Notes under the pieces: generated by a model | What the model saw: only the letters and a program-made list of their open reading frames with translations | Told to the model about the DNA's origin: nothing | Database searches by the model: none | NCBI RefSeq assembly: GCF_003363715.1 | Contig: NZ_QREV01000017.1 | Coordinates: 1 to 64,000 of the forward strand | Origin: Parabacteroides acidifaciens | Lineage (GTDB): Bacteria > Bacteroidota > Bacteroidia > Bacteroidales > Tannerellaceae | Length of the DNA: 64,000 bases | Direction of reading: 5' to 3' | Program-made: the position numbers and the translations under genes | Shown here: positions 1-64,000 of the stretch, in pieces | How positions within the stretch are numbered: the first letter of the stretch is position 1 | Layout: every line of letters starts with the position of its first letter

Positions 1-22
1 CTGCGTATTGATCTGATTGGAG

Positions 23-89
23 AATAAGCCTTTTTCACACAGTCTCTGAAATCAACGGCAAAAGAGAGCCTGCGGCAAGGAGGCTTATT
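23..89. repeat. Inverted repeat upstream of glnN, function unknown
   Basis: A perfect 9-bp inverted repeat (AATAAGCCT at 23-31, AGGCTTATT at 81-89) encloses about 50 bases. The window starts just before it, so it may be the tail of a structured RNA or a terminator of a gene outside the window. No open reading frame of note runs through 1-214. I see no match to a riboswitch I can name. Confidence 0.3.
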
Positions 90-241
90 GTAATTTGTCA
101 GGTTTGCAGAAGATTCAAAACTTGACAAATATAAGCTATAAATAATAATTTATCATTGGCATATCGCCCCACTATTTCCTTTATGACACTCTTTCATCTA
201 TTTTTAACTACCGGGTGAAAGATGGAATAAAGATTTGCTTG

Positions 242-249
242 TATCTTTG
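242..249 (+). promoter_or_regulatory. Bacteroides-type -7 box (TATCTTTG) for glnN
   Basis: TATCTTTG matches the TAnnTTTG -7 consensus of Bacteroidetes and ends 28 bases before the ATG at 278. I see no clear -33 TTTG at the right spacing. The box lies inside the longer GTG-initiated frame that begins at 215, which argues for the ATG at 278. Confidence 0.6.
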
Positions 250-277
250 CAGGCGGTATAACATAAAAACAAACTGT

Positions 278-2467
278 ATGTCAATCTCACGCTTCAATGC
301 AGTGGAGAAAGCATCCAACCGAAAGGCTGTGGAAGCCATCACTCCCAATCAGAAAGTATCCGAATATTATGGTGAAAATGTCTTCAACCGGAAGGCAATG
401 CAAAAGTACCTCTCCAAGGAAACCTACAAGGCACTTACTCATGCAATCGACAATGGTACGCCCATCGACAGGGAAATAGCCAACCATGTGGCTGCCGGTA
501 TGCGCATGTGGGCACTGGAAAAAGGAGTCACGCACTACACCCACTGGTTCCAACCTCTTACCGACGGCACAGCCGAGAAACACGACGCGTTCGTGGAACA
601 TGACGGCAACGGCGGCATGATCGAAGAATTTAGCGGCAAGCTGCTCGCCCAGCAGGAACCGGATGCGTCCAGCTTCCCGAACGGCGGATTGCGCAATACG
701 TTCGAAGCACGCGGCTACTCGGCCTGGGACCCTTCTTCACCTGCGTTTATCGTAGACGATACTTTATGTATCCCGACCGTATTCATCGCCTACACAGGTG
801 AGGCGCTGGACTATAAAACACCGCTGATCCGTTCGATCGAGGTGTTGAACGAAGCAGCCAAAGACGTTTGCAACTACTTCAACGAAGAGGTAAACAAAGT
901 CATCACATATTTAGGATGGGAACAAGAATATTTCCTGGTCGACGAAGACCTTTATTCCGCCCGTCCGGACCTGTCACTGACGGAACGCACCTTGCTGGGA
1001 CACGAAAGTGCCAAAAACCAGCAGTTGGACGATCACTATTTCGGAGCGATCCCTTCCCGGGTACAGGAGTTCATGAAGGATCTGGAAACGGAATGTTACA
1101 AATTAGGTATTCCGGTCAAGACCCGTCACAACGAGGTTGCCCCGAACCAGTTCGAGTTGGCGCCTATTTATGAAGAATGCAACTTGGCAAACGACCATAA
1201 CCAATTGCTGATGTCGGTCATGAAACGAGTTTCACGCCGCCACAATTTCCGTGTGCTGCTTCACGAAAAGCCTTTCATGGGTGTGAACGGCTCCGGTAAA
1301 CACTGCAACTGGTCGATGGGGACCGATACAGGCATCAACCTTTTCTCTCCGGGAAAAGACCGTGAAGACAATCTGAGGTTTATCACCTTCGTTGTCAACT
1401 CGCTGATGGCCGTATATAAATACAACGCCCTGCTGAAAGCCAGCATCGCATCGGCAACCAACGCACACCGTCTGGGAGCCAACGAAGCCCCGCCTGCAAT
1501 CATCTCATCCTTCTTGGGAACACAGATCACAGAGATACTCGACAAGTTTGAAAACTGCTCCATCGAAGATGCCATCGAAGTAGACGACAAGAAGCGCCTG
1601 CACTTAGGCTTCGGACAGATCCCCGAACTGTTGCTGGACAATACGGATCGTAACCGTACCTCTCCTTTCGCCTTTACCGGAAACCGCTTCGAGTTCCGTG
1701 CACTCGGTTCGTCGGCTAACTGCGGTTCGGCCATGCTGGCACTGAATTCGGCCGTTGCCTACCAGCTCCGCCAGTTCAAGGAAGATGTAGAGGCGCTGCG
1801 TGAAAAAGGCAAAAGCAAGGAAGCCGCCATTTTCGAAGTACTGAAAGCCTATATCAAGGAATCCAAACCCATCCGTTTCGACGGCAACGGCTATGGCGAT
1901 GAATGGAAAGAAGAAGCTGCCCGCCGCGGCCTGGACTGCGAGAACAGCGTCCCGCTGCAATACGACGCTTACCTGAAGCCTGAAGTCATCAAGATGTTCA
2001 AGGAAACGGGAGTATTGAGCCTGAAGGAACTGGAAGCCCGCAACGAGGTGAAATGGGAGATGTATATTAAAAAGGTACAGATCGAAGCCCGCGTCCTCGG
2101 CGACCTGTCGATGAACCATATCATCCCGGTCGTCCTCCACTATCAATCCTTGCTGCTGAGCAACATCACAAAGCTAAAGGAGACCTTCGACAAAGAAGAG
2201 TATGACGAACTGTCGACCGAACCGCGCCGTCTGGTACGTAATATATCAAAACACGTCAACGCCGTGACCCGGATGACAGACGAAATGGTGGAAGCCCGCA
2301 AGAAAGCAAATCGCATCACCGACTTACGCAGCAAGGCAATTGCTTACCACGACACGGTCGCTCCTTATCTGGATGAGATACGCAGCCATATAGACGACCT
2401 CGAGTTGATGGTTGATAATCAGATGTGGCCATTGCCAAAATACCGGGAATTGCTATTCATTCGTTAA
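278..2467 (+). CDS. glnN: Glutamine synthetase type III (GSIII)
   Basis: Makes glutamine from glutamate, ammonia and ATP in the cytoplasm, the entry point of ammonia assimilation. The 729-residue length is the usual size of the Bacteroides type III enzyme, much longer than GSI or GSII. Visible motifs include FMGVNGSGKHCNW near residue 333 (substrate-binding loop with NGSG) and NRTSPFAFTGNRFEFRALGS near residue 460, both characteristic of the glutamine synthetase catalytic barrel. The C-terminal helical region (LSTEPRRLVRNISKHVNAV) is GSIII-specific. I chose the ATG at 278 rather than the in-frame GTG at 215 because the TATCTTTG promoter box lies between them. The gene stands alone, with a terminator just after its stop. 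Confidence 0.95.
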   Translation: MSISRFNAVEKASNRKAVEAITPNQKVSEYYGENVFNRKAMQKYLSKETYKALTHAIDNGTPIDREIANHVAAGMRMWALEKGVTHYTHWFQPLTDGTAEKHDAFVEHDGNGGMIEEFSGKLLAQQEPDASSFPNGGLRNTFEARGYSAWDPSSPAFIVDDTLCIPTVFIAYTGEALDYKTPLIRSIEVLNEAAKDVCNYFNEEVNKVITYLGWEQEYFLVDEDLYSARPDLSLTERTLLGHESAKNQQLDDHYFGAIPSRVQEFMKDLETECYKLGIPVKTRHNEVAPNQFELAPIYEECNLANDHNQLLMSVMKRVSRRHNFRVLLHEKPFMGVNGSGKHCNWSMGTDTGINLFSPGKDREDNLRFITFVVNSLMAVYKYNALLKASIASATNAHRLGANEAPPAIISSFLGTQITEILDKFENCSIEDAIEVDDKKRLHLGFGQIPELLLDNTDRNRTSPFAFTGNRFEFRALGSSANCGSAMLALNSAVAYQLRQFKEDVEALREKGKSKEAAIFEVLKAYIKESKPIRFDGNGYGDEWKEEAARRGLDCENSVPLQYDAYLKPEVIKMFKETGVLSLKELEARNEVKWEMYIKKVQIEARVLGDLSMNHIIPVVLHYQSLLLSNITKLKETFDKEEYDELSTEPRRLVRNISKHVNAVTRMTDEMVEARKKANRITDLRSKAIAYHDTVAPYLDEIRSHIDDLELMVDNQMWPLPKYRELLFIR

Positions 2468-2492
2468 TATTAACCTTACCCTATTCATATCA

Positions 2493-2528
2493 AAGACTGG
2501 CTTTATACAAATAAGTCAGTCTTTTTTA
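2493..2528 (+). terminator. Rho-independent terminator of glnN
   Basis: An 11-bp stem (AAGACTGGCTT paired with AAGTCAGTCTT, one G-T pair) with a 9-base loop is followed by a run of T. It lies 26 bases after the glnN stop and insulates the downstream susC region. Confidence 0.8.
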
Positions 2529-2543
2529 TTACTCATAAACATA

Positions 2544-2955
2544 AGTCTTTGTAGAACTTAGTTAAAATACAATCAAACTAAGTAAATGGGCCCGTAATAA
2601 TCATCAAACTGCTTCTCATAAACACATTTTTATATAGTTGAACACTCTTTTGTGGGCAAAAATATGTAAAAAGATTGTAACTACAATTTATTTGGACAAA
2701 AAAAGTAAGACAAGAATAAAAAAAATTAGCACTTCGTACATTGGCATTTATTAAACATTTACAATAGAACCATTGATTAGAGATTGTTTTTCATGATTTA
2801 AAGAACCTGACAGCCCCATATACGTATTATTACGTATCAGATCATACACTTAATCAACAACTTAGACAACAAGCACAGGGTTAACATTATAATTACCACA
2901 TAAGAGTAAATTTTTATCAATAACATTAAAATACAAACATAGTTCTACAAAGACT
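2544..2955. promoter_or_regulatory. Putative invertible promoter segment (inverton) upstream of susC
   Basis: A 15-bp perfect inverted repeat, AGTCTTTGTAGAACT at 2544-2558 and its reverse complement at 2941-2955, bounds 382 bases of AT-rich non-coding DNA between glnN and susC. Inside, the best promoter match reads on the minus strand, away from susC: TATTTTTG (2657-2664) with ATTG (2684-2687) at 19-base spacing. I find no TAnnTTTG box on the plus strand of the segment, so the captured orientation should be OFF for susC. A palindrome, ATACGTA-N4-TACGTAT, lies at 2820-2837. Promoter inversion by tyrosine recombinases is known for Bacteroides SusC/SusD genes; no recombinase is encoded in this window. 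This accounts for most of the 544-base gene-free stretch 2468-3011. Confidence 0.7.
2657..2687 (-). promoter_or_regulatory. Candidate promoter inside the inverton, pointing away from susC
   Basis: On the minus strand, ATTG (near-consensus -33 TTTG) is followed after 19 bases by TATTTTTG (perfect TAnnTTTG -7). Inversion about the 15-bp repeats would move it to about 2812-2842 on the plus strand, roughly 160-170 bases before the susC start. Confidence 0.5.
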
Positions 2956-3011
2956 ATGGTAACTAATATGTCAGTGTGTATTGATTAGTCTAACTTATAA
3001 GAATGTGTATT

Positions 3012-6000
3012 ATGATGAAAAAATTAATTATTATTTTTCAATTCCTTTTGATAGGAATCAGTATGATTGTTGCCCAGAATACGCAAGTAAAGGGAACAGT
3101 TACATCAGGCGATGACGGCTTACCTATTCCAGGAGCCTCCGTCGCAGTAAAAGGTACCACGCTCGGTACGATAACAGACGTTGACGGGAATTTCTCCCTG
3201 TCGGTTCCAGCAAATGCTAAAATCCTCCAGATATCCTTCGTCGGGATGAAAACACAAGAGGTAGCAGTGAAACCGGTTATCGCGGTCGTACTGCAATCGG
3301 ATGTCGCTTTCCTGGACGAAGTAGTAGTCACTGCACAAGGATTGACGCGTAAAGAGAAATCCTTAGGATACGCGACCCAACAGGTAAAAGCAGAAGACCT
3401 GCAGGCTGTCCGCCAAACGGATTTGAACAACGCCTTGGTTGGTAAAGTAGCCGGTGTCCGCTTTTTAGGTGGTTCGGGAGCCAAGTTCGACGCTGGTAAG
3501 ATCGTCTTGCGCGGTACCAGTTCGTTGACTGATGCAGGCGGTAGCGAACCGTTATATGTTGTGGACGGTATCATTACCAATGCAAACTCGATTAATATGG
3601 ACGACGTGGAAGCTGTCAACGTATTGAAAGGGCCGGCAGCCACAGCTCTTTACGGTTCACGCGGTGGAAACGGAGCCATTATCATTACGACAAAAGGGCT
3701 TACCGGTGAAAAATCGGAATTCAACGTAAGCCACACGCTTTCTTTTGAAAAAGTGTACCTGCACAATGATATCCAGAAAGAATACGGAGGCGGTTATTAC
3801 GGAGCAGACGCAGAAATGGACGTCTTCCACTATGATCCAGCCAGACATCCTTCCTACTTGCAAGCATTGGATGGCGTTCAATATTACGACTATGCCGACG
3901 ATGCCAGCTGGGGACCGAAACTGGACGGACGTGAATACGCTCCCTGGTATGCTTGGGATCCGACAAGCCCGCTGTTCGGAAAGACGGATAAATGGACTTC
4001 CAAGATGAACCTGAACGATTTGTTCGACACAGGAGTCACCAACACGACAAACCTTTCGTTTGCCCGTTCCGGTAAAGACTACATGACACGCGTCTCATTC
4101 ACCAATTCGGCACGCGACGGTGTAGCCCCCAACAGTAACGCTGTCCGCCGCTTCCTTTCGGCCAAGACACAATTCAAGCCGATGGACAGATTGACAATCT
4201 CTTTGGATTACAAGTACACCTACCGGAAAAACCACAACGCAGCAGTTGAAGGTTATTCAGGCGCTGGTAACGTGCTTTACTCATACCAGCAATGGGGACA
4301 TACGAATGTCGACCTCAGCCAGTTACGCGACTACAAACGCCCGGACGGTACTTTCCGCTCCTGGAACATTACGAGCCCGACAAACCTGACGCCTCAGTTC
4401 CATGACAACCCGTTTGCCCTGTATAATGAAATCAACAACACGGATATCTACCAGTGGAATGTATTCAGCGCAGACGCACAATTGGAATTACCCTGGAACA
4501 TCAAGGCCGGTGTCAAGATGAACGGTAATATCCGCAACCAGCGTACCGAAGGCAAGATGCCGATGAATGTCTTAGACGAAGTATCCACCTACAATGAGGG
4601 ACAAAACTCGCTGATCGACATGCAGGTACAGGGACGTCTGACATGGGGAGGCCGTTTCGTCGATGACCGCTTGTCGATAGACGCAGCTTTATTCCTTGAA
4701 AACAGAAATTATACCTATAACGAAGTAAGCGCCTTTACACGCGACGGGCTTTTCCTCGATAAGTTCTTCAGTACGGCTGCTTCCGTTGGTCTGGCCGGTG
4801 GTAGCAACTCCAAAACGGACATGAAGGAACAAAGTATCTACGGAACCGGTACTTTCGGATGGGACGATACTTATTATCTGGACTTCTCACTGCGTAACGA
4901 CTGGACTTCCACACTGCATCCGGATAGAAACAGCTACCTGTACGGAGGCCTTTCGGCTGCTGTAATGGTGAACAACTGGATGAAAGATGTTGAATGGCTG
5001 GACTACTGGAAAGTGAGAGGCTCCATGGCACAGGTAGGTTCTACGATGAGTGCATACAATGTATATCCGACCTATAAACTGAAAGACGCTGACGGCAACG
5101 TCATCAAATACGGCTCGCTTTCCAACCTGTGGAACGACACGAACCTGAAAGATCCTTATATCAAACCGACAATCTCAACTTCTTTCGAAGTCGGTACGGA
5201 ATTCAAGATGTTCGGAAACCGTTTCTGGGGAGACTTCAACTTCTACAACCGTGACTCCAAGGACCAGATCATCAACGTGAACACGACTCCCGCAAGCGGA
5301 TACAGAAGCCGTAAGATGAACGCCGGTCTGATCCGTAACAGAGGTATCGAACTTTCATTAGGCGGCACGCCGGTCAGCACAAGAGACTGGACGTGGGATA
5401 TCAACGCCAATGTTGCCCGAAACAGAAATACACTGGAAGAGCTGGTTGAAGGACAAGACACATATCAGATCTACTGGATGAGCTGGAGCACACGCGTCTA
5501 CTCGTATGCCGAAGTCGGCAAACCGATCGGTGTGATCCGTGGTTCCACATGGGCAAAAGACCCGGAAGGACGTATTATCCTTTCAGAACGTGCCGATCCT
5601 AACCATGTTTACGGCCCTTACGCCCCGCTGCTCGATGCAAGCGCACAGGAAGAATTAGGTAATATCCAGCCGGATCTGACCGGAGGTTTCTCTACTTCTC
5701 TCCGTTATAAGAACTTCAGGTTAAGTGCTTCTTTCGACTTCCAGATCGGCGGTGAAATAGCATCTGCAACCAATATGTTCGGTGAAGGTTCCGGATTGCT
5801 GACCTCTACAGTCGGACTGAACGATAAAGGAAATCCGATCCGTAACAGTGTTGCCGACGGCGGTGGTGTCCGTATGGATGGCGTTGTCGATAATGGCGAC
5901 GGGACATACAGACCTGTAACGGCTTATGTCGATGCTAACTATTATTACCAGTCACGCAAAAGTCTGATCTGGGAAGATTATGTTTATGATGCAAGTTACC

Positions 6001-6236
6001 TGAAAATGCGCGAACTGTCCGTAACCTACGACGTTCCCACAGCTTTCCTTGACAAAACAAAGTCTGGTATAAAGAAAGCCAGTTTATCGTTTGTTGCACA
6101 GAATCCTTGGTTGATCTATTCCGGCGTGCCCAACATCGACCCGTCTGAATCAGGTGGCGCAACCTATAATTATATAGAAGGAGGACAGGCAGCTTCTACC
6201 CGTTCTTTCGGTCTTACAGTAAATCTTACATTCTAA
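3012..6236 (+). CDS. SusC/RagA-family TonB-dependent outer-membrane transporter
   Basis: Outer-membrane importer that works with the SusD-like lipoprotein encoded next to it to take up an oligomeric nutrient with TonB energy. After a signal peptide ending near residue 22 (IVAQ) come a carboxypeptidase-regulatory-like domain (about 24-100), a DEVVVTAQG segment near 102-110 typical of the start of the plug, and the plug domain to about residue 231 (ALYGSRGGNGAIIITTKG). A long beta-barrel ends in the aromatic LTVNLTF. There is no STN domain, so it is not the type that signals directly to a FecR anti-sigma factor. I prefer the ATG at 3012 (MMKKLII); an in-frame ATG at 3003 exists. It is followed after 20 bases by the susD-like gene. 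Expression is probably set by the inversion-type segment upstream. No glycosidase is linked, so the substrate could be a glycan, a peptide or other. Confidence 0.93.
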   Translation: MMKKLIIIFQFLLIGISMIVAQNTQVKGTVTSGDDGLPIPGASVAVKGTTLGTITDVDGNFSLSVPANAKILQISFVGMKTQEVAVKPVIAVVLQSDVAFLDEVVVTAQGLTRKEKSLGYATQQVKAEDLQAVRQTDLNNALVGKVAGVRFLGGSGAKFDAGKIVLRGTSSLTDAGGSEPLYVVDGIITNANSINMDDVEAVNVLKGPAATALYGSRGGNGAIIITTKGLTGEKSEFNVSHTLSFEKVYLHNDIQKEYGGGYYGADAEMDVFHYDPARHPSYLQALDGVQYYDYADDASWGPKLDGREYAPWYAWDPTSPLFGKTDKWTSKMNLNDLFDTGVTNTTNLSFARSGKDYMTRVSFTNSARDGVAPNSNAVRRFLSAKTQFKPMDRLTISLDYKYTYRKNHNAAVEGYSGAGNVLYSYQQWGHTNVDLSQLRDYKRPDGTFRSWNITSPTNLTPQFHDNPFALYNEINNTDIYQWNVFSADAQLELPWNIKAGVKMNGNIRNQRTEGKMPMNVLDEVSTYNEGQNSLIDMQVQGRLTWGGRFVDDRLSIDAALFLENRNYTYNEVSAFTRDGLFLDKFFSTAASVGLAGGSNSKTDMKEQSIYGTGTFGWDDTYYLDFSLRNDWTSTLHPDRNSYLYGGLSAAVMVNNWMKDVEWLDYWKVRGSMAQVGSTMSAYNVYPTYKLKDADGNVIKYGSLSNLWNDTNLKDPYIKPTISTSFEVGTEFKMFGNRFWGDFNFYNRDSKDQIINVNTTPASGYRSRKMNAGLIRNRGIELSLGGTPVSTRDWTWDINANVARNRNTLEELVEGQDTYQIYWMSWSTRVYSYAEVGKPIGVIRGSTWAKDPEGRIILSERADPNHVYGPYAPLLDASAQEELGNIQPDLTGGFSTSLRYKNFRLSASFDFQIGGEIASATNMFGEGSGLLTSTVGLNDKGNPIRNSVADGGGVRMDGVVDNGDGTYRPVTAYVDANYYYQSRKSLIWEDYVYDASYLKMRELSVTYDVPTAFLDKTKSGIKKASLSFVAQNPWLIYSGVPNIDPSESGGATYNYIEGGQAASTRSFGLTVNLTF

Positions 6237-6256
6237 ACTTAATAAGGAGTTGAATT

Positions 6257-7717
6257 ATGAAATATATAAAATTTATAGCAATAGCATTAACCGGCTTAAT
6301 GACATTTAGCAGTTGCGGGGATTTCGGCGACACAAACGTTGACCCGAACAACCCGTCAATGCCGGAGACACGTTTCTTGTTTACATACGCCTGCCGGGTA
6401 GTCCCGCAGTTCACCATGACCGGAACGTATGATCCCTGGAACCAGTTATACCCGCAATATTTCACAGAAAGACAAAATGTCCAATATAGCGGATATGCCA
6501 TGACCGACTTCAACCTGGGTCCCTTCTACTACGAACGTCTCCGTAACCTGAATACAATCATCTCACTGAACACAGATGAGGAAACGGCAAACGAGTCGTA
6601 TGTGGTTCAATTGGGAGATAGAAACAACCAGATTGCCGCCTGCCGTACGCTGCGTGCATTCATTTATATGCACATGACCGACGTCGTAGGAATGCTTCCT
6701 TACACAGAAGCATTGAAAGGCGACGATGGTCTCTTTACTCCCAAATATGATACGCAACAATTTATCTACGAGGATCTGGACCGTGATTTATCCGAAGCAT
6801 ACAGCCAGTTCGACGAATCCGGCTCATTGGATAATACTTTCGACATCCTGTATGCCGGCAATATCGCCCGCTGGAAAAAGCTCAATGCATCTACGCGTAT
6901 GATGCTGGCGATCAAACTGTCAGACGTAGATCCGGCAGCCGGAAAAGCTCGTTTTGCAAAGGCTTATGCAGACGGAGGCATGGTTAGTAACGATGACCGC
7001 TTGGAATATAAATACTTGCCAGAAACAGCGAATGAGAATCCATTATATAACAATATCATTGTTTCCGGTCGTAAAGACTTTGCCCCGTCCAAAACGATTT
7101 TGGACCAGCTGATCGCCTATAACGATCCGCGTTTGGAAGTTTATGCAGACCCGAACAGTGAAGGTAAATATGAAGGTGTTCCGTACGGTATTGCACAGGC
7201 GGAAATTGTAAACTACCCGGATTGTGCGACTTTCGACCCTCGTTATTACCAGCAAAATTCACCGATGGTGGTCATTTCGCCCTCACATATCTTACTGATT
7301 CAGGCAGAAGCAGCCGTCCGCGGATGGATAAATGCCGATGCAGAAGCATTATATAAAGCAGGTATCGCCGCTTCCTTCGGCCAATACGGATTGGACAGCC
7401 AGGTCGATGCTTACTGTGCTCAACCCGAGATCGCATTCACGGGGTCAGATCAGCAAAAGATAGAAAAAATAGCGATGCAACGCTGGTTAGGCAACTTTAT
7501 GCAGGATGGCATCGAGGCTTGGTCCGACTGGCGCCGGTTGAACGTGCCGAAGTTGAAACCGGGTAGCGCAGCAACAGTAACCCATGTTCCGTACCGCCGT
7601 CATTATTATCCGGATGATTACAACACGAATGTACCCAACTACGAAGCTGCAATAGCTGCACAGGGACCGGACAATTTCGACACTCGCGTATGGTGGGATG
7701 TTGCACCGAACGAATGA
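6257..7717 (+). CDS. SusD/RagB-like nutrient-binding outer-membrane lipoprotein (SusD-like_2 type)
   Basis: Surface lipoprotein lid that binds the nutrient for the SusC partner immediately upstream. The 486-residue protein has a lipoprotein signal with Cys20 in FSSC, followed by the GDFGDTNVDPNNP start that is common in the SusD-like_2 subgroup. Helical TPR-like regions with typical phrases (CRTLRAFIYMHMTDVVG, MQRWLGNFMQDGIEAWSDWRR) fit the fold. It is the second gene of a two-gene unit with susC and ends before a hairpin at 7781-7816. The substrate is unknown. Confidence 0.9.
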   Translation: MKYIKFIAIALTGLMTFSSCGDFGDTNVDPNNPSMPETRFLFTYACRVVPQFTMTGTYDPWNQLYPQYFTERQNVQYSGYAMTDFNLGPFYYERLRNLNTIISLNTDEETANESYVVQLGDRNNQIAACRTLRAFIYMHMTDVVGMLPYTEALKGDDGLFTPKYDTQQFIYEDLDRDLSEAYSQFDESGSLDNTFDILYAGNIARWKKLNASTRMMLAIKLSDVDPAAGKARFAKAYADGGMVSNDDRLEYKYLPETANENPLYNNIIVSGRKDFAPSKTILDQLIAYNDPRLEVYADPNSEGKYEGVPYGIAQAEIVNYPDCATFDPRYYQQNSPMVVISPSHILLIQAEAAVRGWINADAEALYKAGIAASFGQYGLDSQVDAYCAQPEIAFTGSDQQKIEKIAMQRWLGNFMQDGIEAWSDWRRLNVPKLKPGSAATVTHVPYRRHYYPDDYNTNVPNYEAAIAAQGPDNFDTRVWWDVAPNE

Positions 7718-7780
7718 AACTTTCTTATTTGTAAATAACTAAGATTAACCAGGAAAGGACCTTAATTAGACACACTTTTA

Positions 7781-7822
7781 GCCCTTCGGGTGGGTAGTGA
7801 TACCAGCTCGAAGGGCGCTTTT
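7781..7822 (+). terminator. Hairpin after susC-susD, probable terminator
   Basis: GCCCTTCG at 7781-7788 pairs perfectly with CGAAGGGC at 7809-7816, and a short TTTT follows. The T tract is weak, so termination may be partial. Confidence 0.55.
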
Positions 7823-7859
7823 AAATTGATACGGTTGTTGAATTTAATAATCAAACATT

Positions 7860-8378
7860 ATGAAAAACATCCTACTAATAATCAGTTTCGTTTTATGCAA
7901 CACGTTTGCGGTTGCACAAACATCGCGTTATTTTGATGTCAAAGTCACTCCGACTAAAATATCCAAACATATAGAATTGACACCTAAAAATATCTCAGAC
8001 GTTAGACCAAAAAATTCCGGACATTGTAATAACTCTTGTATCTGTAAAAACGAGGATACATTTAATAAACTTGTCACCTCCATCGTTAAAAGTGCTTTCA
8101 AAGGCATAGACCAGGAGGATATAAGCCTTCTAAAACAATTTAAATTCAGTTTCACTTTTGATTCCTCCATGAAAATTGTGTATTTCAGATTTACATTCTA
8201 TGAGAAATACGCCGACAGAATCATGAAATTAGAGAAAAACATGTATGACTTGTCACAAAAGTTCTTATACATGGATATAAGTCCTTATTTCGAAGTGGAA
8301 GATTCGAGTTTATTTCAATATGCACAATGGACCATTCCATTGTACAACCTATTCACCTCGGAACCGTCGAAGCAATAA
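7860..8378 (+). CDS. Small secreted hypothetical protein
   Basis: A 172-residue protein with a clear signal peptide (cleavage near AVAQ, residue 20) and no other membrane segment, so it is likely periplasmic or cell-surface. A CNNSCICK stretch near residues 57-64 carries three cysteines. The rest is mixed alpha/beta, with KIVYFRFTFYEKY suggesting beta strands. I do not recognise a function; it resembles small secreted DUF proteins of Bacteroides (possibly the DUF5043 group), which is a weak recollection. It sits 142 bases after the SusD-like gene and before a lipoprotein gene, and could belong to the same nutrient-uptake neighbourhood. Confidence 0.65.
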   Translation: MKNILLIISFVLCNTFAVAQTSRYFDVKVTPTKISKHIELTPKNISDVRPKNSGHCNNSCICKNEDTFNKLVTSIVKSAFKGIDQEDISLLKQFKFSFTFDSSMKIVYFRFTFYEKYADRIMKLEKNMYDLSQKFLYMDISPYFEVEDSSLFQYAQWTIPLYNLFTSEPSKQ

Positions 8379-8441
8379 GCAATAAAAGAAAACGAACTGT
8401 CATTTCCTCGTTAATATAGATTAATCTTCTATTTATTATAT

Positions 8442-8479
8442 AAGTATGAATAGTTCGTATCTACGATTTATTCATACTT
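8442..8479. promoter_or_regulatory. 38-bp near-perfect palindrome overlapping a promoter box
   Basis: AAGTATGAATA (8442-8452) pairs perfectly with TATTCATACTT (8469-8479), and the interior TCGTA/TACGA (8455-8459, 8462-8466) continues the dyad around a centre at 8460/8461, with only one T-T mismatch and one G-T between. The right arm overlaps the -7 box TACTTTTG (8475-8482) of the next gene. It could be an operator for a dimeric regulator, or a hairpin terminator for the previous gene given the TTTT that follows. Confidence 0.55.
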
Positions 8480-8482
8480 TTG
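8475..8482 (+). promoter_or_regulatory. -7 box (TACTTTTG) for the propeller lipoprotein gene
   Basis: Perfect TAnnTTTG, 29 bases before the ATG at 8512. It overlaps the right arm of the 38-bp palindrome, so a protein bound there would block transcription. Confidence 0.5.
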
Positions 8483-8511
8483 TTTCCAAATTCATTTAAT
8501 TCAATACAAAT

Positions 8512-9672
8512 ATGAAAGTAAAAGCACTTCTTCCATTCGCAACTATCCTGCTAACAAGCCTTGCCGGTTGCGGTTCCCCCACTCAAAAATCGATGCAGGC
8601 AAACGACGGTAGCGTCCGAATAGTCGAAAACCCGGACGGCCCGCTATATATCTGCGACCTGAAAACGGTTAAGGACACAATTGACGTACCTCTTAGCGAA
8701 TTGGTGGAAGACTGCCGGATCGTACGTTTTGAAACGTCTGACGAAGCAATGTTCAAGGCTTGGTGGATACAGGTAAGCGACAACTATATCTGCATCCGGC
8801 AGGAATCCGACGTGGTTAAACTATACGACAAAGACGGGAAATTCCTTTGCAACGTGGGTGCAATGGGGCACGGTCCGGGCGAATATGCGCTGACAACCTA
8901 CGATGAGGTCATCGACGAACAACGCGGCCATATATTCCTTACCCCATTCTATGGGAAGAAAATCATGATGTACGGACTCGACGGAAAATGGATAAAAGAC
9001 ATCAACCTGCCCGGCCAGATAAATAAGGCGAAGATCGAGATAAATGCGGACGGTACGCTTTCCGTTATCCATATGCCGTTCCAAGAGGGTGCGCCTTTTG
9101 CTTTCCGGGTAGATACGGATGGAAATATTCTGGACAAGGTACCGGCAAGCCCATATATGCTGGCTTCGAATTTTGACGGCGAAATATTCTCTTACCGCAA
9201 CACGGGAACATTTGACTTCTTCTATACAGGTGTCGACACGACCTATACCTACGACACAAAAGCAAACCGGCTGATACCGCGCTTCACCATGAATTTCCCA
9301 GGCCTTGGCGAAAAGCCTTACCATATTTACACGGAACTTCCGAACCACGTCATAACCAACTATTATACCTGGGTCGACGGACAGTTTATACCAGGAGGGA
9401 CCGTGCTTGTGGATAAACAAAAAATGTCGTCCACGCAATTCCGTCTGGTCAACGACTTCTATGGCAACCTGCCCGTTTCAAACCCCAACATCCACTTCAA
9501 CAAAGGCTGGTTCATGTTTAATATAGAACCGGGCGCCCTGTCAGAAATGATCGAAACCCATCTCACCTCCGGAAAATGCCCGGATAAGGACAAAGCGAAG
9601 CTGAAAGAGCTGGCTGGCTCGTTACACGAAAATGACAATAATCTGATGTTTGTAGGGAAGCTGAAAAGATAA
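8512..9672 (+). CDS. 6-bladed beta-propeller lipoprotein
   Basis: A 386-residue lipoprotein (Cys20 in LAGC). After the signal comes a strand-rich region with the family's hallmark phrasing: an early VPLSELVEDCRIVRFET segment, YDKDGKFL, and GAMGHGPGEY near residues 115-124, found in Bacteroidetes 6-bladed propeller proteins of the BF2992/DUF4934 group. These proteins are often encoded near SusC/SusD genes, but their biochemical role is not settled; a surface binding or scaffolding role is inference. It has its own promoter box under a long palindrome and ends before a strong bidirectional terminator. Confidence 0.8.
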   Translation: MKVKALLPFATILLTSLAGCGSPTQKSMQANDGSVRIVENPDGPLYICDLKTVKDTIDVPLSELVEDCRIVRFETSDEAMFKAWWIQVSDNYICIRQESDVVKLYDKDGKFLCNVGAMGHGPGEYALTTYDEVIDEQRGHIFLTPFYGKKIMMYGLDGKWIKDINLPGQINKAKIEINADGTLSVIHMPFQEGAPFAFRVDTDGNILDKVPASPYMLASNFDGEIFSYRNTGTFDFFYTGVDTTYTYDTKANRLIPRFTMNFPGLGEKPYHIYTELPNHVITNYYTWVDGQFIPGGTVLVDKQKMSSTQFRLVNDFYGNLPVSNPNIHFNKGWFMFNIEPGALSEMIETHLTSGKCPDKDKAKLKELAGSLHENDNNLMFVGKLKR

Positions 9673-9740
9673 AAAAAGTTTTCCGAAAATAATCCTTCAA
9701 ACCTTCATCTGCAAACCTAAAACATTACGAATAAAAGAAG

Positions 9741-9784
9741 TAAACCCTAAAAGTTGTTTGTCTAACTTTTAGGGTTTATTTTAT
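9741..9784 (+). terminator. Bidirectional terminator between convergent genes
   Basis: A perfect 15-bp stem (9741-9755 with 9764-9778; TAAACCCTAAAAGTT and its complement), an 8-base loop and TTTT after the plus-strand arm. It separates the plus-strand lipoprotein gene from the minus-strand PUL and can serve both. Confidence 0.85.
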
Positions 9785-9872
9785 GAAATACAGTGATGAA
9801 GAACGTCTACTGATAGCAAGTCGTATTAAACAAGGTGAAGCGATATATATACCAAACAATTATTTCCCATAA
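9783..9872 (+). pseudogene. Short transposase-like N-terminal remnant
   Basis: A 29-codon frame starting MKYSDEERLLIASRIKQGEA, then stop. The opening resembles the helix-turn-helix start of small IS3-type OrfA proteins (MKYSKEERLDIG-like, from memory). The rest is missing and its 3' end overlaps the GH43 stop by 13 bases. It is probably a decayed fragment; it may equally be chance. Confidence 0.3.
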
Positions 9873-11443
9873 AACCGAAACCAGTTGAAATCAGCGATAC
9901 CGTCAACCCCTTCTTCCGTTGTTGAGAAGTTGAACAGGGCAAAACGATTAGCCGTCCAAGGCAATCCCAATCCCATATTCAGGACATTGCCGACCGGAGA
10001 GAAAAAGGCTCCGTCAAGACTATAATAAAAACGAGCCGTAAAGCCCTTATCGGTCACACGCGCCCGGATCCAGATTTTATCCTGCGTAAGGTTTTCTATC
10101 GGCGTTTCGATTATTTTCCCGTCGTTGCACATAACCACTTTGCGTTTTCCGCCCTCCTGTTGCACCGCTACATAAGCATACGGAGACTCGAAAACGCCGA
10201 AACCCGCTATATTCCCATCCTTCAGACCGGAGAGATCGAGTTCGACTGTTCCGGTTGAATTAGGCCCCTGCACACGTTGTGTCAGCGTATTGCGGGCATT
10301 CTTCAAATCAATAGCTTTAGACGCCTTCAGACGCATATAACCGGGACGTTCCCGAAGCGACCATTTTTCATTATCCGGATTATGATTCCATTGCCACTGC
10401 AAACCTAAACGCTTGCCATCAAACTCGTCTGTTGTCGCAGGCACTTTCATTTTATGATTCTTTCCGACAGTCGGTTTCGGATATGTAATGGCATCTTTCC
10501 CTTCTACACCCAATACGGGCCATCCGTCTACCCACTTGACCGGCAATAAATAAGGAACACGTCCGATCGGACCACGATCTTGCATAATGATGAACCACCA
10601 ATCTCCGTTTTTCAACTGAACCATCCCTCCTTGATGTAAACCGTTTACCGGATAGGAAGTGTCATCCTGAATAATTACTTTGGATTCATAAGGTCCATAA
10701 ATATTTTTCGAACGAAGGCAGACCTGCCATCCTTCCGTCCCACCCGCCGGACAAGTGATATAGTACATTCCATTTATCTTATAAACATGAGATCCTTCCA
10801 TTCCGGCTCTTTTACCCGATCCTCGGGCATCATCTACGCCTTTATTCCAAATTTCGATCGGTTTACTTTTGACGGACTTCACATCTTCATTTAGTTCCGT
10901 CACATATAGCTTATGCTGTCCATGCACAACATAGACTTTCCCGTCGTCATCGAAAAACAACCCCGGATCATATAAATATTCCGGAAATATAGTCCGCATC
11001 CAAGGTCCTTCCGGCTTCTCAGCTTCGCAAACCGAAAAGTGTCCGGTTTCCGTACCCCAACCGTAAGGCGTACAAAAAGCGACATAAAACTTACCCTTGT
11101 TATGCCGGATAGAATTAGCCCAGGAACCATTCAAATAAAGTTCACCGCCTTTCATATCGTAGCGAGGATCTTCATCATACCGATCGACTGCATAGCCGAC
11201 AATTTCCCAATTCACCAAATCTTTAGACTTGGCGACCGGCGATCCCGGCACATAATGCATACTGGTAGAAACAAAATAAAAATCATCTCCAACCCGGATC
11301 ACATCGGGATCCGGCCAATCGCCCCACATCAATGGATTGGTGAATGTTCCGTCTCCATTGTCCGGAGTCCATACCTGTTGTGCCTTCATGGTAAGAAGAC
11401 TTAAACAACAAAAGCCTCCTATCAAAAATGTTTTAATCTTCAT
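9860..11443 (-). CDS. Glycoside hydrolase family 43 (beta-xylosidase / alpha-L-arabinofuranosidase type) with C-terminal sandwich domain
   Basis: Exported enzyme (signal peptide to about residue 21) expected to cut terminal arabinofuranosyl or xylosyl residues by inversion. The five-bladed propeller carries the GH43 triad: Asp45 in the PDPDV motif (general base), Asp159 in LYDPGLF (pKa modulator) and Glu216 in GMEGSH (general acid). A C-terminal beta-sandwich from about residue 335 (DEFDGKRLGLQWQWNHNP onward) matches the GH43 C-terminal concanavalin-like domain. The 527-residue length is normal. It is the last gene of the minus-strand enzyme operon, 9 bases after a GH2 gene. The family and fold are clear; the exact sugar specificity cannot be read from the sequence. 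Confidence 0.9.
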   Translation of the reverse strand: MKIKTFLIGGFCCLSLLTMKAQQVWTPDNGDGTFTNPLMWGDWPDPDVIRVGDDFYFVSTSMHYVPGSPVAKSKDLVNWEIVGYAVDRYDEDPRYDMKGGELYLNGSWANSIRHNKGKFYVAFCTPYGWGTETGHFSVCEAEKPEGPWMRTIFPEYLYDPGLFFDDDGKVYVVHGQHKLYVTELNEDVKSVKSKPIEIWNKGVDDARGSGKRAGMEGSHVYKINGMYYITCPAGGTEGWQVCLRSKNIYGPYESKVIIQDDTSYPVNGLHQGGMVQLKNGDWWFIIMQDRGPIGRVPYLLPVKWVDGWPVLGVEGKDAITYPKPTVGKNHKMKVPATTDEFDGKRLGLQWQWNHNPDNEKWSLRERPGYMRLKASKAIDLKNARNTLTQRVQGPNSTGTVELDLSGLKDGNIAGFGVFESPYAYVAVQQEGGKRKVVMCNDGKIIETPIENLTQDKIWIRARVTDKGFTARFYYSLDGAFFSPVGNVLNMGLGLPWTANRFALFNFSTTEEGVDGIADFNWFRFYGK

Positions 11444-11452
11444 CAGATATCC

Positions 11453-14371
11453 TTATTTATTAATTACTATTAGAGACATCTCACCCAGACCAGCACGCCC
11501 TTCGGAGACATCCTCGATGGTCAAACGGACATATTTCACTTCACGGTCGACGATCATCGGTTTGAATTCCCATCCTGTACATTCCCGCTCATACAACAAT
11601 TCCCAATGTACCCCGTCAGTGGATGTCTCCACCTTGTGTTTATAAGAAGAACTGTCTTTCTGAAAAAGGATACGACTGGCAGCCACGTAAGTCGGACGTT
11701 CCAAAACCAATGTAATGACTTGCGGCAACTTATCCTCTCCTGCAATCCACCAGGTATGGTCGTCATTATCTATAATATTCGAAGCCGGATATCCGTTCTG
11801 GCTACTGCCGACCTGTACGGAAGCGATCTTCAAACGAGGTTTCTCCAGGATACGTTTCTGCCACAAAGTAGGTTTGATCACTACGTTATCTTCTTCCTTA
11901 CCGCCAAACAGGCCATGTTGTCCGTCCGCCACGTAAGTCCCTTTATACGGCTTCGTCACAACCTCCGCCTCACCTGCCGATAAACCTTTTGCTGTCGCTT
12001 TCACCGTTATCTTGCCGGCTTTCTTCGTCGTACGGACAAAAGCAAAGCCGACACCGCCTTCTACCTTCTGAGGATTTATTCCGATTCGGCGAATCGTATC
12101 TCCTATCAGCACACCTTCGCCGGACACCTGAATCATTATTTCCTGCCCGGAGTCATAAACCAGCGAGCCGTTTTTATCACAAACCTTGATATAAACAGGG
12201 ATCATATCCGATCCATCGGCTATGGGGATAATACCGTCTGTCTTGATATCCACGACCAAACGATCCGCCTTTTCCGGCGTACTTACACGGTGCGTAGCCA
12301 CGACTGCTCCTCCAACCAGAGCTTCGGCCTTCAGCTCGCCGGCCTCATACCCTCCGGCATTAAAGACAAAGACCGGGCTTCCTCCTTTTTCTACGACCGA
12401 ACGGTATAGTGGCGTTCGTTCTTCCCGCGTCTGCGTCCCGATCAGCTTATCGTTACGATACAAACGGACTTCGTCACAATTGGAGAAAACCGTAATATCC
12501 GTAGTGGAAGAGGTAAAAACCGCAGATGCATTATAGGAAGCGATAAAGACCATCGGTCCTTCATATAGCCCCGGTTGTGAGACGGATTTATCACGCATGC
12601 TTTGCAGCATATAGTAGCTAAATTTCGGATAACGGTTGATATCCACAACGCCGCTATACATGGTTTCGTCCTGGCTACCTCGCGCATAATCGTTATAGCT
12701 CCAGACAAAATGTCCCCCCATATGCGGATTGGCATCCAACATACACCAATCGAAATATCCTCTACCGTTCAACTGTTCGATACGGCTACGGCATTGACGC
12801 ATCTGCTCTTCCTCGTTTTCTTGTAGGCTGACACGCGGCTTTTCGCCAACACCATCTCCCCATTCACGGGTAAACAGAGGCTTGACAGAGATAAAATCTT
12901 CCGGATAGTTACTCATCACATCCCCATCTTTCGGGAATTTGGAGACCTGTTTATAAAAGACATCATAATAAGGTTCCATCTCTTCATGACCGAAATAATC
13001 ACCAGCCGTGTACATCTGGTCACCCGGATATTCGGCATGCGAAAGGTCAAAGATCTCTTTCGCCAAAGATACCGGATAGCGAGACTCGTTCAAAGCCGTT
13101 TCCCAAAGCACGACAGACGGATGATTCCGGTCACGCCGGATCATCTGGCGCCCGACCCCATAAAGCCGCTTGATGAAGGTCGAATCCGGATTATAGAACT
13201 GCCAGCCCGGAATACATTCGACCACCAATAAACCGTATCGGTCGCACGCATCCAGAAAAGCGGGATCATTCGGATAATGGGCCGCACGAACAGCATTATA
13301 ACCGCCGCGTTTCAGATCGATCACATCTCTCACCTGCATCGAGTTGGATGCGGCATCGCCGACATAGGCAAAAGCCTGATGACGATTTGCACCACGCATA
13401 TACAGTTTCTCTCCATTGATAAAGAAACCCTCTTCCGCAGTATAGCGAATCGTACGGATACCGATCTCACGAACTGTTTCGTCCAGCACTTTATTTTCAG
13501 ACAGCAATTGGGTTTGCAACGTATAAAGATTGGGATCGTAGGGATGCCACAAGGCCGGTCGTTCAACAATCAAATCCTGTCCGACTGTCCAGGCAGACCG
13601 TCCAGGCAGATCAACAGGGGTCTTTATCTCCGACACGACACGGCCGGTAGAATCTTTCAACCTGGAAAGGACAGACAATGTTGCATCCTGGTCTGTCAAA
13701 TTACGGATATGAGTTGCCACATGAGTCTTTGCTTTTTCTTTTGTCACTTCAGGAAACGTAACAAACTGCCCTCCGCCGGCAACCAGATCTTCCTGTAACG
13801 GATCTGTTACATAAATCTTATCCGTAATCTCCATCCGGACATCCCGGTAAATACCGCTGTAATAATAGAAATCCATCTTATCTTGCAGTTTCCCCGGAGG
13901 TGTCAGAGGATCGTATTCGGCAGAGACACGGACAGCCAGGACATTATTTCCCTCCCAGTCGATCCGGTCTGTAAGGTCTGATACGAATCCCATATAGCCG
14001 CCATGATGTTCCGTAATCTCTTGCCCGTTCAGATAAACAGTACAATTGGTCATAACTCCTTCGAAAGAAACGACTATCCGTTTATCTTTATACTTTTTCG
14101 GTAGTTTAAAATAACGGCGATACCAACCGATCCCGTCATAAATGGAATTTCCTCCGCAATGTTTCGTTTCCAACTGCATGATATGCGGCAAAGCGACAGC
14201 CATCCACCCGGAATCGTCCAACTCCCTCCGGCTACCATCCTTTACTTCTCCCCGGTAAAAAGCCCAGTCTGTATTCATATCCAGGACTTCCCGACCAGAG
14301 GAAGCAGAAGTGGGAGTACAAGCATAAGTTATAACAATAAGAACGAGAAAGGAAATAATTTTATAATTCAT
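11453..14371 (-). CDS. Glycoside hydrolase family 2 (beta-galactosidase-like) lipoprotein with C-terminal F5/8-type domain
   Basis: Retaining glycosidase, likely exo-acting on beta-galactosides or related beta-sugars. A lipoprotein signal with Cys18 (ITYAC) predicts membrane anchoring. The order is a GH2 sugar-binding jelly roll (about 30-185), an Ig-like domain (about 210-305), and a TIM barrel with acid/base Glu429 in ETALNES and nucleophile Glu503 in FTREWG. DUF4982- and Ig-like domains follow, then a discoidin-like domain near the C-terminus (IASVQVGSSQNGYPASNIID to IEDVSEGRAGLGEMS), which usually binds sugars. It lies 13 bases after GH35 in the PUL operon. GH2 also contains beta-mannosidases and beta-glucuronidases, so specificity is open. 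Confidence 0.9.
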   Translation of the reverse strand: MNYKIISFLVLIVITYACTPTSASSGREVLDMNTDWAFYRGEVKDGSRRELDDSGWMAVALPHIMQLETKHCGGNSIYDGIGWYRRYFKLPKKYKDKRIVVSFEGVMTNCTVYLNGQEITEHHGGYMGFVSDLTDRIDWEGNNVLAVRVSAEYDPLTPPGKLQDKMDFYYYSGIYRDVRMEITDKIYVTDPLQEDLVAGGGQFVTFPEVTKEKAKTHVATHIRNLTDQDATLSVLSRLKDSTGRVVSEIKTPVDLPGRSAWTVGQDLIVERPALWHPYDPNLYTLQTQLLSENKVLDETVREIGIRTIRYTAEEGFFINGEKLYMRGANRHQAFAYVGDAASNSMQVRDVIDLKRGGYNAVRAAHYPNDPAFLDACDRYGLLVVECIPGWQFYNPDSTFIKRLYGVGRQMIRRDRNHPSVVLWETALNESRYPVSLAKEIFDLSHAEYPGDQMYTAGDYFGHEEMEPYYDVFYKQVSKFPKDGDVMSNYPEDFISVKPLFTREWGDGVGEKPRVSLQENEEEQMRQCRSRIEQLNGRGYFDWCMLDANPHMGGHFVWSYNDYARGSQDETMYSGVVDINRYPKFSYYMLQSMRDKSVSQPGLYEGPMVFIASYNASAVFTSSTTDITVFSNCDEVRLYRNDKLIGTQTREERTPLYRSVVEKGGSPVFVFNAGGYEAGELKAEALVGGAVVATHRVSTPEKADRLVVDIKTDGIIPIADGSDMIPVYIKVCDKNGSLVYDSGQEIMIQVSGEGVLIGDTIRRIGINPQKVEGGVGFAFVRTTKKAGKITVKATAKGLSAGEAEVVTKPYKGTYVADGQHGLFGGKEEDNVVIKPTLWQKRILEKPRLKIASVQVGSSQNGYPASNIIDNDDHTWWIAGEDKLPQVITLVLERPTYVAASRILFQKDSSSYKHKVETSTDGVHWELLYERECTGWEFKPMIVDREVKYVRLTIEDVSEGRAGLGEMSLIVINK

Positions 14372-14384
14372 AACCTCTATCTAT

Positions 14385-16847
14385 TTATTTATTATTTCTG
14401 ACTTCAGCCGCATCAATGTAAGGAGCTATTTCCACAGCATTCAAAACTGCACTATTTTCAGTCTGACGTAAGCCCATTACTAATACGTTCTTTTCTTTCC
14501 CCCAATTTAACCAACATTCCGGTAGATAGTATTCACGTTGTGGACCAGCTTCCCAATGACGACCGATATTATGTCCGTTCAACCACATATATCCATTGCC
14601 GGAGGCATGGATGCGAGCTAACCAAGGAATCCATACAGCAGTATTCTGTTTAGGGAGCTCGAATTCGATCCGATACCAAGTGAAAAGACCATCCGGCTCT
14701 CTTTTCGGTTGTACATTATTCCCCTTATGAGGTATTTCACAAATCGTATCCAATGTTACAGACTGCCAGCCTTCCGGTACAAATTGTGGCTGTATCCAAC
14801 CTTTTGTCACACCTGCCATATCTGTAGCGCAATCCCATTGCAACGGATGGGTCAGAGCAGATTCAACAACAGAAAGACCTCCTTGACGGATACCGGCCAA
14901 TTCCTCCATAGGGAAATAACCATGGGCATGTCCTAAATTTTCATACACTGCAATGATTTCATTATCTCCTTCTTTTAAAAGTCCGGTCACATCAAAACGG
15001 TTGTCATATTCATCCGGCCGAATACGTTCAAAACAATCACGCGTAATCCAACTTTGCGCATCTGCATGATCCGGGAACAAACGTTTGGCTTGTTTCCCAT
15101 TTACCTGCACAGAAACGATATCGCGAGTAAACATATTAAATAACAGGTAACGCTCGTCCACAGCCTGCTTTGCTGCCAGTTGCACATGTGCCCGATACAA
15201 ACTGTAACGGAAATCGTTTACCCCCAAATCGGACAAAGAGACCAAACGCGGCAATTGCATCCAATCAGCCTCGGTAAAGGCATCTTCCTTCTTTTGCACA
15301 GAAGCTATACGAACGGAAGCCGGCAAACGGGACGGACGTAACGGACGCATCTGTTCCTGCGGCCACCATTTTCCCTGCTTGGCAGACTTACCTGCCGGGA
15401 TCACCAAAACTTTCGAGCCCAAAGCAGGCATGTCATAATCGACATCTATCGGATCGACCGTCATCATCTTGTCGCCGCCCGTTTCGGGAGCTGCAATCAG
15501 GACTTTTTCGCCATGCTGATTAATATTATACATCGACTCGGTCGGACGATCCAGCTTACCGGGAATCAAGCGAGCTTTTCCTTTGACCGGATTCTTCGGG
15601 TCCGTATTGTGCAAAAAGACAAAACGGGTTCCATCGGCTGCCACCCGGACACCACCGAACAATGATTTCACTCCTCCTTCGACCTTGCAAGGGCCACCGG
15701 TCGAACGGGCCAATTGAGGTCCGAAAGCCCGTATAAACTGTCCGATCGCCTTCGCTTCATAATACTTATCGCTCAATGCGCCATTTTCGCGGATCGCAGC
15801 ATTGTAATCATAGCTGGTAGTCATGCCACGCGCTCCCCATCCGGCAAAGTGGGTCCCGCCAAAAAACATATAATAGTTGATGCCGGTGGCTCCTCCCAAC
15901 AATGACATCAGGCCTACAGCCTTAAAATGGCGTGCATCCGAATAATGGTCTTCGCTCAAACGTCCTGTCACCAAAGAGAACCATCCTCCTTGGAGTTCGG
16001 TCACGAATCCCGGCGCATCCGGCTGTGCCTTTTTCAGGTTACTCATGCGATAAGCGCAATCAGGGGCGGAAGAAAGGCCAACATAATAATTGTCGCTATC
16101 GAACACTTGAAACAAATCCGGTTCCTGGCTACTACGACACTCATTCGTCAGACAGGTGAAGACAGGAATATCCAGCCCGCTCTTGCGGACAGAACTATAA
16201 AGGGCTTTCAACAATTTTTCCTTTCCGTCGCAGTCATGATGGTTGTATTCATTCTCGATTTGAATTAGGATGATCCCTTTATCGCCAACCGGCTTACGTG
16301 TGATCTGTTCATCTGCCACAGCTTTACAAACAGCATCGAACCAATGCTGCGCCCAGCGGATATGTCGATAATCCGCACTTCTCAACCAGAAACCCTCTAC
16401 ACTTTCCGGACGGAACTTGGCCAGCCAACGCGGATAACCGCCCCCCGAATACTCGGCACAAATAAAAGGCCCCGGACGGACGATCGTATAAAAACCATAT
16501 TCTTCCTGCGCCATCTTCAGCCACCGCTTCAGATCGGAAAAATCGAACCGAGTCGTATCATCCAGGCTAAGCGGCATGGTCCTTTCATGCCAGTTCCAGG
16601 GTACATAAGTCTCGACCGTATTAAATCCGGCCTCCTTGATCTGACGAAAACGATCTTTCCACAATTCCTCCGGACAACGGAAATAATGAAAGGCCGCACT
16701 ATAAATTAACACATCCTTTCCTTCAATCGTCATGCACGAACCGTCATAGCGAACACGTTCCGGATGAACAAACTTCTTCTGTGCAAAAGACAATTGGCTA
16801 ACAAAAACCATTAAAGCAAGCAATAAGCTTCTTGAGATATACTTCAT
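14385..16847 (-). CDS. Glycoside hydrolase family 35 beta-galactosidase
   Basis: Exported retaining exo-beta-galactosidase family protein of 820 residues with a signal peptide ending near FAQ (residue 23). The GH35 barrel begins SAAFHYFRCPEELW near residue 50. The acid/base is Glu200 in QIENEY and the nucleophile Glu284 in FVTELQGGW. The C-terminal half holds beta-rich galactose-binding-like domains (near VTKGWIQPQFVPEGW and WLNGHNIGRHWEAGPQ). It is flanked by a GH38-like gene (16 bases) and a GH2 gene (13 bases) in one tight operon. Presence of both GH35 and GH2 suggests a galactose-bearing glycan. Confidence 0.92.
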   Translation of the reverse strand: MKYISRSLLLALMVFVSQLSFAQKKFVHPERVRYDGSCMTIEGKDVLIYSAAFHYFRCPEELWKDRFRQIKEAGFNTVETYVPWNWHERTMPLSLDDTTRFDFSDLKRWLKMAQEEYGFYTIVRPGPFICAEYSGGGYPRWLAKFRPESVEGFWLRSADYRHIRWAQHWFDAVCKAVADEQITRKPVGDKGIILIQIENEYNHHDCDGKEKLLKALYSSVRKSGLDIPVFTCLTNECRSSQEPDLFQVFDSDNYYVGLSSAPDCAYRMSNLKKAQPDAPGFVTELQGGWFSLVTGRLSEDHYSDARHFKAVGLMSLLGGATGINYYMFFGGTHFAGWGARGMTTSYDYNAAIRENGALSDKYYEAKAIGQFIRAFGPQLARSTGGPCKVEGGVKSLFGGVRVAADGTRFVFLHNTDPKNPVKGKARLIPGKLDRPTESMYNINQHGEKVLIAAPETGGDKMMTVDPIDVDYDMPALGSKVLVIPAGKSAKQGKWWPQEQMRPLRPSRLPASVRIASVQKKEDAFTEADWMQLPRLVSLSDLGVNDFRYSLYRAHVQLAAKQAVDERYLLFNMFTRDIVSVQVNGKQAKRLFPDHADAQSWITRDCFERIRPDEYDNRFDVTGLLKEGDNEIIAVYENLGHAHGYFPMEELAGIRQGGLSVVESALTHPLQWDCATDMAGVTKGWIQPQFVPEGWQSVTLDTICEIPHKGNNVQPKREPDGLFTWYRIEFELPKQNTAVWIPWLARIHASGNGYMWLNGHNIGRHWEAGPQREYYLPECWLNWGKEKNVLVMGLRQTENSAVLNAVEIAPYIDAAEVRNNK

Positions 16848-16863
16848 ATTTATCTATTAAAAT

Positions 16864-18858
16864 TCATAACATTTCCACAATAAAGCGGTACGTCAGTGAG
16901 CCTTCGTTCCACATACTGAAATTCGTTCCCCAAAGATTGTTACTCAGGTTAAAATGAATACCGCCACGCTTATCCGGATATCGGGTCGAATAGTTGATAC
17001 CTCTTGCTTCCCCCACATTGATCAGGAAAGCAGCCTCGCTCCAGATACGGACCGTTCCGCCGGAAGTGATCAAATCAACGTAACGGTCTATTCCGTGCTG
17101 CTGCCGGTTCCCTTTCTCCACCACATCGAGCAGGTCGACCGTCGCCCCTGTTTTCTCGGCAACAAGCGAGACGATATCGTCCGTATTGAATGAAAGCCAA
17201 TAGGCTTCGGGAAGACGGACTGCCGGTTTATTGAAAATGATCAATTCTATTTCTGCTTTCTTTCCATCCCTGTAAGTCAGGCTGTTTACGATCATCTTCT
17301 CCGGATACACACGTGCATCCACGCCTTCATGCCGAGGGAAAGACAGTTCCGAGAGCGTGCGCGTTCCTTTCTTCTCCTTCTGTACTTCCCGTTTTACGAC
17401 CAGCGCAGGCAAAGAGACACTGACAGCCTTCGAACGGTCCAATCCGGTTTTGCCCAGATCATCCAGCGCCCAATTATAACGGGCACGCAGATAATTATCC
17501 AGATAGCGATCGTAGTCATGGCTGTCATACATCTGGTAAAACAGGCCTTCCACTTTTAATTTATCATTTTTCAACAAAGAGAGTTTCCAGGGTTCGGGTC
17601 GTACGCCGACATTCTTTTTCGAGAATACCGGCAATACGGGAGAATCGATTTCCTTCATCCTGGCCAATGCCTCCTGTTGCAAATGTTCAGGCAAGCAATT
17701 GATCGCATCATAGATATACCAGTCGATCTCTTTCCAGGACTTTTCCACTTTCCGGAACAGTTCGGTCGAACGGGCGGCAAGAAACAGGTCCATGTCATAT
17801 TTATCCCAGTTCCGGAGATGAGTTTTGATATCCATCCCTTGCGTGTGTTCAGCGATCAGTCCGAGTTCCACGGCAAAGTTCAAGGACTCGTCACTGCCAC
17901 GATCCAACGTCTTCTCCCTCAGCCATTTCGAATAGAGAGAAGAGAGCGCCCTGAATTTCGCCATCCGGACCGGAGCACTTCCATATCCATAGATCCAGGT
18001 GTCGCCTATCTCGGAAGTCACGACAGGCAGGGAGGCTTTCATATCCAGTAATTCCTGTGCGATTTCATTGAAGGAAGCAGCTATCAGTTGCGCTTTAGGA
18101 TAACGCTTATGCAGATCGGAGTAGATTTCTTTTACCTTATCATACGAATGCGGTCCATGGTTATCACCGGTAAAGTTGACTGATATAGCTGTCTTTCCTC
18201 CCGGCAGCAGATTTTCGGAACCGTAGTCCTGCTGGTAGACCAAGATCAATTCGTTCCCATCCGGATCCCTCCAGCGGCAAAACTCGGGAACGCCCGGGAT
18301 AGGAGATGCCGGGTTCACTCCAATATGCAGGAAACGGATGCCGGCCCGGTTCATCGGAGCAATGATGCTGCGGGTATGCCCCGGTACATCCGTCATCTTG
18401 GCGGCTATCGTCTTCTTGCCGTACTTCTCGTCCAACTTATGTGCCAGCAACAAATTAGTTTCCAGCAAATCCAGGTTCATCGATTCGGTTTCCACCGTAT
18501 AGGGGACACCGTTCCAGACAATGTCACCCTGCCGGATCGCCTTTTCCAGACGCTCCACGTCCTGATCCGAAGCTGTTTGGAGGTATTTCCAGATCAGCCA
18601 GGAGCCGGTCGTCCAGACATATCTTTCACCGGAGCGGTCCGCCCTCAACTTTTCCGCCACATCCAATGCTTTCGGAATAAACTCGTCGACGTAGCGTTTC
18701 TCAACAACAGAACTCAGATCGGTAAACCCGACATCAAGGTGGGTCTTAAATACGACATAGACCTTCGAGACCTCTTCGTTAACCTGTGCCTGCCCGGCAT
18801 TTATTGTCAGACAGCTGCACAATAGAACTAAATAAAATTTGATAAAAAAAGTTTTCAT
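16864..18858 (-). CDS. DUF5054-type protein with a GH38-like catalytic domain
   Basis: Exported 664-residue protein (signal to about residue 25). The N-terminal half looks like a diverged family 38 alpha-mannosidase barrel: KTHLDVGFTD with His40-x-Asp42 matches the first zinc ligands, and MTDVPGHTRSI with Asp156 and His160 matches the region of the catalytic aspartate (DPFGH in GH38). It is shorter than normal GH38 enzymes (800-1000 residues) and its C-terminal half is unfamiliar. I recall the annotation DUF5054 for such proteins. By context, in a glycosidase operon 6 bases after GH43, it is probably a zinc-dependent glycosidase. That function is inference. Confidence 0.75.
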   Translation of the reverse strand: MKTFFIKFYLVLLCSCLTINAGQAQVNEEVSKVYVVFKTHLDVGFTDLSSVVEKRYVDEFIPKALDVAEKLRADRSGERYVWTTGSWLIWKYLQTASDQDVERLEKAIRQGDIVWNGVPYTVETESMNLDLLETNLLLAHKLDEKYGKKTIAAKMTDVPGHTRSIIAPMNRAGIRFLHIGVNPASPIPGVPEFCRWRDPDGNELILVYQQDYGSENLLPGGKTAISVNFTGDNHGPHSYDKVKEIYSDLHKRYPKAQLIAASFNEIAQELLDMKASLPVVTSEIGDTWIYGYGSAPVRMAKFRALSSLYSKWLREKTLDRGSDESLNFAVELGLIAEHTQGMDIKTHLRNWDKYDMDLFLAARSTELFRKVEKSWKEIDWYIYDAINCLPEHLQQEALARMKEIDSPVLPVFSKKNVGVRPEPWKLSLLKNDKLKVEGLFYQMYDSHDYDRYLDNYLRARYNWALDDLGKTGLDRSKAVSVSLPALVVKREVQKEKKGTRTLSELSFPRHEGVDARVYPEKMIVNSLTYRDGKKAEIELIIFNKPAVRLPEAYWLSFNTDDIVSLVAEKTGATVDLLDVVEKGNRQQHGIDRYVDLITSGGTVRIWSEAAFLINVGEARGINYSTRYPDKRGGIHFNLSNNLWGTNFSMWNEGSLTYRFIVEML

Positions 18859-18864
18859 GATATT

Positions 18865-20295
18865 TTATTTTATTCGATTCTCAAATGTAAACCATTCCAA
18901 ATTCATCAGATCCTGTCCGTCGGGAACAGGCGATGTAGCTTTGAAAACCAACACTAAAGCTCGTTTGCCCGTAGCAGGCTTGATCTCAGTCTCATGTATA
19001 GCGTAAGCGACTTCTCCATCCATCGATGCCACTTCGCAGGTTCCTAACAGTTCACCTGCCGGATCATCCAGATGTATCTCAATCTTACCAGCTTGATTCT
19101 TCCCCCATGTCTTACATACAAAATGAGTGACCATTGACGCATCGAAATCATAATATTTCCAACAGGCACAATCACCATTCCGGATTTCAGACAGATACTC
19201 CACTGGAATATCATCAGCCGGACGACGTACAGCGACTGTCATATTCCCCAACATCAGACAAGCCCTCGCTGCATCCATTCGCAATAGAGGAGAAATAGGG
19301 CCTCCAGCTCCTTGGGTGGTCATTTCGGCTTCCTGAATTGTTCCATCCGGATTAAAGAAGATCGGTTCAAGACATACCTTCCGCATAGAAGTCCCTCCAT
19401 GAGTAGGACGGTGATAGAAGATATACCATTGTCCATCTATTTCTATAATCGAACCATGATTATTCTCGACCCTCCGGTTACTGTGCAGATTGTCAATAAT
19501 AACACCTCGATAGGTATAAGGCCCGAAGGGAGATGTCGCTGTTGCATAGTTCAACGTAGCACAATTCGATTTGCCATGTCGTTGGTGGCCGGCATATATA
19601 TAATAGTAAGTCCCGTTTATCTTACGCACAGAACTGGCTTCATTAAATGCATGTTCCTCATACGTCAGTAAACGTTCATGAACTTCCCCTTCGATGGACA
19701 ACATATCTTTACTCAACTTCGCCCCTTTTGCATTTCCTTGTCCCCAAAACAGATAAGCCTGTCCGTCGTCATCAATAAAAACAGAAGGGTCTATTCCTGT
19801 GATACCTTTTATCGCCAGTCCGTTTTTAAACGGTCCGTAAGGAGAAGAAGAAACCGCTACCCCTTCGTTTTCACCATCGGCAGCCAGACAGTAATACAGA
19901 TAATACTGCCCATCATGATATATGCAGTCCGGCGCATAAAGCACCTCTTCCGTATAATCGGTCTGCTTCCCAGCTCCCTGCGTCGCAAAAGAAAACTGTT
20001 CCACATCCCAATGAACCAGATCAGAAGAGGACATCACATGATAGGAATGGGAACACCAGGCCGTTCCCGGTTCATCCCGGGAACCATACAGATAAATCTT
20101 TCCATCCGGCATCAGCCTTACTTCCGGATCTGCAATATAAACCCCAGCAGGCACAATCGGATTAAGCATCCTGGCCATCGCAATACCCGGATATTTTACT
20201 TCGTCTTGCAACCTTGCCTGTTTGGAAGTACAACCGATGGACAAGATTGTGAAGGCAGACACACACAATAAATTAAATAACAAGACTTTATTCAT
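18865..20295 (-). CDS. Glycoside hydrolase family 43 lipoprotein with C-terminal CBM6-like domain
   Basis: Second GH43 of the locus, unlike the first in sequence. A lipoprotein signal (Cys22 in SIGC) suggests anchoring to the membrane. The propeller carries Asp56 in the ADPEV motif (base), Asp169 in GIDPSV (modulator) and Glu219 in AFNEAS (acid). From about residue 350 a beta-sandwich (CWKYYDFDASMVTHFVCKTW, then GKIEIHLDDPAG) resembles CBM6-type modules often fused to GH43. It is expected to remove arabinofuranosyl, xylosyl or galactosyl units. It lies 6 bases after the GH2 gene and 6 before the DUF5054 gene. Confidence 0.9.
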   Translation of the reverse strand: MNKVLLFNLLCVSAFTILSIGCTSKQARLQDEVKYPGIAMARMLNPIVPAGVYIADPEVRLMPDGKIYLYGSRDEPGTAWCSHSYHVMSSSDLVHWDVEQFSFATQGAGKQTDYTEEVLYAPDCIYHDGQYYLYYCLAADGENEGVAVSSSPYGPFKNGLAIKGITGIDPSVFIDDDGQAYLFWGQGNAKGAKLSKDMLSIEGEVHERLLTYEEHAFNEASSVRKINGTYYYIYAGHQRHGKSNCATLNYATATSPFGPYTYRGVIIDNLHSNRRVENNHGSIIEIDGQWYIFYHRPTHGGTSMRKVCLEPIFFNPDGTIQEAEMTTQGAGGPISPLLRMDAARACLMLGNMTVAVRRPADDIPVEYLSEIRNGDCACWKYYDFDASMVTHFVCKTWGKNQAGKIEIHLDDPAGELLGTCEVASMDGEVAYAIHETEIKPATGKRALVLVFKATSPVPDGQDLMNLEWFTFENRIK

Positions 20296-20301
20296 GGTAA
20301 C

Positions 20302-22821
20302 TTAATTTTCTATCATAATTTTCATTTCCGCCCTTTCCAGCCCTTTCGATTCAACAATCAGATGAAGCGGACCATTACAACCGAACCGGGCTTTTACAAT
20401 CGCTAAATACAAACCATTAAAAGCTGGACGCGTGGTTTCCTGAAAAGGTATCAAACAAGTAGGATCGCCGTTATCCGTTGCAATAACTTCACCTGTACCT
20501 ACTAATGTACATGATATGACATTTTCTGCAGTCGGCACCTCATTTCCATCTTTATCGGTCAAAGAAACCTTTACAAACACCAAATCCTCACCATCCGCCT
20601 TAATGGATGTTTTATCCGGTGTCAGTTTTAATTTAACCGCTTCTCCTGTCGTTCTCACTACTGCTTCAGCCCATTTCTGATTTTGTTTGTAAGCGACAGC
20701 CTTCAATTCGCCCGGTTTATAAATAACATCATCCCACCGTAAGCGATACTCGTAAGGTAGCTTCTTTTTCTTTCCTAACGATTTCCCATTCAAAAACAGT
20801 TCAGCCTCATCACCAGATGTATAAACAAAAACAGGTGTCACCTCTCCCATCCTATCTGGAAAATTCCAATGCGGTAAAATGTGTACCATCGGTAAATCCG
20901 GTAACCAACGGGACTGATACAAATAATAACGATCTTTCGGAAAACCGGCTAAATCCACAATTCCAAAATAGCTACTTCTGGAAGTCGGACGATTCTTTTC
21001 TATTTTTTCCAAGGCTTCTTTTTCCTGTGCCAGCTGCTCACGGTTCAGAGCTTCCGCATGATTCAACAGAACACTGGCATCACTGTTAAACGGGGTCGGC
21101 TCGCCCAAATAATCAAAGCCGGTCCAGACAAATTCGCCGCAGATGGCGGGATATTTATCCAAAGCTGCAAATTCCCAATCGGGCAGTCCTCCCCATCCGG
21201 GTTCCGTCAAATCATAAGAAGAGACATGATGTTTACGCGGGAAATATTCACCACGCGAGCTCATCGTCGAACTTGATTCACTCGAATAGCCCGAAAGGTG
21301 CTCATGTCCTTCTTTATTCAAAAACTTACCATAAAAATCAGGTCCGCCATACACGCCCGCCGCATAATTCATTCCATGTACATCCACTTGCAACTCCGTC
21401 CCATTCATTGCCGACTTACTGGGATAAGAAGCTCCGAATGTCACCGGACGAGTATGATCGAAACGATGTACCACCTCCGTTAGATGACGGGCAACGCCTT
21501 TTTCCGGTTCATATTGTTCATGCACTTCATTGCCGGTACTCCACATGATGACCGACGGATGGTTGCGATCCCGGCAAACCAACGTCTCTATATCTTTTTC
21601 ATGCCATTTATCGAAAAGAGCACTATAATCATTCTTTTTCTTCCCGACCGTCCAACAATCAAAAAGTTCATCCATCACAAGAAACCCCATTTTGTCTGCC
21701 AACTCCAACAATTCCGGTGCAGGAGGATTGTGGGAGGTACGCAACGCATTACAACCAAAACTCTTTAAAATCCGCAACTGGCGTTCCAACGCAACCTTGT
21801 TTATCGCAGCCCCTAATGCCCCCAAATCATGGTGATTGCACGTTCCATTGATCTGTACACGTTTCCCGTTCAGCAAAAAGCCATTATCATGTGTAAAAAG
21901 GATAGTGCGAAAGCCAAAAGGTGTATCATACACATCCACCAATTTGTTTTTATCGTACACCGAAACACATGCCAAATAACGATGGGTATGTTCCAAATCC
22001 CATCTTTTAGGTGATTCCACACGCAAAGAAACCGAGTCCTCCACAGAGGATCCGGCATCCAAAAACATCGAACGTTTGGTTGTGGAAGCCACTTTTTCAC
22101 CGATGACATCATTCGCATCCAATTCATAAATATCAACAGTATATTGCCCTTTTACCGCATATTGCCTGTTATTTTCCACCTCCACATGAACGAATGCCGT
22201 AGCATAAGTATCCGTAATTTCAGGAGTCGTCACGAAAACACCCCAATGCGCCACATGGACCGGTTCGGTTTTTACCAAACGAACATGCCGATAGATACCG
22301 GCTCCCGGATACCAACGCGAACCGAACTTTTCCGTATCTAATCGTACAGCCACAACATTATCCGCTCCATACAGAACATACGGCGTCAAATCTACCCGAA
22401 AAGAGCTGTAACCAAAAGGACGTTCCCCCACTTTCTTTCCATTCAGCCAAACCTCGGCATTCGCCATCGCTCCGTCAAAGTCCAGATAAAACCTCTTCTT
22501 CTTATCTTTGGCTGACACTGTAAAATGTTTCCGATACCAACCGATTCCCTGCCAAGGCAATTTTCCGGTATATCCGTCCAAATCAATACGGAAAGGCCCT
22601 TCAATTGCCCAATCGTGCGGAATATCCAACTTCCGCCAGCTCGTATCGTCAACCTCGTACGCTTCAAGCGAATCCGGTTCAGGCAAACGTGTTCCATCTG
22701 CCTGCAAACCAAACCGTGCAAAACGCCAGTCCCTATCAAAATTCGATACGTTCCGTTGCCCCCAAGCTGATAATCCGAGCAAATTCAGATATGCAATTAC
22801 CAAAAAAAATCCGCACTTCAT
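20302..22821 (-). CDS. Glycoside hydrolase family 2 (DUF4982-containing beta-galactosidase type)
   Basis: Exported retaining glycosidase, 839 residues from the start chosen here. GH2 jelly roll (NFDRDWRF through RHVRLVKTEPVHVAHWGV), Ig-like domain, then the barrel with acid/base Glu432 in STGNEVH and likely nucleophile Glu515 in SGYSSESSS. C-terminal DUF4982 and Ig-like domains follow (SGDEAELFLNGKSLG, then DKTSIKADGEDLVFVKVSL). The frame is open back to 22947, but that extension runs through a strong terminator hairpin (22878-22922). The ATG at 22821 starts a normal signal peptide (KCGFFLVIAYLNLLGLSAWGQ) and has AAAGAGAAAG before it; an ATG at 22851 is the alternative. First enzyme gene after susD. 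Confidence 0.9.
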   Translation of the reverse strand: MKCGFFLVIAYLNLLGLSAWGQRNVSNFDRDWRFARFGLQADGTRLPEPDSLEAYEVDDTSWRKLDIPHDWAIEGPFRIDLDGYTGKLPWQGIGWYRKHFTVSAKDKKKRFYLDFDGAMANAEVWLNGKKVGERPFGYSSFRVDLTPYVLYGADNVVAVRLDTEKFGSRWYPGAGIYRHVRLVKTEPVHVAHWGVFVTTPEITDTYATAFVHVEVENNRQYAVKGQYTVDIYELDANDVIGEKVASTTKRSMFLDAGSSVEDSVSLRVESPKRWDLEHTHRYLACVSVYDKNKLVDVYDTPFGFRTILFTHDNGFLLNGKRVQINGTCNHHDLGALGAAINKVALERQLRILKSFGCNALRTSHNPPAPELLELADKMGFLVMDELFDCWTVGKKKNDYSALFDKWHEKDIETLVCRDRNHPSVIMWSTGNEVHEQYEPEKGVARHLTEVVHRFDHTRPVTFGASYPSKSAMNGTELQVDVHGMNYAAGVYGGPDFYGKFLNKEGHEHLSGYSSESSSTMSSRGEYFPRKHHVSSYDLTEPGWGGLPDWEFAALDKYPAICGEFVWTGFDYLGEPTPFNSDASVLLNHAEALNREQLAQEKEALEKIEKNRPTSRSSYFGIVDLAGFPKDRYYLYQSRWLPDLPMVHILPHWNFPDRMGEVTPVFVYTSGDEAELFLNGKSLGKKKKLPYEYRLRWDDVIYKPGELKAVAYKQNQKWAEAVVRTTGEAVKLKLTPDKTSIKADGEDLVFVKVSLTDKDGNEVPTAENVISCTLVGTGEVIATDNGDPTCLIPFQETTRPAFNGLYLAIVKARFGCNGPLHLIVESKGLERAEMKIMIEN

Positions 22822-22871
22822 CTTTCTCTTTTTTATACTTGTTATACGCATAAATACATTCTCTTTCAAGT

Positions 22872-22922
22872 AAAAAAATATAGCTTTTATCCCTGTATAT
22901 GTCACAGGACTAAAAGCTATAT
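22872..22922 (-). terminator. Strong intrinsic terminator/attenuator between susD and the glycosidase genes
   Basis: On the minus strand a 19-bp stem (ATATAGCTTTTAGTCCTGT pairing with ACAGGGATAAAAGCTATAT, one mismatch and one T-G pair), a 7-base loop and seven T. It sits 26 bases after the susD stop and 51 bases before the GH2 start, so it should lower expression of the enzyme genes relative to susC-susD. Confidence 0.85.
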
Positions 22923-22947
22923 CTTTTACATGAGACACATCAAACAA

Positions 22948-24669
22948 TTAATGCAACCACCATTTATCCTCTTGTTGCTTAATGTTTTCGTTTTGGTCGA
23001 TAGAAGCTTGAGGAATAGGCCAGAAATAACGGCCTTCACCCTCTGCCCAAATCCGTTCTTCGAAAACAAGCGGATTGTCGTGTTTCTGAGTTTCAGGATT
23101 CCAACGTTTCCATCCATAAGCAGGTCCATTGAGTACTTTGGGTGCAATACCCCAACGTATAATATCGTAGTAACGCAATCCTTCAAAAGCTGTTTCTACA
23201 CGACGTTCATGACGCACTTTGGCAATCATATCGCTTTGACTGGTCACAGCTGGATATTCGGGCATTTCGGCACGATTACGGATATCGTTAATGAGACTCA
23301 AGGCTTCGCCTAAGTTTTCGTTTAACTCGATCAATGCTTCAGCCCTCATCAACAAAACATCAGCATAACGGAAGATGGTTATATTCTTATGACCTAACCA
23401 ACGATCAGGTTCCTCCCCTTCCAGGTCAGTCCACTTGGTTAACAGAAAACCAGTACTTACAGGTTCTTTACCTATATAATCGCGACTATTGGGATCTTCT
23501 ACGCCATAATGCGAGTCAACTTTACCACCTTTAATCCATTCCCATCCGGGATGAATAATAGTTGATTTCAAACGAGGGTCACGGAATTCGTATTCGCCAT
23601 AACTCAACATACCAGCTTGGTCCAGAGCAGTACGTTCGGCAACGTGAGGACAATTCAACGCTTCACATTGATCATAGGGGTGACCTTCGATACATTCGTA
23701 TTCATCGACAATATTCTGCAAAGGAAGCAATCCCTTCCAACCACAATATACAGATGAAGGATAAGATAGATTGTTATTCAAGTTGTGAGTCTTCAAAGAA
23801 GGGAAGTATTGACGTTCAAAAATCACTTCGTTGTTGTTTCCATCGGCTTGAGGCCGGAACAGTTCTTCGTAACTATGCTTTTTGGGATCACCATCGTAGG
23901 CACGGTATAAACCATAACGACCACCGTCTATAATAGCTTGAGTAGCTGTCAACACTCTTTTATAAAGATTATCCGTCGATTCCTTACTATTCTTCAAGAA
24001 GCTAATATATTTTGATTTAGCAGCTTCATGCAAAGAGACACGAGCAATCATAGCATTTACCACATCCTCGGTAACACGGCCTGATTCAAAGTTGGGAGCT
24101 TTCTTAATGTCTACTAAACATTCTTCCAGTTCATTAATCACAAATTCGTATACATCGGCACGAGGAGCACGAGTAAGTGCACGCGACTCGTCTACAGTCA
24201 ATACTTTATCCACCAAAGGTACATCCCCAAAGAAGAAAAGCATGTCATAGTAATTCAATGCACGGATGAAACGTACTTCGGCACGCATATGTGCATATTG
24301 TTCCGGAGTGACATAATCTTTAGACAATTCCAAACCATGAAGCACATAGTTCATCTGAGCAATGGATTTGTATTTCCATTCGTCTTCCAGACCACGAGAG
24401 GTGGGGCGTAAATCACCATTGGCAAAATGTTCTAACCCCCACCAAGTCGAGTTATCGGACCAAGCGTCACGAAAAGCGATGATGTTATCGCCATCACCTT
24501 GATAAGCATAATCATAACATCCGTCTACCATCATTTGGGTTTGCTTGGCGTCTTTCCACCAGGCATCTTCTGTAATTTGATCCAACGGAGGTGTTGTCAG
24601 GAAGTCGTCGCATCCTGTTAAGGCAACAGTACAAAGCGTTGCCATCATGATATGTTTTAAAGTTTTCAT
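22948..24669 (-). CDS. SusD/RagB-family outer-membrane lipoprotein
   Basis: Substrate-binding surface lipoprotein of the PUL. The signal is MKTLKHIMMATLCTVALTGC with Cys20, followed by DDFLTTPPLDQITEDAWW, the classic SusD start. The N-terminal TPR-like part includes EVRFIRALNYYDMLFFFGDVPLV. The C-terminal part has the conserved VRHERRVETAFEGLRYYDIIRW and ends FWPIPQASIDQN, both diagnostic. I start it at the ATG 24669; an in-frame ATG at 24690 directly abuts the susC stop but would put seven extra residues before the signal peptide. It pairs with the STN-containing SusC upstream and is followed by a terminator hairpin. Confidence 0.95.
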   Translation of the reverse strand: MKTLKHIMMATLCTVALTGCDDFLTTPPLDQITEDAWWKDAKQTQMMVDGCYDYAYQGDGDNIIAFRDAWSDNSTWWGLEHFANGDLRPTSRGLEDEWKYKSIAQMNYVLHGLELSKDYVTPEQYAHMRAEVRFIRALNYYDMLFFFGDVPLVDKVLTVDESRALTRAPRADVYEFVINELEECLVDIKKAPNFESGRVTEDVVNAMIARVSLHEAAKSKYISFLKNSKESTDNLYKRVLTATQAIIDGGRYGLYRAYDGDPKKHSYEELFRPQADGNNNEVIFERQYFPSLKTHNLNNNLSYPSSVYCGWKGLLPLQNIVDEYECIEGHPYDQCEALNCPHVAERTALDQAGMLSYGEYEFRDPRLKSTIIHPGWEWIKGGKVDSHYGVEDPNSRDYIGKEPVSTGFLLTKWTDLEGEEPDRWLGHKNITIFRYADVLLMRAEALIELNENLGEALSLINDIRNRAEMPEYPAVTSQSDMIAKVRHERRVETAFEGLRYYDIIRWGIAPKVLNGPAYGWKRWNPETQKHDNPLVFEERIWAEGEGRYFWPIPQASIDQNENIKQQEDKWWLH

Positions 24670-24690
24670 TACAATATCTTTTTTATTCAA

Positions 24691-27600
24691 TTAAAACTGT
24701 AGATTTAAACCAAATGAGTACGTTCTGGACAACGGATACGTAAACGCATCAAGTGTTTCAGGGTCGTATCCGGGAGTAAAGTTACTGATGGTAAACAAGT
24801 TGTTTGCCGAGAAGTATAGACGGATATTTGATAATCCTGTTTTCTTCAACAAATCGTTCGAGAAATTATAACCAACCTGTAAGTTCTTCAAACGTAGATA
24901 ACCAGCATTGATCATCCAAAAATCGGATGTCAGATGGTTGAATCCTAATGAGCTTGTAGCTTCCAATAGACGAGGATATTTAGCGTCACGATTGTCTTCA
25001 GACCAATAGTCTAACTGATGCTCGAAGGCCGGACCTTTACCTTGATCCGACAAAGGACGAATGCTGGGACCATTCAATATATAGTTACGTTTACCAACTC
25101 CTTGCATGAAGATACTAAAGTCAAATCCTTTCCATGCACCATTCAGCGTGATACCAAACAAGTAGTGTGGATCGCGGTCGCCAAGAACCACACGGTCGTC
25201 AGTATCAATCACACCATCACCGTTCTGGTCTTTGTACTTCACATCGCCCGGCTTTGCATAACGGCGACTGTACACAGCAGAACTTTCAACCTCTTCCGGT
25301 GTTTGGAACAAACCTAAAGCTTCATAACCGTAGTAAGAGTTCATGGCAAGACCTTCAGCTGTATAACCATCTTTCCAAGGACTCGTTCCACCTAAGTCTT
25401 TTACTTCATTCTTATTATTAGACAAGTTAGCCTGTACACCATAACTGAAGTCACCAATCTTATCATTCCAACTCAATTCTAATTCCCAACCTTTGTTTTG
25501 CACCTCACCAATATTGACATTAGGTTTACCAAAACCATATTCCAATGGTACGGGAAGGCCGATCAAGATGTCTTTTGTATTCTTAATGTAGTAGTCAAAA
25601 GTTACACCCAAACGATTATCCAACATACGAGCATCGAGACCAAAGTCTAACATAGAAGTCTTTTCCCAACCCAAATCAGTGTTTCCCAGTCCACTTAAAT
25701 AAGCCGACAAAATGTATTGATTCCCCAAAGCCGCATTTCCGAAGCCAATAGTTGAATAACTTGGATAAAGACCTATACCGGTAGTAGCACCCGTCAACCC
25801 CCAAGAAGCACGAAGTTTCAAATCATCCAAATAGGTTCGTGTTTTTTCCATGAAACTTTCAGTGCTGATACGCCACGCTGCCGATACAGAGGGGAAGGTA
25901 GACCAACGCTGGCCGCTCGCCAACCGTGAAGAACCATCCGAACGCATCTTCAATGAAAGTAAGTACTTGCTTGCATAGTCGTAGTTTAAGCTACCTATGA
26001 AAGAAGCAATTGCCCAGTGATTAGCTGTCCCCCCGTTTGACCAGTTCTCTTTCGACCCGCCATCGAGCACATGGAGAATATCGGTAGGGAATCCGTCGCG
26101 ATAAGCACCCACGTGATCCCACTTTTCATTTTCTTGTTGATATCCGGCCAAGACGTCAAAGTTGTGTTCACCAAATTTCTTCTGATAAGTAAGCAAAGCC
26201 TGTAAGTTATAGTATTGGTTAAAGTCACGTCCTTCGTCCAAGGCATTTTGCCCCATATAAGTTACCTCCTGGCTGTCATAATCGGTATAACCTACCTGAC
26301 GGTAGAAGGTAGTCGATTTTCCAAACTTAAAGTTCACGTTGGCAATACCTTGGAACTTCAAGGCATCCCAAATATCGTAAGTCACCTTAAAAATACCTGA
26401 TGCATCGTGAGTGTCATTCAAATTGTGACCTCTTTGGTGCAAGTCAGCCATAGGGTTGACTACCGATTTGGGGTTCATTGCATAGCTACCATCGGTATTA
26501 TAAGCGATATCGGTAGGGTTCATTTTATACACATCGATAATGATACCATCCATACCATCAACTTCGTCTTTTTGTCTCAAGATGTAACGCATATCGAATG
26601 ACAAGTTCAACTTTTTAGTAAGTTGAGCATCAACGTTCGAGCGAACATTATATACTTTGTGCTGTGATTCGGGTAATGCACCTGTTTGGTAATCTAAACC
26701 AGCGCTCAAGAAATACTTCACATTCTCAGCACCACCGGTAGCCGAAATAGAGTGGCGAGTGGTGATACTATTCTCGAACATCAAGTCCACCCAGTCAGTA
26801 TTACCATAATGATTAAGATCGGATCCATCAGCAAATTTTCGTATTTGTTCTTCACTATAATATTGGTTTTTACCGTCTTCCGGTTTTAAATTATACATAG
26901 CTTCATTACGCATACGAGCGTATTTTTCCGAGCTAACCATCTTAGGTGTTTCGGTTGGAGTGTTTATCCCCACATAGCCATTGTAACGAAAAACAGGCTT
27001 GCCTGCTTTACCACGCTTGGTAGTAACCAATATGACACCATTTGCTGCACGCGAACCGTATATAGCAGCCGAAGCAGCATCTTTCAAAACCGATACACTC
27101 TCAATATCTTCTACGTTCAAGTAGTTGAAGTTCTCAGCGTCAGTAGGAATACCATCAACTAACAACATTGGTGAACCACCAGAATTCAATGATGTAGCAC
27201 CACGCAACTGCATACTTGCAGCTTGACCCGGACGGCCAGACTGAACGATTGACAACCCCGGTACTTGACCTTGCAATGCATCAGCCACAGAACTAACAGG
27301 GCGATTTTCCAAAACATCGGCCTTAACAGAAGTTACCGCATTAGTCAAGTTACCTTTCTTAACAGTACCATAACCTACTACTACCACTTCGTCCAACGAT
27401 TGCATATCTTCGCGCAATGTTATATTGATTATGCTCTCCTTACCAACTTTCACGACCTGTTCATTAAAACCGATATAGGAAATCTGCAGATTGCTTCCCG
27501 TTGCAACCGTCAATGTGTATTTACCGTCCATATCCGTCACCGTTCCGTTGGTTGTTCCTTTCTCTACTACATTCGCACCAATAACCGGTTCGCCGTTTTC

Positions 27601-28038
27601 GTCCTTTACGATACCGCTTACCGTTTTCTTATTCTGTTGAACACCGGAAACAGAAGCTGACTCTGTAGAAAGAATAATTTTTTTATCCACCACCGAATAG
27701 CGCACATTCGTCCCCGAAAAGACCGTTTCCAACACCTTGAAGATATCACTCTTCTTCGTATTCACAGAAACCCGGCGATTCAAATCGACATGTTTCGTAT
27801 TGAAAAAGAACGAAAAATCCGACTGGTTTTCAATTTCATCCAAAACTGATTGGACAGTTTGATTCTGTATATTCAAACTGACAGTGGCTTTTTGAGCATA
27901 GCTGTTCGTGGCTTGAACCAAGCTGATCGAACAGAATAGTAAGAAGATGTATAACTTCATAACTCTTGGAATTTTGTTTAAGGTAAACCAAAGCGACTCT
28001 GGTACCCAAAACAGTTGGGTATTAAAATGTTTTTGCAT
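24691..28038 (-). CDS. SusC-family TonB-dependent transporter with N-terminal STN signalling domain
   Basis: Outer-membrane glycan importer of the PUL that can also signal. After the signal (cleavage near NSYAQ, residue 49), an STN domain (about 52-115, VSLNIQNQTVQSVLDEIENQ) is present; this domain contacts the FecR anti-sigma factor in trans-envelope regulation. A carboxypeptidase-regulatory domain (KTVSGIVKDENGEPVIGANV, about 138-212), the DEVVVVGYGTVKKGNLTNAV segment, the plug (VLKDAASAAIYGSRAANGVI) and a long barrel follow. The protein begins MQKHFN and carries IPRVMKLYIFLLF, typical of STN-type SusC starts. The gene follows fecR by 154 bases and abuts susD. No TAnnTTTG box is visible just upstream, consistent with use of an ECF promoter. 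Confidence 0.95.
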   Translation of the reverse strand: MQKHFNTQLFWVPESLWFTLNKIPRVMKLYIFLLFCSISLVQATNSYAQKATVSLNIQNQTVQSVLDEIENQSDFSFFFNTKHVDLNRRVSVNTKKSDIFKVLETVFSGTNVRYSVVDKKIILSTESASVSGVQQNKKTVSGIVKDENGEPVIGANVVEKGTTNGTVTDMDGKYTLTVATGSNLQISYIGFNEQVVKVGKESIINITLREDMQSLDEVVVVGYGTVKKGNLTNAVTSVKADVLENRPVSSVADALQGQVPGLSIVQSGRPGQAASMQLRGATSLNSGGSPMLLVDGIPTDAENFNYLNVEDIESVSVLKDAASAAIYGSRAANGVILVTTKRGKAGKPVFRYNGYVGINTPTETPKMVSSEKYARMRNEAMYNLKPEDGKNQYYSEEQIRKFADGSDLNHYGNTDWVDLMFENSITTRHSISATGGAENVKYFLSAGLDYQTGALPESQHKVYNVRSNVDAQLTKKLNLSFDMRYILRQKDEVDGMDGIIIDVYKMNPTDIAYNTDGSYAMNPKSVVNPMADLHQRGHNLNDTHDASGIFKVTYDIWDALKFQGIANVNFKFGKSTTFYRQVGYTDYDSQEVTYMGQNALDEGRDFNQYYNLQALLTYQKKFGEHNFDVLAGYQQENEKWDHVGAYRDGFPTDILHVLDGGSKENWSNGGTANHWAIASFIGSLNYDYASKYLLSLKMRSDGSSRLASGQRWSTFPSVSAAWRISTESFMEKTRTYLDDLKLRASWGLTGATTGIGLYPSYSTIGFGNAALGNQYILSAYLSGLGNTDLGWEKTSMLDFGLDARMLDNRLGVTFDYYIKNTKDILIGLPVPLEYGFGKPNVNIGEVQNKGWELELSWNDKIGDFSYGVQANLSNNKNEVKDLGGTSPWKDGYTAEGLAMNSYYGYEALGLFQTPEEVESSAVYSRRYAKPGDVKYKDQNGDGVIDTDDRVVLGDRDPHYLFGITLNGAWKGFDFSIFMQGVGKRNYILNGPSIRPLSDQGKGPAFEHQLDYWSEDNRDAKYPRLLEATSSLGFNHLTSDFWMINAGYLRLKNLQVGYNFSNDLLKKTGLSNIRLYFSANNLFTISNFTPGYDPETLDAFTYPLSRTYSFGLNLQF

Positions 28039-28116
28039 AACTTTGTAGTGATCTGATTAAAAAAAATGATTTATTACTGCTTGTCGCCAAACAAGCGTTT
28101 TAAAGTTAACTCATTT

Positions 28117-28156
28117 CATCCGGGGAAATACGCCAATATTTTTCCGGATGTTTTTT
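28117..28156. other. Hairpin in the fecR-susC gap
   Basis: CATCCGG (28117-28123) and CCGGATG (28144-28150) form an interrupted 14-bp stem continued by AAATA/TATTT. The T6 run is on the plus strand (28151-28156), opposite to the direction of fecR and susC. It could end antisense transcripts or be a regulatory structure in the susC leader. Confidence 0.35.
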
Positions 28157-28192
28157 CTTTAGGGAGGTCTGTTTCTCATGTTTACTTGATTT

Positions 28193-29218
28193 TTAATAGA
28201 TTTCTATCCTCGTTTTTTCATTCATGGTATCCTGCGTATCCAAATAACGCCATTTGATATTAGATGATATTTTAAAGATTTCCAATATACGTTCCAACCG
28301 CTGGTTGCTGAAAGACCCGGTAAAAGCTTCCTTACGAAGCCGATCGTTGGATAAAACAAATGTCACATTAAACCGCTTTTCCAGCATCCGCAATGCTTCG
28401 GGTAAAGGGGTCGCCAGAAAAACGATCTTTCCGTCTTTCCAGGCTATTTCAGAGGCGCCACTCGTTTCTATCAGTTGTATCCGGGAGGAAGAGGAATCAT
28501 AGGTCAGTTTCTGGCCGGGCTTCATCAAAACAGCCGTAGACCGTTGATTCTTCATATAGTCGAAGCGGACTTTCCCTTCGATCAGTGTAGTAGAGACAAA
28601 AGCGTCTTTTTCGAACGCTTCGACGTTAAAAGAAGTGCCCAGCACCTCTATCTTCGTTTCATGCGGGGTAGAAATAACAAAACCATGTTCCGCATCTTTC
28701 TGTACTTCGAAAAACGCTTCCCCTTGCAGGGCAACCCTTCTTTTGTCCTTATCGAAGAAAGAGGGATAAGAGAGTTTTGATTCTGAATTGAGATGAACTC
28801 TGGTACCATCCGGCAAATCGACTGTTGTTGTCATACCCGGATTCGTTTTCACTTCAATCATTTGGGCGATTTCAACCGGACGAGGCTTCAGATTTTGTAT
28901 TCCGAAAGCAATCAAAAGAGGAATAAACAAAATCGCTGCAACGCGTTGCAGCCAAGTAACCATGGTTACTTTAGCATGTTCATTGCCCTTGCTCATCTTT
29001 TGGCAAACCGAAGACAAGGCTTTCTCCGTATCGACCGCCGACACGACCTGCATCGTATCCGTTGCTAAATAAAGGGTATGGATCTGTTTGGCAATCCGGT
29101 AGTTTTCATCCGACTGCTTTATCCATTCCTCAACCATCCGGCATTCTTCCTCTGTCGCTTCACCGGAGCAATAGCGGGGAAGAATATATTCTATCATATT
29201 TGTATCAGGTGTTTCCAT
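28193..29218 (-). CDS. FecR-family anti-sigma factor
   Basis: Inner-membrane regulator that holds the ECF sigma factor until the STN domain of SusC reports substrate. Residues 1-85 form the cytoplasmic sigma-binding part (YILPRYCSGEATEEECRMVEEWI), a membrane helix lies at about 88-107, and the periplasmic FecR domain follows (MTTTVDLPDGTRVHLNSES; GEAFFEVQKD; VLGTSFNVEAF). The C-terminal DUF4974 domain spans about 255-325 (PLPEALRMLEKRFNVTF). 341 residues is typical. It is divergent from the sigma gene, with 120 bases between starts, instead of lying downstream of it as usual. The co-directional susC follows. Confidence 0.93.
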   Translation of the reverse strand: METPDTNMIEYILPRYCSGEATEEECRMVEEWIKQSDENYRIAKQIHTLYLATDTMQVVSAVDTEKALSSVCQKMSKGNEHAKVTMVTWLQRVAAILFIPLLIAFGIQNLKPRPVEIAQMIEVKTNPGMTTTVDLPDGTRVHLNSESKLSYPSFFDKDKRRVALQGEAFFEVQKDAEHGFVISTPHETKIEVLGTSFNVEAFEKDAFVSTTLIEGKVRFDYMKNQRSTAVLMKPGQKLTYDSSSSRIQLIETSGASEIAWKDGKIVFLATPLPEALRMLEKRFNVTFVLSNDRLRKEAFTGSFSNQRLERILEIFKISSNIKWRYLDTQDTMNEKTRIEIY

Positions 29219-29319
29219 ACCAGTTTATCGCTTGTTTATATAGTAGACAAGAGAAACCGGAAAGATTCCTAAACAGAAGGGAATATTTTTTCAATATTTT
29301 TTTTCTATCGCAAAAAAGC

Positions 29320-29327
29320 TATCTTTG
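29320..29327 (+). promoter_or_regulatory. -7 box (TATCTTTG) for the ECF sigma gene
   Basis: Perfect TAnnTTTG only 11 bases before the ATG at 29339, so the transcript would have a very short leader. It implies that the housekeeping sigma factor makes a basal level of the ECF factor. Confidence 0.55.
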
Positions 29328-29338
29328 CGACCAGAGAT

Positions 29339-29932
29339 ATGAAAGGAGAAATACTACAAACCACAGACGAACGCTTTTTACTTTCAGCCATACAGAATGG
29401 AGATCTAAAAGCCTATGGCATCTTGTTCAGAAGATACTATCCGATGTTGTGCGCCTATGCAACAAGGTTTGTAGAGCTGAAAGATGCCGAAGAAATCGTT
29501 CAGGACGTAATGTTATGGTTATGGGAGACCCGGCAAACTCAAACCTTCGAAACGTCATTAAGCCAATATCTGTTCCGGACAGTCTATCACCGTGCAATCA
29601 ACCAAATCGTCCGCCACCAATCCCAATTAAGGGCAGACACGCTCTTCTACGAAAATATGCAGGAGATGTTACAGGATACAGATTTCTACCAACTTGAAGA
29701 ACTGCAAAAAAGGATCAAAGAAGCAGTGGAGGCCTTGCCCCCCACTTATCGGGAGGCTTTTGTCATGCACCGCTTCGAGAATAAAAGCTACAAAGATATT
29801 GCGGAAATCCTGCAGGTATCATCCAAAACCGTTGACTACCGAATCCAGCAGGCATTAAAACAATTGCGGATAACACTGAAAGATTATCTGCCACTGATTT
29901 TGTTATTACTGCCCAGAAATATTCTGTCGTAA
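29339..29932 (+). CDS. RNA polymerase ECF sigma factor (sigma-70 family, PUL regulator)
   Basis: Activates the PUL promoter(s) when released by the neighbouring FecR protein. 197 residues with region 2 (FRRYYPMLCAYATRFV, KDAEEIVQDVMLWLWE, about 30-63) and region 4 (LPPTYREAFVMHRFENKSYKDIAEIL, SSKTVDYRIQQALKQL, about 130-178), ending with a hydrophobic tail (LPLILLLLP) common in Bacteroides ECF factors. It is transcribed away from fecR. Its last 27 bases overlap the end of the convergent GH97 gene, so the two transcripts are antisense at their 3' ends. Confidence 0.93.
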   Translation: MKGEILQTTDERFLLSAIQNGDLKAYGILFRRYYPMLCAYATRFVELKDAEEIVQDVMLWLWETRQTQTFETSLSQYLFRTVYHRAINQIVRHQSQLRADTLFYENMQEMLQDTDFYQLEELQKRIKEAVEALPPTYREAFVMHRFENKSYKDIAEILQVSSKTVDYRIQQALKQLRITLKDYLPLILLLLPRNILS

Positions 29933-32900
29933 ATACAACACACATCCGCTATTCCCAACCAGATCGATAGTAACCTCATTACGGTTATCCAACTTGATAT
30001 TCTTGATATCGACAACATCCTTTTTCTTTTCGGATGCCTGATAATAAAGTGTAGCGGTATAGCCTTTCTTGTTTTTCAGAAAATCAAAGGGTAAGGTGAT
30101 TTGTTGCTGTTCTCCGGCATTCAACATACTAACATACCAATCGGAACCTGAGCGACGGGCGACTACAGCATATTTACCCATCTCTCCCTCCAAAAAGCGA
30201 GTTTCGTCCCATACTGTCGGGATAGAATTATAGAAACGGGTTACTGCATCTGTTTTGATCACAGATTCAGCAGAACCTGCACCACCAGCCCGTCTCGGTG
30301 ATTTCTCGGGGCGATCATACCAATATACAAACTGCCAGGGGCTATAAAGAGCAACCAATTTAGCCAATTGGGCTGCACGTCCCCCCATCTTTCCTGTAAC
30401 TCTTTCCGCAAAATAACAATTGGTGTAATCACCCGCTCCACAGATCATACGATTATACAACGTATAGATAGCCTGATCCAACGACGGACTTTCCTCATCA
30501 CCACGGATACCTTCCTGGGTCAGTAAATTCGGATACGTGCGCGAATAGCCCGTAGGCCTATACTCGTCATGGATATCAACCATCAATTCATATTTGGCAG
30601 CTTTGCGCACAGCTTGATGCAACCATGCTGTAGCATACTGATCACCCACATTCACAAAACCATATTTTACACCTTTAATTCCCCATTTCTTATACAAAGG
30701 CAGAATTTCATCCAGTTGCTGATGCAGTGCTTTTTTATTTACATAAACAAGTATCCCAACTCCTTTTGAATTCGCATATTCTATCACTCGAGGCAAATCA
30801 AGCGGACCTTTCGAACGAGCCGAGTCGATCGTAACGGTAGTTGCATCCGATTTGACATCTTCTTCCGCCCCATACCAACCGGCATCAAACAACACATAGG
30901 CAATATTGTTTTCGGCAGCAAAATCAATACAAGCCATACTGCCTGCCGTAGTTAACGTTACTTCACGAATCACCTGTCCAGGCTTGATCCAACTGGTATT
31001 CGCTATTTGATTCGGTTCATTCAAATTAAGGACGAAATAATTATTTTCGACCAATTTTCCCGGATGCCCGGCAACCATCACATAACGCCAAGGAGATTGA
31101 TAGCCAGCCATATCCAGATTAACCTTTCCAGACAGTACAGATTGTACTCCAAAGCCAGTCTCACTCTTTTCCAACTTCATGCGGGAATAATCGACAAGGG
31201 CAGCTTCCCCGATTGCCGCAAAACAATTATTGTTTACCTGAATCACCTGCGGACGATCGGCAGCCCCTCTCAACGCACTCAACTTCGTTTCGGAATAAGC
31301 ACCTTGCGCCATGCCGGTCACCCAAGTTTTACAATCTTCCTGAAACAAAAATTGCGTTTTCTCATCGGTTACTGTACGGTTCCAGAAATCCAACTTATCG
31401 AATGCATAACGGAATGCTAATCCTTCATCATAGAGACGTACATACAAAACGATCTCTTTCCGGTTCTCATCCGACTGAAGGGTTAGTGCCACTTCATTAT
31501 ACCGGTCCGTCACAACAGAACGTTCTCCGTAAATAGGATGCCAGGTCTGATCGATCGATTCTCTCTTTTGGCTGGAGACCTGCCAATTACCTTTCATAAT
31601 ATTTTCATCCAAAGAAAATTGCAAAGTCTTTGCTGTTACAACTTTTCCACCATCCGTGAATAAATCGATCTCTACATTCTTTCCTCCGACTTTAATATCG
31701 GCCTTCATTTTCTCAGCCGGACTAACAAGCGGGAAAGTAGCTTGCTCAGAAACCCCCATGGACGGATTTTTCTTGATAACAAGACATGCTCCGCCGCCAG
31801 GAGCCAGCTTCAATGTCAGTTTATCATTGTTTGTCAGTTGTCGGGTTGCAACCTTCAGACTTTCACGGTTTGTCAGATAGTGGGCATCGTCGCCGTCCTC
31901 AATGACCTCGACAGTATATTTTCCTTTTTCCAGGAAAGAAAGAGGCAAATCTATCGTCCGTCCGGATTCATTCGTAGCGGCACCGACAAGGTAAGCTTCA
32001 TCCGTTTCCCTCATCATAACGATATATTCCCCGATTTCACCAGCCAAGGTACGGCTCTCTTTCCACGGCATCTTCTGTGTAGACAGGAAGTTTAACAATG
32101 CCGGATATTTTCGGTAATATTCAGGAATATCCGGTAAAATGGTCACACCGGAAAAAGTGATCAACGTACGGGCAGCCTCCGAAACCAATGTAGAAGGAAC
32201 CGGCTGGCTCTCATCCACACGCGTCGTATGTCCGGGACGAAGATCGAACATCCCATTGTTCATATCGACCGGACCCGCAACCATATTAACAAAGACAGTC
32301 GTCACAAATGTTTTAGGTTCGAACACATGATGTCCATCCAATTGGGCGTGGCAATATTCGCGTGTTACGGCATTCGGCCAGGTACGCATCTGTCCATAGG
32401 GATGAACCGGACCATCATGAAAATCGACTAACAAGTGGTTTTGCGCACAAAGTTCAGTAATCTTTTTCGTCCACTGATTCTTTTCTTCCTGTGTTCCACT
32501 CATAAAGCCGTATTTAACCCCGGCAGCTCCCCACTCGCCATACTGCTTCAACGTCTTTTCTATCGGAAATTTCTTCCCTCCGACATCATTCAGATAGAGC
32601 CAGATTCCGACGCCTTTCTGTTTTCCATACCCCAACAGCCGTTGGACATCTTGTGCTTTTTCACCTTTGACCGGATCAGAATCCGATTCGAACTCAGGTC
32701 CGTACCAATTAGCATCCAATACTAAATACTTAAATCCCTGTTCAGCTGCAAAATCGACCATACGGGTCCAGGATGGATAAGACATTCCATACGTAAAACC
32801 ATCCCACACAGCTCCGTTGATACGCCAGTCCCAAACTGCCAATCCTGGCTTGACCCACGAAAAGTCATAGCAAGGATCGGGATCCGGATTAAGTAACTCC

Positions 32901-33694
32901 AACAAATGGGAATCGGTCAACGTGCCCGGAGTCGTCCCATACAAAACGACACGCCAGGCTGAAGTATACCCCGGTGACAAACAGGCAGGCTTAGAAGCAA
33001 CCGAAAAAAGCGATTCGCCCCCTTTGGATTGTAAGACAAGAGGTGCTCCTGTTTCCAGGCAGGCTTCATGAATTGCCATATAATGTTTATCACCAGCCTT
33101 GACGGTCATTACCGGCAAACGGGTTCCATCTGTTTCCGTCAACTTTTCCGGTCCTATATTATGATTCTCGCCGTTATAGAACCATGCCGTATAATTCCCG
33201 GCAAAATTATAGGCAGTCAATTCGGACTGCACATTTACACGTTGCCCTTCGCCCTCCGGTATTTTATAACAGAATGCAAAGCCGTCATTATATCCCCGGA
33301 CTACCAGCTGCATCCACTTCGGTTGACTGGCCGGATTCCGCAAATCGATCATCAATTCATTAAAATGATCTTCGACCACAGCCCGTTTTCCCCAAAGTGG
33401 TTTCCATTCATTCCGGACTTCCCGGTCAGAGACGTTCTCTATTTTCCAACCGGAAGAAGGAACCGTCTCCTCTGATTCCAATCGAAAGCCCAATGGAGAT
33501 TCTTTGATTAGTACCTCTCCATTCACAGCAAAAGTATAGGTCAACAAACCATCATTATGCCGTTGTATCCCCATCACTAACTTTCTGTCAGGAGAGAAAA
33601 CCCGGTAATGTTCTGGCTGATATTGGGCACAGGCCATATCTACACCCAGCCATACCAATAGTAGAAAAACAAGTGTTACAGATTTTTTATTCAT
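29906..33694 (-). CDS. Tandem double glycoside hydrolase family 97 protein
   Basis: 1262 residues, about twice a normal GH97 enzyme. After a signal peptide (ACAQ, residue 24) there are two full modules, about 25-645 and 645-1262, each with an N-terminal beta-sandwich (WKPLWGKRAVVEDHFNEL versus WHPIYGERSVVTDRYNEV), a barrel and a C-terminal sheet. GH97 enzymes act on alpha-glucosides (inverting, SusB-like) or alpha-galactosides (retaining). Both modules read GVKYGF (near 395 and 1011), lacking the Asp of the retaining GVKVDF-type motif, so the inverting mechanism is favoured. Module 2 keeps HDEYRPTG and TQEGIRGDEE. Module 1 has HDGPVHPYG and TREYCHAQLDG, so its acid/base set is altered. The gene has its own promoter and is convergent with the sigma gene. 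Confidence 0.9.
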   Translation of the reverse strand: MNKKSVTLVFLLLVWLGVDMACAQYQPEHYRVFSPDRKLVMGIQRHNDGLLTYTFAVNGEVLIKESPLGFRLESEETVPSSGWKIENVSDREVRNEWKPLWGKRAVVEDHFNELMIDLRNPASQPKWMQLVVRGYNDGFAFCYKIPEGEGQRVNVQSELTAYNFAGNYTAWFYNGENHNIGPEKLTETDGTRLPVMTVKAGDKHYMAIHEACLETGAPLVLQSKGGESLFSVASKPACLSPGYTSAWRVVLYGTTPGTLTDSHLLELLNPDPDPCYDFSWVKPGLAVWDWRINGAVWDGFTYGMSYPSWTRMVDFAAEQGFKYLVLDANWYGPEFESDSDPVKGEKAQDVQRLLGYGKQKGVGIWLYLNDVGGKKFPIEKTLKQYGEWGAAGVKYGFMSGTQEEKNQWTKKITELCAQNHLLVDFHDGPVHPYGQMRTWPNAVTREYCHAQLDGHHVFEPKTFVTTVFVNMVAGPVDMNNGMFDLRPGHTTRVDESQPVPSTLVSEAARTLITFSGVTILPDIPEYYRKYPALLNFLSTQKMPWKESRTLAGEIGEYIVMMRETDEAYLVGAATNESGRTIDLPLSFLEKGKYTVEVIEDGDDAHYLTNRESLKVATRQLTNNDKLTLKLAPGGGACLVIKKNPSMGVSEQATFPLVSPAEKMKADIKVGGKNVEIDLFTDGGKVVTAKTLQFSLDENIMKGNWQVSSQKRESIDQTWHPIYGERSVVTDRYNEVALTLQSDENRKEIVLYVRLYDEGLAFRYAFDKLDFWNRTVTDEKTQFLFQEDCKTWVTGMAQGAYSETKLSALRGAADRPQVIQVNNNCFAAIGEAALVDYSRMKLEKSETGFGVQSVLSGKVNLDMAGYQSPWRYVMVAGHPGKLVENNYFVLNLNEPNQIANTSWIKPGQVIREVTLTTAGSMACIDFAAENNIAYVLFDAGWYGAEEDVKSDATTVTIDSARSKGPLDLPRVIEYANSKGVGILVYVNKKALHQQLDEILPLYKKWGIKGVKYGFVNVGDQYATAWLHQAVRKAAKYELMVDIHDEYRPTGYSRTYPNLLTQEGIRGDEESPSLDQAIYTLYNRMICGAGDYTNCYFAERVTGKMGGRAAQLAKLVALYSPWQFVYWYDRPEKSPRRAGGAGSAESVIKTDAVTRFYNSIPTVWDETRFLEGEMGKYAVVARRSGSDWYVSMLNAGEQQQITLPFDFLKNKKGYTATLYYQASEKKKDVVDIKNIKLDNRNEVTIDLVGNSGCVLYLRQNISGQ

Positions 33695-33752
33695 ATATGT
33701 TTTTGTTGGTATTAATAATAGATTTACTTACAAAAGCCCATAATCTACCGGA

Positions 33753-33760
33753 CAAATATA
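33753..33760 (-). promoter_or_regulatory. -7 box (TATATTTG) for the double GH97 gene
   Basis: Perfect TAnnTTTG on the minus strand, 58 bases before the ATG at 33694. The -33 region falls in the terminator of the upstream tolC-like gene and is not recognisable. Confidence 0.45.
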
Positions 33761-33764
33761 AGAA

Positions 33765-33800
33765 CAAAAAGGGAGGTTTCCATCCCGGAGACCCCCCTTT
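33765..33800 (-). terminator. Terminator of the efflux operon
   Basis: Minus strand: AAAGGGGGGT pairs with ACCTCCCTTT (one G-T pair), followed by TTTTTG. It lies 48 bases after the tolC-like stop. Confidence 0.7.
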
Positions 33801-33847
33801 AAACAAACAATCAACAAATGTGTCTAATGTGTCTAACCTAAATAATG

Positions 33848-35206
33848 TTATAGTGTTATTGGTGTACCGTTATAAAAGTCCAGGATCTTGGCACGGAAGA
33901 TGAAGTTGTACTTGGCTTGTGCCTGTTCGGACAAACTCTGCGCATACTTCGTCTTGGCTTCGCTATATTCGAAGACGGTGCTCTTGCCGGCGGCATAGCG
34001 GTCTTCGGCATACGAGAAGGCTTCCTTGCTGGCAATGACCGATTTGTCAGATGCGATATATTTCTCCTGGGAGGCCGTTGCGTTATAGTAGGCCTGCTGG
34101 ATCTCCTTATACAAAGCTTTCTTCGTATTCTCCATCATCAACTCGCGGTTGCGGATGTTGATACGGGCGGAACGGACGCTGTTGCGGACCTGGAAACGGT
34201 TGAAGAGCGGGATGCTCAGGCTGAAACCGACTGTCTTACGCCCGTTATTCTTCAGCTGGTCGCTGAATGCGATATTATCATAATCTCCGTCACCGGAATA
34301 ATGGTAGTATCCGTTACTGTAGCTGGCTCCGAAATTCAACTTCGGATAATAACCGGCCTGTGCCACTTTCAACATCTTCTTCTGGCTTTCCAGCAGGTAT
34401 TCCTGCTCCTTGATCTGCGGCTTGAAAGAGACGGCATGATCATAGATATTGTCCGGAGGCAAGATACTACTCATATACTCTTCAACAGCATCCCCGGTTT
34501 CGGGAACGACGATATCGAAGTTCTCGCCGTCGCGCTCCAGCTCCAGGCTCTGCGTCAGGTCGAGCAAAGCCAACTTGACATTGTTATTGGCTTCCGTCAG
34601 GGAAACTTCGTCTTTCGCCAACTGCGCTTTCATATCGTACAATTGGGAAAGCGGCACCTTACCGTTTTTCACCAAGGCTTCGGTCTTCGTCACCTGCTCG
34701 CTGCTTAGCGCAACCTGCAATTCGGCGATCCGCTGTACTTCCTTATTATATAATACCTGCAAATAATAGGATGCGATATTGATCGACAAGTCCTCTTTTG
34801 CTTTGTTCAACGTCTCGACAGCCGCTTTCAGGTCCAGCCGGCGGGCGGCGATATCGTTCGGGATTCTCATACCGTCGAAGATCGGCATGCTCAACGAAAT
34901 GGAAGCCGAAGTATTGGCTGAGTTCTGGTCCACAATAACGCCGGTCTTGGACGGGGAACGGCCGAAGTCGAAATTCTGTCCGACGTTGGCATTCAGGTCG
35001 GGCAACCAGCTGAACTTGCTTGTGTTCAGTTCCACTTCACGGCTTGCCTGCTCCTGTTGCCGCTGCTTCAGATCGATATTATGTTCGATCGCATAGCGGA
35101 TGCACTCTTCCAAAGACCATTGCTTGGCCGGTTCCTGCGCCCAGGCAAAAGAACCCGAGAAGAGTAAAGCTGTTGCTATTATCAATTGATTTCTCATTGC
35201 TTTCAT
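33848..35206 (-). CDS. TolC-family outer-membrane efflux protein
   Basis: Outer-membrane channel of the tripartite exporter encoded upstream. 452 residues with a signal peptide (SFAWAQ, about residue 23) and the two outer-membrane-efflux-protein repeats: WSLEECIRYAIEHNIDLKQ near the N-terminus and VSFKPQIKEQEYLLESQKK in the middle. Long amphipathic helices give the periplasmic tunnel, with strands such as FSLSIPLFNRFQVRNSVRSA. It is the last gene of a five-gene operon, 24 bases after the adaptor, and is closed by a terminator. The substrate is unknown. Confidence 0.92.
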   Translation of the reverse strand: MKAMRNQLIIATALLFSGSFAWAQEPAKQWSLEECIRYAIEHNIDLKQRQQEQASREVELNTSKFSWLPDLNANVGQNFDFGRSPSKTGVIVDQNSANTSASISLSMPIFDGMRIPNDIAARRLDLKAAVETLNKAKEDLSINIASYYLQVLYNKEVQRIAELQVALSSEQVTKTEALVKNGKVPLSQLYDMKAQLAKDEVSLTEANNNVKLALLDLTQSLELERDGENFDIVVPETGDAVEEYMSSILPPDNIYDHAVSFKPQIKEQEYLLESQKKMLKVAQAGYYPKLNFGASYSNGYYHYSGDGDYDNIAFSDQLKNNGRKTVGFSLSIPLFNRFQVRNSVRSARINIRNRELMMENTKKALYKEIQQAYYNATASQEKYIASDKSVIASKEAFSYAEDRYAAGKSTVFEYSEAKTKYAQSLSEQAQAKYNFIFRAKILDFYNGTPITL

Positions 35207-35230
35207 ATTTATAATCGGTAGTATCCGTTT

Positions 35231-36352
35231 TTATCTCTTTGCCGGATCGGCTATCGCACCGCGAATTTTATCACTCTCGGTTATGCCATCCTTGATCTCA
35301 ATCCTGATACCATCGGACAATCCCACTTGTACGGCACGCTTTTCAAACTTCTGCTCCGGCTTTTCCTGTGTCACGACCTGGACAAAGGTAGAATCGCCGC
35401 TAAACTCGACACAACTTTCCGGCACGGATAAAACATTCTCCGCACGCTTCAACACGATCTCGGCATTCGCACTGTAGCCGGCACGGATAAAGGCATCAGC
35501 CGGTATCTGCACGGCGGCTTTCACCTCGAACAACACGGCACCGTTCTCTTCCACGCCTTTCGGTGCCACATATTCCAGCATAGCGTCGAACGTACGGCTT
35601 TCCATGGCGCCGACTGTCAGTTTGATCGGCATACCTTCGTTGATACGACCTACTTCCGTCTCGTCTACTTTTCCTTTAAAGATCATATTGTTCATATCGG
35701 CTACCGTGGCGATTGTCGTACCGTCGTTGAAGGTATTGGACTGGATCACCGAGTTACCGACCTTGATAGGCACATCCAGAATCATACCGGTAATCGTAGA
35801 ACGCACCTGCGTCGTACTGGAAGCAGTCGACCGTTTGGAGATACCCTCGCGGATGATCTCGAGAGCGTCCTGTGCATTCTCGGCCTCTTCCTGCGCCTTC
35901 TTATAGTTGGCAAAAGAGGTTTCGTAGTCTTCTTTGGAGATGACCCCTTGTTTATGCAGTTCTTCGTCACGCTTGAAAGTGGCGCTGATCTGGTCGAGGC
36001 TGATCTTGGCAACCCGTACGCGCGATTCGGCACTGTTCAACTGGACCATTTCGGGGATCACCTTGATACGTGCGATGATCTCTCCCTCTTTCACCATCTG
36101 TCCGGCTTCTTTCAGCAATTCGGAAATGATACCCGACATCTGCGGCTTGATAAGCACTTCGTCGCGGGGTTCTACTTTTCCGGTTGCCACTGTTTTCGTC
36201 TCAATCGTGTCCCGGGAAGGGGTTACCACTTCGTAGACGGTAATGACGGGCTGTGCTTTCTTCCATAAGAAGTAGAAAGTGCCGATAACTGCTGCTCCTA
36301 CAAGTACCAGGAATATGATCCGCAGGATTTTTTTTACGATACGATTCTTCAT
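35231..36352 (-). CDS. HlyD/MacA-type periplasmic adaptor (membrane fusion protein)
   Basis: Links the inner-membrane ABC permeases to TolC. 373 residues with one N-terminal membrane helix (about 9-30), then a lipoyl-like half (KTVATGKVEPRDEVLIKPQMSG, EAGQMVKEGEIIARI), a helical hairpin (about 100-170), the second lipoyl half (TITGMILDVPIKVGN) and beta-barrel domains (FKGKVDETEVGRINEGMPIKLTV). It sits between the permease and tolC genes, as in MacA-MacB-TolC-like systems. Confidence 0.92.
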   Translation of the reverse strand: MKNRIVKKILRIIFLVLVGAAVIGTFYFLWKKAQPVITVYEVVTPSRDTIETKTVATGKVEPRDEVLIKPQMSGIISELLKEAGQMVKEGEIIARIKVIPEMVQLNSAESRVRVAKISLDQISATFKRDEELHKQGVISKEDYETSFANYKKAQEEAENAQDALEIIREGISKRSTASSTTQVRSTITGMILDVPIKVGNSVIQSNTFNDGTTIATVADMNNMIFKGKVDETEVGRINEGMPIKLTVGAMESRTFDAMLEYVAPKGVEENGAVLFEVKAAVQIPADAFIRAGYSANAEIVLKRAENVLSVPESCVEFSGDSTFVQVVTQEKPEQKFEKRAVQVGLSDGIRIEIKDGITESDKIRGAIADPAKR

Positions 36353-36371
36353 AATGATATCTTATTTTTAA

Positions 36372-36395
36372 TTTTCAACTTTCAACTTTCAATTA
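36372..36395. repeat. Short heptamer repeat (CAACTTT)
   Basis: About three tandem copies of a CAACTTT-like heptamer between the permease and adaptor genes. Similar runs occur at 45690-45720. Such simple intergenic runs are frequent in this group of bacteria; no function is apparent. Confidence 0.45.
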
Positions 36396-36398
36396 TAT

Positions 36399-37670
36399 TC
36401 ACTCTTCTCTGATTGCATCGATAGCCTTGATCTGCATCGCCCTCCAGGCAGGGATCAGCCCCGCCAGCAAGCCGCTGAACAAGAGGATAACCGTAGCCGC
36501 CACCGCTGTCCCGATACGAATCTCCGGATTGGAGAAAAACGTGCCGTTCGACGAATCGCTTCCGCCACTCATCAAAGCATTGTTCACCACATCGAGCAAA
36601 AAGGTCCCGAGACTCAATCCGATCAGTCCGGCAAGCGAAGTCAAGAGCAGACTCTCACTCATGATCTGCGAAATAATATCGAACGGCTTTGCCCCAAGAG
36701 CACGTCGTACGCCGATCTCGCGTGTCCGCTCCCGGACAGTCACCATCATAATATTGCTGACACCGATAATACCCGCCAGCAAAGTTCCGATACCGACCAG
36801 CCAGACCAGAATATTAATGCCGGTAAACAAGAGGTCGAACGTCTCGAACTGCTTGGCGATGGTGAAACTGCTGATCGCATGCTCGTCCGTCGGCGAAATT
36901 TCGTTCTGCGAACGCAAGACGGTCTTTATGTCTTCCACCATCTTGTCACAGGGATAACCATCGTCGGCCGTCGCACACAGGAACCAGAATTTATCGCCCT
37001 GGTTGGAAGCCTGCTGGAGCGTCTTGAACGGGAGCATCACACTCTCCTCCGTACGTCCGCCTATCTGCGCGCGGGGCTTCGGCTTGATCACGCCGGCCAC
37101 CTGGTAATAAATGCCGTTCACCCGTATATATTGTCCGATCGGATCTTCATCGGGAGCAAAGAGGACTTCCCTCACGATACTGCCGATCAAGCACACTTTG
37201 CGCCTCTCGATCATGTCGATTTCATTCAGCAGGCGTCCCGCCAGGATATGCTGCGTCTCGATATTGAAATATTCGGAGTAGACGCCACGCACATTATAAG
37301 TACCGGCTTTCTGTCCTCTTACGACATTATTCTGTCCGCCCCACTGCATAATCATCGGCGAGAGATAGCGAACACCTTTCACCCGCTGGCGTATCGTCTC
37401 CAAATCGCGGTTACGCATCTGCCAGTAGCGGCCTTTCTTATATCCTTTATAGGGTTCACCAGTCCGTTCCGAGAAGAAGAAAGCCGAGTTGGTCGAGAAA
37501 CCATCTACATTCTTCATGACCCCGTTCTTAAACGCGTTACCGGAGCCCAACAGAATCACTAACATCAGGATTCCCCAGAACACGCCGAAACCGGTCAGTA
37601 TGCTACGGGTCTTATTACGGGTGATCGTCACCCATATCTCCACCCAACGATCTATATCAAACATGAACAT
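36399..37670 (-). CDS. MacB-like ABC transporter permease (second of two)
   Basis: Inner-membrane permease of a MacB/FtsX-type exporter, 423 residues. One membrane helix at about 20-42 (ILTGFGVFWGILMLVILLGS), a large periplasmic MacB core domain, then three helices in the FtsX region (LVWLVGIGTLLAGIIGVSNIMMV, about 283 on; SLLLTSLAGLIGLSLGTFLL; AATVILLFSGLLAGLIPAW). The conserved VRERTREIGVRRALGA follows the second helix. It lacks its own ATPase domain, unlike E. coli MacB, and must use the ATPase encoded at the start of the operon. It resembles the neighbouring permease and the two may form a heterodimer. Confidence 0.92.
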   Translation of the reverse strand: MFMFDIDRWVEIWVTITRNKTRSILTGFGVFWGILMLVILLGSGNAFKNGVMKNVDGFSTNSAFFFSERTGEPYKGYKKGRYWQMRNRDLETIRQRVKGVRYLSPMIMQWGGQNNVVRGQKAGTYNVRGVYSEYFNIETQHILAGRLLNEIDMIERRKVCLIGSIVREVLFAPDEDPIGQYIRVNGIYYQVAGVIKPKPRAQIGGRTEESVMLPFKTLQQASNQGDKFWFLCATADDGYPCDKMVEDIKTVLRSQNEISPTDEHAISSFTIAKQFETFDLLFTGINILVWLVGIGTLLAGIIGVSNIMMVTVRERTREIGVRRALGAKPFDIISQIMSESLLLTSLAGLIGLSLGTFLLDVVNNALMSGGSDSSNGTFFSNPEIRIGTAVAATVILLFSGLLAGLIPAWRAMQIKAIDAIREE

Positions 37671-37700
37671 AATATTGAATTATGATTTTTGAATTATGAA

Positions 37701-38966
37701 TTATTCCTCTCGCATCGCCTCGATAGCCGTAATCTTGACTGCTTTACGTGCCGGGAAATAGCCTGCCAGCACTCCGGCGCCTACAATCAGAGCCGTAGCG
37801 GACAAGGCCACGCTCAGGTTTACCGTCGGGTTCAGGAAGATACTCATATCATCCTGCGAAACATTCTTTCCGGCATTCATCATTTCCATAACGGCATTGA
37901 TTCCTTCCGTCAGTCCGATTCCCAGCACCATCCCCAAATAGCCGAATACCGCCGTAATCAGGATCGACTCGACAATGATCAGTTTCAGGATCGAAAAGGG
38001 AGTCGCCCCTATCGCTTTCCGGATACCGAATTCCCTTGTCCGTTCACGCACCGTTATCAGCATGATATTGCTCACGCCTACGATTCCGGCAGTCAGCGTC
38101 CCGATACCGATCACCCAGATAAAAAGGGCGATACCGTTCAGCATGCCGTTCAGCATCATAAAGTCTTCGAGTGTGCTCCACATACCGATCGCCCTCCGGT
38201 CCTCCGGATCGAACTTATGGCGCAGCCCCATCTGCTGGCGGAACCGTTTCTCAAAAGCGTCGTATTCTTCTTGCGTGGAAATACCGTTAATGGTAAAGAT
38301 GATGTCATCCAGCCCGTATCCGGCATTGTATAAAGTCTGAGCCGTACTGAAAGGGATATAGGCCGGAGCATTGTTATCATTGTCCTCCGCTTTATAAACA
38401 CCGATCACCTGGTAAGCGACACTTCCGGCATTCACATATTTGCCAAGCGGGTCAGCTCCTTTAAAGAGCACCTCTTTCATACGGGGACTGAGGACGATCA
38501 CTTTCCTCTTTTCCCGCACGTCTATATCATTGATAAAACGCCCGTTGCCAACCGTCATCTTGATATTGTCGATGATAGCCTTTGACGGATGTACGCCGTT
38601 CAGGGAGTAGGCATTATATTCTTCGCCATACGAAAGCGTATCGCCCCGGCTGATGCTTGCCGTAATCAAATCCACCTCAGGATTTTCACGCGGTATGGCG
38701 ACCAGGTCTTCATCTTTATATTCGATCCGCCGGTTCGTCTGCATTCCCTGATAAGGTTTGCTTGTGTAGCGCGGCCATGTCTGTACCCGGTTCATACTGA
38801 GATTACGAAAGTTAGACATGATCCCATTCTTCATCCCGTTTCCGGCGCCCAACAGGACAATCAGCATAAAGATGCCCCATGCCACCGAAAAACCGGTCAG
38901 GAACGTACGGAGCTTATTCTTTTTGATCGTGCTCCATATCTCGCGGAAGTTGTCAAAATCAAACAT
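37701..38966 (-). CDS. MacB-like ABC transporter permease (first of two)
   Basis: 421-residue FtsX/MacB permease, paralogous to the next gene: N-terminal helix in [20 protein letters not shown], a periplasmic MacB domain, and [39 protein letters not shown] leading into the C-terminal helices. Its start overlaps the end of the ATPase gene by 8 bases, indicating translational coupling. Two different permeases with one ATPase point to a heterodimeric exporter. Confidence 0.92.
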
Positions 38967-39642
38967 GGCCCCGTCCTTTTTCGATTGTTTCTATCAGGCC
39001 GTCTTTCACACGGATAATGCGGTCTGTGGCATCTGCCACGGACTGTTCGTGCGTAACGATTACCATCGTCATCCCTTCCTCGTTTACATTACGAAGAAGT
39101 TCCATCACCTCGACTGTCGTCTTACTGTCGAGCGCTCCGGTCGGTTCGTCCGCCAGGATCACCTGTGGTTTGGCAATCAGGGCGCGGGCTATGGCGACAC
39201 GCTGTTTCTGTCCGCCGGACATTTCGCTCGGCATATGTTCCGCCCAGTCTTTCAGGCCGACCATATCCAGATATTCCATCGCCATCGCGTTTCTCTTCTT
39301 GCGGTTTATTCCCTGATAATACAAGGGCAGAGCGACATTCTCCATCGCATTCTTGAATGAAATCAGATTAAAGGACTGGAAGATGAAACCGATCATCCGG
39401 TTACGCAGTTCTGCCGCACGGGTTTCGCTCAGATTGCGGATCAACTGCCCGTTTAAGGTGTAAGTTCCCGTATCGTATGTATCCAGTATTCCCAAAATAT
39501 TCAGCAAGGTGGATTTTCCCGATCCTGACGCCCCCATAATAGAGACCATCTCTCCCTTTTCTATATCCAAGTCTATGCCTTTCAAGACGTGCAGCGGTGC
39601 ACCATTGAAATACGTTTTGTTAATTCCTTCCAGATGAATCAT
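38959..39642 (-). CDS. ABC transporter ATP-binding protein (MacB/LolD type)
   Basis: Cytoplasmic ATPase that powers the two permeases. Walker [10 protein letters not shown] at residues 37-45, Q-loop near FIFQSFNLI (about 87-95), signature MSGGQKQR at 141-148, Walker B VILADEP with Glu166, and switch His198 in VTHEQ. The 227-residue size and the [23 protein letters not shown] region fit the MacB/LolD/FtsE group. First gene of the efflux operon; a TATATTTG box lies about 86 bases upstream. Confidence 0.95.
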
Positions 39643-39727
39643 GATATTTGTAGTTGCTTTTATCTATTAGACGAACATTTTGAAAAATCGTTACACAAAA
39701 AGGAAACTATTTTGTTATTTATTGCCA

Positions 39728-39735
39728 CAAATATA
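39728..39735 (-). promoter_or_regulatory. -7 box (TATATTTG) for the efflux operon
   Basis: Perfect TAnnTTTG on the minus strand, 85 bases before the ATPase start at 39642. No good -33 element is visible. Confidence 0.4.
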
Positions 39736-39903
39736 GGTCCTAACAAAATACCTTGTATCACATAGTACTGATTATTACAATATATTAACAACCCGATGCA
39801 AGGCCGGGAGAAGCGGACTTCCTACATCAGACCGGCGGCCTGCCGTAGAAAAACCAGCCAACTGCCTTGTAATTCCGATTGTCCCGGCACCTAATTCCGG
39901 CCG

Positions 39904-40021
39904 CCTCCCATCCAATTCTTGTCCGACCCGGGTCGAACGGCTGTTTGACGGAGGTCGGACAGCTGTCTGACGAGTGTCGAACAACTGTTTGACCCGGGTC
40001 GGACAAGGATTAAGTGGGAGG
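39904..40021. repeat. GC-rich palindromic repeat island
   Basis: Inverted arms of 29 bases with four differences (39904-39932 and 39993-40021) share CCTCCCA and CTTGTCCGACCCGGG. Between them lie three 22-base units starting at 39932, 39954 and 39976, with a partial fourth at 39998, each of the form GTCGRACRRCTGTYTGAC plus four bases. Each unit is itself nearly palindromic. The block is much richer in G+C than the flanking intergenic DNA. A reading frame across it has no recognisable protein. It fills the gene-free stretch 39643-40088; the rest (39790-39900) is also GC-rich and unexplained. Confidence 0.7.
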
Positions 40022-40088
40022 TGAACTAATTTAGGATGCTCATCCTTCCTAATTATCTCCTACATCGGCAAAAATATCTCCCTATACA

Positions 40089-40460
40089 TTATATCAAGAA
40101 TGCTTCTTTTTCTTTTTTGGAGAGAGACTGAAAGACAATATCATATGAGTCTTTTACAAGTTCTTTGATCTTGTTGTCCGAAACATCCTGATTGAAATAA
40201 ACGCTAATCCAATATTTCTTATTCATATGCCAACCGGGAGTTATGCCGGAATACCGGGCCTGTAACTCTCCCGACTCGTCAGGATTGCATTTGATACAGC
40301 AAAAGTCAAACACTTCGATATTTACAAAACAGAACCACTTGCTTCCCACATAAAAACACAGGACATCCCGGCTGTACTTATCCGCCACATTCGGGAAGGG
40401 CATCTTCTCATATACGCCTTTCAATGAGAGGCAATATTCTCTAAATTCTTCGACATTCAT
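40089..40460 (-). CDS. MmcQ/YjbR family protein
   Basis: 123-residue cytoplasmic protein of the MmcQ/YjbR fold, a small DNA-binding-like family of unknown role. It starts MNVEEFREYCLSLKGVYEKMPF, as the family usually does, with FCFVNIEVFDFCCIKCNPDES (nucleic-acid-binding-like face), PGWHMNKKYWISVYF and a C-terminal helix. It lies 29 bases downstream of a GNAT acetyltransferase gene on the same strand and may be co-transcribed with it. Confidence 0.88.
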   Translation of the reverse strand: MNVEEFREYCLSLKGVYEKMPFPNVADKYSRDVLCFYVGSKWFCFVNIEVFDFCCIKCNPDESGELQARYSGITPGWHMNKKYWISVYFNQDVSDNKIKELVKDSYDIVFQSLSKKEKEAFLI

Positions 40461-40489
40461 ACGCTCTATCTTTTCTATTTATTTTCCAG

Positions 40490-41017
40490 CTATTTCTTAT
40501 CCATCACAACATCAGTCAGCTCCTTATAAAAAGTCTGGTACTCCTTTTCCGTTATCTCCCGTTGGGTGGTAAGGATGACTAAAGGATGTGCATGATAGCC
40601 GTCGCGATAAGGGGGATGAGTATGCGGATAGGGATTTTCATGGAAACCGCATCTTTTATAGAACCTCAAGCGCGCTTCCGAAACCTCATCGACGACCGGA
40701 TCTATTTCCAACAAGACGATTTTTTCCGTCGACCGGATGAAATCACGCAAGATGGCGCTTCCGTATCCCGCGCCTCTCAATTCCCGGTTAACGGCAAAAT
40801 GCTCTATATAAACAGATCCGTCAAACTCCCAGTAAGAGATGAATCCTATAAAGACATCGTTTTCTTTGTATCCGGTCAAATGATAACGGGTAGAAGCGAA
40901 AGCCTTTTCCTGTTGCATTTCCGTTCTCTGCTCGAAAATGGGGAAGCTAATCGAATAAAGGTCCTTGAATAAGCTATAGAGGGAATGTTTTGAAGAGTCT
41001 ATATTTATGTATTCCAT
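40490..41017 (-). CDS. GNAT-family N-acetyltransferase
   Basis: Acetyl-CoA dependent acyltransferase of unknown substrate. 175 residues from the ATG at 41017; the frame is open to 41059, but MEYINID is the more natural start. The acetyl-CoA loop is seen as NRELRGAGYGSAIL (about 78-90), preceded by the VYIEHFAVN strand and followed by LLEIDPVVDEVSEARLRFYKRCGFH, the usual GNAT motif B region. No specificity can be inferred. Confidence 0.88.
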   Translation of the reverse strand: MEYINIDSSKHSLYSLFKDLYSISFPIFEQRTEMQQEKAFASTRYHLTGYKENDVFIGFISYWEFDGSVYIEHFAVNRELRGAGYGSAILRDFIRSTEKIVLLEIDPVVDEVSEARLRFYKRCGFHENPYPHTHPPYRDGYHAHPLVILTTQREITEKEYQTFYKELTDVVMDKK

Positions 41018-41153
41018 AATTCCGTATTTACTTGTTTGCAGATGACGAAAATACACCATTTCACCCTAACAGCCAACTTTGGCCATCCATTTTTATCCCG
41101 CCACCCGGCAATACTTTTTACCGGTTCATTTCATTCTATTGCCAAGATTAACG

Positions 41154-41161
41154 TACCTTTG
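41154..41161 (+). promoter_or_regulatory. -7 box (TACCTTTG) for purT
   Basis: Perfect TAnnTTTG, 39 bases before the ATG at 41201. Confidence 0.5.
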
Positions 41162-41200
41162 CATCCCCAAACGAAAGAAAATATATAACATTAATATAAT

Positions 41201-42382
41201 ATGGTAACAATAGGGACACCAAAATCGGCCACCGCGACTAAAGTTTTGCTTTGCGGTTCCGGCGAATTAGGAAAAGAGTTTGTAATCGAGTTGCAGCGTT
41301 ACGGAGTGGAAGTGATTGCGCTGGACAAATATCCGGACGCTCCGGCGATGCAGGTTGCACACCGTTCATACGTCGTATCGATGCTGGACGGAGAAGCATT
41401 GCGCGAAATCGTAGAAAAAGAAAAGCCTGATTATATCGTTCCGGAAGTGGAGGCGATCGCGACACAGACGTTGATGGAACTGGAAAAAGAAGGATTCCAC
41501 GTCATCCCGACCGCCCGCGCCACCTGGCTGACGATGAACCGCGAAGGCATCCGACGCCTGGCAGCGGAAGAATTGGGCCTGCCGACTTCGCCTTACCGTT
41601 TTGCCGAAACGAAAGAGGAGTTCATAGAAGCTGTAAAAACAATCGGAATGCCTTGTGTCGTTAAGCCGATCATGAGCTCAAGTGGCCACGGGCAGAGCGT
41701 CATCCGCAAAGAAGAAGATATCGACCGCGCCTGGCATTATGCGCAGGAGGGCGGACGCGCCGGCGCCGGCAAGGTCATCGTGGAAGGGTTCGTGGATTTC
41801 GATTACGAAATCACCCAGTTGACGGTTCGCCATATCGGTGGCACCTCGTTCCTGGAACCGGTCGGACACGTACAGGTCGACGGCGACTATCGCGAATCCT
41901 GGCAGCCCCAGGCGATGAGCCCTGTGGCAAAAGAAAAAGCGCGCGAAATTGCGGGCAAGATAACGGAAGCGCTCGGCGGACGTGGTATCTTCGGTGTCGA
42001 GTTGTTTGTTAAGGGCGAAGAGGTGATCTTCAGCGAAGTATCTCCCCGTCCGCACGACACGGGCATGGTCACGATGATCACGCAGGATCTTTCGCAATTC
42101 GCCCTGCATGCCCGCGCGGTATTGGGCTTGCCGATACCTAACATCGCATTCCACGGAGCCGGTGCTTCGCGTGCCGTAGTGGTCGAAGGGGACAGCAAAC
42201 AGCTTTCATTAGGTAATCTGGATAAAGTCCTGGAACAACCGGACACACAAATGCGTTTCTTCGGTAAACCGGAAGTCCACGGACACCGCCGTATGGCTGT
42301 GCTGCTGGCTCGCGGACTGGATGTGGCCGATGCACGCCGGAAGACAGGGGTGATGATGGAGCGGTTGGAAATAAAGTTGTAA
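41201..42382 (+). CDS. purT: Formate-dependent phosphoribosylglycinamide formyltransferase
   Basis: Third step of purine synthesis: joins formate to GAR using ATP, replacing the folate-dependent PurN. The 393-residue length equals the family norm. An N-terminal Rossmann-like part begins [18 protein letters not shown], with [16 protein letters not shown] binding GAR. An ATP-grasp domain follows ([62 protein letters not shown]). A C-terminal domain ends in [15 protein letters not shown]. It stands alone between a promoter box and a bidirectional terminator. Confidence 0.96.
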
Positions 42383-42390
42383 GTTAAATA

Positions 42391-42430
42391 AAATAGCCCA
42401 AAAAGGTCTCCCCCTCTTTGGGCTATTTTT
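42391..42430 (+). terminator. Bidirectional terminator between purT and the Rpn gene
   Basis: AAATAGCCCAAA and TTTGGGCTATTT pair around a short loop, with T tracts on both sides. It lies between convergent stops. Confidence 0.85.
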
Positions 42431-42431
42431 C

Positions 42432-43286
42432 TTATAGAGAATCTATTATCTCGGCATCCAGGCCAGTAACGTTCATGATAGTCGCCGCATCCAAACCTTG
42501 GGCCTTCATTTTGGCAGCAGCAAGACGCAAACCTTCAAGTTTACCTTCCATTCGACCTTTTTCGATGCCTTTTTCAAGTCCTTTTTCAAGTCCTTTTGCC
42601 ATACCTTTTTCGATTCCCTTTTCGATTCCCTCTTTAATTCCTTTTTCGACCCCTTCCATATATCCTTTCTCTATGGCATAATCCAATACGCCTTGATTAT
42701 CCCGATATATTTTGAGGCTCTCTTCATATTCCATACGTTCCTTCTTATTCAGGTTGACTATTTTCGCCAGCCTTTCCAATTTTTCAAATAGCTGCTTCTG
42801 GCCTTTGAATGGTAATGTTTCCAACTTCTCCATATACTTTAATGTATAAAGCCAATAATCTAAACTCGTTTTACATTCAGCCTCTTCTTTATTAAAGAAA
42901 GGCATCTCCAAATAGATCTGGCGCATCGTTTCACTCATCTGTTTTCCTGTTTCACGATCTGCCAATACGATATCGGTACGCACTTTATCCGTTTTTCCGG
43001 ATTTAAAATTCAGCAGGAAAATACCATATACCGGATAAAGTTCAAACCTCCAATCATTTCCACGTCGGTCCTGACCACTGATAATACGACAAAGATAGTA
43101 TAATCCTCGTTCATAAAAATAAGTTTGGGGAGCATTTTGTACTTCGACAATAAAAATACGTCCATCCTTATCCTTACATTTCAAGTCAAAAACTGCCGCA
43201 CGCCCGTCCGTACTTTCCGCCGGCATTTCTACATTCAAAAAAGATAATTCCGTGATTAACCGTTCACCTTCGAACAGGCCGTTCAA
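42432..43286 (-). CDS. Rpn-family recombination-promoting nuclease / putative transposase, 5'-truncated
   Basis: PD-(D/E)XK nuclease of the Rpn (transposase_31-like) family. The core is visible as AAVFDLKCKDKDGRIFIVEVQ (Asp...Glu-x-Gln) and TYFYERGLYYLCRIIS. The tail is built of 4-residue EKG(I/L/M) repeats (12-bp units at about 42546-42660), then a helix MKAQGLDAATIMNVTGL. The only start in frame is a TTG at 43286. Homologous-looking codons continue upstream to about 43346 (KFFKHLFGQEDSKELLIDLL) without any ATG before a stop, so the usual first 15 or so residues are missing. The upstream end runs into the promoter of the next gene. I think it is a decaying gene; a shortened active protein cannot be excluded. 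Confidence 0.75.
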   Translation of the reverse strand: MNGLFEGERLITELSFLNVEMPAESTDGRAAVFDLKCKDKDGRIFIVEVQNAPQTYFYERGLYYLCRIISGQDRRGNDWRFELYPVYGIFLLNFKSGKTDKVRTDIVLADRETGKQMSETMRQIYLEMPFFNKEEAECKTSLDYWLYTLKYMEKLETLPFKGQKQLFEKLERLAKIVNLNKKERMEYEESLKIYRDNQGVLDYAIEKGYMEGVEKGIKEGIEKGIEKGMAKGLEKGLEKGIEKGRMEGKLEGLRLAAAKMKAQGLDAATIMNVTGLDAEIIDSL

Positions 43287-43343
43287 TAGGTCGATAAGGA
43301 GTTCTTTACTGTCTTCTTGTCCGAAAAGATGCTTGAAAAATTT

Positions 43344-43351
43344 TATCTTTG
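43344..43351 (+). promoter_or_regulatory. -7 box (TATCTTTG) for the metallo-hydrolase gene
   Basis: Perfect TAnnTTTG, 54 bases before the ATG at 43406. It occupies the place where the truncated rpn gene should have its 5' end. Confidence 0.5.
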
Positions 43352-43405
43352 TGCAACAAGAATACAGTCTTCCGTGTTTTGTTTATAAATGAAAGGAATA
43401 CAGAA

Positions 43406-44128
43406 ATGAGACTGACATATATCTATCACAGTGGTTTTGCGATCGAGGCGGACGGCTTTGCCATCCTGATCGATTATTTTAAGGATACGGGAAAGTCACC
43501 GGGTGAAGGGTTCGTACACGAGAAGTTGCTTAATCGCGCGGGAACATTATATATATTAGCGTCTCATTTCCATCCCGACCATTTCAACCCGGAAGTGTTG
43601 AAATGGAAAACATATAAAAAGGACATCGTCTATATCTTCTCGAAAGATATCCTGAAAAGACGCCGGGCAGGGAAGGATGACGCCCTTTACCTGAAGAAAG
43701 GAGAGTCTTATCAAGACGAGAACTTGCGAATCGAGGCATTCGGATCGACGGACTCCGGCATCTCTTTTCTGATCGATGCCGAGGGTAAACGCCTTTTCCA
43801 TGCCGGCGACCTGAACAACTGGCACTGGAAAGACGAATCGACTCCCGAAGAAGTAGCAGAAGCGGAAAAGAACTACCTGAAAGAGTTGGACGACCTGGCA
43901 AAAGCGACCGACAAACTGGATGTCGCCATGTTCCCGGTCGATCCGCGTATCGGAACGGATTTCATGCGGGGAGCGCAACAATTTGTCGACCGCATCCGGA
44001 CAAAGATATTCGTCCCGATGCATTTCTGGGAACGCCCGGCCGAGGTGGAGGCTTTCGGCCCTTATGCCGAATCGCGCGGATGCCGGTATGCGCTGATTTC
44101 CGTGCCGGGAGAAGGGACGGAGGTTTGA
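43406..44128 (+). CDS. MBL-fold metallo-hydrolase
   Basis: Cytoplasmic 240-residue hydrolase of the metallo-beta-lactamase fold. The metal site is visible as SHFHPDH (His54, His56, Asp58, His59), with HAGDLNNW (third His and bridging Asp) and VPMHFWE (last His) downstream. The start MRLTYIYHSGFAIEADG is characteristic of UlaG-like MBL proteins that probably act on phosphoesters or lactones. The substrate is unknown. I use the ATG at 43406 because the longer frame starts inside the promoter box. A VOC gene follows after 50 bases of AT-rich spacer. Confidence 0.88.
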   Translation: MRLTYIYHSGFAIEADGFAILIDYFKDTGKSPGEGFVHEKLLNRAGTLYILASHFHPDHFNPEVLKWKTYKKDIVYIFSKDILKRRRAGKDDALYLKKGESYQDENLRIEAFGSTDSGISFLIDAEGKRLFHAGDLNNWHWKDESTPEEVAEAEKNYLKELDDLAKATDKLDVAMFPVDPRIGTDFMRGAQQFVDRIRTKIFVPMHFWERPAEVEAFGPYAESRGCRYALISVPGEGTEV

Positions 44129-44178
44129 GATTTAAAAATGAAGAATTAAGAATTAAAAAATAACACCAATAAGAATCT

Positions 44179-44556
44179 ATGGAGATAAAGAGTAGATTTG
44201 ATCATTTTAATATTAATGTCCTCGATCTGGACAAGAGTATTGCTTTTTACGGCAAGGCGCTCGGACTGAAAGAACATCACCGCAAGGAAGCGGCAGACGG
44301 TTCGTTCATCCTGGTTTACCTCACAGACAATGAAACCGGCTTCCTGCTGGAACTGACTTGGCTGCGTGACAAAAAAGAAGCCTACGAGTTAGGCGATAAC
44401 GAAAGCCATCTCTGCTTCCGCGTGGCAGGCAATTATGACGAGGTGCGCGAATATCACCGCGAGCTCGGATATATATGCTTCGAGAACACGGAGATGGGCT
44501 TGTATTTCATCAACGACCCGGACGATTACTGGATTGAGATTTTACCTGCTAAATAA
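44179..44556 (+). CDS. VOC-family protein, glyoxalase I-like (lactoylglutathione lyase type)
   Basis: 125-residue single-domain vicinal-oxygen-chelate protein. The two beta-alpha-beta-beta-beta halves start RFDHFNINVLDLDKSIAFYGKALGL and ESHLCFRVAGNYDEVREYHRELG. Likely metal ligands are His9, the Glu in LLELTWL, the His in ESHLCF and Glu121 in WIEILP, the normal glyoxalase I set. It may detoxify methylglyoxal or a related aldehyde adduct, but many family members have other substrates. Confidence 0.85.
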   Translation: MEIKSRFDHFNINVLDLDKSIAFYGKALGLKEHHRKEAADGSFILVYLTDNETGFLLELTWLRDKKEAYELGDNESHLCFRVAGNYDEVREYHRELGYICFENTEMGLYFINDPDDYWIEILPAK

Positions 44557-44606
44557 CATATTAGGTAACATATTCACGCCTATTTCGGTTTTTTTTGAAT
44601 AAAATC

Positions 44607-44637
44607 ATTGCTCCTTACCAGATTCCTCTTATATTTG
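44607..44637 (+). promoter_or_regulatory. Promoter of the ROK kinase gene
   Basis: ATTG (44607-44610) followed after 19 bases by TATATTTG (44630-44637), close to the Bacteroides -33/-7 consensus. The start codon is at 44677. Confidence 0.65.
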
Positions 44638-44676
44638 CTTTCCAGAAAAAGCATTATTAATCTAAAATATAAAATC

Positions 44677-45639
44677 ATGGAGAAGCCTTATGTAGTAGGT
44701 ATCGATATAGGTGGTACCAATACTGTTTTTGGCGTAGTAGACGCAAGAGGTTCAATCTTGTACAGTGGATCAATCAAGACTGGTAAATATACCGATGTTG
44801 ACGAGTATGTTAGCGATCTGGCAACAGGTCTGAAATTAGTGATCGACCAGGCTGGCGGCCCGGATAAAATAAAAGGTGTAGGCGTTGGGGCTCCTAACGG
44901 GAACTTCTTCAACGGCTGTATCGAATTTGCCCCGAACCTTCCCTGGAAGGGTAAAATTCCTTTGGCTCAGCTGATCAGCGAAAAGTTGGACGGAATACCC
45001 GTTGCATTGACAAACGATGCAAATGCGGCTGCTATCGGTGAAATGACTTATGGCGCAGCACGCGGTATGAAAGACTTTATCGTGATCACTTTGGGAACAG
45101 GTGTCGGCAGCGGTATCGTAATCGGCGGTAACCTGGTTTACGGACATGACGGATTTGCGGGCGAGTTAGGTCACGTGATCATGCGCCGTAACAACGGACG
45201 TCCTTGCGGTTGCGGTCGTCAGGGCTGTTTAGAGGCATACGCTTCTGCAACAGGTGTTGCCCGTACGGCACGCGAATTTCTGGAAATCCGTAAGGACGAC
45301 AGCTTGCTTCGCGAACTGGACCCGGACGAAATCACATCCAAAGACGTATATGATGCAGCAATGAAAAACGACAAGTTAGCGCTGGAAATCTTCGAATTTA
45401 CAGGAAACATCTTGGGTGAAGCATTCGCTGATTTCGTTGCCTTCTCAAGTCCTGAAGCGATCATCCTCTTCGGTGGTCTGACTAAATCCGGCGATCTGAT
45501 CATGAACCCGATCAAACGTTCGATGGAAAAGAACATGCTGAAAGTGTTCGAAGGTAAGACAAAACTGTTATTCTCTCAATTGAAAGAAAGCGATGCAGCC
45601 GTATTGGGCGCAAGCGCACTGGGTTGGGAAGTAAAATAA
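44677..45639 (+). CDS. ROK-family glucokinase
   Basis: Phosphorylates glucose (or a related hexose) with ATP in the cytoplasm. 320 residues. The N-terminal phosphate loop is VVGIDIGGTNTVFGVV; GTGVGSGIVIGGNLVYG and the ROK signature GELGHVIMRRNNGRPCGCGRQ with zinc-binding cysteines, then GCLEAYAS, are clear. Sugar ligands include NDANAAAIGE and the Glu/His of the ELGH motif. I start at the ATG 44677 (MEKPYVVG); the frame is open to 44608 but a good promoter lies inside that part. ROK kinases also include N-acetylmannosamine and fructose kinases, so glucose is the likely but unproved substrate. Confidence 0.9.
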   Translation: MEKPYVVGIDIGGTNTVFGVVDARGSILYSGSIKTGKYTDVDEYVSDLATGLKLVIDQAGGPDKIKGVGVGAPNGNFFNGCIEFAPNLPWKGKIPLAQLISEKLDGIPVALTNDANAAAIGEMTYGAARGMKDFIVITLGTGVGSGIVIGGNLVYGHDGFAGELGHVIMRRNNGRPCGCGRQGCLEAYASATGVARTAREFLEIRKDDSLLRELDPDEITSKDVYDAAMKNDKLALEIFEFTGNILGEAFADFVAFSSPEAIILFGGLTKSGDLIMNPIKRSMEKNMLKVFEGKTKLLFSQLKESDAAVLGASALGWEVK

Positions 45640-45641
45640 AC

Positions 45642-45722
45642 ACAGGTGAAAGTGGAAAGGTGAAAGTGGAAAGTTTAATTTCTCAACTCTCACCTTTCAA
45701 CTTTTAACTTTCAACTTTTAAC
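45642..45722. repeat. Intergenic short-repeat tract
   Basis: GGTGAAAGTGGAAA occurs twice in tandem (from 45644), followed by its approximate inverse (CTCACCTTTCAAC) and several AACTTT(C/T) heptamers. It lies between the ROK and NUDIX genes. Copy-variable tracts of this kind are common between genes in these bacteria; the inverted arms may act as a weak hairpin. Confidence 0.5.
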
Positions 45723-45726
45723 TGCC

Positions 45727-46239
45727 ATGCATCCTTTACACCAATTTGCGTACTGTCCGAAATGCGGAGCCAAAACATTTGTGGAACGCAACGAAAAAGC
45801 CAAACAATGCACCACATGCGGATTCGTCTATTATTTTAATCCATCTTCTGCCGTTGCCTGCTTCATCCGGAATCCGGAAGGAGAGTTATTGCTCGTCCGC
45901 CGCGCCAAAGAACCGGCTAAAGGAACACTCGACCTGCCCGGCGGTTTTGTCGACATGTACGAATCGGCCGAAGAGGCCGCCCACCGGGAAGTAAAGGAAG
46001 AAACCGGGCTGGATCTGACCGATTGCCGCTACCTTTTCTCCATTCCCAACATCTACCCCTATTGCGGCTTTGACGTCCACACGGTCGATATGTTCTTCGA
46101 ATGCCTCACCGAATCGTTCGACGGAGCTAAGGCGGAAGACGATGCCGCCGAAATAGTAATCCTCCCCGCCAGCCAACTGAATCCGGACGATTTCGGCTTA
46201 CAGTCCATCAAAAAAGCGGTAGGCCGCTATATAAAGTAA
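45727..46239 (+). CDS. NUDIX hydrolase with N-terminal zinc ribbon
   Basis: 170-residue NUDIX hydrolase that should cleave a nucleoside diphosphate-X compound. A zinc ribbon is formed by Cys10, Cys13, Cys28 and Cys31 (YCPKCG and CTTCG), as in NudC-like enzymes. The Nudix box runs from about 72 to 94: GGFVDMYESAEEAAHREVKE followed by ETGLD, with the catalytic REVKEE glutamates. It is much shorter than NAD pyrophosphatase NudC (about 260 residues), so the substrate is uncertain. It follows the ROK gene after 87 bases of repeat tract. Confidence 0.9.
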   Translation: MHPLHQFAYCPKCGAKTFVERNEKAKQCTTCGFVYYFNPSSAVACFIRNPEGELLLVRRAKEPAKGTLDLPGGFVDMYESAEEAAHREVKEETGLDLTDCRYLFSIPNIYPYCGFDVHTVDMFFECLTESFDGAKAEDDAAEIVILPASQLNPDDFGLQSIKKAVGRYIK

Positions 46240-46248
46240 TATATTTCT

Positions 46249-46256
46249 TATATTTG
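46249..46256 (+). promoter_or_regulatory. -7 box (TATATTTG) for the TPR/barrel operon
   Basis: Perfect TAnnTTTG, 63 bases before the ATG at 46320. No clear -33 match is seen. Confidence 0.45.
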
Positions 46257-46319
46257 CAACTTAGAACTAACGGATACCGTTATATTTATATATATCTGTA
46301 TTATAAAAGCTAAGGAGTG

Positions 46320-49319
46320 ATGAAAAGAATACTTATTCCACTGTGCATAGTTGTGGGGAGTCATGTTGCGCATGGGCAACGGTCATACCAGTTTGATGCA
46401 CCGGACCGCCTATTTGTAGAAGGGAAAGAGTTGTTTAGTTTAAAAAATTATGCCGGTTGCATCGACAAGCTGGAGGCTTATAAACAGCACTCCACCGACG
46501 CAGACCTGATTCAGGAGGCCGACTATATGCTGGTCTACGCCGCCTACGAACAGGGGCGTCCCAATGCAGACGAGCTTCTGAAAGACTACCTCGAAGAATA
46601 TCCGGCTTCCCGTCACAGCAACGAGATCGATTTTCTGATCGGGTCCATCCATTTTGAACGCGGAGAATACGAGAAAGCGATCTTCTGGTTTAACGAAGCC
46701 GACATCGACGTCTTAAGCCCCGAACAGCAGGAAGCCTATTCCTTCCGTCTGGCTTACTCGTTGTTGCAGACCGGCGAGATGGAAAAAGCGCGCGGCTACT
46801 TCGCCCGCATCGAACAGATCGGCGATAAATACAAAGAGGCATCGACCTATTATGTCGCCTATATCGACTACGCAATGGGCAAGTACAACAACGCCCTTAT
46901 CGAGTTTTCCCGCCTGAAGGAAAGCCCGAAGTTCCGCGAACAGTCGCAGTACTACATCGCACAAATCTATTTCATCCAGGGAAAATATGATAAGGTGGTG
47001 AAAGAAGGCGAAGAACTTCTCTCCCTCTACCCCGACAGCAAGAACAACAGCGAGATGTACCGCATCGTCGGTGATTCGTATTACCACCTGGGCGACCAGA
47101 GCAAGGCGATCCAGATGTTGAGCAAATATGTTTCCACAACGGAAAACCCGCTCCGCAGCGACCTCTATATCCTGGGTGTCTGCTATTATAATAAAGGTAA
47201 CTACAGCAGCGCCGTCAACGCTCTGAGCCGGACAGTCCGCCAGAACGACGAGCTGACGCAAAACACTTATCTCTACCTCGGACAGTCTTACTTGAAGTTA
47301 GGCGACAAGAACAACGCTCGTATGGCGTTCGAGGCAGCCGCCACCTCATCGTTCGACAAGCAGATAAAGGAAGTGGCGATGTACAACTACGCACTGCTGA
47401 TCCACGAAACGGCCTTTACCGGATTCGGCGAGTCGGTGACAATCTTCGAAGATTTCCTGAACGACTTCCCCAATTCGAAATATGCCGACAAGGTGAACGA
47501 TTACTTAGTCGAAGTCTACCTGACGACCAAGAACTACGAAGCGGCTCTGAAGTCGATCAACAAGATCAAGCATCCGAGCACCAAGATACTGGAAGCCAAA
47601 CAAGACATCCTCTTCCAGCTCGGGACACAGGCCTTCACCAACGTCAAGTTGGACGACGCCGTCAGCCTCTTCAGCCAGGCAATCACACTCGGTTCCTACA
47701 ATATGGAGGCCCGCAACGACGCCTACTTCTGGCGCGGCGAATCGTACTACCGCATGGGAGAATATGAAAATGCGATCTCCGACTACCGGACCTACCTGAA
47801 CAATACACGCCAGCGCAATACGGATATGTACGCACTGGCCTACTATAACTTAGGTTACAGCTATTTCAAGCTGAGAGACTACAGCGCCGCCCTGAACCGT
47901 TTCCGCCAGTATGTCGATCTGGAAAGCAACCAGCAGGCAGCCTCGCTGGCCGACGCCTACAACCGTATTGGCGACTGTCTCTACCAGAACCGCCAGTTCA
48001 GCCTGGCCGAAGAGAACTATTCGCGTGCCGCCCAGCTGTCTCCTTCCGCCGGCGACTACTCCATTTACCAGAAAGGATTCTTGCTCGGCTTGCAGAAAGA
48101 CTACAGAGGCAAGATCAGCGCCATGGACCGCCTGATCACCGAATATCCCGAATCGCAATACGTAGACGACGCCCTGTTCGAGAAGGGACGTTCTTACGTG
48201 CTGCTGGAAAACAGCTCTTCCGCCGCACAAGCCTTCGAGAAGCTGATCCGAGAATTTCCACAGAGCAGTCTGGCGCGTAAGGCAGGCATCCAGCTCGGTT
48301 TGCTTTACTACAATGACAACCAGCCGGAGAAGGCGCTCGCAGCCTACAAGAACGTCATCAGCAACTATCCGGGTAGCGAAGAAGCGAAGGTCGCTTTGCA
48401 AGATTTGAAATCGGTCTACATCGACCTCAACGATATCAACGCATACGCTAACTACGTAAACTCCTTGGGCGGCAACATCCGCCTGGAAGTAAGCGAACAG
48501 GATTCGCTGACCTACATCGCTGCCGAAAAGCTCTTTATGCGTGGCGATAACGACGGCGCACGCCGCAGCTTAGTCAACTATTTGCAGACATTCCCCGAAG
48601 GTGCATTCAGTTCGAATGCCAACTTCTATTTGGGAAGTATCGCCTTTGCCAAGAAAGAGTTCGACGAAGCAATCCAGCGCTTCAAATCGGTTATCGCAAG
48701 CGGCGACACCAAGTTCCTGGAAGAATCGGTTGCCCGCACCGCCGAAATCGAATACCTGGGCAAGGATTACCCGGCAGCATTGGAAAGCTTCAAGCGCTTG
48801 CAGGTCGTAGCCGAAAGCCCCGAAAACAAGCAGGCGGCCCGTTTAGGTATCATGCGTTGTGCTCTTCAGACCGGACAGCAGAAAGACGCGCTTTTAGCAG
48901 CGGACGAACTGTTGAAAGAGCCGAAGCTCTCGCCCGAACTCGAAGCGGAAGCCCGCTACGTCCGTGCCAAAGCCTACATCGACCAGAAACAGGGAAACAA
49001 GGCATTGGCCGACCTGAAAGAACTGAGCAAGGATACGCGTACGGTGCACGGCGCCGAAGCCAAATACCTGCTGGCACAATTATACTACGACACCGACAAG
49101 GACAAGGAGGCGGAAAAAGTACTGATGAACTTCATCGAGAACGGTACGCCTCATCAGTACTGGCTGGCTCGCGGATTCATCTTGCTGGCCGACATCTACA
49201 TCCGCCAGGGTGATGACTTCCAGGCTCGTCAGTATCTCACCAGCCTGCAGAACAATTATAATGGTGATGACGATATCGCCGGTATGATAGAAAATAGATT
49301 GGGAAAACTAAAGAACTAA
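46320..49319 (+). CDS. Large exported tetratricopeptide repeat protein
   Basis: 999 residues with a signal peptide (VAHGQ, about residue 21), then TPR-type helical repeats along nearly the whole length (for example NARMAFEAAATSS, YENAISDYRTYLNNT, FDEAIQRFKSVIASGD, PEKALAAYKNVISNYPG). Such proteins scaffold envelope complexes; no catalytic motif is seen. The ATG at 46320 is preceded by AAGGAGTG; an in-frame GTG sits at 46317. It is followed after 9 bases by an outer-membrane barrel protein gene with the same GTGATGAA start context, so the two are co-translated and probably act together in the envelope. Specific role unknown. Confidence 0.88.
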   Translation: MKRILIPLCIVVGSHVAHGQRSYQFDAPDRLFVEGKELFSLKNYAGCIDKLEAYKQHSTDADLIQEADYMLVYAAYEQGRPNADELLKDYLEEYPASRHSNEIDFLIGSIHFERGEYEKAIFWFNEADIDVLSPEQQEAYSFRLAYSLLQTGEMEKARGYFARIEQIGDKYKEASTYYVAYIDYAMGKYNNALIEFSRLKESPKFREQSQYYIAQIYFIQGKYDKVVKEGEELLSLYPDSKNNSEMYRIVGDSYYHLGDQSKAIQMLSKYVSTTENPLRSDLYILGVCYYNKGNYSSAVNALSRTVRQNDELTQNTYLYLGQSYLKLGDKNNARMAFEAAATSSFDKQIKEVAMYNYALLIHETAFTGFGESVTIFEDFLNDFPNSKYADKVNDYLVEVYLTTKNYEAALKSINKIKHPSTKILEAKQDILFQLGTQAFTNVKLDDAVSLFSQAITLGSYNMEARNDAYFWRGESYYRMGEYENAISDYRTYLNNTRQRNTDMYALAYYNLGYSYFKLRDYSAALNRFRQYVDLESNQQAASLADAYNRIGDCLYQNRQFSLAEENYSRAAQLSPSAGDYSIYQKGFLLGLQKDYRGKISAMDRLITEYPESQYVDDALFEKGRSYVLLENSSSAAQAFEKLIREFPQSSLARKAGIQLGLLYYNDNQPEKALAAYKNVISNYPGSEEAKVALQDLKSVYIDLNDINAYANYVNSLGGNIRLEVSEQDSLTYIAAEKLFMRGDNDGARRSLVNYLQTFPEGAFSSNANFYLGSIAFAKKEFDEAIQRFKSVIASGDTKFLEESVARTAEIEYLGKDYPAALESFKRLQVVAESPENKQAARLGIMRCALQTGQQKDALLAADELLKEPKLSPELEAEARYVRAKAYIDQKQGNKALADLKELSKDTRTVHGAEAKYLLAQLYYDTDKDKEAEKVLMNFIENGTPHQYWLARGFILLADIYIRQGDDFQARQYLTSLQNNYNGDDDIAGMIENRLGKLKN

Positions 49320-49328
49320 GAAGAAGTG

Positions 49329-51071
49329 ATGAAGACAATATACAACATCAAAGCACTGTGTGTGATGGCCCTGTTAGGAAGCGTCGCAACCGCCGGTGCA
49401 CAGGAAGACAAGACGAAGGAAAAAGACCTGAACCGGGAAATGACACTCGAACGCGAGTACGACCCGAGCGTACAGGATGCCAGCAAGGTGAACACACTTC
49501 CGGTCATCAAAGAGCCGGTTGTCAAGAAGATGCCGATCGACTACGCTACTTTCACGATTCCGACGGAGCCGGAAAAAGAGATCAGCCTGCTTCCTTCGGG
49601 AAACATCATGACAGACATCCAATACAACAAACGCCGGGGTTACTTCAACTTCGGAGGCGGCACCTACCTGAACCTGAACGGCGACTTAGGTTATCATATC
49701 CTGAGCACCGACAAGGACAAGCTGAACATCTGGTTCTCACATCGCTCGACGAACGGGAAGGTGAAATATATCGACACGGACTTTGACAAGGTAAAGGCTA
49801 AGTTGAACGACAACATGGGCGGCCTCAACTTCAAACACGCCTTTGATAAGATGTCATTGGATATGGGGATCAAATATGGATACTCGGCATTCAATTACTA
49901 CGGTCTGCCGATCGCTACCCCCATATCCTCGGCAACATTGGACCCGGACAAGTTCGACCGTGAAACCAATCAGGTAAACCAGACGATCCAGGCAAAGATC
50001 GGTATCGAGTCGAAAGAAGATGCGCCCCTCGGCTATATGCTCGACTTAGGATATACAAACTTCTCGCACAAATATGCATTGAGCAAGGATCAGGACGGAC
50101 CGACCGAACATACATTCGACGTCAAGTTCGACTTGAACGCCCGTTTCGGTGGCGAGCAACGGATCGGATTAGGCGGTAACGTGGAATATTTTAACTACAG
50201 CCTGCCAACACTGAACGGACAGGAATATCTGGAATTTGAGAACCATGCCGAAGCAACCCTTTCCCCTTATTATAAGGTGGCGGGAGACAACTGGAATTTG
50301 AAATTAGGTGCTAACGTGATGTTTGTAACCGGCGATAACAGCAAGTTCATGGCTTCGCCCAATATCGCGGCGGATGTGGAAGTGGCCGACAAGACGCAAC
50401 TCTACCTTGTTGCCGGCGGTAAACTCTACTCCAACAGTATGTACGATATGTCCCTGATCAACCGTTATATAAATCCGACGATGGAACTGCTTCCTTCGCG
50501 CAATTACCTGGACGGCACGGTCGGCATCAGAAGCGGTGTCGCTCCCGGTTTCTGGTTCGATGTATTCGGAGGTTATAAAATCACGAGTAATGAAGTATTC
50601 TTCATACCAACCTTTGCTACGAAAGACGGATATTTTGCCAACGTCAGCCTGGGCATCCAAGCGAAAGCCAAACAGGCATTCGGAGGCGTGAACCTGAAAT
50701 ACAGCTATCAGCAATTATTCGACATCAACCTGAAAGGCGTTTACAACCATTGGAGCGTAGACGACATCGATAACGCTTACGGCAAGCCCGAAATGGAAGT
50801 GACAGCAGGTGTGACAGTCCGCCCGATCAGCCAGGTCACCGCATCTTTGGATTATTACCTGGCCACCGGACGCAAGACTTACTTAGGACTGTCCGGCGGA
50901 GAAAAGATGAAGAACATCAACGAACTGAACCTGACCGGTTCATACACGCTGAACGACACCTTCGGCCTGTATCTGAAACTGAACAACGTCTTGTTCCAGA
51001 AGTACGAACTCTATTACGGCTATCCGCTCCAGAGCTTCAGTGCAATGATTGGCGTGAACATTAATTTCTGA
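49329..51071 (+). CDS. Outer-membrane beta-barrel protein, TonB-receptor-like barrel without plug
   Basis: 580 residues, signal peptide (TAGAQ, about residue 23). An N-terminal periplasmic stretch (REMTLEREYDPSVQDASKVNTLPVIKEP) precedes many alternating beta strands (KLNIWFSHRSTNGKVKYIDT; LYLKLNNVLFQKYELYYGY) and a C-terminal strand ending NINF, a typical outer-membrane signature. No TonB plug domain is present. It is the second gene of a two-gene unit with the large TPR protein, so a joint role in outer-membrane assembly or transport is likely but unproved. A terminator follows. Confidence 0.85.
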   Translation: MKTIYNIKALCVMALLGSVATAGAQEDKTKEKDLNREMTLEREYDPSVQDASKVNTLPVIKEPVVKKMPIDYATFTIPTEPEKEISLLPSGNIMTDIQYNKRRGYFNFGGGTYLNLNGDLGYHILSTDKDKLNIWFSHRSTNGKVKYIDTDFDKVKAKLNDNMGGLNFKHAFDKMSLDMGIKYGYSAFNYYGLPIATPISSATLDPDKFDRETNQVNQTIQAKIGIESKEDAPLGYMLDLGYTNFSHKYALSKDQDGPTEHTFDVKFDLNARFGGEQRIGLGGNVEYFNYSLPTLNGQEYLEFENHAEATLSPYYKVAGDNWNLKLGANVMFVTGDNSKFMASPNIAADVEVADKTQLYLVAGGKLYSNSMYDMSLINRYINPTMELLPSRNYLDGTVGIRSGVAPGFWFDVFGGYKITSNEVFFIPTFATKDGYFANVSLGIQAKAKQAFGGVNLKYSYQQLFDINLKGVYNHWSVDDIDNAYGKPEMEVTAGVTVRPISQVTASLDYYLATGRKTYLGLSGGEKMKNINELNLTGSYTLNDTFGLYLKLNNVLFQKYELYYGYPLQSFSAMIGVNINF

Positions 51072-51091
51072 TTCATCTGCAGATAAACTTC

Positions 51092-51134
51092 ATAACAAAG
51101 CCTCATGGTGCTTCCGTGAGGCTTTGTTATTTAT
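51092..51134 (+). terminator. Terminator of the TPR/barrel operon
   Basis: A perfect 14-bp stem (ATAACAAAGCCTCA with TGAGGCTTTGTTAT), 11-base loop and a weak T-rich tail. Confidence 0.75.
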
Positions 51135-51221
51135 GGATTCCACGTCAAGCTCTGGATTGAGGCACTATTGGCACCTGTAATGAAAGATTGAACGGTTTTA
51201 GTCTATTTATTTTATTGTTGG

Positions 51222-51229
51222 TATCTTTG
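51222..51229 (+). promoter_or_regulatory. -7 box (TATCTTTG) for the MATE gene
   Basis: Perfect TAnnTTTG 20 bases before the ATG at 51250, with TTTA 21 bases further upstream as a poor -33. Confidence 0.5.
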
Positions 51230-51249
51230 CAACCAAATACGAAACGGAC

Positions 51250-52578
51250 ATGCAAGGGACAAAGAATCTGACGGAAGGACCTATCAAGAAGCAACTGTTT
51301 AACCTGGCACTTCCCATAATGGGGACCTCGTTTATTCAGATGGCATATAGCATCACTGATATGGCTTGGGTGGGACGTCTGGGCAGCGAAGCGGTGGCGG
51401 CAGTCGGAGCTGTCGGTATTCTGACGTGGATGACGAGTTCCATCTCCTATCTGAACAAAGTAGGTTCGGAGGTCAGCGTTGCGCAAAGCATCGGGGCGCA
51501 GGAGGCGGAAGAAGCCCGGAACTTTGCTTCCCATAACCTGACAATCGCGCTGATTATCTCGATCTGTTGGGGATTACTGCTGTTTGCCCTCGCGTATCCT
51601 GTCATCGGTTTCTTCAAACTGGATGCCACCATTTCGGCACATGCCGTGTCTTACTTGCGGATTATCTCAACGGCTTTTCCTTTCGTACTCCTGTCGGCGG
51701 CCTGTACCGGAATCTATAATGCGGCGGGGCTGAGCAAGATACCGTTCTACGTCAGCGGAAGCGGATTGATAATGAATATGATACTCGACCCGCTGTTCAT
51801 ATTTGGCTTCGGGATGGGGACGGACGGAGCTGCCTGCGCGACCTGGCTGTCGGAGGCGACTGTCCTTGCGATTTTCATTTATTACCTGAAAAAGAGATAC
51901 AAATTATTCGGAGGCTTCTCCTTCTTCGTGCGGTTGAAGAGCCGGTACAGCAAACGGATCTTTCAGTTAGGACTTCCTGTTGCGATGCTGAACAGCCTCT
52001 TTGCCGTTATCAACCTTATGATGGCGCGTACGGCGTCGACCTACGGCGGACATATCGGACTGATGACACTGACTGCCGGAGGTCAGATCGAAGCGCTTGC
52101 CTGGAACACCTCGCAAGGGTTCAGTACGGCACTGAGTACCTTTGTCGCCCAGAACTATGCCGCCCGCAAGAAGGAGCGCGTCCTCGGGGCTTATCATACG
52201 ACATTGAAGATGACGGCGATATTAGGAGTCTTTTGTACTCTGTTGTTCGTCTTCTTCGGCAGCGAACTGTTCTCCCTGATTGTCCCGGAAAAGGCGGCTT
52301 ACGAGGCGGGCGGCATCTTCCTCCGCATCGACGGTTATTCGATGATCTTCATGATGCTTGAGATAACGATGCAGGGCTTGTTCTACGGGACAGGTCGCAC
52401 GGTTCCGCCGGCCATCATCAGCATCACGTTCAACAGCCTGCGCATCCCGATGGCGATCGGACTGACGGCTATGGGACTGGGAATAGCGGGTGTCTGGTGG
52501 GCAATCAGCATTTCCAGCATGCTGAAAGGAATCGTCTTGTTCGCCTGGTTCCGTATTTTACAGAAGAAGATATTGTGA
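51250..52578 (+). CDS. MATE-family multidrug/sodium antiporter
   Basis: Inner-membrane exporter of 442 residues with twelve hydrophobic segments arranged in two halves. The N-terminal LTEGPIKKQLFNLALPIMGTSFIQMAYSITDMAWVGRLG is a standard MATE opening, and the second half restarts with FQLGLPVAMLNSLFAVINLMMARTASTYGG. Probably expels cationic drugs or metabolites using Na+ or H+; the substrate is unknown. It has its own promoter box and stands alone. Confidence 0.93.
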   Translation: MQGTKNLTEGPIKKQLFNLALPIMGTSFIQMAYSITDMAWVGRLGSEAVAAVGAVGILTWMTSSISYLNKVGSEVSVAQSIGAQEAEEARNFASHNLTIALIISICWGLLLFALAYPVIGFFKLDATISAHAVSYLRIISTAFPFVLLSAACTGIYNAAGLSKIPFYVSGSGLIMNMILDPLFIFGFGMGTDGAACATWLSEATVLAIFIYYLKKRYKLFGGFSFFVRLKSRYSKRIFQLGLPVAMLNSLFAVINLMMARTASTYGGHIGLMTLTAGGQIEALAWNTSQGFSTALSTFVAQNYAARKKERVLGAYHTTLKMTAILGVFCTLLFVFFGSELFSLIVPEKAAYEAGGIFLRIDGYSMIFMMLEITMQGLFYGTGRTVPPAIISITFNSLRIPMAIGLTAMGLGIAGVWWAISISSMLKGIVLFAWFRILQKKIL

Positions 52579-52604
52579 TAGTAACGAACTATTCCTTATT
52601 TTTG
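52572..52604 (+). promoter_or_regulatory. Promoter of the O-acetylhomoserine sulfhydrylase gene
   Basis: ATTG (52572-52575, within the end of the MATE gene), 21-base spacer, TATTTTTG (52597-52604). The start codon is at 52642. Confidence 0.6.
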
Positions 52605-52641
52605 CCGGATAATAACAAATACTTAGTAAAACATTACCATA

Positions 52642-53919
52642 ATGAACAATCCATTAAAGCCGGAAACCCTCTGTGTGCAGGGAGGCTGGCAACCGAAAAA
52701 GGGAGAACCGCGCGTCCTGCCCATCTATCAGAGTACGACATTCAAGTATGACACCAGCGAACAGATGGCCAAATTGTTCGACCTGGAAGAAAGCGGGTAC
52801 TTCTACACCCGCCTGCAAAACCCGACCAACGACGCCGTTGCGTCTAAGATAGCTGCTTTGGAAGGTGGCGTAGGCGCCATGCTGACCTCTTCGGGACAGG
52901 CTGCGAACTTCTATGCCGTATTCAACATCTGCGAGGCGGGCGACCACATGGTTTGTTCTTCTACTATCTATGGCGGAACATTCAACCTGTTCGGCGTGAC
53001 GATAAAGAAATTGGGCATCGATGTGACATTCGTGGACCCGGACGCACCTGAAGAAGAAATATCGGCTGCTTTCCGTCCGAACACGAAGGCGCTGTTCGGC
53101 GAGACATTATCCAACCCGGGTATGAGCGTGCTGGATATCGAGAAGTTCGCCCGCATCGCCCACAGTCATGGTGTTCCCCTGATCGTCGACAATACCTTCG
53201 CCACACCTATCAACTGTCGCCCGTTCGAATGGGGAGCAGATATCGTGACCCATTCTACGACCAAGTATATGGATGGCCATGCGACAAGTGTCGGCGGTGC
53301 AGTGGTAGACAGCGGTAACTTCGACTGGGATGCCCACGCAGACAAATTCCCCGGCCTGACAACTCCGGACGAATCCTATCACGGCCTGACCTACACGAAG
53401 GCTTTTGGCAAGATGGCCTACATGACAAAGGCGACGGCACAGTTGATGCGCGACTTAGGTTCCATCCAATCTCCGATGAACTCGTTCCTGCTGAACCTGG
53501 GACTTGAAACCCTTCACCTGCGTATGCCTCAGCACTGCAAGAACGCACAGCAGGTAGCCGAATGGTTAGAAGCGAACGAGCAGGTAGCTTGGGTCAACTT
53601 CCCCGGTCTGAAGAGTAATAAGTATTATGAACTGGCTCAGAAATATATGCCGAACGGCACTTGCGGTGTCATCGCTTTCGGCCTGAAAGGTTCCCGTGAA
53701 GATGCCATCCGCTTTATGGACAGCCTGAAGATGATTTGTATCGTTACGCATGTGGCCGACGCCCGCACCTGTGTCCTCCACCCTGCCAGCCATACGCACC
53801 GCCAGTTGTCGGACGAACAGCTGATCGAAGCAGGCGTAGCTCCCGACCTGATCCGCCTCTCCGTCGGTATCGAGAATGCCGACGATATTATCGCTGATAT
53901 CGAACAGGCGCTGAAATAG
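52642..53919 (+). CDS. metY: O-acetylhomoserine aminocarboxypropyltransferase (sulfhydrylase)
   Basis: PLP enzyme that makes homocysteine from O-acetylhomoserine and sulfide, allowing direct sulfur uptake in methionine synthesis. 425 residues, typical for MetY. It opens PETLCVQGGWQPKKGEPRVLPIYQSTTF, with YTRLQNPTNDAVASKIAALEGG, SSGQAANFYA and the PLP lysine Lys208 in HSTTKYMDGH; the DNTFATP loop lies before it. Related cystathionine synthases share this fold but are shorter (about 380-390), so MetY is preferred. Confidence 0.93.
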   Translation: MNNPLKPETLCVQGGWQPKKGEPRVLPIYQSTTFKYDTSEQMAKLFDLEESGYFYTRLQNPTNDAVASKIAALEGGVGAMLTSSGQAANFYAVFNICEAGDHMVCSSTIYGGTFNLFGVTIKKLGIDVTFVDPDAPEEEISAAFRPNTKALFGETLSNPGMSVLDIEKFARIAHSHGVPLIVDNTFATPINCRPFEWGADIVTHSTTKYMDGHATSVGGAVVDSGNFDWDAHADKFPGLTTPDESYHGLTYTKAFGKMAYMTKATAQLMRDLGSIQSPMNSFLLNLGLETLHLRMPQHCKNAQQVAEWLEANEQVAWVNFPGLKSNKYYELAQKYMPNGTCGVIAFGLKGSREDAIRFMDSLKMICIVTHVADARTCVLHPASHTHRQLSDEQLIEAGVAPDLIRLSVGIENADDIIADIEQALK

Positions 53920-53926
53920 TATAATT

Positions 53927-54005
53927 TACCGGACGCAGATGACGCAGAGTAACGCAGATAATATTTATTTTAATAATAAAAGTCTGCGTTACTCTGCGTC
54001 CGGTA
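53927..54005. repeat. Inverted-repeat hairpin built of GACGCAGA units
   Basis: Right arm 53983-54005 is the exact complement of the left arm 53927-53958, except that the left arm carries nine extra bases (TGACGCAGA), a duplication of its own GACGCAGA motif. The 23-bp stem lies 8 bases after metY and may stabilise or end its transcript, although no T tract follows. Confidence 0.6.
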
Positions 54006-54018
54006 CTATGTATTGACT

Positions 54019-54417
54019 TTATTCCGTCCGGCTGATTGTGAGGATCTCCGAGAAAGAGATAGGCCATTCGATTGCATTCATCAGGGTTTCAAATGCAATC
54101 CGAAAATTGAGGGGGACATGGGTATAACCGGAATAGAAATCACAGACAGTCAACGCAAGTAGCATCTTCTTATTGTAGTGCATGCCTTTCAAGACAACCA
54201 GGCTGGACAAGACCGACGCCGAACGCGCCTGTTCGAAGTCAGAATCGGCTATATTCATTTTCCCTTTCAATGATTGATAGTGGCGGCAAGCCTCTATATC
54301 GTCTTCCGCCCCCATAGCCTTCATAACATCCAGTAAAACACAACATATTGCAATTCTTTCCGATTCACCTGAGCTCATACTGCTATTATTGCCGCCCTGC
54401 TCCCCTATGTTTGGCAT
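54019..54417 (-). CDS. Small TerB-like hypothetical protein
   Basis: Up to 132 residues, probably cytoplasmic. The body is helical, with ERIAICCVLLDVMKAMGAEDDIEACRHYQSLKGKMNIADSDFEQARSASVLSSLVVLKG split over several helices; it recalls the TerB-like fold (small helical proteins with acidic metal-binding loops), a weak similarity from memory. The last part is less familiar. The start may be the ATG at 54378 (119 residues) rather than 54417. Function unknown. It lies downstream of the epimerase gene by about 400 bases and has candidate promoter boxes of its own. Confidence 0.6.
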   Translation of the reverse strand: MPNIGEQGGNNSSMSSGESERIAICCVLLDVMKAMGAEDDIEACRHYQSLKGKMNIADSDFEQARSASVLSSLVVLKGMHYNKKMLLALTVCDFYSGYTHVPLNFRIAFETLMNAIEWPISFSEILTISRTE

Positions 54418-54760
54418 CTATATGTTAAAAAGCGTGGGAACTGTAATCTACTATTCGAAACTGAGGCATCGCCAAACACCCATCGGACAAATAATAAACA
54501 ACAGCCCACGCTTTATTCTATATACACGAGTATATATAACAAGCGTGAGCGTCCAGTTGTCTATTATCTTTGTCCGAGTTGAAAGTTGGCGATTTTCAGT
54601 TCCAAAGATAATATCTTAAACGCTTAAAGCTTCCTACCATAAAACAGCCGAAAAGTCAAAGCTCCGACGATTTTAGGTCTGCCACAAAGATAAGCAAAAA
54701 CGATGAACTATATAGTTTACAAAGAAACATTAACAGATATGAATCTAAGATTTCCCGCAA
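54418..54760. other. Non-coding stretch with three promoter-like boxes
   Basis: Three copies of TATCTTTG occur: plus strand 54565-54572, minus strand 54603-54610 and 54685-54692. The minus ones could drive the small TerB-like gene with a long leader; the plus one faces them. A 10-bp inverted repeat AAAGCGTGGG/CCCACGCTTT (54429-54438, 54505-54514) lies in that leader. No supported protein-coding frame is present. Confidence 0.4.
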
Positions 54761-54761
54761 C

Positions 54762-54792
54762 CAAAAAGGGCGGCCTTTTACAGCCGCCCTCC
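54762..54792 (-). terminator. Terminator of the aldose epimerase gene
   Basis: Minus strand: GAGGGCGGC, short loop, GCCGCCC and TTTTTGG, about 45 bases after the stop. Confidence 0.85.
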
Positions 54793-54835
54793 CCAATCTT
54801 CCGATTGTCAAAAATCCCCCTTAGATATCGTGTAA

Positions 54836-55972
54836 TTATTTCTCTACCGTAAACTTATAAAGGCATTCGCTGAAGTATTTCTCACCCGGACGCAGCACTA
54901 CACTCGGGAAGTTCGGCTGGTTGGGAGAGTCGGGATAATGCTGTGTTTCCAGGCACAAAGCACCGCGATGCGGATAGACAACACCCAGTTTTCCCTTATC
55001 ACCGGCTTTCGCCATTGCGTTTCCGGCATAGAACTGGATACCCGGTTCGTTAGTATAGACTTCAAGACCGATGCCGCTTTTTGCCGATACGGCTTTTGCT
55101 GCCAGGACATTCATGTCGCAATTATTATTCAAGACCCAGTTATGGTCATATCCTTTACCTCTTACCAACTGTTCGAACGGCTCATCGATATGTGCACCGA
55201 CAGCAACCGGCTGGCGCAGATCCATCGGAGTACCGGCTACATCTTCCAACACTCCGGTCGGGATCAGTGTCTCGTCTACCGGAACATACGTGTCGGCATT
55301 AATCATGATCGAGTGGTCCAGAATCTGAGAACCCGGAACGCCGGAAAGGTTGAAATAGCTGTGATTAGTCAGGTTGACAACGGTCGGTTTGTCTGTCGTA
55401 GCCTCGTATTTGATATCGACGGCATTGTCGTTTGTCAACGTATAGGTGACTTTCACGTTCAGATTACCCGGGAAACCGGCTTCACCGTCTTTGGAAAGAT
55501 AAGTCAGTTCGACAGTCTGGTCGTTCACCTGTTTGGCATCCCAGACAACCGTGTGGTAACCGTTCGGGCCGCCGTGCAGACAATGGCCGTTATTGTTCAG
55601 CGGAAGCTGGTAGTCGTTGCCGTCCAATGAGAACTTGCCGTGTGCGATACGGTTGCCATAACGTCCGATCAACCCGCCATAATTATTATTAGGATTGTCG
55701 ACATACTGCTGGATATTGTCGTAACCTAAGACGACATCCGTCATCTTGCCGTCTTTGTCGGGCACCATCACCGAAACCAGGCGTCCTCCCCAGTTTGTTA
55801 CACAAGCTTCTGCACCATTCTGGTTTTTCAACACATATAATGCGGTCGGTTTTCCTTGTACTTCTGATACGAAATCAGATTTCATCAGTCCAGAAAGAGT
55901 GGCTTCCTCTTTTTTCTCCGTACATGACAACAAAACACACATTGCCATGACAGCCATACATAGTCTCTTCAT
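54836..55972 (-). CDS. galM: Aldose 1-epimerase (mutarotase), predicted lipoprotein
   Basis: Interconverts alpha and beta anomers of galactose or glucose. 378 residues from the ATG at 55972. Signal with Cys17 in VLLSC predicts export as a lipoprotein, so it acts outside the cytoplasm. Family motifs are clear: GRYGNRIAHGKF, NNNGHCLHGGPNGYHTVVW (first catalytic His region), VVNLTNHSYFNLSG (catalytic His), DHNWVLN and CLETQHYPDSPNQPNFPS (catalytic Glu). The frame is open to 56077, but the promoter lies there and the lipoprotein signal fixes the start. Confidence 0.92.
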   Translation of the reverse strand: MKRLCMAVMAMCVLLSCTEKKEEATLSGLMKSDFVSEVQGKPTALYVLKNQNGAEACVTNWGGRLVSVMVPDKDGKMTDVVLGYDNIQQYVDNPNNNYGGLIGRYGNRIAHGKFSLDGNDYQLPLNNNGHCLHGGPNGYHTVVWDAKQVNDQTVELTYLSKDGEAGFPGNLNVKVTYTLTNDNAVDIKYEATTDKPTVVNLTNHSYFNLSGVPGSQILDHSIMINADTYVPVDETLIPTGVLEDVAGTPMDLRQPVAVGAHIDEPFEQLVRGKGYDHNWVLNNNCDMNVLAAKAVSAKSGIGLEVYTNEPGIQFYAGNAMAKAGDKGKLGVVYPHRGALCLETQHYPDSPNQPNFPSVVLRPGEKYFSECLYKFTVEK

Positions 55973-56011
55973 CTTCGATACTAATAAATTAATGTTTGTT
56001 AGATATGCTGG

Positions 56012-56041
56012 CAAATATACAGTATTATTGTCAAAAACAAA
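56012..56041 (-). promoter_or_regulatory. Promoter of the aldose epimerase gene
   Basis: Minus strand: TTTG (56038-56041), 18-base spacer, TATATTTG (56012-56019). It is back to back with the thyA promoter. Confidence 0.7.
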
Positions 56042-56058
56042 CGATGCTGCTGAATAAT

Positions 56059-56090
56059 GTTGTTTAATACAAATCACTTTCGTACATTTG
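56059..56090 (+). promoter_or_regulatory. Promoter of thyA-folA
   Basis: GTTG (56059-56062), 20-base spacer, TACATTTG (56083-56090); the ATG is at 56110. Confidence 0.6.
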
Positions 56091-56109
56091 TGATGCTTAA
56101 TAGAGAAAA

Positions 56110-56904
56110 ATGAAACAATATTTAGATTTACTCGATCGTGTCCTCCGTGAAGGAGTTAAGAAAGAAGACAGGACCGGAACCGGTACATACAGTGTGTTCG
56201 GACATCAGATGCGCTTCAATCTGGAAGACGGTTTTCCTCTGCTAACGACCAAGAAACTGCATTTGAAATCCATTATATATGAACTGCTATGGTTCCTCCA
56301 GGGCGATACCAACGCAAAATACCTGCAAGACCATGGTGTACGTATCTGGAACGAATGGGCGGATGCAGACGGCAACTTAGGGCATATCTACGGTTTCCAA
56401 TGGCGTTCATGGCCGGACTATAAAGGCGGCAGCATCGACCAGATCAGCGAGGCGGTGGAAACCATCAAGCACAACCCCGATTCGCGCCGTATCATCATCA
56501 GCGCCTGGAATGTCGGGGATCTGGACAATATGAACCTGCCTCCCTGCCATGCATTTTTCCAGTTCTATGTGGCAGACGGGCGTTTGAGCTTGCAGATGTA
56601 CCAGCGCAGTGCCGACATCTTCTTAGGTGTTCCGTTCAACATCGCGTCGTACGCACTGTTATTACAGATGATGGCGCAGGTGACAGGCCTGAAAGCCGGA
56701 GATTTTGTGCATACGCTCGGTGATGCGCATATCTATACGAACCACATCGAGCAGGTGAAGTTGCAGCTGACACGCGACCCGCGTCCGCTCCCCCGTATGG
56801 AGATCAACCCGGAAGTAAAAGACATATTCAGCTTCCAATACGAAGACTTTACTCTGACAGGATACGACCCGCACCCGCATATCAAGGGTGAAGTGGCCGT
56901 CTAA
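56110..56904 (+). CDS. thyA: Thymidylate synthase
   Basis: Converts dUMP to dTMP using methylene-tetrahydrofolate, leaving dihydrofolate. 264 residues, the same length as the E. coli enzyme, with catalytic Cys146 in [12 protein letters not shown], the phosphate-binding [13 protein letters not shown] before it, and [20 protein letters not shown]-terminal [11 protein letters not shown] binds dUMP phosphate. It is followed after 41 bases by folA, whose product regenerates the folate oxidised here. Confidence 0.97.
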
Positions 56905-56945
56905 ATAAAAATAAAGACAGCAAGATTATTTAATTCGATAAGTTT

Positions 56946-57443
56946 ATGAGTACTATTTCAATTGTAGCAGCTATTTCCGACAACAATGCTATCGGGAAGA
57001 ATCTGGGACTGCTCTGGCACATGCCGGCAGACATGAAGCGTTTTAAAGACCTGACAACAGGCCACGCCGTAATAATGGGACGTAAAACTTTCGAGTCTTT
57101 ACCTAAAGGCGGACTGCCCAACCGCAAAAACGTAGTACTGACGACCATGCCGGAAGCCGGTTTCGTCAATTGCTTCGCTTGCGAGTCGATGCACGACGCT
57201 TTGGATATTTGCGAAAAAGAAAAAGACATCTTCATCATCGGCGGTTCCTTAGTTTACAGACAAGGATTAGGCATTGCCGACAAGATGTATCTGACCCGCG
57301 TACACGGCGACTTCCCCGATGCAGACGCGTTCTTCCCGGTTGTTAACTGGGATCTGTGGGAAGAGGTGGAACGCCAGGAATTCGAGGCAGACGAGAAAAA
57401 TCCGTACCCCTACACATTCCTGACTTACGTACGTAAAAAATAG
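56946..57443 (+). CDS. folA: Dihydrofolate reductase
   Basis: Reduces dihydrofolate to tetrahydrofolate with NADPH; target of trimethoprim. 165 residues. ISIVAAISDNNAIGKNLGLLWHMPAD carries the Met20-like loop and catalytic acid Asp29; GRKTFESLPKG and IIGGSLVYRQG are the NADPH-binding and GG motifs. It is directly downstream of thyA and probably co-transcribed. Confidence 0.96.
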   Translation: MSTISIVAAISDNNAIGKNLGLLWHMPADMKRFKDLTTGHAVIMGRKTFESLPKGGLPNRKNVVLTTMPEAGFVNCFACESMHDALDICEKEKDIFIIGGSLVYRQGLGIADKMYLTRVHGDFPDADAFFPVVNWDLWEEVERQEFEADEKNPYPYTFLTYVRKK

Positions 57444-57539
57444 AATTACTCCTATTTAACAGTAGTTTTACAACTTTTTGCTCTTTCTTTGTATCTATAC
57501 ACTAAAGGTTGTTTGTTTAACAAGTAAACTCATATAGAT

Positions 57540-60500
57540 ATGAAGATAAGAGCATTTATTGTTTTAGCCCTGATCGCTTGCGGAATATTGTCTACGGTAT
57601 TCTACGTGCAGGCAAACCGGGCCTCCCTCGATGAGAAGGCGATAACAGAAGCCATCCAAACGAAAAACACGCCGCAGTTAATTCAGTCGCTTATTACGAA
57701 GATGAAGAATCAACTGGAGAAAGACAGCGAGACTTTCCCCGAACTGATAAAAGAGGTGGAAACATATACCGCCGTATGTCCTGACTCGGCCTCCGTCGCC
57801 ATACTCCACTCCATGATTGCGGAGATGTATAACAACTATTACAGACAGAACCGCTGGAACATCAACCAGCGGACGGAGCTGACCGGTTACGTGCCCGACG
57901 ATATCCGCGAATGGACCGCCAACCTGTTCACGGAAAAGATCAAACAGGAATTGACGCTCTCCCTCGAACCCGCCCGTTTGCTGCAACAGACGCCGGTCGG
58001 CCAATACAACCTGATCCTGAAGAAAGGGAAAGACAGCCCCGAACTCCGTCCGACACTGTACGACTTCCTGACTTTCCGCGCCATCGAGATACAGCCGGCG
58101 GCAGAATGGTATAACGACCTGATCGCCTTCCGCCGCACCCAGCCGGAAAAGAAACCCCTGCTGCTGGACGAATTGGACTACTGGCAATATAAATACGACA
58201 GCAGGCTGACAACCGCGGCAGACTATAAAAACGCATTAGACAGCCTGTTCCAGGTGTACGGAAAAGAACCGTTTGCCATCGAAATAGAGATCGCACAGAT
58301 GCATCGCCTCCAACGCGAACGCTATCAGGGCAACAAAGCGCACCAGGATTCCATCCAGGCCGCCATCTATGCACTTTGCAAGGAAAGCATCGCCCGGTAC
58401 GCTAAAAACGACCGCGTCAACGCGTTCAAGAACCAATTAGGGCAAATGGAAATGCCCGTCCTGAACGTCGAATCGCAGAACAACGTCTATCCGGGAAAGA
58501 GCCTGACGCTCCGGATCAGATACACCAACACCCCGCAACTGACCGTCCGCATCTACAAAAGCCTCCGTCAGCCGCAGGAAGCCTGGCGGAACTATAATAA
58601 AAACAACAAGAACATGTTGGGCGAGTTAGTGAAAGAGCAGACATTCAAAATGAATATGCCCGACACCTACACCGAAGCCGATTCCACACTCTCCATTCCG
58701 ATGGATAAATTAGGATTATACGAATACGTCATCACGGTTCCGGGCAAGCAACTGACCGTCTCCAACCGTTTCAGCGTGAGCCGCCTGGCCGCCCTTACCC
58801 GCAGCCAGACGAACAACTCGGAAGTACTCGTCACCGACCTGGAAAGCGGCAAACCCATCGAAGGCGCAACCGTGATCTACTACAAAACCGATATGATGAA
58901 GGGAACGCTTCAACGCCAGGGAGAAGTGAAGACAGACCATTTAGGCATAGCGGTCCTTCCCGCCAAAAAGAAGATCGAACAAATCCGTCCGGTCTTCCGC
59001 GACGACACCGCTTCCATCATCACGAGCATCTATCCTTACGGCTCCTTCCGTCCGGAAAAGGAACAGGTGGAACTGTCTCTTTTCACAGATCGCGGCATTT
59101 ACCGTCCGGGACAGAATGTATTCTTCAAAGGGATCGCTTACGTAAAAGACACGGACGATCCGCATGTTGTGGCGGGACGAACCTATACCGTCACCTTGCG
59201 CGATGCCAACTACAAGGAAGTGGCAAGCAAAGAACTCACGACCGACAAATTCGGTTCCTTCAACGGCGAGTTTACCATACCGACGCAGACATTAAGCGGC
59301 AACTTTACCCTCGTGTCGGAAAGAGCCCGCACGAATATACGGGTGGAAGAATACAAACGTCCGACCTTCAAGGTGGACTTCCTGCCGATCAAGGAAGAGG
59401 TGACGTTCGGAAAACCGGTCAGGATTACGGGTGAAGCGCAGACATTCTCCGGCATCGCCCTTCAGGCAGGCGAAGTCAACTGGACCATCACCCGCCGCCC
59501 GTTCTGGGCACGTTTCTATATGCCGAATCCATTCGATTATACAACCGAGCAGGTCGCCAACGGGACGGCAAAGGTCGACAGCAAAGGCAACTTCTCCCTC
59601 TCCTTCGTTCCCGAACGACCGGAAACAACCGGCATGCGCCCCGCCTACCAGAGTTATGAAGTAACGGCAACCCTGACCGACAGCAAAGGGGAAACACAGG
59701 AAGCGCAATACACCTTCTCCGTAGGCGACACCGGCATTCTGTTAGACATCCAAATGCCCGGAGAGGAAATGGAAAACGACTCCGCCAAAGCGGTGATAAC
59801 AGCCTATACGGTAAACAGGCAGAAAGCATCCGCCGAAGGCAATTACACGATCTACTCCCTGTCAGACGAGAAAACGGAACCGGACCAGTTCGGCATGGAT
59901 CAGTATAAGATAGACAAACTGATGACCGTCGGCACCTTTATAACGGGAGACGAACTCTCGCCCGCCCTGTTCCGCAACCTCCCGGCCGGACGCTACCGCC
60001 TGGAAGTGAAAGCGACCGACTCCAACGGAAAAGAAGTTTCCGCTAACCAGGACTTTATCCTCTACAGCCGCCGGGACAAACGCCCGCCGGTATTCATGCA
60101 CACCTGGCTGATCGAGGAGCGCACGACCTGTGAGCCGGGAGAAGACGCCGAGTTTGTGTTCGGTACATCCGACAAGGATGCACACGTCTTATACGAAGTC
60201 TACAGCAGCGACCGGAAATGCACGAAACGGGAATATATCCGGATGAGCGATGAGAACCGGACATTCCGCCTCCCGTTTAAGGAAACGGACGGAGACGGGT
60301 TTACCGTCACCTTCACCTTTGTCAAGGAAGGAAAGATGTACGTCAAGCAAGTTCCCGTCTACCGCCGCCAGCCAAACCGGAGACTGAATATCCTGGCCGA
60401 GACATTCCGCGACCACCTGCTGCCGGGCAGCAAGGAGAACTGGAAATTCCGTATTACGGATGCGGACTCCGTCGCTGTCACAGCCGAAGTGTTAGTCAGT

Positions 60501-63203
60501 ATGTACGACGCATCATTGGATAAGATCATACCTTTCGGCTGGTCATTCGTCCCCAAAAGATATATTAATTTATATGCCCCGCAATTCTCGGAAGGGACAG
60601 CCTTTACAAGCAACAACAAGTACGAGACGGGAACAAACAAGAACCTGCGCATACCCGAATACCAGTACGACCGCCTCAACTGGCAGGATGTATTGTCTTT
60701 AGGCTCCCGCTACGGAAGTAACCGCGTCTACGCATCCGGAGTCATGATGAAATCGGCGGCCGCCCCGGCTGTGGCCGAAGTCCTCAGCATCACAGACGAC
60801 AGCGCCGTTCTGGAAGAATCCGCCGTACGGGCCGACCAGGGCGTTGCGGAGATTATTGCAGAAGAGGAACTGCCCGCTCCGATCAAGCTACGCGAGAACT
60901 TCGCCGAAACCGCCTTCTTCTATCCGGCACTCGTGACCGGCAAGGAGGGCGACGTTGCGTTCAGCTTCACGATGCCCGAAAGCAATACGACCTGGAAACT
61001 GCAACTGTTAGCACAGACGGAAGACCTGAAATACGGCTACCTGTCGCGCGAGATCATCACTAACAAGCCGCTGATGGTGACCCCGAACCTGCCGCGTTTC
61101 CTGCGCCAGGGCGACGATGTGACAATCACGGCACAGGTCAGCAACCAGTCCGGCGAAACTCTCAGCGGACGTGCCAGCCTGGAACTGTTCGACCCGGACA
61201 ACATGGAAATCCGTAGAGACGCACGGCCGTGCGTCTCTACACGACCGTACGTATTCACCCTGGCGACCGACAGCACGACAACCGTCAGCTGGTCTTTCCG
61301 CGTCCCCGCAGCGGCGAATGGCGTTATCGGCTGCCGCATCATAGCCGATTCGGACAAGGGAAGCGACGGCGAACAGCACCTTATCCCGGTTCTCTCCAAC
61401 GAGATATTAGTGACGGAAAGCACCCCGTTCTACCTCTTCGACAAGAACGAAGAAGTGATCCGCCTGAAAGACCGTAGAGACGCACGGCCGTTCCGCACGA
61501 CACTCGAACTGACGGCCAACCCCATCTGGTATGCCGTACAAGCCCTGCCGACCCTCACGCAGCCGGAAGACGACAACGTCATCTCCTGGTTCGCCTCCTA
61601 CTACAGCAACACGCTGGCAAGCTACATCGCAACGGCCCATCCGCGCATCCAGCAGGTCATCAGCCAGTGGAAAGCACAGGGCGGAAACGCCTCCACGCTC
61701 TATTCCAACCTCGAAAAGAACGCGGAACTGAAAGACATCCTCCTGCAGGAAACGCCTTGGGTATTAGAAGCAAGCAACGAGACGGAGCAGAAACAACGCC
61801 TCTCCCTCCTTTTCGACCTGAACCGGGCAGCCGGGCAACGGGAAATCGCCCTACAGCGCCTTCTCGACCTGCAAAGGCCGGACGGCGGGTGGAGCTGGTT
61901 CAAAGGCATGTATCCAAGCCAGGAAATCACACTCTATATCCTGAAAGGAATGACCCAGTTAGTGCAGTTGAACGCCATCGGGTATAACCAGCAGGAAAAG
62001 GAGATGCAGATGAGAGCGCTGAAGTTCATCGACCAGCAAATCCAGTCCGACTACGAAGCGCTCCAAAAGATCAAGAACTGGCAGAGAAACGAAATTTCTC
62101 CCTTGGAAATCGAATACCTGTTTGTCCGCAGCGCCTACCGCGACATCCCGGAACTGGGTTCGGCCCGCGAAGCGATCCGCTACTACACAAACTTAGCGGA
62201 AAAGCAGTGGAGCAAACAATCCATCTACGGAAAAGGTGAAATCGCCTGGCTGATGCTGCGCAACGGCAAGAAAGAGGTTGCAAACAACATCCTCGCCTGG
62301 TTGCGCAAGACGGCGACCACATCCGCCGACCGGGGCATGTATTGGGCGAACAACCGGAGCGGCGCAAGTTTCTTCACCTCACCGATCGACACGCATTGCC
62401 TTTTGATGGCCCTCTTCAACGAAACGTCGCCCAACCAGCAGGAGACCGACCGGATGAAGCAATGGCTCCTCAGCCAGAAACAGACGCAAAACTGGCCCTC
62501 CGTCCCGGCAACAGTCAACGCCATCTACGCCTTGCTGCTGACCGGAAGCGACTGGCTGAGCGACAGCAACACCTGCACGGCTGAATGGGGCAAGGAAACC
62601 TATAGCACCACAAACGGCGAGTTGGCCACCGGCTACCTGAAAGTCACCCGTTCGGAAGAAAAAGCCGTTGCATCCGGCGGAAACACCATCACCATCCGCA
62701 AGGAAGGCACCGCGCCTGCCTGGGGAGCTGTCTACGAACAATACCTCCGGAACATCAACGACGTGAAGAAGCAGAAAGGCGCGCTGAACGTTGAGAAGAT
62801 GCTGTTTGTCGAGACGAACAACGGTTCCGAACGTCAACTGCGTCCCGTCACGCCCCAGCAGCCGCTCCGTGTCGGCGACAAGGTTATCGTACGCCTGACT
62901 GTCCGCACCGACCGCACGATGGACTACGTCTTCCTGAAAGACCTCCGCGCCGGATGTTTCGAACCGGCTGCCCAGCTTTCCGGCTCGACCTATCGGGACG
63001 GAGCCTGGTATTACCAGTCGCCGACGGATGTATCGGAAAACTTCTTCTTCGACCGCCTGCCCCAAGGCACATACGTCCTGGAATATGCCGTATATGTGTC
63101 ACGCCCAGGTGAATACGCAGGCGGTATCAGCACGATCCAATGCCTGTATGCTCCCGAGTTCGTGTCGCATACGGAAGGAGGGTTCTTAAAAGTGGACTTC
63201 TAA
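57540..63203 (+). CDS. Bacterial alpha-2-macroglobulin family protein (MG2 domain), no thioester
   Basis: 1887-residue envelope protein. The N-terminal hydrophobic segment contains a possible lipobox (LIAC, Cys14), so it may be a lipoprotein or a membrane-anchored protein. MG domains follow: MG2-like about 500-620 (FTDRGIYRPGQNVFFKGIAYVKD), ENFAETAFFYPALVTGKEGDVAFSFTMPESNTTWKL (about 1117 on, the A2M core) and a helical thioester-domain-like region from about 1320 to 1650 (LQRPDGGWSWFKGMYPSQEITLYIL). The CxEQ thioester motif is absent; that region reads LTQPEDDNVISWFASYY. Family members are thought to trap or bind proteases or peptides. A palindromic element adds RRDARPCVSTR near 1225-1235, and a half copy adds RRDARP near 1312-1317. 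Confidence 0.9.
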   Translation: MKIRAFIVLALIACGILSTVFYVQANRASLDEKAITEAIQTKNTPQLIQSLITKMKNQLEKDSETFPELIKEVETYTAVCPDSASVAILHSMIAEMYNNYYRQNRWNINQRTELTGYVPDDIREWTANLFTEKIKQELTLSLEPARLLQQTPVGQYNLILKKGKDSPELRPTLYDFLTFRAIEIQPAAEWYNDLIAFRRTQPEKKPLLLDELDYWQYKYDSRLTTAADYKNALDSLFQVYGKEPFAIEIEIAQMHRLQRERYQGNKAHQDSIQAAIYALCKESIARYAKNDRVNAFKNQLGQMEMPVLNVESQNNVYPGKSLTLRIRYTNTPQLTVRIYKSLRQPQEAWRNYNKNNKNMLGELVKEQTFKMNMPDTYTEADSTLSIPMDKLGLYEYVITVPGKQLTVSNRFSVSRLAALTRSQTNNSEVLVTDLESGKPIEGATVIYYKTDMMKGTLQRQGEVKTDHLGIAVLPAKKKIEQIRPVFRDDTASIITSIYPYGSFRPEKEQVELSLFTDRGIYRPGQNVFFKGIAYVKDTDDPHVVAGRTYTVTLRDANYKEVASKELTTDKFGSFNGEFTIPTQTLSGNFTLVSERARTNIRVEEYKRPTFKVDFLPIKEEVTFGKPVRITGEAQTFSGIALQAGEVNWTITRRPFWARFYMPNPFDYTTEQVANGTAKVDSKGNFSLSFVPERPETTGMRPAYQSYEVTATLTDSKGETQEAQYTFSVGDTGILLDIQMPGEEMENDSAKAVITAYTVNRQKASAEGNYTIYSLSDEKTEPDQFGMDQYKIDKLMTVGTFITGDELSPALFRNLPAGRYRLEVKATDSNGKEVSANQDFILYSRRDKRPPVFMHTWLIEERTTCEPGEDAEFVFGTSDKDAHVLYEVYSSDRKCTKREYIRMSDENRTFRLPFKETDGDGFTVTFTFVKEGKMYVKQVPVYRRQPNRRLNILAETFRDHLLPGSKENWKFRITDADSVAVTAEVLVSMYDASLDKIIPFGWSFVPKRYINLYAPQFSEGTAFTSNNKYETGTNKNLRIPEYQYDRLNWQDVLSLGSRYGSNRVYASGVMMKSAAAPAVAEVLSITDDSAVLEESAVRADQGVAEIIAEEELPAPIKLRENFAETAFFYPALVTGKEGDVAFSFTMPESNTTWKLQLLAQTEDLKYGYLSREIITNKPLMVTPNLPRFLRQGDDVTITAQVSNQSGETLSGRASLELFDPDNMEIRRDARPCVSTRPYVFTLATDSTTTVSWSFRVPAAANGVIGCRIIADSDKGSDGEQHLIPVLSNEILVTESTPFYLFDKNEEVIRLKDRRDARPFRTTLELTANPIWYAVQALPTLTQPEDDNVISWFASYYSNTLASYIATAHPRIQQVISQWKAQGGNASTLYSNLEKNAELKDILLQETPWVLEASNETEQKQRLSLLFDLNRAAGQREIALQRLLDLQRPDGGWSWFKGMYPSQEITLYILKGMTQLVQLNAIGYNQQEKEMQMRALKFIDQQIQSDYEALQKIKNWQRNEISPLEIEYLFVRSAYRDIPELGSAREAIRYYTNLAEKQWSKQSIYGKGEIAWLMLRNGKKEVANNILAWLRKTATTSADRGMYWANNRSGASFFTSPIDTHCLLMALFNETSPNQQETDRMKQWLLSQKQTQNWPSVPATVNAIYALLLTGSDWLSDSNTCTAEWGKETYSTTNGELATGYLKVTRSEEKAVASGGNTITIRKEGTAPAWGAVYEQYLRNINDVKKQKGALNVEKMLFVETNNGSERQLRPVTPQQPLRVGDKVIVRLTVRTDRTMDYVFLKDLRAGCFEPAAQLSGSTYRDGAWYYQSPTDVSENFFFDRLPQGTYVLEYAVYVSRPGEYAGGISTIQCLYAPEFVSHTEGGFLKVDF
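61213..61240. repeat. 28-bp perfect palindrome inside the macroglobulin coding frame
   Basis: GTAGAGACGCACGG followed directly by its own reverse complement. It encodes RDARPCVS in frame (with flanking R and TR). I recognise this palindrome type as one normally found between genes in many bacterial genomes, including Bacteroidales. Confidence 0.85.
61474..61491. repeat. Half copy of the same palindromic element
   Basis: The first 18 bases of the palindrome (GTAGAGACGCACGGCCGT) recur 261 bases downstream in the same gene and the same reading frame, encoding RRDARP. The second arm has decayed or was never present. Confidence 0.8.
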
Positions 63204-63209
63204 ACCGAA

Positions 63210-63363
63210 GGGGATGTGTCAAAAGTCCTATTTATAGCGTCTGTGTCCTGGCGGGCTTGACCCGCCATCTCATTCTAATTACTGTAAATCATCTTAGTAT
63301 GAGGTTGCGGGTCAAGCCCGCAATGACACGCTAAAGCGTTAGAACTTACTTTTGACACACCCC
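63210..63363. repeat. Nested inverted-repeat element (MITE/REP-like)
   Basis: Outer arms of about 17 bases with one difference (GGGGATGTGTCAAAAGT at 63210-63226; complement at 63348-63363) enclose an inner inverted repeat of about 31 bases per arm built around GCGGGCTTGACCCGC. No protein frame is supported. It begins 6 bases after the macroglobulin stop and may also end that transcript. The gene-free stretch 63204-63436 holds only this. Confidence 0.7.
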
Positions 63364-63436
63364 CATTTTTTTAGCATTGATATCGGCAGTAAATACATAA
63401 TTTTGTTTCAAGTCAAGGCAAAACAATGTTGTGTTC

Positions 63437-63913
63437 TTAAAAGTTCAGACAAATAGAAATTGCAGGTTGCTGTTGTTGAATTGTTCCATTCAGGGCGGAG
63501 ATACACACCGTTTGACTTCCTGCACCAATAGAAAGAGCCTTCTTCTTGTTTTTCGCCGCATAGATAAATAGAGGCACGCTTGCTCCACATAACCCAATGG
63601 ATGTTGCCAACAAACCGGCATCTATAGGATCGGATAACTTTGTGTCCATAGCGCCGTGGAGCACACCCCAAAAAAGCAAAGTCCCCACTCCTAATCCAAG
63701 GCTGACTCCTCCTGCTATTTTTAGTGTTTTCGCCCTTCGTTTATATACAGAGAAATCGTCTCCGTTTTTCTGTAATCTACTCATTCCGGAAATAGACAAA
63801 TTCTCACTCATCGTAATGCTATTTTCATTTACCGGATTTATACCTTTTGCTTGATGCGGGAATGAAAAGATAAAAATAGCACATAATAAAAAATTAAGAT
63901 ATGGATATTTCAT
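63437..63913 (-). CDS. Small hypothetical membrane protein with signal peptide
   Basis: 158 residues. A signal peptide or N-terminal helix (FLLCAIFIFSFPHQAKG) is followed by a polar part (YKRRAKTLKIAGGVSL) and two hydrophobic segments (about 65-86, GGVSLGLGVGTLLFWGVLHG; about 99-118, LLATSIGLCGASVPLFIYA), then KNKKKALSIG and a beta-like tail. The family occurs widely in gut Bacteroidales, as far as I recall, without known function. The upstream region runs off the window at 64000. Confidence 0.65.
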   Translation of the reverse strand: MKYPYLNFLLCAIFIFSFPHQAKGINPVNENSITMSENLSISGMSRLQKNGDDFSVYKRRAKTLKIAGGVSLGLGVGTLLFWGVLHGAMDTKLSDPIDAGLLATSIGLCGASVPLFIYAAKNKKKALSIGAGSQTVCISALNGTIQQQQPAISICLNF

Positions 63914-64000
63914 AGATGTATTACTTGATTATTCTATCCCTTTTTGATTGACGATCATACCAATATAAAGATCTGAACTTCTGAAGCCGATCGCAAAAGA

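Follow-up and report, generated by a model that had tools for sequence, protein, structure and literature searches.

Our results suggest that positions 2544-2955 of the window (the whole stretch of Parabacteroides acidifaciens DNA analysed here, 64,000 nucleotides) very probably form a site-specifically invertible promoter, assembled in its OFF orientation. Note that this degree of confidence applies to the switch and excludes the enzyme that flips it. The putative segment, which measures 412 bp including its arms and has 28% GC, lies directly 5' of a susC-susD pair and 3' of glnN. An invertible promoter captured in the OFF orientation had been proposed in an earlier note on this DNA, and the proposal is supported by an inversion between relatives, by a family of sites found at contig ends and by a recombinase linked to a susC shufflon. 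Looking beyond the window, we give slightly better than even chances to a wider reading, in which this switch would be just one of the outputs of a regulon spanning the genus Parabacteroides. There, a single shufflon-linked tyrosine recombinase would act in trans on a susC shufflon whose sites are internal to susC, on several stand-alone susC promoters and on divergent susC pairs, each pair sharing an invertible segment and thereby toggling between two transporters.

The upstream neighbour of the segment, glnN (215-2467, plus strand), encodes a type III glutamine synthetase. Downstream, on the same strand, susC (3012-6236) encodes a SusC/RagA family TonB-linked outer membrane protein of 1074 aa, and susD (6257-7717) encodes a SusD-like outer membrane lipoprotein of 486 aa (PF12771). 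Two further plus-strand genes possibly belong to the same operon, one for a 172-aa protein with no family match (7860-8378) and one for a 6-bladed beta-propeller protein of 386 aa (8512-9672, PF17170). The two closest named relatives of the window SusC come from Parabacteroides (83% and 71%), and among proteins of solved structure, the SusC protein BT_2264 matches it best in sequence. As previously noted, this SusC is without an STN domain (no PF07660 match at E 0.001). Beyond the beta-propeller gene, GH43 and GH2 genes are found on the opposite strand; in the part of the frames that was scanned, the minus strand of 9860-33694 presents a polysaccharide-utilisation-like cluster with GH43, GH2, GH97, SusD and an STN-bearing SusC.

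The segment is bounded by a perfect inverted repeat of 15 bp, AGTCTTTGTAGAACT, each copy of which is a putative recombinase site. The left arm (2544-2558, plus strand) and the right arm (2941-2955, minus strand) are identical and flank 382 bp directly 5' of susC, with 56 bases between the right arm and the susC start at 3012, so the arms and their spacing are those originally described. Genome-wide, the two arms are the only exact copies of this sequence, and three more sites carry it with one mismatch. In B. fragilis YCH46, the Tsr0667 (BF0667) recombinase is said to act on invertible regions and on susC/susD shufflons, and its site consensus is reportedly AGTYYYN4GDACT (Nakayama-Imaohji et al. 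2009). The inverted 15-bp arm pair of the window fits this consensus. Inverted 15-bp pairs separated by 50-1000 bp never appeared when the 64-kb window was simulated 40 times with a first-order Markov model, and such a pair was obtained in 4 of 3000 simulations of the 544-bp intergenic region (27% GC). Note that three more perfect inverted-repeat loci of at least 15 bp exist in the window, at about 39918, 61223 and 63251. Since the length of the repeat is not unique within the window, it is the fit of the arms to the consensus and their position that carry the weight. The first of these other loci (39918-40007) is intergenic; its inverted repeat has arms of the GTCCGACCCGGGTC type, which enclose several short words related to one another.

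Inversion was observed at the orthologous locus of relatives. With orthologues defined at E <= 1e-200 and at most 20 candidates scored per genome, susC orthologues were present in 10 of 38 genomes of the genus, the window genome included. Seven of these ten, again including the window's own, carry a consensus pair within 1500 bp upstream, and no such pair was found in the 1500 bp 5' of the orthologue in G010, G011 and G025. In the arm-bearing loci the pair starts 456-688 bp and ends 52-81 bp before the aligned gene start, enclosing segments of 402-618 bp. Six different arm sequences are represented among the seven genomes, while within a genome the two arms agree at 15/15 positions (five genomes) or 14/15 (two genomes). 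This is as expected if strand exchange keeps the arms identical, in which case they would drift between species yet match within each.

In two closely related species (genomes G022 and G024), the orthologous susC is preceded by a natural inversion bounded by the arms. Flipping one segment aligned it with the other from arm to arm (551/607 aligned positions, 90.8%), whereas in the same direction the alignment was no better than with shuffles. In support of this, the flanks are collinear: the left flank is identical at 569/600 positions (94.8%), the stretch to the gene at 77/80 and the gene start at 582/600 (97%). The opposite orientation that the earlier note suggested looking for in relatives therefore exists at the orthologous locus. 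Both orientations are those of G022 and G024, and the window strain is known in one orientation only. Moreover, since the window segment did not align with the G022/G024 segment better than shuffles in either direction, the orientation call in the window does not rest on these two genomes. In a DNA search of 58 relatives, the interior of the window segment was not found beyond short matches.

Two of the orthologous loci have features of their own. In G025 (L103), a different 17-bp inverted repeat, TCTCTTCGTAAGAGATG, lies at -224 to -46 of the susC orthologue and encloses a TAnnTTTG box directed toward susC, perhaps representing another kind of invertible promoter. In G002 (L102), nested GC-rich inverted repeats, which resemble an inserted small repeat element, are located inside the putative segment at -299 to -85 of the gene start.

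The OFF assignment derives from the contents of the segment and from what lies upstream of it. A promoter-like element (2657-2687, minus strand), composed of ATTG and TATTTTTG with 19 nt between them, faces away from susC as assembled. It had been presented as a full -33/-7 promoter. Its -7 box, TATTTTTG, was confirmed at 2657-2664 of the minus strand, but the term full was overstated, as the -33 element, ATTG, agrees at 3/4 positions. The absence of TAnnTTTG from the plus strand of the segment was also verified. With a combined consensus score of 12.0, the window element ranked level with the top-scoring one of 100 shuffles. In each of the seven segments, at least one of 100 shuffles scored as high as the best consensus promoter. 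The consensus promoter scan did not separate real from shuffled segments and was rejected as a discriminator. A sigma-70 scan, which is ill-suited to Bacteroidota promoters, gave nothing beyond chance.

In addition to this element, whose consensus score is no higher than that of the best shuffle, the segment contains a recurring block. This TTTTACATAnnTTGC-like block, situated around the element, was matched by an explicit pattern in five of the seven segments. It points away from susC in the window (L094) and in L095, L098 and L102, and toward susC in G024 only. The pattern had no match in L096 and L097; by alignment, L097 has block-like sequence, with a less clear case in L096. Since the block points away from susC in four of the five segments, the ON state, or movement of the switch itself, may be rare.

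Upstream, an intrinsic-terminator-like hairpin with a 12-bp stem, a 9-nt loop and a T run follows glnN (2492-2527, plus strand). Its predicted stability is -15 kcal/mol (z-score -6.8), and none of 200 shuffles was equally stable. A terminator pattern scan missed this hairpin, the loop limit of the scan being 8 against a loop of 9 nt, and in the window no Rfam family was matched at its cut-off. The hairpin should stop glnN transcription and so insulate the segment from transcription arriving from upstream. Because the segment has no rightward consensus promoter and is preceded by the glnN terminator, susC is most likely off as assembled.

The genome of the window strain contains 19 PF00589 and 5 PF00239 matches, and one of the former is found beside a susC shufflon. 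This candidate tyrosine recombinase, of 400 aa, is encoded on contig C35 (G000:C35:98124-99323). At a distance of 4.6 kb the contig ends within a susC, at the site AGTCTTTGCAGAACT, which differs from the window arm by one base. A tyrosine recombinase is thus present in this genome, along with a susC shufflon whose site is of the same type as the window arms. Matches to this recombinase were obtained in 26 of 38 genomes of the genus (its own included), and the surrounding regions were read in four relatives among them, which have long contigs (G013, G014, G021 and G022). In all four, the recombinase is 0.3-5.1 kb from susC copies carrying AGTCTTTGCAGAACT, which lies inside susC, near the position of residue 67 of the window SusC. 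The site occurs in both orientations in three of these relatives and in one only in G022. We read the susC copies with the internal site beside the recombinase as a susC shufflon. The layout of recombinase and shufflon (G000:C35:98124-103896; L140, L141, L142, L143 and L146) recurs in the four relatives whose regions were read.

The distribution of this recombinase follows that of the arms. It is present near full length, with 70-100% identity, in all seven arm-bearing genomes; the frame in G032, a metagenome-assembled genome, holds one stop. Among the armless genomes, G010 had no match at E <= 1e-50, G011 has a 180-aa frame and G025 a partial match of 52%. Homologues of a control recombinase (C67, the one control tried) were found in 10/10 of the orthologue genomes. 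Since these ten genomes share ancestry, the co-occurrence of arms and recombinase is weaker as a test. When 149 genomes of the order were searched for the C35 recombinase, one further relative was added at E <= 1e-90 (L147). NCBIfam was tried as a means of telling invertases apart among the tyrosine recombinases and was rejected, as none of the seven tested matches reached the cut-off. From its location and distribution, we consider the C35 recombinase to be probably the enzyme responsible, and the most likely one for the switch.

The site family also marks contig ends in the window's genome. Genome-wide, AGTYYYN4GDACT gave 36 and 40 matches versus 44 and 57 for the reversed control pattern, so that the consensus is not enriched over its control. 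The 76 rows correspond to 57 distinct sites, 19 rows being the second strand of the same site. As many as 16 of the 57 distinct sites are at most 6 bp from a contig end, when 0.035 would be expected within 10 bp (288 ends). Within 20 bp of a contig start there are 10 distinct sites for the real pattern and none for the reversed control among 100 of its 101 matches. At those far contig ends that could be checked, the nearest control match is 28 bp away, in a run of four repeated copies on C124. A SusC-coding stretch starts at or near the site at 12 of the 16 ends (C4, C35, C66, C79, C98, C100, C104, C120, C125, C127, C142 and C143), and no SusC match was found within the stretch read at C76, C77, C124 and C128. 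We infer that breaks of the assembly at consensus sites are the expected result of mixed orientations or of shufflons. This coincidence with contig ends provides independent support for the consensus AGTYYYN4GDACT.

Some of these ends point to a divergent arrangement. The susC genes at the C66 end and at the C98 start carry the same arm, and in G021, G013 and G014 a divergent susC pair has three consensus arms in the approximately 970-1040 bp between the genes. C66 is clearly closer to one side of the pair in all three genomes; C98 clearly matches the other side in G021, and both sides nearly equally in G013 and G014. In such pairs, one invertible segment may choose between two transporters. 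No inversion of a segment was found among the divergent pairs of G021, G013 and G014: an apparent flip between G013 and G014 was rejected because the flanks were swapped too, the whole locus being reversed in G013. Divergent pairs were seen at L162, L163 and L164, and the C104/C143 and C100/C125 contig ends look alike.

What follows for the window strain is inferred from these data: that the segment inverts, that its promoter is active, which orientation is ON and which OFF, and which enzyme acts. A tyrosine recombinase acting in trans would exchange strands at the two 15-bp arms and flip the 412-bp segment. As assembled, the promoter would fire leftward, to the 3' end of glnN, and the glnN terminator would block transcription arriving from the left, leaving susC-susD silent (OFF). 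Inversion would move the -7 box to 2835-2842, so that 169 bases would separate its end from the ATG at 3012, in good agreement with the distance of about 165 bases estimated earlier. From there susC-susD would be transcribed, with a leader of about 160 nt (ON). The candidate enzyme is the C35 recombinase, which adjoins the susC shufflon that uses AGTCTTTGCAGAACT.

Other readings of the locus have to be weighed against this one. The switch could be of the same kind but be served by another recombinase than the C35 enzyme, which we regard as unlikely; this reading being a variant of the best explanation, the odds of the two overlap. The genome offers many other recombinase genes, and the co-occurrence comes from ten genomes of shared ancestry with one control recombinase. 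Against this, the shufflon next to the C35 enzyme uses a site that is the window arm but for one base, and the enzyme is near full length exactly where arms occur, which is not true of the control homologues. Another possibility could be a locked or decaying former switch, in which the arms have been kept and inversion has ceased in the window lineage. The contig is unbroken at the window locus, unlike at the 16 consensus sites elsewhere, so most of the sequenced cells may have shared one orientation. However, the window arms are still identical at 15/15 positions despite the drift between species, and the genome holds an open recombinase frame, making this reading improbable.

Finally, the repeats may have nothing to do with recombination: a regulator could bind to the pair, or the repeat could have arisen by chance, in front of an ordinarily regulated susC. 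The AT-rich intergenic simulations do yield such a repeat at times and the promoter match is weak, both of which would suit this explanation. At the orthologous locus, however, it is contradicted by the arm-to-arm inversion of G022 and G024, and the matched arms at 7/10 orthologues and the contig ends at the same site family also stand against it. We give it very little credence.

By analogy, the window locus would work like a Tsr0667 simple inversion, a kind of locus already known from B. fragilis. The likeness to B. fragilis SusC/SusD promoters, drawn previously, holds in the arms, in the susC/susD target, in the tyrosine recombinase and in the presence of a shufflon. As in the Tsr0667 system, 15-bp arms fitting AGTYYYN4GDACT precede susC/susD targets, and putative simple inversions exist together with a susC shufflon. 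Unlike in it, the host is Parabacteroides and the arms vary between species. The Mpi arms, we assume, differ from those of the window. According to PMC4747536, the three master invertases described for B. fragilis are Mpi, Tsr0667 and Tsr19, and Tsr0667 governs three susC/susD shufflons and nine other regions (for its role, see also PMC11852207). The same paper presents the Mpi capsule promoters, which resemble the window switch in that inversion takes place 5' of genes for surface structures and one invertase serves many loci. Mpi differs from it in being a serine recombinase with mostly capsule targets. The capsule-locus promoter of P. distasonis APCS2/PD (PMC12118408) has 20-bp arms, GTTACTTCTTAGGTAACGGA, and an invertible region of about 290 bp. 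It shares with the window switch the genus and the position before the first gene of an operon, but the window arms are unrelated to GTTACTTCTTAGGTAACGGA and the downstream genes are not capsule genes. Inversions near susC/susD in gut Bacteroidales have also been found in metagenomes, according to PMC10939037. In the literature covered, which included few subscription papers, we found no account of this type of locus in Parabacteroides.

With the present locus, the type of SusC/SusD phase variation known from B. fragilis would reach into Parabacteroides, where related species show a natural inversion and a candidate invertase can be named. As suggested in PMC4747536 and PMC10939037, SusC switching may alter nutrient uptake and the way in which the host and phages view the cell. 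With the C35 candidate, the whole proposed regulon becomes testable by the deletion of a single gene.

The cassette of switch, susC and susD occupies different gene neighbourhoods across species (L067, L120-L123), as if it moved as a unit; within the stretches read, glnN is close to the cassette in just two cases, the window and L067, in the latter inverted. At the start of C128 (L091), a consensus arm stands beside a small lipoprotein gene that is fimbrillin-like by eye only, and the arm at the start of C76 (L085) is almost the same as this one.
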